46,173 nucleotides of DNA from a virus: positions 1 to 46,173 of the IMG/VR virus record IMGVR_UViG_3300010293_000007. One strand, given 5' to 3'. The position numbers and the translations under genes were made by a program. Shown here one piece after another: positions 1 through 46,173 of the stretch. Under the pieces are notes generated by a model. That model saw only the letters and a program-made list of their open reading frames with translations, had not been told where the DNA came from and ran no database searches. The number at the start of each line of letters is the position of its first letter. The stretch's first letter is position 1.

Positions 1-469
1 AGCTGGGGGGATTCAATTCGACGGTGAAAAAGAATTAGTTTATGCAAGAACAGCAACTTTACCAGGTCGTGCTATTGAAAATAAACCAGTTAATTATTTT
101 GGTCTTCAATTTAATGTACCAGGTAAAGCAACATATACTGGATCTGAATCATATTCAATTGAATTTTATCACGACGAAAAAGTTGAACTTCGTACAAAAT
201 TAGAAGCGGCTTCTCGTGTAGTTTTTAATGATGTATCATCAACTGGTGAATATGGTATGCCGGGAAGGGGAAATATCATTTCTCTTGAAGTAATTGATAG
301 AAAATTAGTACCAGTAAGATTAATCGATTTGATAGGAGTGTCCATTCGAGATATTTCACCCATTGATTATGCGATTGCTGATGGTACTGGTGAAGTTAAG
401 AACTTTACAGTGACCTTTGCATATCATTTTTATGATGATTTTGCTAATTTGCTTCATTCAAATAATTAA
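1..469 (+). CDS. gp19: Tail tube protein, T4 gp19 family (5' partial)
   Basis: The reading frame is open from base 2 to the TAA at 467-469, so the N-terminus lies outside the window. About 155 residues are visible. They include a phrase with GIQFDGEKEL, a LPGRAIENKPVNYFG segment and a beta-rich C-terminus ending in a VTFAYHFYDDF-like stretch. This pattern is typical of the gp19/gp54 tail tube fold, whose hexameric rings form the inner tube through which DNA passes. The next gene has the same general style, so two tube-fold proteins sit in tandem, which fits a tube protein followed by a baseplate-proximal variant. The family call comes from pattern recognition, not from a search. Confidence 0.75.
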   Translation, partial: AGGIQFDGEKELVYARTATLPGRAIENKPVNYFGLQFNVPGKATYTGSESYSIEFYHDEKVELRTKLEAASRVVFNDVSSTGEYGMPGRGNIISLEVIDRKLVPVRLIDLIGVSIRDISPIDYAIADGTGEVKNFTVTFAYHFYDDFANLLHSNN

Positions 470-486
470 TAAACAAAATTAGCCAT

Positions 487-499
487 TAAATAATAACAG
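487..499 (+). promoter_or_regulatory. T4-type late promoter motif before second tube gene
   Basis: TAAATA at 487-492 is followed by 7 bases and then the ATG at 500. It lies in the short gap after the tube gene. It matches the core of the T4 late promoter TATAAATA, and no Shine-Dalgarno sequence is visible. Confidence 0.55.
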
Positions 500-1213
500 A
501 TGGCTAACCATGTACAAAACTTCCTTGATCGTTTTTCAAAAGACGACGCATTACTTTTACCATTACCTGTTTTTTGGACAGTCGATATTTCTGGTGTAAG
601 TGGCAGTGATATAGCTAGTGCTGTAGGAAATGCAAAAGAAAAGTGGGGATTAGTAAAAGAAATTGATGATTATATAGGTGAAGGAAATATATTAGTAGCA
701 CAAGAAATCACCATTCCTAGTGAAACATTAACTGTATTTCCGGTTAATTTTGAAAATTCAGGGGGGTTTTTGCCAGGATATGCATTGAATAATAGGGCAG
801 ATTTTAGCAGTAGGTTATTTACAATTAATTTTCTTGAAACTCATGAAGATATTGAACACTTTGTATTTAGACCTTGGATTATTGCTGTGGGTATTGAAGG
901 CTTAGTTTTGACAAAATTAAAAGCAACTATTACTATAAAACAATATGGTAATGATGGAAATTTTAGAAAAGGTTATAGATTTCATAAATGTGTTCCTGTA
1001 AATACCGAAGGTGGTGCAGCCTTAAACTACACAAATACAGATTTTATTGTAAAAACAGTTTCATTTTTATGTGAAAATTATGAACAATTACCAGAGAAAA
1101 ACAGCAAAAGCGCCTCAAACTTTTCCGCGAGTTATTTAAATCCACCAGTAACTCCAATACCTATCCCACAAATGAATAATTCTTCTTATGTATTGCCTAG
1201 TAACACCTTATAA
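500..1213 (+). CDS. Second tail-tube-like protein (baseplate tube or gp54-like)
   Basis: This is a 237-residue protein starting at an ATG 7 bases after a TAAATA motif. The body (about residues 20-200) alternates short beta-type segments with phrases such as ITIPSETLTVFPVNF and KATITIKQYGNDGNFRKGYRFHKCVPV, which suits a tail-tube-fold protein. The C-terminal 40 residues are Ser/Asn/Pro-rich and look flexible. Lying directly after a gp19-type gene and before chaperone-like genes and the tape measure, it is probably a tube-fold partner that starts or caps the tube at the baseplate. It could also be a second major tube subunit. The next gene begins 26 bases before this one ends. Confidence 0.55.
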   Translation: MANHVQNFLDRFSKDDALLLPLPVFWTVDISGVSGSDIASAVGNAKEKWGLVKEIDDYIGEGNILVAQEITIPSETLTVFPVNFENSGGFLPGYALNNRADFSSRLFTINFLETHEDIEHFVFRPWIIAVGIEGLVLTKLKATITIKQYGNDGNFRKGYRFHKCVPVNTEGGAALNYTNTDFIVKTVSFLCENYEQLPEKNSKSASNFSASYLNPPVTPIPIPQMNNSSYVLPSNTL

Positions 1214-1991
1214 AAACAATTTAGTTTTAAGAGAATTTACATTTAATAATTTAATAAAATTAACAAAATTGTGTAATTTCTCCACAAATGAATATGTTTG
1301 TGATTTTTTTGATAATTTTATTATAGAGTCCTATAAATATAATGTTATTGAAAAGTGTTATGCATTAATAAAATTATATGAATTGTGTGTCAGTGATACA
1401 CTAGATTTGGTTACAGAGACACATAATGTAACAATAAATGCAGATTTATTATTAAAATCCATTTTCAATTTAGGTGAAATTAATGCAAAATATAAAATAA
1501 TGGATGATGGTATTACATATATTTTTGATTTGCCCCATTCTTTCATTTTAAAACCTGCTGATATTTATACACACACAATACAATCAATAATATTATCTTC
1601 AGGGGAAACTATTGATTTAAATGATATAACACATACAGAAAGAGAAACTATTATTAATCAATTACCAGCGAAAGCTTATAATGTAATTGTAAAATATGCG
1701 GAAGAACAATTAATGAAATATGAAGCAGTTTTAATTAATCCAACTACTAGTTTAGGTGGAAACCCGTTTACAATTAATTTTCTCAGCCCACAAGCATTTT
1801 TATTTTTAAAAGGGATGTATTCGGGATATTCATTAGATTATTTTTACGAATTAATTTATACACTATCCCGAAAATTAAATTCAAATTTCATAATTGAAAG
1901 GCCTTTTAAAGAATTATTAGTTTATAGTCGCTTATATACAGATGAAATGAAAGAAGAAAATAGTGCATTACAAATCCCAAGTAATAATTAA
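1188..1991 (+). CDS. Probable tail/baseplate assembly protein (T4 gp26/gp51-like)
   Basis: This is a 267-residue, mostly helical, acidic protein without catalytic motifs. The ATG at 1188 lies inside the end of the upstream gene (26-base overlap). No later ATG occurs for about 100 codons, so this start is favoured. The C-terminal part (SPQAFLFLKGMYSGYSLDYF and following) resembles the small helical baseplate-hub assembly proteins of T4-like phages. Its place between the tube genes and the tape measure is where tail assembly chaperones are normally encoded. The gp26/gp51 link rests on size, order and general character, so it is tentative. Confidence 0.45.
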   Translation: MYCLVTPYKNNLVLREFTFNNLIKLTKLCNFSTNEYVCDFFDNFIIESYKYNVIEKCYALIKLYELCVSDTLDLVTETHNVTINADLLLKSIFNLGEINAKYKIMDDGITYIFDLPHSFILKPADIYTHTIQSIILSSGETIDLNDITHTERETIINQLPAKAYNVIVKYAEEQLMKYEAVLINPTTSLGGNPFTINFLSPQAFLFLKGMYSGYSLDYFYELIYTLSRKLNSNFIIERPFKELLVYSRLYTDEMKEENSALQIPSNN

Positions 1992-1995
1992 TGTT

Positions 1996-2742
1996 ATGAG
2001 TAATCCAACAATTAATGCCTTTTTCGAAAAAATTGAAGCGCTGAATACTAATAAAGTAAGCATTTTTGTTCCCAGATTAAAGAAAAATTTGAAATTTAAA
2101 CCACTAAGTCTTGGTCAACAAAAAAATCTTATTGCTTCTTTAGCAGATGGGCCAACTGGCGCTGTTCGCTTTACAAGATTATTAAATGATATAATTGTTG
2201 AAAACGGTCCTGAGGAAACGTTTTTTGTTATGGACAGGATTCCTATTGTTATTCAATTAAGAATAAATGCATTAGGTGCAGAACTTAAACAAGACGACAA
2301 AGTTTATAACTTGAAAGAAATAGTGGAAGCTATTAAAGTAGATGTATATTCTGTTGAAACAGAACCCAAATTTGAAGAATATGGCATTACAATTAATTGT
2401 AGTATTCCAACATTAGATACTGAAAGCAAAATTATTTCCAAATGTGAAGATTTGGTTGAGCAACAAAAAGATAATAAATTGAGTGATAATGTTAGTGCTA
2501 TTTATATTCATGAAATTATCAAATATATTGATTCTGTTGAATTTGATAACGAAAAACTTAATTTTAAAGACTTGAATACACCTCAAAAAATTAAGATTAT
2601 TGAGAAACTTCCCCTTTCATTAAACAAACAGGTTATCAATTATATCGAAAAATTGCGTGAAATTGAATTAAAATATCTCACCGTTGAAAATGATACGATA
2701 GATATTGACCCATCATTTTTTGAAACCGCACATAATAGTTAA
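1996..2742 (+). CDS. Probable baseplate hub assembly protein (T4_baseplate / gp26-like)
   Basis: This is a 248-residue protein. ATG at 1996 is preferred over an upstream in-frame ATG at 1963, because 1996 falls 4 bases after the preceding stop and gives the natural N-terminus MSNPTINAFFEKIEAL. An early FVPRLKKNLKFKPLSLGQQK segment is followed by helical repeats. Early basic and LxxGQ-type phrases of this kind are typical of T4-type baseplate/hub assembly proteins (T4_baseplate family). In gene order it is the second of two consecutive chaperone-like genes before the tape measure. Two separate reading frames are used and no slippery frameshift site joins them. Its stop codon overlaps the late promoter motif of the next gene. 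Confidence 0.5.
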   Translation: MSNPTINAFFEKIEALNTNKVSIFVPRLKKNLKFKPLSLGQQKNLIASLADGPTGAVRFTRLLNDIIVENGPEETFFVMDRIPIVIQLRINALGAELKQDDKVYNLKEIVEAIKVDVYSVETEPKFEEYGITINCSIPTLDTESKIISKCEDLVEQQKDNKLSDNVSAIYIHEIIKYIDSVEFDNEKLNFKDLNTPQKIKIIEKLPLSLNKQVINYIEKLREIELKYLTVENDTIDIDPSFFETAHNS

Positions 2743-2750
2743 ATAATTAT
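2740..2750 (+). promoter_or_regulatory. Late promoter motif that fixes a GTG start
   Basis: TAAATA at 2740-2745 overlaps the stop codon of the previous gene and is followed by 5 bases and GTG at 2751. An ATG at 2749 is out of frame. The same 5-base spacing as at other genes supports GTG as the true start of the tape measure gene. Confidence 0.55.
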
Positions 2751-4793
2751 GTGCCACGAGATGAAAATAATGGAAATAAAGACGATTTATTTAGTCGTTT
2801 TATAAAGGTTGTTGATAATAATACACCTGAAAATGCTGATAAAGGTGTACCTAAAGGTGTGATTCCTTCAAATGAAGGTTCTTCTTTTATCCAAAAATCA
2901 AAAAAGGAAAAAGTTAAACCAGCTCTCGAAAGTAATGAAAAATCTCGTTTAATAAACATTGCGAACATACTCTTTACACAATTTTTTGAAGTTCAAAAGA
3001 AATATAAAGAAGATACCAAATTAACAAAAATATCTCAATTAGCTACAACAACAGCAAAAAAACAATCTCCAATTGATAAATTCAAAGAAAAAATAGATAC
3101 CAAAAAACCTCTTTCATTATTCAAAATTGCAACTGGTTTACTTGTTGTAGGCATCACAGCAGCAATATATGGAATGATGAATGATAATGCTTTAAGAGGT
3201 AGTATGAAAATGCTATCAAAAGTTGGGTTAAAAGCTTCTATGTTATTATTTCAGCGCTTAACAAAAGGATTTATGTCTATGATTGGCGGCGCGGGTAAAA
3301 TGGCAATGGGGCTATTAAAAGGAACAAAACTTGGTGGAATGCTTTTAAAAATGGGCAAATTCTTTACCCCGCTATTAAAAATTCTTAAAAAAATCCCATT
3401 AATAGGAAGTATATTATCTGTTGGATTTGCCATTGCAAGATTTAAAAGTGGTGATGTCACAGGCGGGGTGATTGAAATTTTGGCGGGTTTAAGTGGATTA
3501 TTGAATTTAATACCAGGTGGTACAGTTGTAGCTATTCCACTAGTATTAGGATTTGATGCATTAAATGCTTGGCTAGATATGAAAACTGCTGGTAAAACAG
3601 GCAGTGAAAAATCTAAAGCAAAATTAGATATTCTAAAACAAATAGGAACATGGATTGGTCGTAAATATATGAAAGCGGCACCATATATGCCTATAATTGG
3701 CACCTTTATAAGATGGGGCAAAGCATGGCAAGCTTTGAAATCTGGTAATGTTTTATATAGTCTAAGAGAATTAATTAATGGGTTAATTACTTTTGCACCT
3801 GGTGGTGGTGCTCTTGTATATGGATTTGAAACACTTTTAAGTTTGTTTAATGAAAAAGAAGAAAAAGGAAAAGGGAAACCTTCCAAGGTTTCTTGGATAC
3901 AAAAAGTAAAAGATTGGATTAAAAAGAAATTAAATGATTTACCATGGGCATTAAGGAAACCATTAGAATTTTTTGGTATAATATCTGATGAAGATAGTAA
4001 AGAAGGCGCACCAAAAGAAGAACAAAAGAAATCAGAACCCGCAGTAGCCAAAGAAGCAGAAAAAAAAGCAACCTCTACACCTTCACCAACTCCTTCTCCA
4101 TCACCTTCTCCTTCTGTTGCACAAGTTGCGGTAGCAACATCAATAACACCTCCTGTTGCACCGCAAACACCAATAATGCCAGAATGGCTAAAGCCAGCTG
4201 TTAAAGACCAAACAGAGCCGCAAACACCAATAATGCCTACATTTGCTCTTAAAGACCAAACAGAACCCCCCGCATGGAAAATGCCAGGTTTTGATGAAGA
4301 ATTGCGCGACCGAAGAATAGCGGCTCTTGCTGAAATAGCTTCAATAAATACTGAGTATAAAAATGAAGAAATGCGTCGGGCATTTATTAAAGGGAGTGAA
4401 GAAGATTCTGTTGTTACTGCTGCTTTTGGTACAGTAAAACAGAGAGAAATGTGGGCTGAAAAATATAAAAGACAAGAAGAAGCAAGAAAAAAACAAGAGG
4501 CTGCTCGAAGACAAGGGGGCCAAGCAAAACCATCTGATTCTTCATTAAGTGCATTACATAATTTGAATAAACTTCAATTTATGAATGTCAAATTGTTACA
4601 AAATATTTACAATGCTATTGTGTATGGTAATAAACAACTCGTTGGAGCTATATCAAAACAACCAGTAAGTACAACACCACAAACAAATACACAAGTTGCT
4701 AACATACCAATGAATACTATGGATTCTCCCACATTACCTATAAACGCAAATGATAGGATATCTTATGCCGAATCCCCATATTCAATGGCATAG
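2751..4793 (+). CDS. Tail tape measure protein
   Basis: This is a 680-residue protein with a GTG start. The N-terminal third is charged. Residues about 120-370 hold several hydrophobic, glycine-rich helices, for example around GLLVVGITAAIYGMM and GGVIEILAGLSGLLNLIPGG. A Pro/Ser/Thr linker follows near 440-470, then two imperfect copies of a PQTPIMP...KDQTEP repeat, then a coiled-coil-like stretch rich in E, R, K and Q (about 570-600). Long helical and hydrophobic composition with a disordered linker, placed after the chaperones and before the tube cap, hub and baseplate genes, is characteristic of tape measure proteins. Such a protein sets tail length and is ejected with the DNA. It corresponds in position to T4 gp29 (about 590 residues). 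Confidence 0.7.
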   Translation: MPRDENNGNKDDLFSRFIKVVDNNTPENADKGVPKGVIPSNEGSSFIQKSKKEKVKPALESNEKSRLINIANILFTQFFEVQKKYKEDTKLTKISQLATTTAKKQSPIDKFKEKIDTKKPLSLFKIATGLLVVGITAAIYGMMNDNALRGSMKMLSKVGLKASMLLFQRLTKGFMSMIGGAGKMAMGLLKGTKLGGMLLKMGKFFTPLLKILKKIPLIGSILSVGFAIARFKSGDVTGGVIEILAGLSGLLNLIPGGTVVAIPLVLGFDALNAWLDMKTAGKTGSEKSKAKLDILKQIGTWIGRKYMKAAPYMPIIGTFIRWGKAWQALKSGNVLYSLRELINGLITFAPGGGALVYGFETLLSLFNEKEEKGKGKPSKVSWIQKVKDWIKKKLNDLPWALRKPLEFFGIISDEDSKEGAPKEEQKKSEPAVAKEAEKKATSTPSPTPSPSPSPSVAQVAVATSITPPVAPQTPIMPEWLKPAVKDQTEPQTPIMPTFALKDQTEPPAWKMPGFDEELRDRRIAALAEIASINTEYKNEEMRRAFIKGSEEDSVVTAAFGTVKQREMWAEKYKRQEEARKKQEAARRQGGQAKPSDSSLSALHNLNKLQFMNVKLLQNIYNAIVYGNKQLVGAISKQPVSTTPQTNTQVANIPMNTMDSPTLPINANDRISYAESPYSMA

Positions 4794-4795
4794 CT

Positions 4796-4807
4796 TAAAT
4801 ATTATTG
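4796..4807 (+). promoter_or_regulatory. Late promoter motif before tube cap gene
   Basis: TAAATA at 4796-4801 is followed by 6 bases and ATG at 4808. It occupies almost the whole 14-base gap between genes. Confidence 0.5.
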
Positions 4808-5587
4808 ATGGCGGAATCTAAGTCATATAATGTTGTAAATGGATATGATTGGACAGTGGTACCAAGAGACTCTTCTTTAAGAAAAAAGGCTCCCGCTGTA
4901 TATGCTACATCCTATCTTATTAATACAAATCAAATTATGCAATCTATACAAGGTTATATAAACTTGTTTAAAACAGATCCTAAAACTTTTTATGAAAGGA
5001 TGTATCAAGCAACAAAAGAAGATGATTTTATTTTTCCATATTTTGATGATAGTGTTAGAGGATTTCAAAATAATTTTAGCGAAACATATTCGGGGGGAAT
5101 TGCGGGTAATGCAGGGGATATGCCAGGTGCGGAACTTTTAGGTGGTGCAAAAACGTTGGCAGATTCAATGGCAAATTTAGTTTCACAAGGTGCTGCTTTT
5201 TTTAAAGGTAATCCAGGGTCATATTTAGAAGTCCCAAAATTTTATCAATATGAAAACACAGACGAACCATTAAATGTTACGTTTAATTTAATTAACACTA
5301 TTACTGAAGATGAATGGAAACGAAATTATGAATTGGTAACTAAATTAACCGATATTTGCAGACCACATCGTAAATCTGCCGCAACAATAGATCCGCCGCG
5401 TTTATTTAAAGTTCGTGTGCCTGGCTATCGTTGGATGGAATGGGCATATGCATCATCATTTAATGTTAAATTAAAAGGAACAAAAAGAATGATTGAAGGC
5501 AAAATTGTTCCTGAAGCTTTTGAAGTAAATATGACGTTTACATCATTGACTATCGAAGTTAGCAACTTTCTTACACAATCTCTTTAA
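4808..5587 (+). CDS. Baseplate tail-tube cap / initiator (gp48 or gp54-like)
   Basis: This is a 259-residue protein. ATG at 4808 is chosen over a TTG one codon upstream. A glycine-rich segment in the middle (SGGIAGNAGDMPGAELLGG) is followed by a conserved-looking C-terminal domain with EDEWKRNYELVTKLTDICRP, PPRLFKVRVPGYRWMEWAYAS and VPEAFEVNMTFTSLTIEVSNF. The last part has the beta-sandwich pattern of tube-fold proteins that cap or nucleate the tail tube at the baseplate. Its position directly after the tape measure agrees with T4 genes 48/54. Which of the two it represents cannot be told here. Confidence 0.6.
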   Translation: MAESKSYNVVNGYDWTVVPRDSSLRKKAPAVYATSYLINTNQIMQSIQGYINLFKTDPKTFYERMYQATKEDDFIFPYFDDSVRGFQNNFSETYSGGIAGNAGDMPGAELLGGAKTLADSMANLVSQGAAFFKGNPGSYLEVPKFYQYENTDEPLNVTFNLINTITEDEWKRNYELVTKLTDICRPHRKSAATIDPPRLFKVRVPGYRWMEWAYASSFNVKLKGTKRMIEGKIVPEAFEVNMTFTSLTIEVSNFLTQSL

Positions 5588-5985
5588 TGAAAAAATTAGG
5601 ACAATTTCAAAATGATGTTTCAAGTTTAGAAGAATTAGAAATTCTAAATTATGAGAGAATTTTTAAAATTTATCAAAAAACAAATAATGATAAAAATTTC
5701 TATTTTTATAATATTCTCAAAAAAATAGAATTACCAACAGATATATCTTCAGATATATTACAACATTATTATGTAGAATCGAGAACAGCGTTGCCTCTTT
5801 TATCTTATCGAATTTATAATGATTTGAAAAGTTGGTGGATTTTATTTCTTTTAAATAAAGAAAAAATAGTGGACCTTTTTTGGGTGAATGGTGGAACACA
5901 ATTGAAATATTTGACAGAAGCAGGTCGACTTCTTGTTCATAATGAATTAACAAAACAAATAGAATTATATGGCCGACACTATTAG
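5587..5985 (+). CDS. gp53: Baseplate wedge subunit gp53-like
   Basis: This is a 132-residue protein whose ATG overlaps the stop of the previous gene by one base (TAATG). The diagnostic stretch, at about residues 65-110, is SRTALPLLSYRIYNDLKSWW followed by ILFLLNKE and a FW...G..L.YL pattern. In gp53 proteins the equivalent segment (ANAIYGNPQLYWVLLMCN in T4) belongs to a LysM-like fold that clamps wedges together. It is shorter than T4 gp53 (196 residues) and lacks the long C-terminal extension. Start and stop overlaps show tight translational coupling with the cap and hub genes. Confidence 0.7.
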   Translation: MKKLGQFQNDVSSLEELEILNYERIFKIYQKTNNDKNFYFYNILKKIELPTDISSDILQHYYVESRTALPLLSYRIYNDLKSWWILFLLNKEKIVDLFWVNGGTQLKYLTEAGRLLVHNELTKQIELYGRHY

Positions 5986-7510
5986 TACAGTTTTAAGTTC
6001 ACTAAGTTCCACAAATCTTTCTGCTTTTTCCGTTGTATCACCAAGTGTAACAGGAGAACTCATACCATTAAACTTAAATATGGGGTTTGGTGGAGGAGGT
6101 TCAGGTGGCGGTTCCAGTAATTTGCAAGGTAAAACACTTATGGGTGGAAAACCTGTAGGCAATATTTCATCTGCAATCGATTATTCCCCAACACAAATTA
6201 ATGAGGTCCAATATAAATACATCTATTCTGTTACGAACGCTGATGGGCAAGATATTGGATTTTCCCGTGTTGCAGTAAAAGGTGTTAGTTTCACAGATAA
6301 CATTTTTAATCCTTTTTTAACGGACGCAATGATAATGGTGGTTAATCCATTAGACTATGCAGAAAGTAATTATTTGCAACGTGGAGATGGGAGAGATTTA
6401 TTTAGATTTGCATTAAAACCTGATAATGCAAAAGATGAACAAAAATTAGAATATGAATTTATTATTAAAGACGAGGTTCCAATTGTAAAAAGAGGAAATC
6501 GAATGGATAACTTAAAATGTTACCAATTAATTGATAAAAACTATCAACTATTAAACGAATCAATTCCGCAAGGTGTCAAATTTAAAGGAAAGGTTGGCAA
6601 AATTATAGAAGATATCATTAAAGAAAAGATTGGTGAGGAGGTTATTGGAGAATTTGAATACGGAGACCACGAAATTGATATAAATCCAGAGTATATTATT
6701 CCGCCAGTTTCTTTTAAATATGTAGATTTAATTTATTATTTGCTTAAGATATATTATTATATTGATGACGGGCTTCCAGTAAGAGGCATTTTGAATTATG
6801 ATAGGATAGCAAAAAAATATAATTTATTACCTTTGTCTAAAAGTTTTTATAAAAAGAATAAAGAATTAGCAAAAGAAGCCTTTCTTTTAGGTGATATGAC
6901 AAATAAAATAGAACCTAATCCAAACAATCCGCCGCCAGATGCAGAATTTACAACGTTTACTGGGTTTATTCAAGGCTGTAAATTTAGTACACCGATGACA
7001 GACTATTCAAATACATTTTTCTTAAATTCAATTGTTCATGGATATGACCCGGTTCTTGGTGAACACATTTCAACACAAATAAGATTAAAAGATTTAAAGG
7101 AACAATGGAAAACAAAATTTGTGGATGTCTTTTCGTGTATAGGTGGTAAACCAAAACCATTTTTACCATTAAATAAACAAAAGAAAATAAACATTTTTAA
7201 GACATATAACCTGCCATTTCATCCAGAAAAATCTGCAAATATTGTAACCGCAGAAATGATAAACATGTTTGTATTTTACAATATGCAAATTGAATTTCCA
7301 ATCATTGGTGATGTAAAAAGACAATCTGGTGTTTTTGTCGATGTTGTAAAGCCTAAAAATGATAAAGCAGAAGTGGATAAAAAAATGATTGGTAGGTGGT
7401 TTGTTACAACTATAAAACATGATTTCTTTTATGAATCTTATAGTAATAATATAATAGCTGTAAAAACGTATACAGGTCCAAACACAGATATAAGCGACGA
7501 TGTTGATTAA
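5969..7510 (+). CDS. gp27: Baseplate central hub protein (gp27-type)
   Basis: This is a 513-residue protein overlapping gp53 by 17 bases. The N-terminus has a flexible Gly/Ser run (about residues 40-50). Beta-rich domains follow, with phrases such as SRVAVKGVSFTDNIFNPF and YEFIIKDEVP, and the C-terminus carries IGRWFVTTIKHDFFYE followed by a VKTYTGP ending. The C-terminal phrase, with a conserved 'xGRWxVxxIxHxF' style, is common in gp27-like hub proteins, which form the trimeric ring between tube and spike. It is longer than T4 gp27 (391 residues). No lysozyme domain is visible, so the spike/gp5 function is probably encoded elsewhere. Confidence 0.65.
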   Translation: MADTISTVLSSLSSTNLSAFSVVSPSVTGELIPLNLNMGFGGGGSGGGSSNLQGKTLMGGKPVGNISSAIDYSPTQINEVQYKYIYSVTNADGQDIGFSRVAVKGVSFTDNIFNPFLTDAMIMVVNPLDYAESNYLQRGDGRDLFRFALKPDNAKDEQKLEYEFIIKDEVPIVKRGNRMDNLKCYQLIDKNYQLLNESIPQGVKFKGKVGKIIEDIIKEKIGEEVIGEFEYGDHEIDINPEYIIPPVSFKYVDLIYYLLKIYYYIDDGLPVRGILNYDRIAKKYNLLPLSKSFYKKNKELAKEAFLLGDMTNKIEPNPNNPPPDAEFTTFTGFIQGCKFSTPMTDYSNTFFLNSIVHGYDPVLGEHISTQIRLKDLKEQWKTKFVDVFSCIGGKPKPFLPLNKQKKINIFKTYNLPFHPEKSANIVTAEMINMFVFYNMQIEFPIIGDVKRQSGVFVDVVKPKNDKAEVDKKMIGRWFVTTIKHDFFYESYSNNIIAVKTYTGPNTDISDDVD

Positions 7511-8480
7511 AGATAATAAAATAGAAAATCTTAGAGTTGTAGAAAGAACAAAATCTCAAGTTGAAAAATTAATAAGCAATTTGAGCATACTGGGAAACTT
7601 TACAGACGAAGACAAAGAAATAACCGAAGAATACAAAAAAATATATGAGTTAGGATTAGATCAACTTAAGGTGTTTATTGACAAATTAGAAGAATTGGGC
7701 CCTAAATTAGATGAATACACAATTTTGTATTTTACAGAACAATTATTAAATGGTCCCCTTGTATTGAAAGTTATTGAATATACTAATAATTTATCAAAAC
7801 CATATTGGAAAAAATCCCCCGATATAATGGGCGTTACAGGTAATACAGGGACAGATAACTCTTCTGTTCCGGTTTTTGCAACTGGTAAATATGCTCTTAA
7901 TATAAACACAGATGTATATAATAAACTGCCTAAATTTATGCAAAACAATTTAAAAGGTTTAACTCGTGTTACACAAGATATTTTTACTGATAATATGAAC
8001 ACTGCAACAATAACCGATAATACATTGCCCATTGTTGATAAAAAACCATTTTTAAGAATTTCTAATGAATCACAAACCGATCATAATTATAATCCACATG
8101 GAAATTATCTAGTGAAAGATGTTGGGTTTGATTTGACTATAAAACAAATTTCAAAACAAATATTTGAATTAGTAAAAGAATTTCTTGGAGGGGAGACATT
8201 TCGTTTATATGATTTCAAAAAACAAATTAATGCGTATGACTCAGAAAAGAATCCAAATACGACAGGCAAGGTTCTACTCGAAAGAATTCTTACTTGCGAT
8301 GATACGCAAAGGGTAACAATAAAAACGGATGTTTTAGGCAATACCTACGACAGTGAAGAACGTCGCAAAGCCGAGCTAAAAATTCCAAGTAAAGATAAAG
8401 ATAAGAAGTTTAAATTACACACAGTTAAAGGCCAATTAGGTTCTGGTGAAGAGGTTAAAAAAGAACCTATTGATAGTTAA
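7500..8480 (+). CDS. Unknown tail/baseplate protein downstream of hub
   Basis: This is a 326-residue, charged protein with an ATG 11 bases before the hub gene ends. Residues about 1-110 are predicted mainly helical. The middle (about 115-200) is rich in Thr, Asn and Asp. The C-terminal third is Lys/Glu-rich. I recognise no family. Location and overlap suggest a hub-associated or tail-completion protein, in the place where T4-like phages keep genes such as 28. It ends tail-to-tail with the gene on the opposite strand, sharing the four bases TTAA at 8477-8480. Confidence 0.4.
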   Translation: MLIKDNKIENLRVVERTKSQVEKLISNLSILGNFTDEDKEITEEYKKIYELGLDQLKVFIDKLEELGPKLDEYTILYFTEQLLNGPLVLKVIEYTNNLSKPYWKKSPDIMGVTGNTGTDNSSVPVFATGKYALNINTDVYNKLPKFMQNNLKGLTRVTQDIFTDNMNTATITDNTLPIVDKKPFLRISNESQTDHNYNPHGNYLVKDVGFDLTIKQISKQIFELVKEFLGGETFRLYDFKKQINAYDSEKNPNTTGKVLLERILTCDDTQRVTIKTDVLGNTYDSEERRKAELKIPSKDKDKKFKLHTVKGQLGSGEEVKKEPIDS

Positions 8481-8938
8481 TCGACATCAATAATTTTTTT
8501 AGGAGAATCAATCCGCAGTGTTGATTCTTGTTGTGCAAAAAGATGTTTCAGAATTTCTTCACGAGAAAAGGTAATTCGGGTTTTTTCATCCCCTCCAATA
8601 GCAAGTCTTTCTTTTGCTTTTATTTCCATTTTCTTAAGCTTTTGGGAAGTTCTGTTTTTTTCACGAGAAATATACAACTTATTCAACGCATCAATAGCCG
8701 CACTAGATGCTTTGATTAATTCTGCAAGAGCTTCTGCAGCCTCTGGATCTGTTGCATCAATATCTTCCGTAGCATCAACCGCACGTTGAATTAATTTAGA
8801 TGCATTATCAATAAGAAACTGTTCAACATTATCAGGTGTAATATTAAGTTCTCTAGATTGCTTCTTAACTTCTTGTGTTGTGTTTTGTAATTGATTTACA
8901 ATATCATCCACAATATTATCTAAGAAATTATCTTCCAT
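8477..8938 (-). CDS. Possible small terminase subunit (gp16-like)
   Basis: This is a 153-residue acidic protein made almost wholly of helix. The central segment DATDPEAAEALAELIKASSA, followed by IDALNKLYISREKN, resembles the central coiled-coil hairpin of T4-like small terminases, where a 'PRxxEVLxxLMKTxxEANKDLLxLxKK' pattern occurs. A C-terminal tail (ITFSREEILKHLFAQQE) fits the large-subunit-contacting tail of that family. T4 gp16 has 164 residues, so the length fits. The gene has its own late promoter motif, expected for a packaging gene. No large terminase lies in the window to confirm the assignment, and a generic coiled-coil protein remains possible. Confidence 0.45.
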   Translation of the reverse strand: MEDNFLDNIVDDIVNQLQNTTQEVKKQSRELNITPDNVEQFLIDNASKLIQRAVDATEDIDATDPEAAEALAELIKASSAAIDALNKLYISREKNRTSQKLKKMEIKAKERLAIGGDEKTRITFSREEILKHLFAQQESTLRIDSPKKIIDVD

Positions 8939-8949
8939 AGAATTATTTA
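8939..8949 (-). promoter_or_regulatory. Late promoter motif, full TATAAATA
   Basis: Reading on the minus strand, TATAAATA ends at 8944 and is followed by 5 bases and the ATG at 8938. This is an exact copy of the T4 late consensus. It shares the 47-base divergent intergenic region with the sigma70-like promoter of dut. Confidence 0.65.
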
Positions 8950-8951
8950 TA

Positions 8952-8985
8952 TTGAAAAGAAAAGAACGCCCTTTATAATAGTTAT
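8952..8985 (+). promoter_or_regulatory. sigma70-like early promoter for dut
   Basis: TTGAAA (8952-8957) and TATAAT (8974-8979) are separated by 16 bases. Counting six bases from the -10 element puts the expected first transcribed base at 8986, which is the A of the dut ATG. The predicted transcript is leaderless. Confidence 0.65.
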
Positions 8986-9453
8986 ATGGTAGAAATCAAA
9001 CTTATTAAAATACATCCAGATGCTATTTTGCCAACACAAGCACACGAAGGAGATAATTGTTGGGATATTTATGCATGTGGAGATACATTAATTCCTGGTT
9101 CAGAAGCTATGGGTGGAGGTTTTGTAACACCAGTTAAAATTGGCAAAGCAGTTGTCCCTGTTGGGTTAAAAATTGCTTATATTACCCCAGGATATGGATT
9201 AGTTTTTAGAGGTCGAAGTGGATTGGCATTCAAACATGATTTGAGAATTCATCCGGGGGAATTGGACAATTTTTATAGGGGCGACATGGGAGTAAAACTC
9301 TATAATTTTTCTGCAAGTAGTTATCAAGTTAAAAAAGGAGATAGAATTGCACAAATTAAAATTGAGAAAAATTATGATGCTTCTTTCGAATTTACAGATA
9401 CTGTAGATGAAACTACTAGAGGCGAAGGTGGATTTGGTTCAACAGGAAGATAA
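8986..9453 (+). CDS. dut: dUTP diphosphatase (trimeric dUTPase)
   Basis: This 155-residue enzyme would hydrolyse dUTP to dUMP and pyrophosphate, keeping uracil out of phage DNA and supplying dTMP precursors. All five trimeric dUTPase motifs can be placed: motif I around GDNCWDIYA (22-30), motif II GRSGLA (76-81), motif III GELDNFYRGD with the catalytic Asp94 and Tyr97 (91-100), motif IV GDRIAQ (118-123) and the C-terminal glycine-rich motif V RGEGGFGSTG (145-154). The insert MGGGFVTPV near residue 42 makes the loop before motif II slightly long. It is followed after 2 bases by the clamp loader gene, so the two are probably co-transcribed early. Confidence 0.93.
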   Translation: MVEIKLIKIHPDAILPTQAHEGDNCWDIYACGDTLIPGSEAMGGGFVTPVKIGKAVVPVGLKIAYITPGYGLVFRGRSGLAFKHDLRIHPGELDNFYRGDMGVKLYNFSASSYQVKKGDRIAQIKIEKNYDASFEFTDTVDETTRGEGGFGSTGR

Positions 9454-9455
9454 AA

Positions 9456-10385
9456 ATGTCATTAGATTTCAAAGGGCTCTGGGTAGAAAAATATAGACCA
9501 CAGACATTAAATGATTTAATCATTGATGAACGTTCTAAAGCAGTTTTATTAGAGTGTATTTCTAAAGGTGAAATTCCCCATTTATTATTCGCGGGATCAC
9601 CAGGAATTGGGAAAACTTGCGCTTCAAAAATAATTGTTAATGACATTCTTAAATGTGATTACCTCTATATCAACGCATCTGATGAAAATGGTATTGATAC
9701 AATAAGAACAAAAATAGCGGGATTTGCACAAACAAAATCATTTGATGGAAAGGTTAAAGTAATTATATGTGATGAAATGGATGCGCAAACAGCCCAAGCA
9801 CAAGCTGCAATGCGTAATATGATGGAAACATATTCCAAGTATACACGATTCATATTAACAGCAAATCATAAACACAAGATTATTCCCGCTCTTCAATCAA
9901 GATGTCAAGCTATAGAACTTAAACCAGATTTAAAACAAACTGTAAAAAGATGTTATGAAATACTAGCAAAAGAAAATATAAAAATTAATTCAGAACAAAA
10001 ATCTAAATTTGTTGAATTAATAAAATTGAAGTTTCCTGATATTAGATCAATTATAAACGAACTTCAGAAAAATAGTATTAGTGGAAGTCTAGATATACTT
10101 AACATATATGTTAGTAAACAATTACTAGAAAAGATTTTACAATGTATAAAAGATAAAAGTTCATTAGAATTAAGGAAATATCTAATTGAACATGAAGAAG
10201 AATTTCAAGGAGATTATGATAATTTAATGACAGAATTTCTGAATTATCTATATGAACAGCCTTTGAATGATTTGAAAAAGAAAGAAATGATAGCTATAAT
10301 TGCTGATCATCTTTTCAAGGCGCAGTTTATTTTAGATAAAGAAATTAATTGCTTTGCTTGTTGGATTAATTTAGAAAAGGTTTAG
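9456..10385 (+). CDS. gp44: Sliding clamp loader large subunit (gp44-like AAA+ ATPase)
   Basis: This is a 309-residue AAA+ protein. It begins with WVEKYRPQTLNDL, the typical start of clamp loader/RFC small subunits. Walker A is GSPGIGKT (47-54), Walker B is VIICDEMD (102-109), a sensor-1 region TANHKHKI is present, and the SRC arginine-finger motif lies at 148-150. T4 gp44 is 319 residues, so the length matches. It would use ATP to open and load the gp45 clamp onto primer-template DNA. The clamp gene is about 25 kb away on the other strand, unlike the adjacent 45-44-62 order of T4, and no clear gp62 was found in the window. Confidence 0.92.
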   Translation: MSLDFKGLWVEKYRPQTLNDLIIDERSKAVLLECISKGEIPHLLFAGSPGIGKTCASKIIVNDILKCDYLYINASDENGIDTIRTKIAGFAQTKSFDGKVKVIICDEMDAQTAQAQAAMRNMMETYSKYTRFILTANHKHKIIPALQSRCQAIELKPDLKQTVKRCYEILAKENIKINSEQKSKFVELIKLKFPDIRSIINELQKNSISGSLDILNIYVSKQLLEKILQCIKDKSSLELRKYLIEHEEEFQGDYDNLMTEFLNYLYEQPLNDLKKKEMIAIIADHLFKAQFILDKEINCFACWINLEKV

Positions 10386-10753
10386 TTTCTCTTAAAATAA
10401 TTCGGATCATCAGGGTTGTCCCAAGATTTTCTAGGTGGTTTGGGTTTATTACCACTGCGATCAAAAAATAGCGGATTAAATGGATTTTTTACATCTCTCG
10501 GATTTGGTTTTATCACAGTTGTTGTTCCGCCAGATGAAGCTTTATATGTTTCCCCACCATGCATTGAATCCCAATAAGATTTCATATCTTGTAGTAATTC
10601 ATCCATGTTTTTAATTTGGGAATAATTTCTTGTGTTAAAATAACCTTCTATAAAATCATAAAATCGATATTTTAAGCCTTCTGAAAATTTATCATCTCCA
10701 GTATACATATCATCATATAATTCAGCTAACAGTTCTTGATCTTTTTTTTGCAT
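10382..10753 (-). CDS. Small protein with capsid-targeting-like leader (A)
   Basis: This is a 123-residue protein. ATG at 10753 is favoured over an upstream in-frame TTG at 10768, because it gives the N-terminus MQKKDQELLAELYDDMYTG, nearly identical to that of the upstream gene (MQKKDQELLAKAYEQILSE). After this leader the proteins differ. The remainder is hydrophilic, with a Lys/Pro/Asp-rich C-terminus (KPKPPRKSWDNPDDPN). I know no enzymatic domain here. The shared leader is compared under findings and resembles T4 capsid-targeting sequences. The 3' end meets gp44 tail-to-tail with a 4-base overlap. Confidence 0.6.
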   Translation of the reverse strand: MQKKDQELLAELYDDMYTGDDKFSEGLKYRFYDFIEGYFNTRNYSQIKNMDELLQDMKSYWDSMHGGETYKASSGGTTTVIKPNPRDVKNPFNPLFFDRSGNKPKPPRKSWDNPDDPNYFKRN

Positions 10754-10758
10754 TGTTT

Positions 10759-11202
10759 TTATTCCCAATCCGATCCTATATATGTTCCTTTTTTTATGGT
10801 TGATTGTGAAGATTGTTGCGGGGATTGTTGTTCATTATGTTTTTGTTTTGCAATATTAATTAACCATGCTTCGGCTTTATCTGGTCCTAATGTTCTTGCA
10901 ATAGAATTTATTTTGTTTATTTCGTCCTGGGAAAGATCACTAAGAATTTCTAAATAATCATGAATTTCTATGCCCCCTTTATAATATTCACCTTTTGTTT
11001 CAGGCATGTTTTTTTGAATTGCTTCGATTCTTTGTTGGACAAAATTGTTTGTATTTTGTGGAAGTTGATCACGATTACAACTTACAGCACCCATTGCTGT
11101 TGCACCCATAAGCCCAGCCGCCAGTGCTCCTTTCCAATTTAATTTTTCAGAAAGTATTTGTTCATATGCTTTGGCTAATAGTTCTTGATCTTTTTTTTGC
11201 AT
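10759..11202 (-). CDS. Small protein with leader plus hydrophobic lipobox-like segment (B)
   Basis: This is a 147-residue protein whose ATG overlaps the stop of the upstream gene (TAATG). Residues 1-19 form the shared leader ending ILSE, which fits the L/I-x-E cleavage rule of the T4 prohead protease. Directly after it come KLNWKG and a hydrophobic stretch, ALAAGLMGATAMGAVSC (about 26-42), which looks like a signal peptide ending in a cysteine. The rest is hydrophilic and helical, with a Gln/Ser-rich tail. If the leader is cut, the mature protein would start with a membrane-targeting signal. This is inference from sequence pattern. No known family is recognised. Confidence 0.6.
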   Translation of the reverse strand: MQKKDQELLAKAYEQILSEKLNWKGALAAGLMGATAMGAVSCNRDQLPQNTNNFVQQRIEAIQKNMPETKGEYYKGGIEIHDYLEILSDLSQDEINKINSIARTLGPDKAEAWLINIAKQKHNEQQSPQQSSQSTIKKGTYIGSDWE

Positions 11203-11873
11203 TATTGTATATATCTGCTTGTTGCAGGTGCTGGAGGTTCATTTTCACCTACATATTCTGGCTCCATTGATTCCCCTTCTGCTGTGGATGTGTTTGAAGT
11301 TATTTCGGGTACTGTTTTATCCAAATGATAATCATAAACTAAATCTTGAAGAACACTTTGCATATCTCCGGTAACTGTATTACCATTTTCATCTTCAGCA
11401 AAAACATATGTTGTACCCTGACTGCCTGGTGTTGTGACGGCGACAACAAAGAAAAAACGGCCGTCGGGCATCCGAGCTGCATAGGTATTTGCTCTTTTTA
11501 CTTTTCCAAAAGAAAGTATTCGATGGGCGCGATTATATCGTTTTTGAAGACCTTCTAACGATGTACTTTCAGGGTCAAAACCTTCTTCTTGTTCAAAAGA
11601 CGTTTCTTCATCTTCCATTGCATGATTTAAACCATTAATATCTGCGATATCTGCTGCTTCAACCTCCCGCAATCTTGCAATTACTTCATCTCGATTAGCA
11701 ACACCGCCTTCTCCATCTTGAACCAATTCTTCTTCAATTCCATATTGGTTAGCTAAACGTATAAGTTCCCCATCGGACAATGTTTCGAAAGGAAAATCTG
11801 GTCCGTGATCTTCTGTGTATATTTTTGAATATCTTTCAGAAATTAATTGTGCATCTTTTTTATAATTGCTCAT
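11202..11873 (-). CDS. Leader-bearing acidic protein with SAP/HeH-like segment (C)
   Basis: This is a 223-residue acidic protein starting MSNYKKDAQLISERYSKIYTE, a variant of the leader found in the neighbouring genes. Residues about 30-75 (LSDGELIRLANQYGIEEELV ... ANRDEVIARLREVE) have the spacing of SAP/HeH or Rho-N-like helix-extension-helix modules, which bind nucleic acid in other proteins. A compact beta-rich region follows at about 130-185 (GRFFFVVAVTTPGSQGTTYVFAEDENG). The tail is Ser/Thr/Pro/Glu-rich. It has a late promoter motif 5 bases before its ATG. A DNA-associated protein of the virion interior is a reasonable guess, not a demonstration. Confidence 0.6.
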   Translation of the reverse strand: MSNYKKDAQLISERYSKIYTEDHGPDFPFETLSDGELIRLANQYGIEEELVQDGEGGVANRDEVIARLREVEAADIADINGLNHAMEDEETSFEQEEGFDPESTSLEGLQKRYNRAHRILSFGKVKRANTYAARMPDGRFFFVVAVTTPGSQGTTYVFAEDENGNTVTGDMQSVLQDLVYDYHLDKTVPEITSNTSTAEGESMEPEYVGENEPPAPATSRYIQ

Positions 11874-11884
11874 GTTATTATTTA
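11874..11884 (-). promoter_or_regulatory. Late promoter motif before gene C
   Basis: On the minus strand TAAATA (11884-11879) stands 5 bases before the ATG at 11873, in the 12-base gap after the upstream gene. Confidence 0.5.
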
Positions 11885-11885
11885 A

Positions 11886-12281
11886 TTAAAATACCTTATC
11901 TTCTTGCATTGCACTGTCAATCATTTCTCTCCACTCTGATACATTAGAATATAACCATTCCGTTCGTGGGGGTATTACCCATTCAGGGTATATTTTATCA
12001 GCATCGCGCCAGCAAAATCCTTGATTAGCCAACCATTCTAAACGTGTAGTATCGGAAATATTTGTTTCTTCCTCTTCAAGATCAGCATCTTCAGGTGTTT
12101 CTGATTCAGGTATTTCTGGGTTTTGGTTTATTAAATCACGCTGTTCTTTTCTTTTAACCCAATCAGGCATATCTTCTTGTTCGATTGCTTGTCTTGAATC
12201 ATTAACATTTTCTGTTATTGCAATATATGCTTTTGCAAGAGCATCATTATCTTTCATGCTTTTATTATGAAATGTATTCAT
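11886..12281 (-). CDS. Small acidic protein with capsid-targeting-like leader (D)
   Basis: This is a 131-residue, very acidic protein. The N-terminus is MNTFHNKSMKDNDALAKAYI followed by AITE, containing the D-x-L-A-x-A-Y core of the leader family and an ITE that could be a prohead protease site. The middle is rich in Glu and Asp (PEIPESETPEDADLEEEE), and the C-terminus has several Trp residues (RLEWLANQGFCWRDADKIYP). I do not recognise a family. It is preceded by a late promoter motif and a strongly structured intergenic region. Confidence 0.6.
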   Translation of the reverse strand: MNTFHNKSMKDNDALAKAYIAITENVNDSRQAIEQEDMPDWVKRKEQRDLINQNPEIPESETPEDADLEEEETNISDTTRLEWLANQGFCWRDADKIYPEWVIPPRTEWLYSNVSEWREMIDSAMQEDKVF

Positions 12282-12292
12282 AAAAATATTTA
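12282..12292 (-). promoter_or_regulatory. Late promoter motif before gene D
   Basis: On the minus strand TAAATA (12292-12287) is followed by 5 T-rich bases and ATG at 12281. Confidence 0.55.
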
Positions 12293-12311
12293 GTATTTAA
12301 TTGAAAAATAT

Positions 12312-12359
12312 TATAGGCTCTAGAACCTATAATCGCATATATAGCCTCTAGAGCCTATA
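12312..12359. repeat. Large interrupted inverted repeat (hairpin)
   Basis: TATAGGCTCTAGA at 12312-12324 pairs perfectly with TCTAGAGCCTATA at 12347-12359. After two mismatches the pairing continues inwards (CTATA with TATAG), leaving a loop of roughly eight bases. Each half is also a near-palindrome centred on CTAG. It lies between two minus-strand genes and could be a terminator or processing site for the upstream transcript. No long T-run follows on either strand, so a classical intrinsic terminator is not assured. Confidence 0.7.
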
Positions 12360-12372
12360 TTTTATCCCCCCT

Positions 12373-12395
12373 TTGATATCAATTTTTGATATCAA
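12373..12395. repeat. Twin TTGATATCAA palindromes
   Basis: The perfect 10-bp palindrome TTGATATCAA occurs at 12373-12382 and again at 12386-12395, 13 bases apart centre to centre. Paired palindromes of this kind are typical of operator sites for dimeric regulators. The pair lies just downstream of gene E and next to the large hairpin. No known operator is matched. Confidence 0.6.
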
Positions 12396-12403
12396 TATAT
12401 TTC

Positions 12404-12664
12404 TTAAATTTCATGATAATGCATCGATTGATGTTCTTGTGATTGCACTGTTGCGTTCTCATAACCAACATCATAACCCGCATCCCATGCAGCTTTTAAC
12501 ATATGTTTAATTTCAATATCTTCACCTTCAGGATCGGGGTGTTGCTCATACCATTTTTCAAATTGTTCATCTGATGTTGGTATCGCCGGGCGTGAATATT
12601 GATCATATTGTTCCGAATATAAATCCGCCAAATTTCTTTGATCTTGTTTAGTGTATGGTTTCAT
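12404..12664 (-). CDS. Small protein with leader-like N-terminus (E)
   Basis: This is an 86-residue hydrophilic protein whose ATG overlaps the stop of the upstream gene by one base. The N-terminus MKPYTKQDQRNLADLYSEQY follows the K-x-D-x-x-x-L-A-x-x-Y pattern of the neighbouring leader proteins. The rest is acidic, with an AAWDAGYDVGYENA helix that is common in small phage proteins of unknown function. A TAAATA lies directly against the start codon with no spacer, so translation is more likely coupled to the upstream gene. Confidence 0.55.
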   Translation of the reverse strand: MKPYTKQDQRNLADLYSEQYDQYSRPAIPTSDEQFEKWYEQHPDPEGEDIEIKHMLKAAWDAGYDVGYENATVQSQEHQSMHYHEI

Positions 12665-13254
12665 TATTTATACTCTTTCAAACCTTTAAGATAGTCTTTT
12701 GTATATGAATTAACTTCTTGTGATGGTGTCGCAGGTTTTGAATCAATAGTTGTATTGGTATTTTTTAGCACATAATCAGATGTAGTATATTTCCCATCAC
12801 CTTTATCTGTTACATTTGTAATGGCTTTATCATCTGTTTTGAGTTCTTTGGGTTTAATATCAACAGGATGTTGTTTACGAGCGGCATCGGGAATTGGCGG
12901 TAAATTGGGATAAAATGTTACAGGTTCGACAATGTCAGTGGGAATAGATGCATAATGTGTATAACGACCGCCGCCATTATCCAATGCAATATCTAACATA
13001 ACATCCGTATCTGCAGTATCTGCATTTGCGGGATATCTAGTTGGCATTTGATCTCTAATACCAACCACTCTCACATGTAATCCAGAATCAATCATTTGGT
13101 CTAATAATTCTTGAACATTTTTTCCAAGAACTTTATATGATTCAGAAGATTTGAAATTATCATTAAATTTCAGAACATTCCCCACTTCAAATCCGCCACG
13201 TTGAAACTTTTTCATGTAGCTTTCAATAAGTTTTAAATAACGACGCTTAGCCAT
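12664..13254 (-). CDS. Late small protein, possible internal head protein (H)
   Basis: This is a 196-residue protein. ATG at 13254 is chosen over an upstream in-frame start at 13284, because a late promoter motif stands exactly 5 bases before it. The N-terminus MAKRRYLKLIESYMKKFQRG is basic and amphipathic and contains a LIE tripeptide that could serve as a prohead protease site. A beta-rich domain follows at about 20-120 (GNVLKFNDNF, LHVRVVGI, DTDVMLDIALDNGGGRYTHY). The C-terminus is Thr/Lys/Pro-rich. No family is recognised. Confidence 0.55.
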   Translation of the reverse strand: MAKRRYLKLIESYMKKFQRGGFEVGNVLKFNDNFKSSESYKVLGKNVQELLDQMIDSGLHVRVVGIRDQMPTRYPANADTADTDVMLDIALDNGGGRYTHYASIPTDIVEPVTFYPNLPPIPDAARKQHPVDIKPKELKTDDKAITNVTDKGDGKYTTSDYVLKNTNTTIDSKPATPSQEVNSYTKDYLKGLKEYK

Positions 13255-13265
13255 AAAATTATTTA
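13255..13265 (-). promoter_or_regulatory. Late promoter motif before gene H
   Basis: On the minus strand TAAATA (13265-13260) is followed by 5 bases and ATG at 13254. It is one of a divergent pair in a 43-base intergenic region. Confidence 0.55.
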
Positions 13266-13285
13266 TCACCTTGTAGTGGGTCAAT

Positions 13286-13297
13286 TAAATAATTTTA
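13286..13297 (+). promoter_or_regulatory. Late promoter motif before gene 25
   Basis: TAAATA at 13286-13291 is followed by 6 bases and ATG at 13298, the first gene of the main baseplate operon. It faces the motif of gene H across a short divergent region. Confidence 0.6.
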
Positions 13298-13786
13298 ATG
13301 GCAAATGTAAAATTAAAATCTATTGGTGTTTCTGATAAAGACGCCCAAAGTATAAAAAAGAAATATCTTTACAAAGATGTGCTATTAGATTTAAAACCAG
13401 AATATTCATATAATGCACAATTTAATAAACAAGAAAGATTAAAAGATATTGATGTGTTATATGATGTAGAAGCAGTTAAAAATAGTATTGTAAATTGTTT
13501 CTTGACAATACCCGGCCAAAAAATCCTCAATCCTTTATTTGGTATGGATTTAAGATCTTATGTATTTGAACCAGTTAATAATTATACAACAGAATTAATT
13601 CGGCATGACATCACAGACCGTCTTCCAAAAATGGAACCAAGAATTACTATTGAAAATGTTTCAGTTGAAGCAAATATTGATGAACAACAATATGATATTA
13701 TCATGCAAATAAATGTTCCTAGTCTTGATGTATATGGATTGAGTCTAGAAGGTAAATTAAATAATAATGGATATACATTGATATAA
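13298..13786 (+). CDS. gp25: Baseplate wedge protein gp25
   Basis: This is a 162-residue protein with the gp25/lysozyme-like baseplate fold. The key features are the central NCFLTIPGQKILNPLFGMDL segment (about residues 69-88) and the conserved EPR motif within PKMEPRITIENVSV (about 111-124). gp25 proteins form part of the inner baseplate wedge and contact the sheath to start contraction. T4 gp25 is 132 residues. The extra length is mainly N-terminal. Gene 6 begins on the last base of this gene's stop (TAATG), the classic 25-6 gene pair of contractile tails. Confidence 0.88.
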   Translation: MANVKLKSIGVSDKDAQSIKKKYLYKDVLLDLKPEYSYNAQFNKQERLKDIDVLYDVEAVKNSIVNCFLTIPGQKILNPLFGMDLRSYVFEPVNNYTTELIRHDITDRLPKMEPRITIENVSVEANIDEQQYDIIMQINVPSLDVYGLSLEGKLNNNGYTLI

Positions 13787-15624
13787 TGAGTACAACAACA
13801 GACCAATTTACAGATTATCAACTTCCTTCCGATGCATATGTTGCATTTGATGCGTTATCATTAAAGGATTTCATAATAAATCGATTAAACGATAATTCAT
13901 CTTTTACTGACCAAAATTATGAGGGAAGCAATCTCGCTGCGTTTATAGATATAATTGCATATTCATACCATGTATTGTTATTTTATTTGAACAATACAGC
14001 TGCAGAGGGAATGTTCAATCAAGCAACCCTTTATGAGAACATGAATAAAATCATTAGTCTCATAAATTATAAACCAACAGGCAAACAAACCGCATTGTTA
14101 TCTATAAATGCTTCCGCTGATTCAAATCTTATCGCGGGTGATTATACAATTCCAAAATATTCATTTTTCATTGTCGATGGCATCCAATACACATTTAATA
14201 AAGATTATTCATTTACAAAGCTTACTAACAGTGTAGAAGATTTAACTGAATTAACAGATACAGTTATTTTATATCAAGGTACAATTGGTGAGTATCCAAA
14301 TTATACAGCAGAAGGTGAAGATTTTGAGACATTAATAGTTGTAGTTGATAATGTTGTTGATGAAACAGATCAACGATTTATTGCTGGTGATACGATTTCT
14401 GTTTATGTAAAAGAAGCCGCATCAGATACATATTATGAATATACAGAAGTGGAAAATCTGTATTTATCTGAACCTTCAGAACGTGTTTATGAACTTCGTT
14501 TAAATGAAAACGGACATTATGAAATTAAGTTTGGAAATGGTAAATCAGGAAAAAAACTAAGTGAAGACGATATTGTCAAGGTCTTTTATATCTTGAGCGA
14601 TAACCTCAAAGGTGTAATAAATAAAGCGCAATTAAATGGCAATCGTCTTAATCGATTTGCTTCTGAAACATTCAGTGAAATCTATAATGATATTACACCA
14701 AATATTGAATATCTAACATTAATAGACAAGACAAATAGTTCATATTTATCATTTGCAAATACAAGTAATTCTACTGTTCCAAGTGAAGAAGAAACAGTAG
14801 ACGATTTAAAAGTAAATGTTCCGAGAATTTTTTCATCACAATTAAGATTAGTAACTGAAGCTGATTATGAAGTATTTCTACAAAAAACATTTCCAAATCT
14901 AATTAATTCAATAAAGGTTGTTAATAATGAAACATATATTAATGGTTATATTCAATACTTTTATGATATCTGTGTTGACCCGGGTAAAACAAATCGTGCA
15001 ATAATCAATTCAGTTAATTTTGCGGATAGTTGTGATTTTAATAATATTAATATCTTTGTAGTTCCGAAATTTACAATTACTGAAGATGAATCCTACCCTC
15101 CATTTCTATCAACAAGTTTTAAACAATTAATAGTTGATACAGCTACACCCAAAAAAATGATTTCAAATGAAGTAGTCCCACGGGATCCCATTTACAAAAC
15201 ATTTGATATTGGATTTTCAAACAATATAACAGGGGTTCTAAATAAAGATGAAATTATTACAGATACGAAATTATATATTGTTCGTGAAAACAAAAGCAAA
15301 ATTAATAAATTTACAATAAGATCACAAGTTATAGGTTTAATAAGAGATTTTTTTGGTGCGGATAATAATGAACTCAGTAGCCCATTGTTGTTTTCATCAT
15401 TAACATCAGAAATTCTAAGTTTGAATGGTGTAAAATCAGTTTATACAAAAAATACAGAACAAAATGTAATTTTTAGTGGGTTGTCGTTTATTGCGTGGAA
15501 CCCATTATATCCTGATGATGATATTGAAATTGTAAATCAAGATACAACACTACCTTATTTCATGTTTCCATATCTTTGGAGACCAAATTCCCTAATTAAC
15601 AACATCGAAGTAATTGATGAGTAG
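13786..15624 (+). CDS. gp6: Baseplate wedge protein gp6 (baseplate J-like)
   Basis: This is a 612-residue protein close to T4 gp6 in size (660). The N-terminal region with SFTDQNYEGSNLAAFIDIIA followed by YSYHVLLFYLNNTAAEGMF (about residues 42-80) is characteristic of gp6/gpJ-like wedge proteins, which dimerise into the baseplate ring. A later PRIFSSQLRLVTEADYEVFL segment (about 347-366) matches the standard 'vTxxDYExl' phrase of the family. It is translationally coupled to gp25 upstream. The next gene begins 8 bases before its end. Confidence 0.88.
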   Translation: MSTTTDQFTDYQLPSDAYVAFDALSLKDFIINRLNDNSSFTDQNYEGSNLAAFIDIIAYSYHVLLFYLNNTAAEGMFNQATLYENMNKIISLINYKPTGKQTALLSINASADSNLIAGDYTIPKYSFFIVDGIQYTFNKDYSFTKLTNSVEDLTELTDTVILYQGTIGEYPNYTAEGEDFETLIVVVDNVVDETDQRFIAGDTISVYVKEAASDTYYEYTEVENLYLSEPSERVYELRLNENGHYEIKFGNGKSGKKLSEDDIVKVFYILSDNLKGVINKAQLNGNRLNRFASETFSEIYNDITPNIEYLTLIDKTNSSYLSFANTSNSTVPSEEETVDDLKVNVPRIFSSQLRLVTEADYEVFLQKTFPNLINSIKVVNNETYINGYIQYFYDICVDPGKTNRAIINSVNFADSCDFNNINIFVVPKFTITEDESYPPFLSTSFKQLIVDTATPKKMISNEVVPRDPIYKTFDIGFSNNITGVLNKDEIITDTKLYIVRENKSKINKFTIRSQVIGLIRDFFGADNNELSSPLLFSSLTSEILSLNGVKSVYTKNTEQNVIFSGLSFIAWNPLYPDDDIEIVNQDTTLPYFMFPYLWRPNSLINNIEVIDE

Positions 15625-17689
15625 TACTCTTACAGAATATGTTCCTTTTATTGTTTATGATTATACTGGAAATTCGGTATTATCTTCTTACGATTTAAGC
15701 ATTACACCTTTTACTTTTATTCCTTTTTTACCAACAGGTTATAGTGATCTTATTATTAATTGGGATTTTGGTGATGGTAGTGTGTGCACATCTTTAACCG
15801 CGGAACATTATTATAAGTATCCTGGTGTTTATGATGTCAAGTTATTTGTAACGAATTGTGTAAATCAGACAAAATATTCGAGTTACACAACGAGCGTTTC
15901 AGTATTTGAATATTTTCCGAATACAATACAAATTTCAACAAGTTCTGGTAATTGTTTAACTGCATATAACGGTCAATTTACTGAGGGATTAATATTATAC
16001 CAACAAGTAAATAAAAATTTTGAAAATGTTGATATTTTTTATAATGTTTTAAGTTCAAATACACAAAATTATTTTTCATTATCTTCATTTAAATATAATC
16101 ATTTATTGCTTTATCATTGTTTATATACAAAGGATTATAATAGTGTATTGGGTTCTTATGAGTATAATGAAATTGATAAAATTGCTATTACTGGTTCCCC
16201 AATTTTTGTAAAATTGGATAATACAAATACTATTGTTCATTGTTTATCAACTGAAGCAAATAGTGTTTTTATTGGCCATAGTGGAACTGAAACCGTTTAT
16301 TATAGAGATGACCTATCAGGCAATGTTAATTTAAATATGTTTTTTGATAAAACACAAGTATATACAAGATTATTTGCTGACCAATATGGAGTTACAAATT
16401 ATCACAATGTTGCACAAATGGTGGTTCCTATTACAATAACAGTAAACCCCAATGTAAATTATTTTTCAATTACATCAACTGGTTTAGATGGTGAAGGAAG
16501 TGTTTTGAGTAGTTTTAATTTAACACCATATAAATTTAAAAAGACAAAAATTCCCTTTGTTATCAAAGTAAAAGATACAGAATATTATTCAGTAAAGAAT
16601 TTTCCTACACTTAGTTCCGTTTCCATTGGACTAAGAACGGCAACACAAAGTTTACCTGCAACATTTTCTTACACAAATAACTTAAACGCTCTAAGCTCTG
16701 GAGGATATATATTGGGTGAATTTGAATATGATGATGTAACAACACTGGCGATTTCAGGTTGTTATCTATCTGCTTATGGCAATATAACGAATTTTGATTC
16801 AGTTTCGTATACTATTAGTGGTGTATCAACTACATTTACAATCTATCCCCACAATTACTATCAAATATATAAGATTAATGAAGATTATGATATGGCAAAT
16901 GTGTTTAAAACACTAAGATTTCAAGAATTTTTATTAGATGATACAGTTTTATTTGATGATTACATCAAATCTATTTTTGGGGATGCTAATAGTGATTATA
17001 ATGCACTTGGTAAAAAACTTTATGAACGTATAACAAACATTGTTGATAATAATCAATTTGTTGATACCGCAGAAATTGATGCATTGCAAAGTATGGCAGA
17101 AATGTTATATGCATATAATAATCAATATAGCCAACCCAATTTAAATTGTCCTTCTGAAATTAAAAGGTTGATTAATATTTTATCTGTTCGTAATGCGAGA
17201 TTATTTGGGCAAGCCAATCAATTTACACAGAATTTTGATCCAAAAGGATATTCTACTAAAACAGAATATGGGAAAAACCTTGGTAATCAACTTAATACGG
17301 CAACTTATATAATAACAGCAGGAACAGATATTGTTGCTCTTGAAAAGTTTAGTAATACATATAACCTTCTTAATACGCGTCAACCATTAAGTTCCTCACC
17401 GACACTTAGTAGTTTATGTTTTCCATTATCAACTTATGATACGACATGGGGATGGCCATTAATATTGCCACCGGATTATGAATATCATGATTTGGATAAT
17501 TTTTATGTGTTTTTCGAATATAATTCACAAATTGATGGGACATTGTTTAACAATATAATCGATTTTAATAATTCATTAACAACAGTTTTATCAACATATA
17601 ACAGACAAAAATATTTTGCGGAAAACGATATTTTTGAAATATTAATAGCAGATACACTGTATAATTCATTATCATTGTACAGCGCATAA
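15617..17689 (+). CDS. Large baseplate protein with PKD-like domain (gp7-like position)
   Basis: This is a 690-residue protein. ATG at 15617 is preferred to a TTG one codon earlier. Residues about 45-95 contain INWDFGDGS...HYYKYPGVYDVKLFVTN, the signature of a PKD/Ig-like fold. The middle is beta-rich and Ser/Tyr/Asn-rich. The last 230 residues turn helical around DDYIKSIFGDANSDYNALGK and CPSEIKRLINILSVRNARLF, which looks like the part that inserts into the baseplate. Directly after gp6, T4 has gp7, but I see no sequence support for true gp7 homology. It is probably a peripheral wedge or fibre-network protein. Confidence 0.5.
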   Translation: MSSTLTEYVPFIVYDYTGNSVLSSYDLSITPFTFIPFLPTGYSDLIINWDFGDGSVCTSLTAEHYYKYPGVYDVKLFVTNCVNQTKYSSYTTSVSVFEYFPNTIQISTSSGNCLTAYNGQFTEGLILYQQVNKNFENVDIFYNVLSSNTQNYFSLSSFKYNHLLLYHCLYTKDYNSVLGSYEYNEIDKIAITGSPIFVKLDNTNTIVHCLSTEANSVFIGHSGTETVYYRDDLSGNVNLNMFFDKTQVYTRLFADQYGVTNYHNVAQMVVPITITVNPNVNYFSITSTGLDGEGSVLSSFNLTPYKFKKTKIPFVIKVKDTEYYSVKNFPTLSSVSIGLRTATQSLPATFSYTNNLNALSSGGYILGEFEYDDVTTLAISGCYLSAYGNITNFDSVSYTISGVSTTFTIYPHNYYQIYKINEDYDMANVFKTLRFQEFLLDDTVLFDDYIKSIFGDANSDYNALGKKLYERITNIVDNNQFVDTAEIDALQSMAEMLYAYNNQYSQPNLNCPSEIKRLINILSVRNARLFGQANQFTQNFDPKGYSTKTEYGKNLGNQLNTATYIITAGTDIVALEKFSNTYNLLNTRQPLSSSPTLSSLCFPLSTYDTTWGWPLILPPDYEYHDLDNFYVFFEYNSQIDGTLFNNIIDFNNSLTTVLSTYNRQKYFAENDIFEILIADTLYNSLSLYSA

Positions 17690-17698
17690 ATATTTTTA
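17687..17698 (+). promoter_or_regulatory. Late promoter motif overlapping a stop codon
   Basis: TAAATA at 17687-17692 uses the TAA stop of the upstream gene and is followed by 6 bases and ATG at 17699. Confidence 0.55.
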
Positions 17699-19579
17699 AT
17701 GGCATTTAATTATAACAGAGGATTTCAAAGCATTCCGCAATCTATTACTAATTCTAATGTTGCAGATATAAATGCACTTGATAAAAACGCACCATTTTCC
17801 TTTTTGGAATTTATTAATATAACAAAAAATATTGTATATGAGACTTCTGCATTATTAAATTATTATAACTTTTATATTAACGAATGGAATAGCGTTTCAT
17901 CAACAACACCCGAAACAAAAAATGTAACTATTCAAACAAGATATGTTGATTTTCTTAAAGAAATAACATTAAATTATACAAATAATGCAGAACGACGATT
18001 TTTATCTTCGATTGATTTTTCAAATAGAGCAGATTTAGATATAGCTCTTGGTTTCTATTCCAAAAAAATAATAGAAATTATAAATTATTATAAAAACGTT
18101 CGGGAAGATATAAAATATGAATTAACACGTAAAAAAGTTAAAGGTTCAAATATAGGCGCTGAGAAAAAATTAAAAGAAGTTATAATTTCATATTTGGATG
18201 GTCATTCATATAAGGGACAGTCGTTTTTAATTGAAAATGTTGAAAATAAATTAAAAATTGAAATTTCTGAATTATATGATAACAAAGCAGATTATTTCAA
18301 CCAAACACCTTCAGATGTAGACTATGGCAGAAAAACATTAGACTACGGACAAAACATTTTTCTTGAATCAGATGCAAATTTAATCGAAAACATCTTTTCT
18401 GATGTTTCAGCTTTTATTGCAACATATAAAGAAACAGACCAATTATTTGATAGCAAACGACAAGAAACAACAAAATATATTGGTACAGACTTTTATTATC
18501 TATCAACAAATTCAAACAAAAATTATGTTTTAGAAAAATTATTTACAGCTGATAACCCTGCGGGTAATTTCATTAATAGAAATTGGCCAACAACCGCATC
18601 TGTAATATCACAAAATTTCAAGACAAAATACGAAGTAGGTCATTTTAATCCCGTAAATACAAGCCTTTTGATAATTAATTCAAAGTCGCATGATTATTTT
18701 ATTAACACAGATTATATTGAAGCTGATTCATTATATGTCTTCCCAGACCCTTCTTTATATGGCAATGATACAAATGTTTTTAAATTTGTTATTGATGATT
18801 CTCTTTTCAAACGAAATATAACATCAGGCAAAGCAAGCAATCAACCAAACACTACTAATTTACAGACATCTCTATTTGGTTACAAATCACAAACAGTACC
18901 AGATGTTTCTCTTAATCGCAATTATAATTCACTTGCAAATATAGGTTATGTTGACCAATTACAAACAGATTTATATGGTAATCAATTTGTTCTTATTAAA
19001 AATAATAATAATTTTCAACAAGTTATAGAACAAAACAACCCTGATAGGCCATATGTAAAAGAATTATTACTTGATGGTCATACATTTTATGATTTATTAT
19101 TTGCGGAAGGATTTTCATATGATTATACAACATATGATAATACAACATATGATGATGTAATACGTTCTGGATTATCTTCATATACAAATAACTATATTTT
19201 AAGTAGTTTACCATATTATCTTTTCATGAGGTATTTTAAACCTTATGAAGAATTGGATATTCCTACTATAACCTATGATGTATCTCTTTGGGACGGAGCG
19301 TTTTTTGAATTGGAAAATTATCCATTATTAGACCCTGTTTCATCAGATTTATCAGCTTTTTCTGGTTCTGTTGCTTCGTTTTATTATACAACATTAAAAG
19401 AAGCTGGTATATCAAACAATTCACCTATCATTCGGGGATTAGTAGATTCATTATATCCATCACAAACTGCTAGTTTTGCATTTGAATTGGGCGGCGCAGA
19501 AACAGGTGTTGATGTTATTGAATGTGGTTATTTCTCAGACCAATATGAATTTCAATTAGATTTTGAAGAATATGACTAA
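17699..19579 (+). CDS. Large structural protein of the baseplate/fibre cluster
   Basis: This is a 626-residue protein with no recognised family. The N-terminal 260 residues are largely helical (for example EFINITKNIVYETSALLNYY and SKKIIEIINYYKNVREDIKY). The C-terminal half is rich in Tyr, Asn, Asp, Ser and Thr and looks beta-rich. A short internal repeat, YDYTTYDNTTYDDV, is encoded near 19120-19155 by repeated acaacatatgat units. The late promoter motif and the position among baseplate genes support a virion role. The next gene starts 8 bases before this one stops. Confidence 0.5.
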   Translation: MAFNYNRGFQSIPQSITNSNVADINALDKNAPFSFLEFINITKNIVYETSALLNYYNFYINEWNSVSSTTPETKNVTIQTRYVDFLKEITLNYTNNAERRFLSSIDFSNRADLDIALGFYSKKIIEIINYYKNVREDIKYELTRKKVKGSNIGAEKKLKEVIISYLDGHSYKGQSFLIENVENKLKIEISELYDNKADYFNQTPSDVDYGRKTLDYGQNIFLESDANLIENIFSDVSAFIATYKETDQLFDSKRQETTKYIGTDFYYLSTNSNKNYVLEKLFTADNPAGNFINRNWPTTASVISQNFKTKYEVGHFNPVNTSLLIINSKSHDYFINTDYIEADSLYVFPDPSLYGNDTNVFKFVIDDSLFKRNITSGKASNQPNTTNLQTSLFGYKSQTVPDVSLNRNYNSLANIGYVDQLQTDLYGNQFVLIKNNNNFQQVIEQNNPDRPYVKELLLDGHTFYDLLFAEGFSYDYTTYDNTTYDDVIRSGLSSYTNNYILSSLPYYLFMRYFKPYEELDIPTITYDVSLWDGAFFELENYPLLDPVSSDLSAFSGSVASFYYTTLKEAGISNNSPIIRGLVDSLYPSQTASFAFELGGAETGVDVIECGYFSDQYEFQLDFEEYD

Positions 19580-20360
19580 TGTACAAACATATTTTGAGCG
19601 ACAAAAATTAAGCGGAATATTGTATATCAAAAATATACAAAATAATACCGCATTACCCATTTTACAACAAATGTCTTTTTTGAATCAAAAATATGATTCG
19701 GAAATTCTATTAGAATTGGATAATAATGTTTTATCATTTGAAATTTATAGCGATGTTCTTTTCATAAAAACAGATAATTATATTATTATCGAAAAAATGG
19801 TATATGAAAATGGCGGGTTTGTAACACCTAAAACAGATAATAACATTATTCAATATAATACACATTCATTTAATAAACCAAGCAATTTTGTTAAAAAAGA
19901 TTTTAGTTATTATTTTGTATTGCTAGATACACTAGAAATAACCCCGCTTAGTTCTACAGATATAACATTGTATCCAAAAATTTATAAATTTGACATTTCT
20001 AATTATGAATTAGAACAATTGTGGCCTATATCTAATGCTGATATAACATCAACCTTTCAAATTAATAATGGCATTCAATATATTGAAGCGTCTTCTGTTA
20101 ATTTAACACATAGTGAAAATAATGATGTTTTTGGTTTGTCTTATATTATAAACGACCAGAATAAATTACCATCAATGGTGCATCATATTATTGATATAAA
20201 ATCAAATATAGACTTTATCAAATCTACAATTTATACACCACATGATGAATCTTATTCTTTAATAACTAGTTATAATAGCAATTTAAATAGTGTTGGTTAT
20301 GTTCCATTGTCTTCAACTGCACCACAATTTGATGCTGCAACAAACGAATTAATATTTTAA
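19572..20360 (+). CDS. Structural protein, function unknown
   Basis: This is a 262-residue protein. ATG at 19572 (MTNVQTYFERQKLSG) is chosen over a TTG three codons upstream. Composition is beta-rich, with many Asn, Ile, Ser and Tyr residues and no cysteine pairs or catalytic motifs. It is enclosed by overlapping structural genes on both sides and is probably a virion component made together with them. I do not recognise it. Confidence 0.45.
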   Translation: MTNVQTYFERQKLSGILYIKNIQNNTALPILQQMSFLNQKYDSEILLELDNNVLSFEIYSDVLFIKTDNYIIIEKMVYENGGFVTPKTDNNIIQYNTHSFNKPSNFVKKDFSYYFVLLDTLEITPLSSTDITLYPKIYKFDISNYELEQLWPISNADITSTFQINNGIQYIEASSVNLTHSENNDVFGLSYIINDQNKLPSMVHHIIDIKSNIDFIKSTIYTPHDESYSLITSYNSNLNSVGYVPLSSTAPQFDAATNELIF

Positions 20361-20866
20361 TGAATACACATACATATAGCATTCCTTATACTTCTTTATC
20401 TGCAACAACAGAGCTGCCTGTGTATTTTTATGATCGAACGATTCTTGATGTAAATATACAAAATTTACCAGAAGTACCGTTAATTCAAAATATTCATGTA
20501 AATTGGGGTGATGGTATTTCGGAAACATATGCAAATAGATTTTATAAATTTTATCGTACAGATAGTATTTTTGCCGAATTAACTGGAGGTAAAATAACAT
20601 CTATATATGCAGAAACAATGAATCATATTTATGATATTCAATCTGATTCCGTTTTTTCAAGATTATCATGTAATGTGGTTATTGATTATGTAAATGGTTA
20701 TTGTCAAACTTTTACTCAACCAATCGTATACAAAATCAATGAATTTCATGATGCTATCAAAGAATTGAAATTGCAAAATATTCAAGTTTTACCAAAAGAA
20801 GCCAACCCTATTAAATCAGTTTATATTACTGAGACCGGTTACGTTATAGAGAATACCAGTCCATAA
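20360..20866 (+). CDS. Small structural protein with PKD-like motif
   Basis: This is a 168-residue protein whose ATG overlaps the preceding stop by one base. The segment IQNIHVNWGDGISETYANRF (about residues 41-60) carries the W-G-D-G turn of PKD-like domains. The aromatic end of the fold may correspond to ETMNHIYDIQSD. The remainder is beta-rich. It may be a single adhesive Ig-like module in the baseplate periphery. Its TAA stop is used by the late promoter of the next gene. Confidence 0.45.
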   Translation: MNTHTYSIPYTSLSATTELPVYFYDRTILDVNIQNLPEVPLIQNIHVNWGDGISETYANRFYKFYRTDSIFAELTGGKITSIYAETMNHIYDIQSDSVFSRLSCNVVIDYVNGYCQTFTQPIVYKINEFHDAIKELKLQNIQVLPKEANPIKSVYITETGYVIENTSP

Positions 20867-20874
20867 ATAATTAT
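20864..20874 (+). promoter_or_regulatory. Late promoter motif overlapping a stop codon
   Basis: TAAATA at 20864-20869 begins with the stop codon of the upstream gene and is followed by 5 bases and ATG at 20875. Confidence 0.55.
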
Positions 20875-23136
20875 ATGGCATTAATAAACAATAAACTCTC
20901 TGCTTTTCAACCGGAGAGTTATGTTTTAGATTTAAATACAATTAATCTCAAACAGAGTAAAAAAGTATTTACTGGTGGCTATTCATTCAATTTTGTTGAT
21001 GCATTAAGTGGTGTTCGTTCTGCACATATGCAGAATTATGATACATTTTTTCTTACACAACCATTAAATTTAGAAGATTATATAGATTACCGAAATACTA
21101 GTATTTCCTATAATAAACTCTTTTCATATTTAAAAATTGGTGAAGAATATATTAATTTTACAGCTATAAACGATGATGCTTTTATAGCCAATGATGATTA
21201 TACTTCTGCGTTAAAATATGGTTATTATTCTTTTGATGCAACGCAAACAAATTCATATTTAATTGAATTTGTAAACAACACATATTGTACTATATCATAT
21301 TTCAAAGAAGAAACTGGTGAAACGTTTGTTCTAGCAGAGAGTGGCAGTAATATCTGGTTTGTACAATCACAATTTTTATCGGGGTGGAATTATCAATTTC
21401 CATATACAATAGATAATAATTATTATCAATTGTTTTTATATGCTAATCGCGGCGGTGAAAATTATATTATTGAAAAACAAGGCGGTGCACTAGTAGCATC
21501 AACAAATATTAATTCGGTTAGTTCGGATTATATTTTGACACGATTTTTTACAATTGATGATGTTAATATAATAGATTATATGGGCAAAACTGGTGTGTCT
21601 TATATAACATATAATAATAATTTTAACATCAACGATGGCAAATCCGCGTTTAACCTGAAAAACAACTACTTGTTTTTCAAAAATGCTTATACAACCAATT
21701 CTTTGGTTAGTTTAGTGGCATTAAAAAATCAAGTTTCTCGTTTAGGAGCACACATTGCGGGAAATTCTTTATTATCAGCTGTCGATGCAGATGATAATCT
21801 TACAGTAGAAAAACAAAGAGATTATACATCAGTTTTTAATTACCAAACAAACGAATTGGGCCTTAATTATGTATTTTATAATTATGATATTCTTATTAAA
21901 CCTGGCACTAATTTATTTACTACGCCATCAACATTGTCTCCTTATACAGAATTAGACATTAATAATACAACATTTGCTAATTGTGGTGCGGCTTCTTTTA
22001 CAATACCATATTTTGCAGATAAAGTATTTCAATTAGATGATAATGTTCCTTCAACACAAACAGTTCATTATTTGTGTACATGGTTAAGTGGGGCTCCAGA
22101 TTCAAATAACAAAATATGGATGGATCGCTATTATTACCCAGACCGTGTTTCTAAATATGAAGCATTAAATGCAACGCTTCCTTGTGCTGTTTATGCAAAT
22201 GAAAATGATTACATTGAACAATATATTGCTGCAACAACAGGACTTGCAGAAGCATTAAAAGCTGAACCGTTCTTTGACAAAGCATCAATTCTTAAAATAC
22301 AACCCAATAAGAGATATATTTATGATCGAATTAGCGTTGAACCAACAATTGAAACAGTAAATTACTGCGAATTATTTGATAAAAATGTCATTAACTATTT
22401 TACAAAAATAAACGAAACAAGTAAATTTACATTAGCGTTTAGATTTACAACAAATGAAGACGAGTTTACAATTCAAACATTAACAAATGAGTTTGGAAAT
22501 CAATTTACATTAACAAAAGAATTTAATGTGCTCACAATTACATTTTCATTATTTGATGATTCACTAAATGAATTACAAACAATAACAAGACAATATACAT
22601 TATCAAAATATAATCAAGAATCTATTGTTTTATCTTTTAATGGATTTACAGGTAATTTTTATATTATTCTTGGAGAAGACGTTGAAGAAAAAATAAAAGT
22701 AGGCACATTAAAATATGCCAATAAACAGATATTTTCTGGGGATTTTTATTTAACATACAATACAACATCTACAAATATTATTGACTATATGCAATTACCA
22801 ACATATGGTTTTTGTAAAAATGTATATCTCGTAAATACAAGTTATACACGTAATACACTATTAGCTATTAAACGTTCTATATTAACTGAAACTATTGACG
22901 ACATTTACATCACTGTACCATGTGGTCAACGCAATGAAATTGATACAATAGAAATTTATAATAATTTGTCACTCAATACAAAAGCAAAATCAAATTACAT
23001 TAATATAGATGTGCAAAACATCGATGTTGATACAGAATTGCAAACAGAATTAACTGCATTAATTAATTCTGTTAAGAAAGATGTATTACCAGCTGGGACT
23101 GTTGTTAATAACATAACATATAATGATTACAAATAA
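20875..23136 (+). CDS. Large structural protein with lectin-like beta-sandwich region
   Basis: This is a 753-residue protein. The N-terminal half is beta-rich and full of Tyr, Asn and Ser. Around residues 490-650, sequences such as KFTLAFRFTTNEDEFTIQTL, ESIVLSFNGFTGNFYIILG and IFSGDFYLTYNTTST follow the alternation of a concanavalin/LamG-type jelly roll. The C-terminal 100 residues are more helical and charged, possibly an anchor. The fold suggestion is inference. A tail-fibre or baseplate decoration role fits the neighbourhood. Confidence 0.45.
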   Translation: MALINNKLSAFQPESYVLDLNTINLKQSKKVFTGGYSFNFVDALSGVRSAHMQNYDTFFLTQPLNLEDYIDYRNTSISYNKLFSYLKIGEEYINFTAINDDAFIANDDYTSALKYGYYSFDATQTNSYLIEFVNNTYCTISYFKEETGETFVLAESGSNIWFVQSQFLSGWNYQFPYTIDNNYYQLFLYANRGGENYIIEKQGGALVASTNINSVSSDYILTRFFTIDDVNIIDYMGKTGVSYITYNNNFNINDGKSAFNLKNNYLFFKNAYTTNSLVSLVALKNQVSRLGAHIAGNSLLSAVDADDNLTVEKQRDYTSVFNYQTNELGLNYVFYNYDILIKPGTNLFTTPSTLSPYTELDINNTTFANCGAASFTIPYFADKVFQLDDNVPSTQTVHYLCTWLSGAPDSNNKIWMDRYYYPDRVSKYEALNATLPCAVYANENDYIEQYIAATTGLAEALKAEPFFDKASILKIQPNKRYIYDRISVEPTIETVNYCELFDKNVINYFTKINETSKFTLAFRFTTNEDEFTIQTLTNEFGNQFTLTKEFNVLTITFSLFDDSLNELQTITRQYTLSKYNQESIVLSFNGFTGNFYIILGEDVEEKIKVGTLKYANKQIFSGDFYLTYNTTSTNIIDYMQLPTYGFCKNVYLVNTSYTRNTLLAIKRSILTETIDDIYITVPCGQRNEIDTIEIYNNLSLNTKAKSNYINIDVQNIDVDTELQTELTALINSVKKDVLPAGTVVNNITYNDYK

Positions 23137-24859
23137 TTTATATTACAAACACACAATTGGAAACGCGTTTACACTAAGCGGTGTAAATTATACTGGATTT
23201 TTTAATATTCAAAACGACGGTTCTGTGTGGACTGGTACAAACAAAAAAACAACATCACAACAATTATCAACTGTTGATACACTATTATCCGAATTTTATG
23301 TAAACAAAAATCATTTTAATCGCAGTCCTATCATTCCTTATTCGTTGTCTGCTATTAATATGCCAATTAATGAAATTCTCACAAAATTGCAATTGCAAAA
23401 AATTGCACAACAATTAAAAAACAATAATTTATTATTGTTTCAACAATCGGTTATTTTTAATAAATTAGCAGATTTCAGTAATTGTGTTTTTTATGGTTTA
23501 TCTTCGTCAGAATATTCTGGAGGAAGTGCTGTATCGTTGATTGGACGAAGAGAATACATGCAAACAGAACCATTTTCTTATTCACCGGAATGGTCATTTC
23601 TTGAAACAGCTGTAGATTATTCATTTGTACCAAAAACTGATGGTATTACTATCTTTCTAACAACTTCTTCTAATTCTTATATGCTTTCTGCGGCTTATGA
23701 TGTTGGTTCTGAATTAAAAATAATTTCAGATGATATAGGTGTCGTACCTAATACAAAATTGTTTGCTTATGAAAATAGTCTATTAGCACTTGATTCTGAT
23801 TATATCTATTCCTATCAATACAAAGGAGATAGATGTAATTCTTTTGTATTAAAAGATAAAATTCGAAACACCTTTGGTGAATTTATTAAGTTCACAACAG
23901 GTAATAATTACAGAGGATTTGTTTCCAATGAAAAAATTCAGATATATAATCGTTATAATTGGGAACCGGTAAAAACCTATCATTTATCTAGTTTTAGCAT
24001 TAGTTCATTTTCTGCAATCGATATTGACCCAATTAATGATAATCTTATCATTGCTTCGTCTAATGCATTGTTTACTGTTAATTTAAGAGAAGATATAAAT
24101 ACCATATACAAAACAGATATTGTAACAAATACAACTATTAAAGATGCATTATTTACAAGATATGATTGTGATTTATTTTATGTAATATATGATAATAAAA
24201 TAGAAATAAGGTCTTTATCAAATCCGAAATATCCAATTGGTATTATTGATGAGAACAATTATCAATTATTATATCCACAAAAATATATTTGGAATTTAAT
24301 TCATCAAAAGTGGGAAAAAACAAATTTCAAATGGAATACAAATGGATTAAGATCTAATAATTTTGCAACATTATTATCTCCAAAATTTTACTTTAATGAA
24401 AATGATAATAAATTAACATTGGTTTTATATAATTATGGCCGTATTTATATTACACAAAATTCAGTATCTCAATTACATAATACATTATTTGATGTCAATA
24501 TAACAACTAAAACCATTGCAGATTTGTTAGATAGTAAATCATATGTAGCACTACATCTAAATGAAATTTTTGGTAAATTATTGGACGAATTATTATATGT
24601 TATAAATTCATTCGATAAAGATTATAAAGTTCAAACAAAAAATCTAATACCATATCTTGATGGGTATGAGAAAATTTTGACAGAAATTGCATTTTTTGCA
24701 AATGATTATTTCTTTCATGAAAATGAAGAATTGAATTCTATTTCATTTTATAGAGTGGTGCAAAACTTATATAACTTACAAGAGGCTATTTTTAATGCAC
24801 TACAACGATATACTACAGAAAATACCATTAGCTGGGAACAATTAACAATAGCAGACTAA
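23123..24859 (+). CDS. Structural protein with propeller-like repeats
   Basis: This is a 578-residue protein overlapping the upstream gene by 14 bases. Residues about 200-400 contain recurring beta-blade-like phrases, such as LFAYENSLLALDSDYIYSYQ, FSAIDIDPINDNLIIASSNA and RYDCDLFYVIYDNKIEIRSL, which suggest a beta-propeller. The C-terminal 110 residues are helical (LHLNEIFGKLLDELLYVINS and following), a plausible baseplate attachment. I recognise no named family. It precedes the two fibre genes with Mtd_N-like starts, so it may be a receptor-binding or connector protein. Confidence 0.45.
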   Translation: MITNNLYYKHTIGNAFTLSGVNYTGFFNIQNDGSVWTGTNKKTTSQQLSTVDTLLSEFYVNKNHFNRSPIIPYSLSAINMPINEILTKLQLQKIAQQLKNNNLLLFQQSVIFNKLADFSNCVFYGLSSSEYSGGSAVSLIGRREYMQTEPFSYSPEWSFLETAVDYSFVPKTDGITIFLTTSSNSYMLSAAYDVGSELKIISDDIGVVPNTKLFAYENSLLALDSDYIYSYQYKGDRCNSFVLKDKIRNTFGEFIKFTTGNNYRGFVSNEKIQIYNRYNWEPVKTYHLSSFSISSFSAIDIDPINDNLIIASSNALFTVNLREDINTIYKTDIVTNTTIKDALFTRYDCDLFYVIYDNKIEIRSLSNPKYPIGIIDENNYQLLYPQKYIWNLIHQKWEKTNFKWNTNGLRSNNFATLLSPKFYFNENDNKLTLVLYNYGRIYITQNSVSQLHNTLFDVNITTKTIADLLDSKSYVALHLNEIFGKLLDELLYVINSFDKDYKVQTKNLIPYLDGYEKILTEIAFFANDYFFHENEELNSISFYRVVQNLYNLQEAIFNALQRYTTENTISWEQLTIAD

Positions 24860-24870
24860 GGATTTAACCC

Positions 24871-24885
24871 TAAATAATTTTATCA
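24871..24885 (+). promoter_or_regulatory. Late promoter motif with longer spacing
   Basis: TAAATA at 24871-24876 is followed by 9 bases and ATG at 24886, longer than the usual 5-7. It lies in the 26-base gap before the first fibre gene. Confidence 0.4.
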
Positions 24886-25992
24886 ATGCCAAATATTTCC
24901 ATTATTAAATTAAAGATTCGCCGTGGAACAGACACTCAACGCAAAACAGTTGTTCTAAATCAAGGCGAATTGGGTTATACAATTGATACAAATCGATTGT
25001 TTGTAGGAACAGGTACACTAAGCGGGGGTCTTGCAGCGTCTAATAAGTTTCTTGGTGTTTATTCTAATTATAGTACACTATCTACAATTAATGCACAACA
25101 AGGAGATACAGCAGTTGCAAAAAATATCCTTTATGCTCTAAGCGGGACGGATTATTCAAATATTGTAAATTGGAAATCAATACATCCTGTTTATTCTAAC
25201 TTATTTACATATGATGTTAATAATAACGTCACTATTGCAAATAATTCATTAACATTTACACAAATTAATTCTTCTATTGCAGGGAACGGCCTTCAAGTAA
25301 GTGGTGGGTTGCTTACCTTAAATGTAAATCCATCATATTTTGATATATCTGGTTCCCAATTAGTATTGGCGAGCAATTCTGTTTCAGCAACAAATATTGC
25401 TAGTTCCACAATAGGTAATGGATTACAAGGTGGTGGAGGATCACAAATTACATTGAATGTAAGTCCAAGTTCCTTTGGGTTTAATTCGGGACAATTACAA
25501 TTAACAGCGATTCCTGATAATTCTATTGTTTATACATCATTTAATTCAAATGCTATTGGTGATGGTTTGCAATTAAACGGAATTACAACTAAATTAGAAA
25601 CTATTTTAACAGATACAGATGAAAGCACATTGACAAAAGATGCTAATGGAGTTGTTTCAATGTATGAAATTAATGTTTCAGATATTGATAATGATCTTGC
25701 AACATATTATGTTGATGCTTTTGGGCGTGTAATTAGTTATAGACCAACAATTTCTACAATATTAACTGGTGGAAATACTATAACTGGTTCATTTTCACAT
25801 TTAGGTTCTCCTGATCAAGTAACATTAAGCACTGTACCACCAAATGCTACAGTTATTGAAACTCTTTCTAGTAACGGTTCTTCTTCTATAACTGTATATT
25901 TATCTTCTGCAGGGTTTATTGCTTTTAATGCAAATGTATCATCAGATGCAAAAACAATAGACCGCTTTGCAATACCAATTTTTTCATTCTAA
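24886..25992 (+). CDS. Tail fibre with Mtd_N-like head domain (copy 1)
   Basis: This is a 368-residue fibre protein. Residues about 5-50 (IKLKIRRGTDTQRKTVVLNQ, then GELGYTIDTNRLFVGTGTL) match the short N-terminal domain found in many phage fibres and in major tropism determinants, with its 'LRRGT...GEpGY.tDtgrL.vGdG' pattern. The rest is Ser/Thr/Asn-rich and repetitive (GNGLQVSGGLLTLNV and GNGLQGGGGSQITLNV), typical of a trimeric fibre shaft. The neighbouring gene has the same head domain but a different shaft. No reverse transcriptase or variable repeat is seen nearby. Confidence 0.7.
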   Translation: MPNISIIKLKIRRGTDTQRKTVVLNQGELGYTIDTNRLFVGTGTLSGGLAASNKFLGVYSNYSTLSTINAQQGDTAVAKNILYALSGTDYSNIVNWKSIHPVYSNLFTYDVNNNVTIANNSLTFTQINSSIAGNGLQVSGGLLTLNVNPSYFDISGSQLVLASNSVSATNIASSTIGNGLQGGGGSQITLNVSPSSFGFNSGQLQLTAIPDNSIVYTSFNSNAIGDGLQLNGITTKLETILTDTDESTLTKDANGVVSMYEINVSDIDNDLATYYVDAFGRVISYRPTISTILTGGNTITGSFSHLGSPDQVTLSTVPPNATVIETLSSNGSSSITVYLSSAGFIAFNANVSSDAKTIDRFAIPIFSF

Positions 25993-25995
25993 TCT

Positions 25996-26008
25996 TAAAT
26001 ATAATTAA
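25996..26008 (+). promoter_or_regulatory. Late promoter motif between fibre genes
   Basis: TAAATA at 25996-26001 is followed by 7 bases and ATG at 26009. Confidence 0.5.
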
Positions 26009-27163
26009 ATGCCAAATTCAATTGAAATTTTTGAAAATACACTGTTAAAATTAGTTGTCCGTAGGGGCTCAGATTCAGAGCGTCGTTCAATTGTTTTAAC
26101 AGAAGGAGAGTTGGGATATTCGACAGATATAAAGAGATTGTTTGTTGGTGATGGTGTAACTGCGGGTGGTAGTGTCACAGGAAATAAATATCTTGGAAGC
26201 AATGCAGATGTTACGACGTTTACAAATGCAATTGTCGGTGATTATGCACATGATACAGACAATAATAGAATTTATATTTTAGAAACTCATCCACCAACAA
26301 ATATTAATAACTGGAGACATGTTGCTTCATTATATACAGCTGGTGATAATACAATTCGTATTACAAATGACCAAGTATTTGTTAATGTAATATCCGCAGG
26401 AAATCTTGATCCTAACATTTTTGATAGTTTTGTTTTAAGTGGTGCAAGTATAAACATTGGAACAGATATCTATGTTGATTCTGTAAACGCTCTTAATACA
26501 ACAACTTTAACGCTTAGTGCACCAAGTTTAGTTAAAACAGATTCACTAAGTGCACAACTACCAGCTAATTTAATCATAAATAGTCAGGGTTATAAATGGC
26601 CTGCTTCCGTAAATAGTGGTGTTTTATCAAGTGGTTCAAGCGGCACACTAAGATGGGCACCAATTAGTGCGTTAAGTGCTGAATTAACATTAACAGCTAC
26701 AATTGATGGTGGCACAGTTTTATTCACTAATCCATTAACCATTTATAATGATACAACATCTTCAAGTAATGAATTAATATCGTTTGATGTTTACCCTAAT
26801 TTTACTAATTCGGCTTCTGCATCTTTAGGTCAATCTGTTGTTGCTAATGCAAAAGGATTGATAATTGATTATAATATAAGAAGAGCGTCCACATTTTTTC
26901 CTGTTGAATGTTTATTGACATATGCACCAACATTATTAAATCTTGGTTCAACTGGTGTATTAGCTTCAACTGAATATATGTTGGCGCGCGGTACAAGCGC
27001 ATTTTTATATAGCCCACTTTGCGTTGGTGGCCAAGCAACATTGCCACTAAGTTCTATTTCTGGTGAAATAAAAGGACATATGAGATGCTATGCTGGTGGC
27101 GCTTTTGCTGGTGAAAGTTCAACATGTGATTTGACAATTCGGGCGGTTGGTTATACATATTAA
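26009..27163 (+). CDS. Tail fibre with Mtd_N-like head domain (copy 2)
   Basis: This is a 384-residue paralogue of the previous gene in its N-terminus. LKLVVRRGSDSERRSIVLTE followed by GELGYSTDIKRLFVGDGVTAGG (about residues 12-53) aligns with copy 1, as does the later NKYLGSN versus NKFLGVY. The shaft and tip then diverge. The C-terminal 190 residues form a beta-rich globular-looking region (WAPISALSAELTLTATIDGG onwards) that may bind the receptor. Two fibres sharing a head but differing in tip suggest duplication followed by specialisation for different surface ligands. Confidence 0.7.
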   Translation: MPNSIEIFENTLLKLVVRRGSDSERRSIVLTEGELGYSTDIKRLFVGDGVTAGGSVTGNKYLGSNADVTTFTNAIVGDYAHDTDNNRIYILETHPPTNINNWRHVASLYTAGDNTIRITNDQVFVNVISAGNLDPNIFDSFVLSGASINIGTDIYVDSVNALNTTTLTLSAPSLVKTDSLSAQLPANLIINSQGYKWPASVNSGVLSSGSSGTLRWAPISALSAELTLTATIDGGTVLFTNPLTIYNDTTSSSNELISFDVYPNFTNSASASLGQSVVANAKGLIIDYNIRRASTFFPVECLLTYAPTLLNLGSTGVLASTEYMLARGTSAFLYSPLCVGGQATLPLSSISGEIKGHMRCYAGGAFAGESSTCDLTIRAVGYTY

Positions 27164-27164
27164 T

Positions 27165-27341
27165 GTGAGCACACCAAAAGAAATTGTCGTTGAGGGCATA
27201 ACTGAAGAAGATATTATTTTCATTTATAATACTTTACAAAAAGTAAAGGTTTCAGCTGCTGATCATGAAAATTATTTCAAGTTATTGGAAGTGTGTTCCA
27301 AACTAAAAGAAATGGTTAACTACTTTAGCTCAACCAATTAA
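27165..27341 (+). CDS. Small protein between fibre genes
   Basis: This is a 58-residue protein. GTG at 27165, one base after the stop of the fibre gene, is preferred over an upstream TTG at 27147. It starts MSTPKEIVVEGITEEDIIFI and is helical, with an amphipathic C-terminal half (NYFKLLEVCSKLKEMVNYFS). The size, tight spacing and position suggest a fibre assembly helper or a coiled-coil accessory. No family is recognised. Confidence 0.5.
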   Translation: MSTPKEIVVEGITEEDIIFIYNTLQKVKVSAADHENYFKLLEVCSKLKEMVNYFSSTN

Positions 27342-27349
27342 ATATTTTT
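27339..27349 (+). promoter_or_regulatory. Late promoter motif overlapping a stop codon
   Basis: TAAATA at 27339-27344 uses the TAA of the small upstream gene. Five T/A bases and ATG at 27350 follow. Confidence 0.55.
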
Positions 27350-28222
27350 ATGGCGTTTCCATCAGATATTGCATTACCTGCTAATGCAAAATATTTTAGT
27401 TATATTGAATCGGTAAAAAGATATAATACAAATTATGATGTTGTATGGTCTTTTCAATTTGCTATATCTTCTGGAAATCCAAATGCACAATATATTTTAA
27501 CAACATTTCTTACAAATACTCCATATTTAACTGCTTATCCTGCGCAATATGGCGGATATAGTACTAATATGAATGGTGTTTATTTAAGAGATGAAACAGG
27601 AGATTTTCTTTTAACAGATACATATGAAAGATATCTTTTAGAAGAAGCTTGTGTTGGATTAGATTATTTGTTAACAGAAGATGGTGAAATTTTATTAACA
27701 GAAGACGGTATACCATTTATTGGAGATGATATTAGTTGTAATCCATCTGGATTATTAGGAATTGCAATAGATACAACTGGTCTTTTCGCTCTGTCTTCAA
27801 CACTTAGAGATGGTGTTACATATAATAATGTTAAGCCTTACAGTTTAATTGTTAGGAATGATTTTGATAATGTTCTTTATAATGAACAATTATCTTCAAT
27901 AAACAGTGATTTCTTCTTTTTATCCTCGCAAGCAAATTATCAAACAATAAGAGTTCGTACTGCTAATAAAGGCAATCTCTTATATATTGATTATAAATCA
28001 CCTACAGCTACAACATATACATTATTAACATCTTTTGCTATCGATTTATATACACAAGATAATAGTTATGCATATATTGGTGTTTCATTTTCTTCACCGG
28101 TATCATCTTCAACAATGGCACCAGTAACATTATACATGAAAAACTTTCACATTGAGGGCAATTCTGCTTTAGATATTGCATATGAAGATTTAAATTATTC
28201 ACCCTTATACACTTGTAGTTAA
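27350..28222 (+). CDS. Tail-associated lectin-like protein
   Basis: This is a 290-residue protein. The segment FLLTDTYERYLLEEACVGLD followed by YLLTEDGEILLTEDGIPFI (about residues 84-124) contains the 'LLTEDG' repeat common in phage tail and adhesin proteins. The C-terminal 150 residues (YSLIVRNDFDNVLYNEQLSS ... YAYIGVSFSSPVSSSTMAPV) have the beta-strand rhythm of an L-type lectin or jelly roll. It probably contributes to host surface binding. The next gene begins 2 bases after the stop. Confidence 0.5.
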   Translation: MAFPSDIALPANAKYFSYIESVKRYNTNYDVVWSFQFAISSGNPNAQYILTTFLTNTPYLTAYPAQYGGYSTNMNGVYLRDETGDFLLTDTYERYLLEEACVGLDYLLTEDGEILLTEDGIPFIGDDISCNPSGLLGIAIDTTGLFALSSTLRDGVTYNNVKPYSLIVRNDFDNVLYNEQLSSINSDFFFLSSQANYQTIRVRTANKGNLLYIDYKSPTATTYTLLTSFAIDLYTQDNSYAYIGVSFSSPVSSSTMAPVTLYMKNFHIEGNSALDIAYEDLNYSPLYTCS

Positions 28223-28224
28223 TT

Positions 28225-30255
28225 ATGGCATTTACTATTATTTCTGCAGATTTCAAAATTAATGGCGTTACTGTAGTAACAGCAGATGCCCCAGTTACTG
28301 TAACCTTTTCATTAACTATTTCTGGTTATGGTGGGACAGGCACCGCTTATATTGATTTGGGGGACGGAGAAACACTAGACGGAGAAATACTAGAGATTGG
28401 TAACTTTGACGGATCAGGCACCGTCCTTAGTGGGAAATATACATATAATACACCTGGTGTATATATAGCTTTTCCTTTTTATATTGATGATGATAGACTC
28501 CCTACTTGGGAGTTTGGACCCAAACTCCCAATTTTAAATTGGGAGTTTGGATCGTTTTTATATGGGACAATTATTGTTGAAACACCAAGCACTACACCAA
28601 GCACTACACCAAGCACTACACCAAGCACTACACCAAGCACTACTCCTGCGCCGCCTAGTTTAATTGTAACAAAAGCTGCCAATGAAGAATTGGGAGAACA
28701 AGAATTTGAAATTAGTGTTGTAGATGTTGCAAATAGTCGCACCCTTAACATTTTTAATTTAAAACAAGGTGAATCAAGAGCTGTTGATGCTGCTTATTTT
28801 CCAATAGGCACAAATATGAAAATAACAGAAACCCCAATTGCGGGTTTCTATGTTGATACAATTTCAGTATATGATGGTAATGGTGCAAGTATACAGAATA
28901 ATACAAACACAGTAACAATTGAATTGGGTACATTAACAAATTCTGTTACATTTTCCAATACACTTTCATCTCCATCTTTGTCTTCTTTAAGATTAGTTGT
29001 TCAAAAAGAAGAAAATGAAGAGTTGGGTGATCAATATTTCCAATACCTTGTAACAGACCCTGAAACAACTGATACAATTGCTGCATTTAATTTAAGACAA
29101 GGGGAACAATACTTCATTAATTTACCCAATTATAGTATTGGGGATATCATTCAAGTAAAAGAATTTATTAATGTAACAAATACTGCTTGGTTTGAAAAAG
29201 CAGAAGTTTTTGACAACGGAGAAATTCGTACTGAATTAACACCATTTGTTAATGTCGAATTGGGGGAAATAACTAATACTGTAACTTATTTTAATACGAT
29301 TTCTTCCCCCCCTTTATCTTCCTTAAGATTATTTGTATATAAACAACCAAACAATGATTTACAAAATGAAATTTTCCAATATACTGTAACTGATTCAAAA
29401 ACAGGAAACGTTATTGATAATTTTAATTTAACACCAAGCAATTTTCATGCTGTCGATGTTTCAGGATATCAAGTGGGTGATAAATTACAAGTAACAGAAA
29501 CAATCCCCAATTTGCCAATTGTTTGTAAATCTCTTGAAGTCATTGATAAAAATGGTTGGCGACGACTAAATCAAAACAGTGTTGAAGTTACATTAGATGT
29601 AATAACCAATTCTGTTTTCTTTACTAATGATACTATTACTACAACAACCCCTCCACCAACAGGACCGCCTATAATTCAAATTGTAAAGCAACAATCAAGT
29701 AGTAGTACTTCTCAAGTGGGTAGTTCTCGTTTTATGGTTGATAATAGAACTAATTTCTATTTGAAACCTGAAGAATCAATTATTATTGATAACAATTATT
29801 TTGATAGTATTACAGGAGAATTAAAAACAAGAACTGTAGGAACACTATTAATTGTTGTAGAATACCCCGAAACAAATATTGATGTTGAAAAAGTCACTAT
29901 TGAAAATGCAAATGATACAATAACATATACTAATACACAAGCAATTATAACAGCATTAACACAAGGTTTAAATAAAATTACATTTTATAATACAAATAGT
30001 TGTGACTCTTGTTTACCAGCACCAACACTTCATTCAAATACAGCAATTCGTCCTACAACAACTACTGTTACAACACAACCACCAAGAACTACACCAGGAC
30101 CAATAGATATATTTTCTCCTGTAATTGACATAACAACCACGACACCAACAACAACACCTGCACCAACAACAACTCCAGCCCCAATACCACGACAGGGAAT
30201 AACAACAACCCCCAATCCGTGTGATACCTCTGCTTGCAAAACATTGAAATTCTAG
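28225..30255 (+). CDS. Mucin-like adhesin with tandem Ig/SpaA-like repeats
   Basis: This is a 676-residue protein. Residues about 1-100 form a PKD-like domain (IDLGDGETLDG ... YTYNTPGVYIAF). A Thr/Pro/Ser linker follows, encoded by five exact 12-bp repeats (28582-28641). Then come three tandem domains of about 115 residues (about 145-250, 255-360 and 363-470). Each begins LxVxKxxNxxLxxxxFxxxV, continues with an FNLxxx turn, and ends VxxxLGxxTNxVxFxN, as in SpaA/prealbumin-like folds. A fourth, divergent unit and a long Thr/Pro-rich tail (about 600-660) with several Cys residues close it. The layout is that of a stalked adhesin. It is directly followed by a GalNAc-transferase-like gene. Confidence 0.65.
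   Translation: MAFTIISADFKINGVTVVTADAPVTVTFSLTISGYGGTGTAYIDLGDGETLDGEILEIGNFDGSGTVLSGKYTYNTPGVYIAFPFYIDDDRLPTWEFGPKLPILNWEFGSFLYGTIIVETPSTTPSTTPSTTPSTTPSTTPAPPSLIVTKAANEELGEQEFEISVVDVANSRTLNIFNLKQGESRAVDAAYFPIGTNMKITETPIAGFYVDTISVYDGNGASIQNNTNTVTIELGTLTNSVTFSNTLSSPSLSSLRLVVQKEENEELGDQYFQYLVTDPETTDTIAAFNLRQGEQYFINLPNYSIGDIIQVKEFINVTNTAWFEKAEVFDNGEIRTELTPFVNVELGEITNTVTYFNTISSPPLSSLRLFVYKQPNNDLQNEIFQYTVTDSKTGNVIDNFNLTPSNFHAVDVSGYQVGDKLQVTETIPNLPIVCKSLEVIDKNGWRRLNQNSVEVTLDVITNSVFFTNDTITTTTPPPTGPPIIQIVKQQSSSSTSQVGSSRFMVDNRTNFYLKPEESIIIDNNYFDSITGELKTRTVGTLLIVVEYPETNIDVEKVTIENANDTITYTNTQAIITALTQGLNKITFYNTNSCDSCLPAPTLHSNTAIRPTTTTVTTQPPRTTPGPIDIFSPVIDITTTTPTTTPAPTTTPAPIPRQGITTTPNPCDTSACKTLKF
28506..28550 (+). 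repeat. Three 12-bp copies in alternating orientation
   Basis: TTGGGAGTTTGG occurs at 28506-28517 and 28539-28550, with the exact inverse CCAAACTCCCAA at 28520-28531 between them. The inverse copy can pair with either direct copy, giving two mutually exclusive hairpins with 2- and 7-base loops. The protein repeat WEFG results. Confidence 0.85.
28582..28641 (+). repeat. Five tandem 12-bp repeats coding TPST
   Basis: ACACCAAGCACT is repeated five times without change, encoding a Thr-Pro-Ser-Thr linker. Identical copies suggest recent slippage and length variation among related phages. Confidence 0.92.
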
Positions 30256-30265
30256 TATCTATTTC

Positions 30266-31102
30266 ATGGCAAAGTTAACGATTGGGATGCCAACATATGA
30301 TGATTATGATGGTGTTTTCTTTACATTACAAGCATTGCGCATGTATCATTCCGAATGTGCAAATGATTTAAAGTTTCTTGTTATTGATAATAACCCGACA
30401 AGCCCACATGGTGTTGCTCTTAAAAATTATATTGTTAATTGGGCATCAATATCACAAAATGTTGAATATGTTCCTTTTACAGAATACAAATCAACAACAA
30501 TAAAAAACAAAGTATTTGAATATGCAACAACACCTTATGTAATGTGTATTGATTGCCACATATTAATTGTTCCTGGCGCTATTAAAAAATTAATTGAATT
30601 CTTTGATGCTGGATTGGATAAAGGAAATCTGCTTCAAGGCCCCCTCTTATATGATGATTTAAAAAGTATTAGCACACATTTTGACTTAATTTGGAATGAT
30701 AATATGTGGGGTACATGGAGTACTGATAAAAGAGGTCTTGATGAAAATGCTGAACCTTTCGAAATACCCGCACAAGGAATGGGATTATTTGCATGTAGAA
30801 GACACGCTTGGCTTGGTTTTAATTCAGCATTTAGGGGATTTGGAGGAGAAGAAGGATACATTCACAAAAAATATATTAAAATGGGTAGAAAAACATTATG
30901 TCTTCCATTTTTAAGATGGATGCATCGATTTAATCGCCCTAGTGGCACACCATATCCACTGTTTTTAGAAGACCGTTTTCGTAATTACTTAATTGGGTTT
31001 TCTGAATTACAAATAGATACAGATGAAGTATTCAAACATTTCAAAGGAAAACTACCAGCAAAACGTGTAAAAGAAATAAAACAAGAATTAGGTATGATGT
31101 AA
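30266..31102 (+). CDS. GT-A glycosyltransferase, polypeptide GalNAc-transferase-like
   Basis: This is a 278-residue GT2-type enzyme. The N-terminus KLTIGMPTYDDYDGVFFTLQ is the nucleotide-sugar binding start. DCH at 96-98 is the D-x-H metal site. The acceptor half holds FGGEEGYIHKKYIKMGRKTL (192-211) and WMHRF at 218-222. The order DxH, then GGE followed by a helix, then a Pro-rich strand and a final His resembles the GT2/GT27 family, whose members include the mucin-type polypeptide GalNAc-transferases. Its place 10 bases after a Thr/Pro-rich adhesin gene suggests that protein as acceptor. Transfer of another sugar, or to host surface glycans, is possible. Confidence 0.75.
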   Translation: MAKLTIGMPTYDDYDGVFFTLQALRMYHSECANDLKFLVIDNNPTSPHGVALKNYIVNWASISQNVEYVPFTEYKSTTIKNKVFEYATTPYVMCIDCHILIVPGAIKKLIEFFDAGLDKGNLLQGPLLYDDLKSISTHFDLIWNDNMWGTWSTDKRGLDENAEPFEIPAQGMGLFACRRHAWLGFNSAFRGFGGEEGYIHKKYIKMGRKTLCLPFLRWMHRFNRPSGTPYPLFLEDRFRNYLIGFSELQIDTDEVFKHFKGKLPAKRVKEIKQELGMM

Positions 31103-31333
31103 ATGATGATACTCAATACACATATTGTGTCTCATAGATGGAAATCTTTCATCAATATACTTCTGAATTGCGAGGGGTTTTATCCATTGGTTTGTATTTA
31201 AAACCTTTAGTTCTTGCGCTTTTTGAGATATAATTTCAACTGCTTCAACAAGACACGCCCATCTTGAAAATTCATCTAAATCCATACTATATGGCTTATT
31301 TTTTTTAAGTTTAAATTTTATATTCTGATTCAT
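31088..31333 (-). CDS. Small protein, function unknown
   Basis: This is an 81-residue protein whose ATG lies 23 bases inside the upstream gene. A second ATG at 31285 (MDLDEFSRW) is an alternative start. Composition is mixed helical with a His-rich end (EYHHLHHT). It meets the glycosyltransferase gene tail-to-tail with a 15-base overlap. No family is recognised. Confidence 0.45.
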   Translation of the reverse strand: MNQNIKFKLKKNKPYSMDLDEFSRWACLVEAVEIISQKAQELKVLNTNQWIKPLAIQKYIDERFPSMRHNMCIEYHHLHHT

Positions 31334-31775
31334 CTTGTATATTATCTGAAAGTTCCCTTTCTTTTTGAGCTTCGGCTTGTGCTTGTAATTCAGAAAATAT
31401 TCGTTCTGCGCTTATTGGATTTGTTATTAATACTGGTGTTAAGTCGATATTTACACGAAATTGATTTTTACATTCAGGACAATCAAAAATATTATCACCT
31501 GTAACAAAAAGAACTTCCTTTGCTGTATATTTTCCACAAGGGCATTCCACTAATGCTGTTTGTTGTTCTAATATTTTTTCAATTTCTTCAGAATTATTGC
31601 GATTTAAACGTTCCAATTTAAAATATTGATGTGTAAGCCACAAATATATTAAAATAAACTGTGTAACTACTGCTAAACAAAATCCTGACCAAAATGTTAA
31701 TAATTCCTTTAATCCATATGCTATTCCGGCACTTAATAATAAAAGGACAAATATTGCAACAAATATGCTTTTCAC
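31311..31775 (-). CDS. Membrane protein with zinc-ribbon domain
   Basis: This is a 154-residue protein with a GTG start at 31775, fixed by a consensus sigma70-like promoter ending just before it. Residues 4-20 and about 29-48 are hydrophobic and should form two membrane helices. A short coiled-coil-like stretch follows (LERLNRNNSEEIEKILEQQ). Then comes a four-cysteine zinc ribbon with C78/C80 and C99/C102. The C-terminus is Glu/Gln-rich. A membrane-anchored zinc ribbon expressed early could act on a host membrane complex, but its target cannot be read from sequence. Confidence 0.55.
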   Translation of the reverse strand: MKSIFVAIFVLLLLSAGIAYGLKELLTFWSGFCLAVVTQFILIYLWLTHQYFKLERLNRNNSEEIEKILEQQTALVECPCGKYTAKEVLFVTGDNIFDCPECKNQFRVNIDLTPVLITNPISAERIFSELQAQAEAQKERELSDNIQDESEYKI

Positions 31776-31810
31776 TAATAATATTATAAGTTAAATTCCC
31801 AAATTGTCAA
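31776..31810 (-). promoter_or_regulatory. Consensus sigma70-like promoter inside a coding end
   Basis: On the minus strand TTGACA (31810-31805) and TATAAT (31788-31783) are separated by 16 bases, a perfect pair of consensus hexamers. The GTG start at 31775 is 7 bases after TATAAT. The -35 box lies inside the end of the upstream coding region. Confidence 0.7.
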
Positions 31811-32117
31811 GCTCTTGAGGTAAACTAATGATTAATTCATTAATTTTATCAATTTTTTGTTGTAACATTTCAATGGCTTTCTTATTAATAATGGGGTTCC
31901 GTTTAGCTTGATCTAATAAGCTATAAACTTGAGCAAGAGAAGTGAACGCGTTGCTTAATACCTGTGTTAATTGGTCTAGTGGAAATACTAAAATCTTAGG
32001 AGCTTTTGTAAGTTTATCTTCATCCGCATAATGTCTTTCTTGGTTTCTTACTTCTAAATCATAGTTTATTTCCTTTGGCATCAAGGCAGATTGATAAGGA
32101 TTTGATGTATTAATCAT
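31791..32117 (-). CDS. Small late protein, coiled-coil-like
   Basis: This is a 108-residue protein. The N-terminal 45 residues are polar. Residues about 48-105 are helical with heptad-like leucines (LDQLTQVLSNAFTSLAQVYS ... MLQQKIDKINELIISL), suggesting a coiled coil. It has a late promoter motif 5 bases before ATG. Its 3' end encodes the -35 box of the following gene's early promoter. No family is recognised. A virion accessory role is a guess based on the promoter type. Confidence 0.5.
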   Translation of the reverse strand: MINTSNPYQSALMPKEINYDLEVRNQERHYADEDKLTKAPKILVFPLDQLTQVLSNAFTSLAQVYSLLDQAKRNPIINKKAIEMLQQKIDKINELIISLPQELDNLGI

Positions 32118-32128
32118 ATAATTATTTA
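32118..32128 (-). promoter_or_regulatory. Late promoter motif (divergent pair, minus side)
   Basis: TAAATA on the minus strand (32128-32123) is 5 bases before ATG at 32117. The region between the two divergent start codons is only 32 bases and holds both motifs. Confidence 0.6.
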
Positions 32129-32138
32129 ACTATTTCGA

Positions 32139-32149
32139 TAAATAATTTT
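32139..32149 (+). promoter_or_regulatory. Late promoter motif (divergent pair, plus side)
   Basis: TAAATA at 32139-32144 is followed by 5 bases and ATG at 32150. Confidence 0.6.
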
Positions 32150-32659
32150 ATGAATACATTTCGTTCTAAGTTTGTTAAATTGCTTGAAGCTTCTGATGAA
32201 GATATTGAAAGAGCCGCTATGGAGTCTCAATTAGACCAAGAAACAGATCCAACTGATTTTGATATGAAAGATGCTCCTTCAGGGACAGCTCAAGACGACC
32301 CATCTGTTGCTGTTGCACAAGCGCATGCAAATATGGAGCAACAAATGGTAAATCAACTTAAAGAATGGATCGACAGAACAACAGAATTTCTAGAATTTTT
32401 AAATAGTGATACACCTCAATCAATTCAGACAATTCTTTCAAAAGCGGAACCTGAAACAATAATGGATCGTGTAAAACAGTCTCAACAAACAAAAATTGCA
32501 AGATGTGCTGCAGAATTAGCAGCATTTAGAGAATCTATGTTAGGATTCCTTGCACAATCGGGCAATGCCCATTTGAAATATGTAGGTTTTTTGTTAGGAG
32601 GATTTTTAACATTTCTGTCATTACCTGTTGTAAATCAAGCATTTACATATTTGGTTTAA
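32150..32659 (+). CDS. Possible internal head protein with C-terminal hydrophobic segment
   Basis: This is a 169-residue protein starting MNTFRSKFVKLLEASDEDIE. The first 14 residues recall the T4 capsid-targeting sequence (MKTYQEFIxEA) in pattern, with aromatic residues at position 4 and 8 and a LLEA end. An acidic linker follows (about 20-50), then a helical region (VNQLKEWIDRTTEFLEFLNS and following), and at the end a hydrophobic helix around GFLLGGFLTFLSLPVV. It is a single gene with its own late promoter. A packaged membrane-active protein is one reading. The function is not known. Confidence 0.5.
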   Translation: MNTFRSKFVKLLEASDEDIERAAMESQLDQETDPTDFDMKDAPSGTAQDDPSVAVAQAHANMEQQMVNQLKEWIDRTTEFLEFLNSDTPQSIQTILSKAEPETIMDRVKQSQQTKIARCAAELAAFRESMLGFLAQSGNAHLKYVGFLLGGFLTFLSLPVVNQAFTYLV

Positions 32660-32689
32660 TCGTTCATATTGCTAATGGCTATTTCAAGT

Positions 32690-33724
32690 CTAGATTGGTT
32701 GCTTGTTAATAGTTTCCAATAAAACTAAGCCTTCTAATCCATTAAATGTATTTTTTAGAATAAAATCTGGTATTATTTCATCTTTTTTAGCAAAAACGCA
32801 CAATTCATTGATGTCTTTGAACTTTTGGCCGAGTGTTTTAGGCCAAATAAAGACATTTTCACCTATTTCAAGTAGATTTTTTGTCTTTACATAGCTTGTT
32901 TTATCGATATGTTGTGAATCAAATATCCATATCTTATTAAGAAACTTTAAAGTTGTGTTAAATTGCTGTGATTGGCGTGTTGTAAGTGTATTTGAACCTT
33001 TATTTATACCCGCTAATGCAACACTATTACGAATAAAAAACGCATCAAATGGCCCTTCTAATATAAAAACATATTTTTGATTAAAATCTATATTGTCTAT
33101 GTTAAATAATGTCTTATTACTGTTTAATTTCGAATAATAGGTGATATTTGAACCATCGTTTTCTAGGAAAACACGTGTTTGATAGAATTCTATGTCTTTA
33201 TTTTCATTAAAAAATGGAATTATAATACGATTTTTTTGATATTTATCATCAAGAGAAATATATAATGCGGGTGGTTTATTGATTGCCGTATCTAAACGAC
33301 GTTTTTTGATATATTCAAGTGCTTGTAATACTATTGAATTATCTTTAAAATATGCAACTTGTGCAGGATCAAATAAATTTATACTGTTTTTTGGAAGAGT
33401 ATCTACTTCTAATTGTTTCAAAATAGGTTCTTCCTTTAATATATCTTCAAAATTATCACAAGTATTATTAATTTCCTCCTTGATTTGGCTGGGAAGCAGC
33501 CCCGTTATTTGTGAAATCCACTTGATTGGCTTGCTTGACCACCCACAATTATGACAATATATTATGTTTTTTTCAGGAATAAAGTAGCACCTCTTCTTTT
33601 TACGAAGGCTTTTACCTTCTCTACATATAGGACATGCACATTGATATGTGTTATTAAATGAATTATATTGGGGATAGAAGCCTAGTTCAAAGAATTTGGA
33701 TATGTAATATTGCTCATGTGTCAT
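32690..33724 (-). CDS. gp61: DNA primase (gp61-like)
   Basis: This is a 344-residue primase. An N-terminal zinc-binding domain has CPIC (31-34) and CHNC (57-60), matching the CxxC...CxxC finger of T4 gp61. A TOPRIM domain follows with IIIPFFNENKDIEFYQTRVF and, at about residue 219, FILEGPFDAFFIRNSVA, which carries the catalytic Glu, then a WIFDSQ strand with the D of the DxD region. T4 gp61 is 342 residues. It would make RNA primers with gp41 helicase, which is encoded in the same operon. ATG overlaps the stop of the nuclease gene upstream (ATGA). Confidence 0.88.
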   Translation of the reverse strand: MTHEQYYISKFFELGFYPQYNSFNNTYQCACPICREGKSLRKKKRCYFIPEKNIIYCHNCGWSSKPIKWISQITGLLPSQIKEEINNTCDNFEDILKEEPILKQLEVDTLPKNSINLFDPAQVAYFKDNSIVLQALEYIKKRRLDTAINKPPALYISLDDKYQKNRIIIPFFNENKDIEFYQTRVFLENDGSNITYYSKLNSNKTLFNIDNIDFNQKYVFILEGPFDAFFIRNSVALAGINKGSNTLTTRQSQQFNTTLKFLNKIWIFDSQHIDKTSYVKTKNLLEIGENVFIWPKTLGQKFKDINELCVFAKKDEIIPDFILKNTFNGLEGLVLLETINKQPI

Positions 33725-34587
33725 GAAAAGAGAGATTTTAACTTGATCTTCATAAAAAACATATTATACCATGAATCTTTTTGTTTTAAAATGGAATTTA
33801 ATTCATATTTTTCACAGAAATTAAGAAATTCGTTCCAATTTAACTGGGGTTCTTGAGTAAATTGTTCTTCATAATGTGCTATTTCTGCAGAATCTTTGAA
33901 ACATTTATCTAAATCCAAGATATTTTTATTAAATTCCACGATTTTCAGGGCTTCTTCAGTCAATTTAAGATCTCCCTCGAAGTATTTTTTGATTTTTACC
34001 GGCCCCATACCATTTACACCAGGAACATTATCAGATTTATCACCTAAAAGACATTTATATAAGAGAAATTGCACCGGTTTTACACCACATTCCTTTTCAA
34101 AATTGTCAATTGTTATTTCTTTTTTGGTAATAGCACTAAAAAATATAACATCTTCATTAACTAACTGTAAAAGGTCCTTATCAACAGAAATGATAACCTT
34201 TTTTCCTTGCAATTTCTTCGAAAGAAATGCAATTGCATCATCTGCTTCCATTTGTAATGGATAAAAATTCCGAATTCCAAGATGTTTAAATGCAATTTTC
34301 AATTCATTATTATTTGAATATACATCATTATTATATTCTTTATTACGAGTTCCTTTATATTCGGGTAAAAGCTCTTGTCTAAATGTCGGTTTGTATATTT
34401 TTCTTTCATCCCAGCATACCCAAATGGTTTCTGGATCATATAAGCTCGCATAATGATATATAGCTCTTAGTGTAAAGAGTATATGCAACGGAGTAATATT
34501 ATTTTTATCTTTTCCATTCTGCGTTGCCTGCCAATATGTTCGATGTATTAAGTTATTAGCATCTATCAGGAGATTAAACTTATTCAT
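33721..34587 (-). CDS. rnh: RNase H / 5'-3' exonuclease, FEN-type (T4 rnh-like)
   Basis: This is a 288-residue flap-endonuclease-family protein. It has metal-site residues in LLIDANN (Asp9), EADDAIAF (114-121) and SVDKDLL (134-140). A helix-3-turn-helix DNA binding motif lies in LGDKSDNVPGVNGMGPVKIK (181-200). T4 RNase H is 305 residues. It would remove RNA primers and flaps during lagging-strand synthesis. It is coupled to primase downstream by a 4-base overlap. The upstream 46 bases hold a TATAAT-like element 5 bases before its ATG, so the gene may have its own weak early promoter. Confidence 0.9.
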   Translation of the reverse strand: MNKFNLLIDANNLIHRTYWQATQNGKDKNNITPLHILFTLRAIYHYASLYDPETIWVCWDERKIYKPTFRQELLPEYKGTRNKEYNNDVYSNNNELKIAFKHLGIRNFYPLQMEADDAIAFLSKKLQGKKVIISVDKDLLQLVNEDVIFFSAITKKEITIDNFEKECGVKPVQFLLYKCLLGDKSDNVPGVNGMGPVKIKKYFEGDLKLTEEALKIVEFNKNILDLDKCFKDSAEIAHYEEQFTQEPQLNWNEFLNFCEKYELNSILKQKDSWYNMFFMKIKLKSLFS

Positions 34588-34598
34588 TATACATTATA
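34588..34598 (-). promoter_or_regulatory. Possible sigma70 -10 element before rnh
   Basis: TATAAT on the minus strand (34598-34593) is 5 bases before the ATG at 34587. The best -35 candidates are spaced 13-15 bases away, so the promoter is weaker than those of dut and gene 32. Confidence 0.35.
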
Positions 34599-34633
34599 AT
34601 AACATAGTTCCCTTCAAAAGGAAAGGATGCTAA

Positions 34634-34966
34634 TTATAATTCTTCTCCTGTGTATCCTTGGCGTGCCATATATGCAGGAACAAACTTTAATAGTAAAGAT
34701 ACAAGAGAACTTGCGTCTTTCATATTTTTTGCATAAGACATTGTATGCGGATTCCCGTGCAAATCAAATCCTAAAATTATAAAACAATCTAAAAATTCAT
34801 TAATAGAATTAATGAGCGCATTATCAACGTCAATTTGCTGATTACGTTTGCGATTAACCTCAACAATTTTTTCTTTTAGAGCATCTTCGATTAGTTGTTT
34901 AATTTGTTCCTTTTCGAATGATGTTGTTGTTTCATTTTTGCTGGGAATATCTGAATTCTCGCCCAT
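34634..34966 (-). CDS. Small replication-operon protein, function unknown
   Basis: This is a 110-residue protein. ATG at 34966 (MGENSDIPSKNE) is preferred to an upstream in-frame start at 35002 that would lie inside the previous gene. Residues 15-45 are a charged helix (KEQIKQLIEDALKEKIVEVN). The C-terminal part (CFIILGFDLHGNPHTMSYAK ... FVPAYMARQ) looks globular. A TAAATA overlaps the upstream stop, with 8-base spacing. A late-transcription or replication accessory role would fit the neighbourhood but is not shown by any motif. Confidence 0.5.
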   Translation of the reverse strand: MGENSDIPSKNETTTSFEKEQIKQLIEDALKEKIVEVNRKRNQQIDVDNALINSINEFLDCFIILGFDLHGNPHTMSYAKNMKDASSLVSLLLKFVPAYMARQGYTGEEL

Positions 34967-34973
34967 TATACTA

Positions 34974-35309
34974 TTATTTAGGGTCTTTATAGAATTCATC
35001 ACTATTTGTTATTTGTTCCACACCCCTTTCAAGAAGAGTTAATACAATAACTTCCATAGAAGAAGTTTTAAGAGAATAATTTTTTGGAAAAAGTCTTCCG
35101 CCATCATTAAATTCGAACATTTTTTCCCCATGAAAGTCTTTATTTTCATAACAGGTTATAAAAATATTTGCTTTGGATGGGTCAACCAAGACAGTCCATT
35201 TCCTTGGGTCTATTGTATCATATTTAGACCAGATTTTTATTGCAGCAAATTTATTATCCCGTATGCGTTTAAGAAAATATCCCAAAGTTGTAATTTTATT
35301 TTTTTGCAT
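34974..35309 (-). CDS. Unknown protein coupled to sliding clamp
   Basis: This is a 111-residue protein whose ATG overlaps the clamp gene's stop by one base. It begins MQKNKITTLGYFLKRIRDNK and contains KIWSKYDTIDPRKWTVLVDP and ANIFITCYENKDFHGEKMFE, which read as a compact alpha/beta fold. I do not recognise it with confidence. Tight coupling to gp45 suggests a partner in clamp-dependent replication or late transcription. In T4 the clamp also activates late promoters through gp33 and gp55, but no clear similarity to either is seen. Confidence 0.5.
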   Translation of the reverse strand: MQKNKITTLGYFLKRIRDNKFAAIKIWSKYDTIDPRKWTVLVDPSKANIFITCYENKDFHGEKMFEFNDGGRLFPKNYSLKTSSMEVIVLTLLERGVEQITNSDEFYKDPK

Positions 35310-36022
35310 TAGTTAATAAGTGTTGTTAAAATATAATTTAATTTAATATCTTCTGTTTCGGAACTCAACATAATAATTCCATATTGTGTATTGAAACTCA
35401 ATGATATTGTGTCACTGATAACATTAATAAGACGAAGATTATCAAAGTTAACAGCTAGCGGTTCAATATTAAAATCTACATTTTCTTTAATACATGTAGT
35501 AATTGAATCTGTATTTTTAATGGTTTTATCAGTTAATTCCACATAAAAATTATTATTTTCTGTGTAGAAATATATTTTATTAGTTGTTGTTGCAAATGAA
35601 CTGCATTTTATTAATGATGCAAATGTAGATTTACTAATGTCTATGTTATAATTAAACCTAAAAGCTTCTATTTTTTCGGTATTTAATGGTGGTTCACTTA
35701 AAATACCATCTTCAAGCAAATGATATTTAAATTTAATACCATTGCCTTGATAATACAAATGATTTGGGTGTATTTGAAGTGTAATTTCGGTTTCATTTAT
35801 ACTATCAATAGCTCTTGCAAGTTTGCGACAATCAGGAATGTTCAAACGAGATAAAATGTCTGTATCTGTTACATATTTTGAATACAAGAAAAGAGTATTA
35901 TCTTCAGATACTGATATTGCATAAATTGGTTTTTGTAATTTAAGAATAAATGCATCATTAATTTTAGAATTCGCATCAAGAAAAGATGCAAAAGTTTGCT
36001 TATTGAGTGTCAGCTGTTGCAT
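35309..36022 (-). CDS. gp45: Sliding clamp, DNA polymerase accessory (gp45-like)
   Basis: This is a 237-residue protein. ATG at 36022 (MQQLTLNKQTFASFLDANSK) lies 23 bases inside the upstream gene. The protein shows the repeated strand-helix-strand pattern of clamps, with a first half like NKQTFASFLDANSKINDAFI and a second like DISKSTFASLIKCSSFATTT followed by NKIYFYTENNNFYVEL, and it ends with a beta-rich stretch. T4 gp45 is 228 residues and trimeric. It would tether the polymerase and also activate late transcription. The gene lies two genes after gp32 in the same operon. The call rests on repeat pattern, length and order. Confidence 0.65.
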   Translation of the reverse strand: MQQLTLNKQTFASFLDANSKINDAFILKLQKPIYAISVSEDNTLFLYSKYVTDTDILSRLNIPDCRKLARAIDSINETEITLQIHPNHLYYQGNGIKFKYHLLEDGILSEPPLNTEKIEAFRFNYNIDISKSTFASLIKCSSFATTTNKIYFYTENNNFYVELTDKTIKNTDSITTCIKENVDFNIEPLAVNFDNLRLINVISDTISLSFNTQYGIIMLSSETEDIKLNYILTTLIN

Positions 36023-36362
36023 TCTTTTGAAGTAATTCAATTATTTTATCTAATCGTTCAATGATTTGGTCTAATTTATCCACATTTAATGGTGTGGATA
36101 AATTTGGTGGCATTGGAATAAGTTCTGGCACAGGAGCATATTGAGGACCAGGAACAAACGGATCTGGTTGAGGTGTATATGTAGGTGAAGAAACATGAGG
36201 TACTTGAACAGCTCCAAGAGTTTGTTCAAGTACCGTTTTGATATTTTCAGCAGTTGGAGCAAGATAATTAGATTTACTTGTAATAGATTGATCTATTTGT
36301 TTAGTATCCCCAAATGTTGTCCCAATAAATTGTATTAAAGCTTGTTGTTCCTCTTTTGTCAT
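36000..36362 (-). CDS. Pro-rich small protein between gp32 and gp45, with inverted repeats
   Basis: This is a 120-residue protein beginning one base after gene 32 stops. The N-terminal 45 residues are helical (EEQQALIQFIGTTFGDTKQ). The middle 30 residues are Pro-rich (VSSPTYTPQPDPFVPGPQYA). The C-terminus is a leucine-rich coiled coil (VDKLDQIIERLDKIIELLQ). The layout suggests an oligomeric adaptor. I recognise no family. Its DNA carries two perfect 12-bp inverted repeats, described separately. It overlaps the clamp gene by 23 bases. Confidence 0.55.
   Translation of the reverse strand: MTKEEQQALIQFIGTTFGDTKQIDQSITSKSNYLAPTAENIKTVLEQTLGAVQVPHVSSPTYTPQPDPFVPGPQYAPVPELIPMPPNLSTPLNVDKLDQIIERLDKIIELLQKNATADTQ
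36073..36104. repeat. 12-bp inverted repeat made of two consensus DnaA boxes
   Basis: AATTTATCCACA (36073-36084) and TGTGGATAAATT (36093-36104) are perfect inverse copies with an 8-base spacer. Each arm contains TTATCCACA, the consensus DnaA box of enterobacteria. The repeat is inside a coding region, so it could also act as an RNA hairpin in the operon transcript. Confidence 0.8.
36199..36234. repeat. Second 12-bp perfect inverted repeat in the same gene
   Basis: GGTACTTGAACA (36199-36210) pairs perfectly with TGTTCAAGTACC (36223-36234) around a 12-base loop. It lies 95 bases from the DnaA-box repeat in the same small gene. Confidence 0.8.
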
Positions 36363-36363
36363 T

Positions 36364-37218
36364 TTACAAATCTTTTAGGAGATTTTCCAAATCTTCATCA
36401 ATTGTTTGTTCTTCTTCTGTTGTTACAGCGGTTTCTTCAAAATCCGGAACCTCATCAGTAACTTCTTCATTTTTTGGTTTTGTAGTAACTGGTTTATTTT
36501 TTGTTACTACTTCTTCTTCAACATAATAGTGTTCTTGAAGCATTTCTTCAAGTTCTTCATATGCTTTAATAGGAAATAGTTTATCTAGTTCAAAACATTG
36601 ATCCAAAATTTCTTCTTGTTCTTCTTTTGAAAGTTTGAGTTTTGTTGCTGTTGTGAAATAAGAGTTGGCATATGTGGGCCAATCACCTTGTTGGACACTC
36701 TTGATTTTAAATGTGGCACCTTCAGCACTAAGATCAAAAATTTTTGCTCCAAATTCTTCCGATCTTTCACCTTCAATAGCTTGCATGATAATATTTTGAA
36801 TTTGTTTACCATAGCGCAGAATCTTCACTTTTCCATTATTTTCAGGATTTGTAGGATCATCAATTACATAGACATTAACAAGCCATTTTTCTTGTCGTTT
36901 GACGGCCCCCATCTTTTTCTTTTCATCTTCTGTACCAGTTTTCCAGATGCGATATCTCGTTTCCGCAATCGGATCTCTTTCACCCCATGTATTGGGTGAA
37001 ATCGCACTAACATATTGACCAGTTGCATAAGAAATCCACCCATGTTGGAAATAATGGAAAAAGGTCTTCGAAGGGTCTTTAATAAATGGAAGTAACCTTA
37101 ATGTATAAGTTTTTCCTACTTCGAGTTTCAGAATGTCATCATAGTTAGTTTCAGTTGATTTGGTATTATTTAGTGCTTCTTTGATTGATTGGAACATTGT
37201 GTTATTTAATGTAGTCAT
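36364..37218 (-). CDS. gp32: Single-stranded DNA-binding protein (gp32-like)
   Basis: This is a 284-residue protein. The core (about residues 30-200) contains LEVGKTYTLRLLPFIKDPSK, TFFHYFQHGWISYATGQYVS and RYRIWKTGTEDEKKKMGAVK, then KWLVNVYVIDDPTNPENNGK and VKILRYGKQI. These are typical of the T4 gp32 OB-fold domain in marine and other T4-like phages. The usual Cys/His zinc ligands of T4 gp32 are not evident in order. The last 60 residues are strongly acidic (TTEEEQTIDEDLENLLKDL), the tail that contacts other replication proteins. T4 gp32 is 301 residues. A strong sigma70-like promoter stands immediately before the ATG. Confidence 0.85.
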   Translation of the reverse strand: MTTLNNTMFQSIKEALNNTKSTETNYDDILKLEVGKTYTLRLLPFIKDPSKTFFHYFQHGWISYATGQYVSAISPNTWGERDPIAETRYRIWKTGTEDEKKKMGAVKRQEKWLVNVYVIDDPTNPENNGKVKILRYGKQIQNIIMQAIEGERSEEFGAKIFDLSAEGATFKIKSVQQGDWPTYANSYFTTATKLKLSKEEQEEILDQCFELDKLFPIKAYEELEEMLQEHYYVEEEVVTKNKPVTTKPKNEEVTDEVPDFEETAVTTEEEQTIDEDLENLLKDL

Positions 37219-37253
37219 ATTCTTATTATATTATTGGTTATTGGTAATTTCAA
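37219..37253 (-). promoter_or_regulatory. sigma70-like promoter for gene 32
   Basis: On the minus strand TTGAAA (37253-37248) and TATAAT (37230-37225) are 17 bases apart. Six bases separate TATAAT from the ATG at 37218, so the expected first transcribed base is the A of the start codon. The -35 box lies in the coding end of the upstream gene. Confidence 0.7.
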
Positions 37254-37899
37254 GTTTTTTGTCAACGATTTTTAATGCACGTTTGAGGAACTTCTTAAGT
37301 TTTGTAGATTTTATATATTTATTATATGTTTTATTGTATTTATCACAAAAATCTGTAATAAAAAATTCTAAAATATCTGTTTTATGGCAAAAAATTGCTG
37401 ATGTGTTATCTAATGCATGCAAAATATAAAAATTAATATTGCGTTTTTTGAGGTGTTGCAAAAATGAAGGCATAGTTCCAATACAATGTGTTAAATAATC
37501 ATTTGTTTGTATTTTATGAACATTACAAAAATTAAATAAAAATTTAATAGCTTGTTTTGTTTCTTGAATAGTATCATCAGAATCGGCATTTTGTTTCATC
37601 TTTTCTGTTTGATATAAATTCCAAAATTTTACCGCTTTTAATGTTAAAAAATGCTTTAAATCAAAATATTCATTAGGATGAAAATAATAAGAGGCATAAA
37701 AATACTCTTCAAATGTTATATAATCGTATTTTCCAAAAAATACACCCAATTTATGTAGGGTTATTATCTTTTCATTATCCAATTTGGAAAAATCCTTACG
37801 TGGACGCCATGGTTTACTTTGTATTTTACGACTTGCCTTTAAATGAGCATTATAAATTTGTTTATGAATCTCATTTAATTGGGGATTTTCGGTTTGCAT
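37231..37899 (-). CDS. Unknown protein upstream of gp32
   Basis: This is a 222-residue, Lys- and aromatic-rich protein. It contains SKPWRPRKDFSKLDNEKI (about residues 27-44), then TFEEYFYASYYFHPNEYFDL and a helical core (FLTLKAVKFWNLYQTEKMKQ). The C-terminus is very basic (KSTKLKKFLKRALKIVDKKL). In T4, gene 59 (helicase loader, 217 residues) lies next to gene 32, so position and size would suit that function. I see no convincing sequence match to gp59. It overlaps the upstream gene by 29 bases. Confidence 0.5.
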   Translation of the reverse strand: MQTENPQLNEIHKQIYNAHLKASRKIQSKPWRPRKDFSKLDNEKIITLHKLGVFFGKYDYITFEEYFYASYYFHPNEYFDLKHFLTLKAVKFWNLYQTEKMKQNADSDDTIQETKQAIKFLFNFCNVHKIQTNDYLTHCIGTMPSFLQHLKKRNINFYILHALDNTSAIFCHKTDILEFFITDFCDKYNKTYNKYIKSTKLKKFLKRALKIVDKKLEITNNQ

Positions 37900-38152
37900 T
37901 TAAAAATTTTGTTATATATTTGCTTGTTGTAAGACTTGGTTCATAACTAAGAAAACATTTTACCATTTCTATATCTGAATCAATATTTAGAAGTTCTTTA
38001 AATATTGATCTTAGCTTAGGATTTTGCAATATCAAGAGAAAAACGTTTTGTATTGATATATGTTTATCTTCAATTAACGCACAAAATGTACAAAAAGATA
38101 ATAATAGATGCACAGATTCTCTATCAATAATATTAAATGAAGGGTCACTCAT
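37871..38152 (-). CDS. Small protein, function unknown
   Basis: This is a 93-residue protein whose ATG overlaps the DHH gene's stop (ATGA). It is helical and hydrophobic in the middle (SVHLLLSFCTFCALIEDKHI and following) with a basic end. It may be a transcription or replication accessory of T4 gp33 size, but there is no motif to support this. Overlaps at both ends indicate a real, coupled gene. Confidence 0.5.
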   Translation of the reverse strand: MSDPSFNIIDRESVHLLLSFCTFCALIEDKHISIQNVFLLILQNPKLRSIFKELLNIDSDIEMVKCFLSYEPSLTTSKYITKFLNANRKSPIK

Positions 38153-39021
38153 AATTTTTTAAGAATTTTTGTGAAATTAAGGAATGTATCGGTTAATTTT
38201 CCCCCCGCAGCATGATTATGTCCGCCACCATTACATAATTTAGTTGCCCATTTGTCCAATTCAACATTGCAACTCAATTTTTTACGAAACGAGACTACTT
38301 TATATTTTACATTTATAATTATTGCAACATCAGCATCATATTTTTTAATTATTTGATGTGCAATTTCATTTATTGCAAAATCTGCTTGAACCGCTACTAC
38401 TTTATTACCGTTTAATTCACCAACATATGGTTCAAGTCTGGACAATTGGTCTTTATATTTTTTAATATATAGACTAATCATATTTTGTTCTTGAATATTA
38501 AATTTTCGATGACCATCAATAAACGCTTCAATGAATTTTGCAATTTTAGGTGCATTATATGTTTTTGTAATAATATGGTAACATAGACTTTCTTTATGTT
38601 TTAGTGTATATGAATCATAATCGTTTGCAAATACTACAAGAGCTTTTTGTTGTGGTGTAAAATCTTTACATTTGGGATTCCAATCATATATTAACTTTGC
38701 TGCAGATGGCCCAATTTCAATGTGAGTTTTTGCATGAATATAACGCGGCCTTATTTCGCTGTGTGTTTTATGATGATCGAGAATAATAACATTTGGCAAA
38801 TCAACTAATCTATATACATTATCTGGAACATAGATATCTGTAATGTATATAATGTCAAAAGATTTCAATTCTTTTTCTCGTTTCTTTATTGCTGATTCAA
38901 AATTACCTTCAAAAACTTCTTCAAATGTAATATCATCTTTTGGATGAAGCCATTTGATTATAAGAGCACTGACAATACCATCAAGATCATTATCAGTCCA
39001 AACTAATATTTTTTTACTCAT
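38149..39021 (-). CDS. DHH-family phosphoesterase (NrnA/RecJ-like)
   Basis: This is a 290-residue protein with complete DHH/DHHA1 signatures. Motif I is TDNDLDG (9-15), motif II is Asp62 in TDIYVPD, motif III is LDHHKTH (81-87), motif IV is Asp134 in FANDYD, and the C-terminal substrate-binding loop is GGGHNHAAGG (265-274). These enzymes use two Mn ions to cut short oligonucleotides, pAp or cyclic dinucleotide products, or (RecJ) single-stranded DNA. The short length and single DHHA1 domain favour a NrnA-like nano-RNase or phosphatase. In this operon it could recycle primers and nucleotides, or degrade nucleotide signals made by host defence. Confidence 0.85.
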   Translation of the reverse strand: MSKKILVWTDNDLDGIVSALIIKWLHPKDDITFEEVFEGNFESAIKKREKELKSFDIIYITDIYVPDNVYRLVDLPNVIILDHHKTHSEIRPRYIHAKTHIEIGPSAAKLIYDWNPKCKDFTPQQKALVVFANDYDSYTLKHKESLCYHIITKTYNAPKIAKFIEAFIDGHRKFNIQEQNMISLYIKKYKDQLSRLEPYVGELNGNKVVAVQADFAINEIAHQIIKKYDADVAIIINVKYKVVSFRKKLSCNVELDKWATKLCNGGGHNHAAGGKLTDTFLNFTKILKKL

Positions 39022-39054
39022 TATTTTTAATAATTAATTTTTTATTTTGCATTT

Positions 39055-40371
39055 TCAACCGCTTAGAATATCTAGTGTATTTGCAATGTCTGAATTATCG
39101 TCTTCAAGTATTTCTTCAGATTGAGATATAGAAAGTGTTGAATAATCAATTTCCATTGCTTGTGTAATACCTCGTGGACCAAAACGATTTTTCATTAATC
39201 CCATGCGAATTATATTCAATTCTCTGTCTTCTTCTTTTTGATAAATAGAAATCATAACATCTGCTGAATGCGCTGTTCCCATACTTTCTGAGATGGTAGT
39301 TAAATCAGGATTATCTACACCATATCCGCTTCTTGTCAATTGGGATGCTGATATTATAGGACAAGAAAACAAATAAGACATCGCTCTTATTTGCTCTACT
39401 ATATATTTTACCCTTTCATAAGAATTATTGCCAATTGGTGAATACAATAAATTCAAATAATCAATAACTATTGCATCAATTTTAATACCACTATCTATAA
39501 CTTTCTTAATAAACGCTTGTATTTGCTTTGGTGTTATTGTAGAAGGTGGAAATTCTTTAATAAATAATTTACCATGCTTATCTTTTTCCTCCTTTAATAA
39601 TTGTTTTAATGTTGGACCTTCTGTAGAAAAAGATTTTAGAGGTACTTTTGTTATATTAGCGCAAATTCTCTTTGAATAAAGTAATTCTGACATTTCTAAT
39701 GATATTAATAATACATTTTTTCCTTTTCGTGCAATATTTGTTGCAATATTTCCAAGAAATATTGATTTGCCAATATTTGTTTCACCCGCAAATACATATA
39801 ATGCTCTACCGTGTTCTGCCCAGCCACCTCCAAGAGCATCATCTAGCCATTCCCAATCTGTTGAAATTGTAGATTCAACTTTATTAAACTCTGAAATCAG
39901 ATAATCCGCATCTTTGAATATTTCAATTCCAAAATTTGTTGATAAATCTATATTACAAGCCTTTTCAAATTTATCCAACATTACAGAAGTATCAGCATCC
40001 CCTTTTGATACTTCTTTTGCCAATTCAAGCATTGTATGATATACAGCTTTTTCTTTAAGAAATTGTTCAGTATTTGCATACAATTCTTCTGTATTATACT
40101 TTTTATCTAATGTTGTAAACGAATTTAGAAGAGATTTGAATTCATTTTGGTTTCCTTGTTCTACAATTTTTGCTTTTATTTCTGTTGCAGTAGGCAATAC
40201 GTGTCTTTTATCATAGAATTCAGAAACAATTTGAAATATTAAAGCTGATGTTTTGTTAGTAAAGTATTCAGGTTTAATATAATCAGCTATAGACGCAAGA
40301 TATGTTGAATTGGTAAGAGAATTGTAAACGAGTATTTTTTCAAAGACATCATGATTAAGAGACTGCGTCAT
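39055..40371 (-). CDS. gp41: Replicative DNA helicase (gp41/DnaB-like)
   Basis: This is a 438-residue RecA-fold helicase. The N-terminal 140 residues form the helical DnaB-like domain. The motor has Walker A GETNIGKS (196-203), then NVLLISLEMSELLYSKRICA, the Walker B strand DAIVIDYLNLLY with Asp304, and a later ISASQLTRSGYG segment followed by a GTAHSADVMISIYQ element. T4 gp41 is 475 residues. It unwinds DNA 5'-3' at the fork as a hexamer with the gp61 primase. ATG at 40371 lies 17 bases inside the macro-domain gene. Confidence 0.92.
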   Translation of the reverse strand: MTQSLNHDVFEKILVYNSLTNSTYLASIADYIKPEYFTNKTSALIFQIVSEFYDKRHVLPTATEIKAKIVEQGNQNEFKSLLNSFTTLDKKYNTEELYANTEQFLKEKAVYHTMLELAKEVSKGDADTSVMLDKFEKACNIDLSTNFGIEIFKDADYLISEFNKVESTISTDWEWLDDALGGGWAEHGRALYVFAGETNIGKSIFLGNIATNIARKGKNVLLISLEMSELLYSKRICANITKVPLKSFSTEGPTLKQLLKEEKDKHGKLFIKEFPPSTITPKQIQAFIKKVIDSGIKIDAIVIDYLNLLYSPIGNNSYERVKYIVEQIRAMSYLFSCPIISASQLTRSGYGVDNPDLTTISESMGTAHSADVMISIYQKEEDRELNIIRMGLMKNRFGPRGITQAMEIDYSTLSISQSEEILEDDNSDIANTLDILSG

Positions 40372-40813
40372 AAATTAAAACATTATCTGGTAATACTTTG
40401 ATTATATCATAAATTCTTGATTGGTCAAGTTTACCAAGACCTATTGCTGGATAATTTAAATGAAAAACTAGTTGAGGAAATTTTCTTGCAAATTTATCTA
40501 GTGCTTTTGTGCTTTTTCTAACAACATCATAAATTGCGGGTTGGTTATATTGTCTTTTTGTTTGAAAAGCAGCAATTACTTGATGTTTATTTATTGTTGC
40601 TGAAATTAAACCATAATCTCCACCACAAAATCTTGCAATTTTTTCACCAAGCAATAAATCCACACCTTTCCATGCATCTCTAACTTCTTTTGCAGCGCCT
40701 GCACCCATTACAAGAGCACCATTTGTTTTAATAACATTATTTGCAGTAAATAAATAGACATCGGGAGATTTCCATTTAATCTTATACTTCAATTTCTGTT
40801 GAATCAGGTGCAT
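40355..40813 (-). CDS. Macro-domain protein (ADP-ribose-binding or hydrolysing)
   Basis: This is a 152-residue protein, one macro domain in length. The ligand loop NGALVMGAGAA (31-41) follows a TANNVIKT strand. The second phosphate-binding loop is NYPAIGLGKLD (120-130), the equivalent of the usual 'PaiGtGlggl'. Macro domains bind ADP-ribose and often remove it from proteins, nucleic acids or ADP-ribose-1''-phosphate. In a phage replication operon, possible roles are recycling ADP-ribose phosphates from RNA metabolism or reversing ADP-ribosylation by a host defence toxin. The gene overlaps the helicase gene downstream and a gene of unknown function upstream (32 bases). Confidence 0.8.
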   Translation of the reverse strand: MHLIQQKLKYKIKWKSPDVYLFTANNVIKTNGALVMGAGAAKEVRDAWKGVDLLLGEKIARFCGGDYGLISATINKHQVIAAFQTKRQYNQPAIYDVVRKSTKALDKFARKFPQLVFHLNYPAIGLGKLDQSRIYDIIKVLPDNVLIYDAVS

Positions 40814-41321
40814 ATTCGCGAGGTAATTCTAGAAAATATTTATCCCATTTTTCTTTTGTATAATCCCCTTTCATTAATGCAAATACGTGTCCATATATAT
40901 GTCGCATTAAAATGTCGCATTTTTTTATTAAATCTTCTTTATCTTTTATTGATTCTAAATATAACCCTTTAAAAGTAAAAGAACATGTTAATAATGCTCT
41001 GAAAAATAAAGCATTAAAAATGGACAATTTCCTTGCACCTTCAGATGTTATATAATTATCTTCATATTCACTTAATGTATTATTTAGTGTATTATATTGA
41101 ATTACCGTTTTAGCAGAGGCAGAAGATGATTTTTTATCTATTATTGGTAATTGTGCAAAAATATATGCTGGAATATTGTTTATAGCCAATGTATTTAAAC
41201 ATTCTTCTACAATTTTATGTTTTTCTTTGTCTTTTTCTGATAAATCTGTTGTAAGAATTCCACGCACTGTGTCTATGTCTTTTTGATTGTTTTCTCTTGT
41301 AGTTTGATTTGATAATTTCAT
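40782..41321 (-). CDS. Unknown helical protein
   Basis: This is a 179-residue, mostly helical protein (MKLSNQTTRENNQKDIDTVR at the start, ARKLSIFNALFFRALLTCSF in the middle), starting 4 bases after the glycosyltransferase gene. Its length is close to T4 gp62 or gp55, but no convincing motif of either is present. It overlaps the macro-domain gene by 32 bases. The function is not known. Confidence 0.5.
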   Translation of the reverse strand: MKLSNQTTRENNQKDIDTVRGILTTDLSEKDKEKHKIVEECLNTLAINNIPAYIFAQLPIIDKKSSSASAKTVIQYNTLNNTLSEYEDNYITSEGARKLSIFNALFFRALLTCSFTFKGLYLESIKDKEDLIKKCDILMRHIYGHVFALMKGDYTKEKWDKYFLELPREYAPDSTEIEV

Positions 41322-41325
41322 AATA

Positions 41326-42045
41326 TTATTTTGTTTTCCATTTATTTAAAAACCATCTTTCCCCTTCTTTCCATTCTTGTGTAAATTCTTTTAAACCATG
41401 TGATTGATGTGTTATCATAATATCACCTACACCTATTTTCAACCTATTTTTATGACAAGTTAAAACAAAATCTAAATCGTAAAAGTGGTATTTCGATGGG
41501 TTTGTTTCATCTGCTTTAATATCTTTTACTTTATCTACCCGCATTGCAAGAAATACACCATCTAATACAACAACACGATGTGGATAAATACCAAATGCGG
41601 TTATATGTTTTTTTGAATGAAGGTGGGAATGTGGATTTAAATCGTTTGAATAAATGTGCGTAACTGCTCCGTGTAAATTTTTTGAGCCAAATCCTCCACC
41701 CATTAAATGCCATAATGCGAGAGATTGTAATTTGATTTCACTTGCACCAGCAACACCAATGACATCGAAATCAAAATATCTACGGTCTAAATAGTTGGCT
41801 AAATCAACTGTATTGATATAAATGTCATCATGACAAATAACAAGCCAATCGTATTTTTCTTTATCTGCTTTTGCAATTAATTTATTATATACGACTGGTA
41901 GAGCAGTTTGATTATTTAGTGTAAAAAAATAATCAACTTCGTGTTTATCAATTTCTGCATGACGGATTATATCATTCAAAGAATGAACAACAAGTGTATC
42001 ATTTTTGTGTGATTCTTTAGATATTGGGCAAATTAGTAATTTCAT
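41326..42045 (-). CDS. Glycosyltransferase-like protein coupled to a glutaminase
   Basis: This is a 239-residue protein. ATG at 42045 is chosen over an upstream in-frame start at 42093, because it overlaps the previous stop as ATGA. It begins MKLLICPISKESHKNDTLVV. A VICHDDIYINTVDLANYLDR segment supplies an acidic DD metal-site candidate, VVLDGVFLAMRVDK is the central strand, and YHFYDLDFVLTCH looks like the acceptor-side motif. This is the pattern of StrF-like GT-A glycosyltransferases, which often modify surface glycans or nucleosides. Its acceptor cannot be read from sequence. Coupling to an amidotransferase suggests an amino- or amide-bearing product. Confidence 0.65.
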   Translation of the reverse strand: MKLLICPISKESHKNDTLVVHSLNDIIRHAEIDKHEVDYFFTLNNQTALPVVYNKLIAKADKEKYDWLVICHDDIYINTVDLANYLDRRYFDFDVIGVAGASEIKLQSLALWHLMGGGFGSKNLHGAVTHIYSNDLNPHSHLHSKKHITAFGIYPHRVVVLDGVFLAMRVDKVKDIKADETNPSKYHFYDLDFVLTCHKNRLKIGVGDIMITHQSHGLKEFTQEWKEGERWFLNKWKTK

Positions 42046-42704
42046 ACAAAAATAAACGGCGAAGATGTTGAAAAAGTTCCTACCTTTCTCCACATTTTGG
42101 GTGTTTTTCTCAAAAGAATTCCTTCTTCAAGCAATTTATACCCCTTTCCTTTTAATGTGGAGAAACAACCTTTACTATTATAGTGTAATACGGAACCTTG
42201 TCGTGCTAAATACACATCATTTGTATCTTTATTTAAAATGCATAATGCAAATGTGCCTTCTAACATTGATAAAACATCAGTAATCACTTTTATTTGTGTA
42301 TTAATATCATAAATTGGCTTACTTTCACAATGCATTTGTAATAAACTAAGAATTCTACTAGAATCCACAGGATTTTCATCCCAAGGGACATATTCTTTTA
42401 ACTCTTTATCATTTGTAAGCACACCATTGTGTAATATTGCCCAATTTAATCCGCAAAATGGGTGTGATGTATCATATGCCCACTTACGTTTTGCAGAAGT
42501 TGGTGCTTGAACATGTCCAATATAATAATTTGCATCATTTGGTAAAGTTTGTTTTTCAAAATTAAATGATCCTTGTTTCTTTATTGTTTCTTGTCTATCA
42601 TTATAAAGTAAAATCACACCAGAAGCAAAATTGCCTCTAGGCAAATTCACTTCGTAGAGTGTTTCGAATAGAGATAAATTATTTGACCCTATTATGGCAC
42701 ACAT
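42042..42704 (-). CDS. Stand-alone class II glutamine amidotransferase domain
   Basis: This is a 220-residue Ntn-type glutaminase. Cys2 follows the initiator Met (MCAIIG) and would become the catalytic N-terminal residue. GHVQAPT (63-69), LHNGVLTN (91-98) and later NPVDSSRILSLL and GTFALCIL match the PurF/GlmS/AsnB glutaminase fold. No synthetase or sugar-isomerase domain follows, so ammonia must be passed to a partner protein, perhaps the coupled glycosyltransferase. AGGAGG lies 9 bases before ATG, one of the few clear Shine-Dalgarno sites in the window. Confidence 0.82.
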   Translation of the reverse strand: MCAIIGSNNLSLFETLYEVNLPRGNFASGVILLYNDRQETIKKQGSFNFEKQTLPNDANYYIGHVQAPTSAKRKWAYDTSHPFCGLNWAILHNGVLTNDKELKEYVPWDENPVDSSRILSLLQMHCESKPIYDINTQIKVITDVLSMLEGTFALCILNKDTNDVYLARQGSVLHYNSKGCFSTLKGKGYKLLEEGILLRKTPKMWRKVGTFSTSSPFIFV

Positions 42705-42846
42705 TTTCTAATACCTCCTTTGCTCTTATTGCCCATGGTGTATGTTTAAAATACGTCCAATGGTAAATTTCTTGTACTAATTTAGTTAGTTCGTAATTTT
42801 GTTTTTGCAATTTACGATTAGCATATTTTCTAATTAACCATTTCAT
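42679..42846 (-). CDS. Very small basic protein (55 residues)
   Basis: This 55-codon gene begins MKWLIRKYANRKLQKQNYEL, with ATG overlapping the stop of the helix-hairpin-helix gene (ATGA). It ends 26 bases inside the glutaminase gene. It is basic and aromatic-rich (EIYHWTYFKHTPWAIRAKEV). Without it there would be a 138-base hole in an otherwise gapless operon. Its 3' end contains the AGGAGG that serves the next gene. The function is not known. Confidence 0.6.
   Translation of the reverse strand: MKWLIRKYANRKLQKQNYELTKLVQEIYHWTYFKHTPWAIRAKEVLENVCHNRVK
42712..42720 (-). promoter_or_regulatory. Shine-Dalgarno site of the glutaminase gene
   Basis: On the minus strand AAGGAGG stands 9 bases before the ATG at 42704. 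It is notable because most genes in the window lack any recognisable ribosome site. Confidence 0.7.
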
Positions 42847-43172
42847 AGATAAATGCGATGTTCTTTTGGAATTCTCCAGAAATAATTTATAACTCCTGTT
42901 GTTTTATGCTGAGCCAAGTATTTGGCTGATACTTGTTCACCTTCTACATCATAAAGTTGCTCTGCAGGTTTACGCTTTCGCTCTTTAATAATGCCATATT
43001 TTAGTAATGTTTTAGCGCCAAGTCTCTTTACTTTGAATAAATCAGCATTAGTTCTAAATGGTCTTGCAGCAATAATACATTTGGCAACTGTTTTACCAAT
43101 GCCATCCATTTTTACCAGTTGTTTATACTCAAACTGATTGAAGTCTTTGTAAGATAATTGCATGTTTTTCAT
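42843..43172 (-). CDS. Helix-hairpin-helix DNA-binding protein (ComEA-like)
   Basis: This is a 109-residue protein. Residues about 18-60 contain two consecutive HhH elements. The first is LVKMDGIGKTVAKCIIAARP, matching the 'LpGIG..tA..Ii..R' hairpin, and the second is LFKVKRLGAKTLLKYGI. These bind the DNA backbone without sequence preference, as in ComEA and nuclease-associated domains. The C-terminal 45 residues are basic and aromatic. ATG at 43172 is taken because TATAAA lies 6 bases before it. An ATG three codons later (43163) is possible. It appears to be the first gene of the replication operon. Confidence 0.7.
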   Translation of the reverse strand: MKNMQLSYKDFNQFEYKQLVKMDGIGKTVAKCIIAARPFRTNADLFKVKRLGAKTLLKYGIIKERKRKPAEQLYDVEGEQVSAKYLAQHKTTGVINYFWRIPKEHRIYL

Positions 43173-43183
43173 AAATATTTTAT
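43172..43183 (+). promoter_or_regulatory. Late promoter motif overlapping the opposite start codon
   Basis: TAAATA at 43172-43177 is followed by 6 bases and ATG at 43184. Its first base is also the first base of the opposite-strand ATG at 43172. Confidence 0.55.
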
Positions 43184-43184
43184 A
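43173..43184 (-). promoter_or_regulatory. -10-like element for the minus-strand operon
   Basis: On the minus strand TATAAA (43184-43179) is 6 bases before the ATG at 43172. No clear -35 box is seen. It overlaps the late motif on the plus strand. Confidence 0.35.
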
Positions 43185-44320
43185 TGAGTTCCTTTAATAT
43201 TTTATTTAATAGAGCACTAGCCCTTACCGAAGCAAGAAAATCATCATTGATGGCGGGAAATATTGGTGATCTTTGGTCAAAAACAAGATCTGCTCTAGAT
43301 GCACAAGGGGTAAGTTCTGGTAATTACGAAATTATCAAATTCATGTGGCAATTGCTTAATAATGACGATTTGCAACCAACTGGTGCCATTTTATCTGATG
43401 AAGAAGTGAAGCAAATTAAAAAAGGCACTGGTCCTGGTGGAAAACGTAAGCTTCTTGTTGCTGCAATTAATGCTAAAAAGGAACAAATTGACCAAGTTAC
43501 GAATTTTCAAGAACTTATTGATAAGCAAATGGAATTCTATGTAGACCGTGAAGCTATCAACCGCGGAACTGGTGAACAAGGAAGACAAGAACTTTATCAA
43601 AAACAAGCCGAAGCAAGAGCTGCAGCAAAAGAAGCTGCAAAAGAACTTAAACAAAAAGTAAAACAAGCAAAAGAAACACAAGGAGAAGAAGCAGCAGCAA
43701 TTATTAATACAGCTATTGACGAAATTGATAATGGCCTGTCAACAGTATTTACGGATCTCCAATCAAGCCAAGAATTAGCTGCAGAAGATCCAACAACAAT
43801 TCTTACAATTGAATTTGAAGAAGATGTAATTGGAGACCAAGAAACATTACAAGCTATTCAAAATTATCTTAGCAAGTTTATTAAGCCAGAAGATATTGAA
43901 GGGGAAATGACAGTTGAAGCTGGATTAATTGATGTTTCATTATTACCAACATCAAAAATTTCACAAATTGCAAAGAGAGATCCACAAAAAGTTGAAAGTG
44001 TTATTGCAACAGAACTTGAAAAAATTACTGGATTGGTTGTGATTGTATCAGTAATTCTGCCAAATACATATGAACCAATAGATATTGCAGCAGCAATAAC
44101 ACCAGGTAGTGAAGATGAAGAAACACCCGAAGAAGAAGAGAAGGAAGATGAAGAAACAGTTACAGAGGAAAAAACATCTTATACAAATCAATATCTAACA
44201 GAACAAACAGTAAAAGATAGCCATACACATAAATCTAAAGAAAATGTTGTTTCCAATAGACAACATATGAAACCCAAAACAATTCACCAAGCTATTGAAT
44301 TAGCAAAATACGGGAGATAA
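43184..44320 (+). CDS. Late structural or head-interior protein
   Basis: This is a 378-residue protein with a late promoter motif. The N-terminus MSSFNILFNRALALTEARKS is amphipathic and contains LTE, a possible prohead protease site. Residues about 120-175 form a long charged helix rich in Ala, Glu and Lys (RQELYQKQAEARAAAKEAAK and following), like scaffold or core proteins. A folded alpha/beta region follows (about 195-310), then a very acidic tail and a C-terminal KPKTIHQAIELAKYGR. It could be a prohead core or internal protein. No named family is recognised. Confidence 0.5.
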   Translation: MSSFNILFNRALALTEARKSSLMAGNIGDLWSKTRSALDAQGVSSGNYEIIKFMWQLLNNDDLQPTGAILSDEEVKQIKKGTGPGGKRKLLVAAINAKKEQIDQVTNFQELIDKQMEFYVDREAINRGTGEQGRQELYQKQAEARAAAKEAAKELKQKVKQAKETQGEEAAAIINTAIDEIDNGLSTVFTDLQSSQELAAEDPTTILTIEFEEDVIGDQETLQAIQNYLSKFIKPEDIEGEMTVEAGLIDVSLLPTSKISQIAKRDPQKVESVIATELEKITGLVVIVSVILPNTYEPIDIAAAITPGSEDEETPEEEEKEDEETVTEEKTSYTNQYLTEQTVKDSHTHKSKENVVSNRQHMKPKTIHQAIELAKYGR

Positions 44321-44322
44321 AA

Positions 44323-44335
44323 TATAAATAAATAT
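44323..44335 (+). promoter_or_regulatory. Exact TATAAATA late promoter
   Basis: TATAAATA at 44323-44330, the complete T4 late consensus, is followed by 5 bases and ATG at 44336. Confidence 0.7.
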
Positions 44336-44581
44336 ATGAAAATGACAGAAACAGAAATTTTGGGAAAGTTATATGTAGAAAATATTATTGGTGGTTATGA
44401 ATGGCAAAACGATTTAAATTTCATGGCATATATGATAAACCCGCCGCATTATGAAAATTTTTATAGATTCTTTAAAACAAAGGAAGAGGCAATAAATTGG
44501 GTAAAAAATCATAAATCAGAAGATGAATTTAATGCAGATGATAAATTTATTATATTACAAGTAGTAAGTGGTGTCATTTAA
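44336..44581 (+). CDS. Small late protein with leader-like N-terminus (F)
   Basis: This is an 81-residue protein. MKMTETEILGKLYVENIIGG follows the E-x-x-L-x-x-x-Y-x-x-x-I spacing of the leader family. The rest (YEWQNDLNFMAYMINPPHYE ... KTKEEAINWVKNHKS) looks like a small alpha/beta domain. It is preceded by a full late consensus. The function is unknown. Confidence 0.55.
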   Translation: MKMTETEILGKLYVENIIGGYEWQNDLNFMAYMINPPHYENFYRFFKTKEEAINWVKNHKSEDEFNADDKFIILQVVSGVI

Positions 44582-44595
44582 AGAGAATAATAATT

Positions 44596-44997
44596 ATGAT
44601 ATACAAACACATAGAGAATAAACTATTAGCAGAAGCTTATAGTAAAATTGTAAAGGAGGGAAAATTAAAATCCGATCTTGAAATTGTAGATGAAGAGGAA
44701 GAATTTGAAGATGATAATGGATTACAACCAGAACAAGATTTTAATTCCCCAGAATATATTCAATCTCAATTTTATAAATTGAAAGCAGAATTAGAAGAAA
44801 TACAAAAATTTCTTGATCAAGTAGATATGATGGAAAGAAAGCAAAGAGATGTCACAGAAATGTATAATGTATTTTTTAGAAAAATGAAACAACTAGGCCT
44901 TTTAGCAAAAAGAGCCAACAAACCCGCACCACCACTAACTGATGATGGATATGATTCATATGAATCATATCAGGGTGATAGCCATGGTTGGAGGTAA
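44596..44997 (+). CDS. Small late protein with capsid-targeting-like leader (G)
   Basis: This is a 133-residue acidic protein starting MIYKHIENKLLAEAYSKIVK followed by EGK, a clear member of the leader family (N-K-L-L-A-E-A-Y). An acidic linker follows (about 30-55), then a helical coiled-coil-like region (YKLKAELEEIQKFLDQVDMM ... VFFRKMKQLGLLAKRA), and a Tyr/Ser/Asp-rich tail. No late motif is seen directly before it, so it probably shares the transcript of the preceding gene. No family is recognised. Confidence 0.55.
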   Translation: MIYKHIENKLLAEAYSKIVKEGKLKSDLEIVDEEEEFEDDNGLQPEQDFNSPEYIQSQFYKLKAELEEIQKFLDQVDMMERKQRDVTEMYNVFFRKMKQLGLLAKRANKPAPPLTDDGYDSYESYQGDSHGWR

Positions 44998-45085
44998 ATC
45001 GGGCATAAATTATATAATATAATATATAAATTAACTTTTTAATAAAAAATAATAAAATTTTAGTAAAAAAGTAGACCAGTTTAGA

Positions 45086-45096
45086 TAAATATAATT
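45086..45096 (+). promoter_or_regulatory. Late promoter motif before tnpA
   Basis: TAAATA at 45086-45091 is followed by 5 bases and ATG at 45097, the same geometry as at phage virion genes. Confidence 0.45.
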
Positions 45097-45699
45097 ATGA
45101 GGGAAAATTATATTAAAATTTCTAAACTAGCAAAAGACTTAGGTGTTACTAAACAAACTATTTGGAATTGGAAATATAATGGCGATTTAGAATTTATTAA
45201 AGTAGGCAATTTAAATTGTGTCACTAAAGAAACCTATAACAATCTACTAGGAATTGAAAATAAGAAAAAAGAATCTGTTGTCATTTATTGTCGAGTTTCT
45301 TCTTCTGAAAATAAATCAAATATAGAAACACAAAAACAAAGACTTCTAAATTATTGTAATGCTAAAGGTTATCAAGTATCAAATGTAGTACAGGAATTTG
45401 GATCAGGAATTAATGATAAACGTCCTAAACTAGAAAAACTTTTAAAAGAACAAAACTTCACTAAATTAGTTGTTGAACATAAAGATCGTCTAACAAGAGT
45501 AGGATTTAATTATATAAACACTCTTCTAAATCACAATCAGATTGAAATCGAAGTTGTAAACCTAGCAGAAGACGACAAAAATGATTTGATTCAAGATTTT
45601 GTTTCCATCATTACGTCTTATTGTGCAAGAATATACGGAAATAGACGATCTAAAAGAAAAACAGAAAAATTAATAAAGGAGCTTGAAAGCAATGATTAG
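45097..45699 (+). CDS. tnpA: IS607-type serine recombinase TnpA
   Basis: This is a 200-residue transposase. Residues 1-50 form a MerR-like helix-turn-helix (YIKISKLAKDLGVTKQTIWN). The catalytic domain starts at about 60 with VVIYCRVSSSENKSNIETQK, where the serine in the RVS turn (about Ser68) attacks DNA. QEFGSGINDKRPKLEKLL and VVEHKDRLTRVGFNYI follow, all characteristic of the IS607 recombinases that catalyse excision and insertion through a circular intermediate. The length equals typical family members and no damage is seen. The tnpB start codon lies 8 bases before its stop. Confidence 0.93.
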   Translation: MRENYIKISKLAKDLGVTKQTIWNWKYNGDLEFIKVGNLNCVTKETYNNLLGIENKKKESVVIYCRVSSSENKSNIETQKQRLLNYCNAKGYQVSNVVQEFGSGINDKRPKLEKLLKEQNFTKLVVEHKDRLTRVGFNYINTLLNHNQIEIEVVNLAEDDKNDLIQDFVSIITSYCARIYGNRRSKRKTEKLIKELESND

Positions 45700-46173
45700 A
45701 AGCTCTAAGCACGTTTTAAAATATCAAACTCACACCAAGACTTTGGTTTTAGATCAAATTTTTGAAGATTATAAGCAACTAGTTCAGTCCTACATTGTTT
45801 TAATAAAAGCTAAAATTTTACCTTTAAAAACTAATTTGTCTTCTAAAGAACTACCAGACTCTTCAAAAATCAAACACTCACAATGGAAACAGGTTGCTTA
45901 TGCTAATGCCTCTGAAATAGTCAGAAGCACTTTAAAAAAAGTTTCCTCTAAGACTTTTTCTAAATATAAAAAATTATATAGCAAATGTTTAAAGGAAAAT
46001 AAACATAAAACATTCACTTCTAAAAGATATAGTGATTTAAACATAAACTTATTAAAAAGAGTCAAAGTGGACATCAAAAAAGTCTCTATAAACATTGATC
46101 AAAGATTAGTGGATTGCGAATTTGGAAAATATTTTGATGAATTTGTTAGAATTAAATCTCCGTATTTTAAAGA
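45692..46173 (+). CDS. tnpB: TnpB-like RNA-guided nuclease (3' partial)
   Basis: The frame is open from ATG 45692 to the window end (160 codons). AAGGAG lies 10 bases before it, and it overlaps tnpA. It starts MIRSSKHVLKYQTHTKTLVL followed by DQIFEDYKQLVQSYIVL, the N-terminal helical region of TnpB proteins of the kind found in phages and large DNA viruses. The RuvC catalytic residues and zinc finger would lie downstream and cannot be checked. TnpB proteins use a guide RNA from the element's right end to cut the empty site and so favour retention. The assignment rests on partner and N-terminus. Confidence 0.75.
   Translation, partial: MIRSSKHVLKYQTHTKTLVLDQIFEDYKQLVQSYIVLIKAKILPLKTNLSSKELPDSSKIKHSQWKQVAYANASEIVRSTLKKVSSKTFSKYKKLYSKCLKENKHKTFTSKRYSDLNINLLKRVKVDIKKVSINIDQRLVDCEFGKYFDEFVRIKSPYFK

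Follow-up and report, generated by a model that had tools for sequence, protein, structure and literature searches.

A GALNT-like glycosyltransferase encoded next to a Thr/Pro-rich mucin-like protein in an apparently divergent T4-like phage, with relatives in other phages and in bacteria

Introduction

Mucin-type O-glycosylation that starts with a polypeptide GalNAc-transferase (ppGalNAc-T) is, to our knowledge, considered a trait of eukaryotes. The eukaryotic ppGalNAc-Ts (CAZy GT27), among them GALNT2, GALNT10 and the Toxoplasma GalNAc-T3, are the nearest solved folds to the phage enzyme described here. They share with it a DxH motif plus a third His, GGLFA and GGE in a common order, and their mucin acceptors are resembled by the Thr/Pro-rich neighbors of the enzyme. 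In contrast, the phage and bacterial enzyme, predicted from sequence and a structural model, is 12–16% identical to them and is devoid of a lectin domain.

Bacteria also possess GT2-type peptide and protein glycosyltransferases, such as the flagellin O-GlcNAc enzymes and SunS of SPbeta, which are cytosolic GT-A enzymes that modify the product of a neighboring gene. The phage pair has the same layout, i.e., a GT2-type GT-A enzyme, presumably cytosolic, with the gene of its presumed acceptor adjacent. It differs from them in that the fold search prefers the ppGalNAc-Ts and the acceptors would be Thr/Pro-rich.

The nearest precedent, as far as it is reported by the citing paper, is the virion glycosylation of mycobacteriophages (Freeman et al. 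2023, cited in PMC12619734), in which phage genes are thought to modify structural proteins and glycans have been reported at the C-termini of capsid and tail-tube subunits. Here, by contrast, a mucin-like protein of the tail region, whose C-terminus carries conserved Cys, is presumed to be the acceptor; the comparison of the mycobacteriophage enzymes with the 278-aa enzyme is confined to a tblastn search of phage records, which gave no match.

Within the open literature covered (most subscription papers lie outside it), no pair of a Thr-rich protein and a GALNT-like enzyme of this type is described. A single-domain phage or bacterial enzyme with the ppGalNAc-T fold and metal motifs, encoded beside a presumed acceptor, would make the origin of this chemistry testable. 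If true, it would also mean that virion proteins of uncultured phages are modified in a new way, and it would provide a compact enzyme for producing O-glycosylated proteins in E. coli.

Phage Setting of the Gene Pair

The window, i.e., the whole stretch of DNA analyzed, is a 46,173-base IMG/VR record (IMGVR_UViG_3300010293_000007). Genes for a gp6-type baseplate wedge protein (PHROG 219, E 1e-40), a clamp loader, a helicase, a primase and gp32 support its assignment to a very divergent T4-like phage, the wedge protein being about 23–31% identical to its best matches in isolate phages. The gene pair is located downstream of fiber genes encoding a Pfam Mtd_N domain, which presumably form the receptor-binding region, and of a conserved 290-aa gene, and upstream of conserved minus-strand genes (Table 1). 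Relatives retain the same gene framework, in which the Thr-rich gene is a variable slot.

Table 1. Features of the gene pair and of the genes flanking it.
Feature	Coordinates	Strand	Basis or remark
Conserved gene of the structural region, preceding the variable Thr-rich slot	27350..28222	+	Homologues in the same place in L014, L018, L023-25, L027, L032, L038-40, L136, L140
Mucin-like protein, 676 aa; presumed virion protein and acceptor, presumed cytosolic before assembly	28225..30255	+	ORF; position after fiber genes
Perfect TPST tandem array	28582..28643	+	12-bp unit, 5.2 copies, 100% match
Pilin-like (CnaB/SpaA-type) repeat 1	28654..28986	+	aa 144-254
Pilin-like repeat 2 (modelled)	28987..29322	+	aa 255-366
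Pilin-like repeat 3	29323..29655	+	aa 367-477
Divergent fourth repeat	29671..29994	+	aa 483-590; 25% identity with repeat 2
Thr/Pro-rich C-terminal tail, presumed glycosylated stretch	30043..30219	+	Composition; mixed Thr codons
C-terminal motif CDTSACKTLKF	30220..30252	+	Local version of C-x(3,4)-C-x-x-L-x-[FY]-stop
GALNT-like GT-A glycosyltransferase, 278 aa, without lectin domain	30266..31102	+	Pfam GT2, AF2 model, fold search
DxH metal-binding motif, D96-C97-H98	30551..30559	+	D96 and H98 invariant in 51 relatives; aligned with GALNT10 DSH
FGGEE (F192-GGEE), counterpart of GALNT WGGE	30839..30853	+	GALNT10 alignment
WMHRF (W218-MHRF)	30917..30931	+	H220 in register with the His of VGHIYR in GALNT10
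Two conserved genes closing the slot	31088..31775	-	Homologues 3' of the enzyme in many syntenic loci

The Mucin-Like Protein and the Adjacent GALNT-Like Enzyme

The protein encoded at 28225-30255 contains 106 Thr, 49 Pro and 49 Ser among its 676 residues, and a PHROGs search with it returned no family. Its repeats 1–3 are about 40% identical to each other. The model obtained for repeat 2 (pLDDT 91) is all-beta, with the pilin-like beta fold of CnaB/SpaA domains. Since its best PDB matches are streptococcal pilins (best E 3e-4, TM up to 0.65), the label “SpaA-like” is right. The fold is thus shared with the major pilin/T-antigen and FctB of streptococci, while here it is found in a phage protein with a Thr/Pro stalk.

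The enzyme gene starts (30266) 10 bases past the stop codon of 28225-30255. Its product matches Pfam PF00535 (GT2) with an E-value of 5e-7 and 30.3 bits, above the curated cut-off of 23.3, and was modelled with AlphaFold (AF2) at a pLDDT of 95.4 from an alignment of 51 relatives. When this model was searched against the PDB, the best 50 matches were all ppGalNAc-Ts (E down to 1e-13, TM 0.62–0.77). A profile alignment with GALNT10 scores weakly (E 0.003) and covers most of the catalytic domain, placing DSH, GGLFA, WGGE and VGHIYR of GALNT10 in register with DxH, GLFACR, FGGEE and WxHRF of the enzyme. Seven residues of the enzyme (D96, H98, G193, W218, H220, R221 and F222) are invariant across the 51 relatives. 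D96, H98 and H220 are the presumed metal ligands, with Asp209, His211 and His344 as counterparts in GALNT1, for which the roles of these residues have been described (PMC4202792), the third His being a metal ligand in GALNTs.

With respect to GT27, the enzyme combines a catalytic GT-A fold nearest to the ppGalNAc-Ts in the fold search with a DxH motif and a third metal-binding His aligned with GALNT10, and it has no C-terminal ricin-type lectin domain, being a single domain that Pfam assigns to GT2 only. Sequence profile scores rank TarP and chondroitin synthase above the GALNTs. Searches of PHROGs and NCBIfam returned no family, and tblastn against 50,697 phage records gave no match even at an E-value of 1. 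Altogether, the GALNT-like nature of the enzyme is well supported by the fold search and the colinear motifs of the predicted protein; it probably works like a ppGalNAc-T, although by domain make-up it is not a full member of the family.

What the original prediction had seen in these two genes stands, the positions of both ORFs included. The perfect TPST repeats are as it described them, the long Thr/Pro tail reaches near the C-terminus, and the three tandem Ig/SpaA-like domains agree with the pilin matches of the model and are followed by a divergent fourth that it had not noticed. Likewise, the enzyme does start ten bases after the Thr/Pro-rich gene, and the ppGalNAc-T order that it had proposed for DxH, FGGEE and WMHRF was recovered in the GALNT10 register.

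Pairing in Phage Relatives

An alignment search of IMG/VR returned 257 stretches encoding relatives of the enzyme, from which 80 loci were retained. In 21 of the 23 loci with both flanks present and an enzyme at least 59% identical, a Thr-rich ORF lies at most 500 bp from the enzyme gene, and it usually ends 9–14 bp upstream of it. Clustering at 90% identity left 14 clusters of close relatives, 11 with a Thr-rich ORF. Relatives of the second glycosyltransferase of the window served as control, with a Thr-rich ORF nearby in none of 65 loci; a second control query yielded just 4 loci, nearly identical to one another, and was left out. In these counts, T/S/P-rich ORFs were identified by a mechanical rule that also admits spurious frames, and the loci are not all independent. 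On a tree of the relatives, the Thr-rich label is scattered, with 24 changes and no clustering, which argues for a pairing that recurs rather than one inherited once.

The heads of the partners fall into several unrelated groups, and many partners are headless, consisting of a nearly pure Thr/Ser/Pro stalk and the C-terminus. “Mucin-like” is therefore a better general term for them than “adhesin”. Five loci (L009, L014, L018, L028 and L135) encode two or three consecutive Thr-rich proteins, all of them ending in the Cys motif, ahead of a single enzyme gene. In L050 (9092-9931) and L053 (9091-9945), a Bbp16-type virion protein ending in GTTTTTTSTS is encoded directly upstream of the enzyme gene.

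Partners of the close clade share a previously undescribed C-terminus, C-x(3,4)-C-x-x-L-x-[FY]-stop, represented by 24 distinct tails. Among the 5,444 unique ORFs of the loci, a looser version of the pattern was found in a single ORF without a Thr-rich end. Two scans of IMG/VR DNA using the motif alone, and not the enzyme, retrieved 22 stretches, 19 of them with a Thr-rich motif ORF, and the enzyme is close by in 17 of these 19. The remaining two (L136 and L140) match L009 and end before the position of its enzyme gene. The Cys motif may recruit the enzyme or anchor the partner. A Cys-rich 367-aa protein without Pfam match also occurs among the Thr-rich motif genes (L136 2312-3415, minus strand; L140 1074-2177, minus strand; L009 981-2084, plus strand), with diverged copies in L027 and L018.

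Distant viral loci (below 59% identity) have a Thr-rich neighbor in 2 of 45 cases at the threshold used. Their enzyme genes adjoin DNA polymerase, recombinase, helicase or exonuclease genes, or have terminase/portal flanks. The enzyme gene is next to a structural-protein gene in close relatives and in L050/L053, and not in distant relatives. Thr/Ser/Pro runs were also counted in the whole records of the distant relatives, many of them fragments, and the reversed-pattern control was high as well. In L038-L040, synteny and enzyme are conserved while the Thr-rich partner is absent. Distant phage relatives may act on other acceptors, DNA included.

Bacterial Relatives

Relatives of the enzyme, mostly larger proteins, are encoded in 50 bacterial loci. 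Thr-rich ORFs are enriched near them (17/289 within 500 bp versus 2/1054 farther away, p 3e-10), and about 40% of the bacterial relatives adjoin Thr-rich proteins, many of them Tat-exported. The main partner family has a Tat leader, RR..K..LP.xW.KPVV..V..PAHA (with a conserved W-x-K-P...PAHA), and a Thr/Pro tail, while porin-like proteins carrying Thr tails are further partners. These partners are unrelated to those of phages. Tat exports folded proteins and would therefore fit a modification taking place in the cytosol ahead of export. Collectively, the pairing of the enzyme with Thr/Pro-rich proteins is well supported by its recurrent neighborhood in phages and bacteria.

In two bacterial fusion relatives, the N-terminal part resembles HprK-related kinase A (NCBIfam TIGR04352), below the curated cut-off, a part that is absent from the phage forms. 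Such an enzyme domain behind an HprK-related-kinase-A-like domain, beside Tat-exported Thr/Pro-tailed proteins, is encoded in L090 (7017-8828), L100 (7038-8831) and others of the bacterial loci (L085-L134). For these cassettes, the pairing gives a context from which function can be predicted. A PqqD-like domain occurs in one neighbor in these loci and an NTP_transf_5 domain in another. The bacterial pairs include one from Bradyrhizobium (L100) and one from Desulfofustis (L112). Across 385 genomes of one bacterial class, the enzyme was found in the centre genome only, and the family is thus rare there.

Proposed Function and Alternative Explanations

Protein O-glycosylation of the Thr/Pro-rich neighbor is the best explanation of these data and a probable one, for which we infer catalysis, acceptor, sugar, virion location and benefit. 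The enzyme would be a cytosolic, metal-dependent GT-A glycosyltransferase acting before virion assembly and transferring a sugar to Thr/Ser where the product of the gene immediately upstream is rich in Thr and Pro. This acceptor would be a modular, mucin-like virion protein in which a head of variable make-up, consisting here of four pilin-like domains, is combined with a Thr/Pro stalk and with a C-terminus of constant form, Cys-x(3,4)-Cys...Leu-x-aromatic. Once modified, the stalk could be extended, masked or resistant to proteases, and the conceivable benefits are stiffening, shielding or host binding.

The original prediction of a dedicated O-glycosylation system, with an adhesin and its own transferase, holds in part. 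Conservation of the pair in related phages, which it had proposed as a check, is largely found in the close clade (21/23 loci, control 0/65) but does not extend to most distant relatives or to L038-L040. The system is not strictly dedicated, as relatives lacking a Thr/Pro-rich neighbor, which the prediction had counted against itself, do exist outside the close clade, both among the distant loci and in L038-L040. Specificity for an adhesin does not hold, as partners also include headless stalks, the Thr-tailed Bbp16-type protein and bacterial Tat-exported proteins.

Among other explanations, the enzyme could glycosylate modified phage DNA, its place after the Thr-rich gene being incidental. 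DNA-modifying phage glycosyltransferases are known, as reported by the citing paper (Pyle et al. 2024, cited in PMC12619734), and several relatives adjoin DNA polymerase, UvsX-like recombinase, helicase or exonuclease genes. However, this possibility appears unlikely, given that the fold matches are ppGalNAc-Ts, that Thr-rich neighbors are far above background in close relatives and in bacteria, and that DNA modification makes little sense for bacterial relatives located beside exported Thr-rich proteins. A role in making or altering a host or phage polysaccharide (surface glycan), e.g., for receptor change or superinfection block, is improbable to the same degree: most close relatives lack further glycan genes next to them, yet have the Thr-rich partner 9–14 bp upstream, and no polysaccharide-export genes adjoin the pair in the window, whereas the enzyme of L030/L031 is clustered with GT8- and GT1-type enzymes and TarP and chondroitin synthase are among the profile matches.

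It is likewise unlikely that the Thr-rich tracts are slippage-prone linkers in variable tail genes, with the enzyme as a hot-spot passenger. While the TPST array repeats perfectly at the DNA level and the Thr-rich slot is variable, Thr is encoded by mixed codons, 24 distinct tails retain the C-terminal motif, the enzyme is paired again with unrelated partners in bacteria and with the Bbp16 gene, and the control enzyme family gave 0/65.

Beyond O-glycosylation of the neighboring protein in this phage, a prokaryotic counterpart of mucin-type O-glycosylation can be envisaged, for which we see the chances as evenly balanced. A GALNT-like family would be distributed in uncultured phages and bacteria, many members having their own Thr/Pro-rich acceptor, with the Cys motif marking phage acceptors and Tat carrying the bacterial ones out after modification in the cytosol.

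The donor would probably be a UDP-HexNAc, e.g., GalNAc or GlcNAc, GalNAc being a guess guided by the predicted fold. Elsewhere in the window, a gene on the minus strand (42042-42704) encodes a GlmS-like glutaminase domain (NCBIfam PRK00331, E 5e-9, partial match), which possibly feeds hexosamine supply; it overlaps the second glycosyltransferase gene (41326-42093, minus strand; Pfam Glyco_tranf_2_5). A Resolvase-type recombinase with an HTH-like start is encoded at 45097-45699 on the plus strand.
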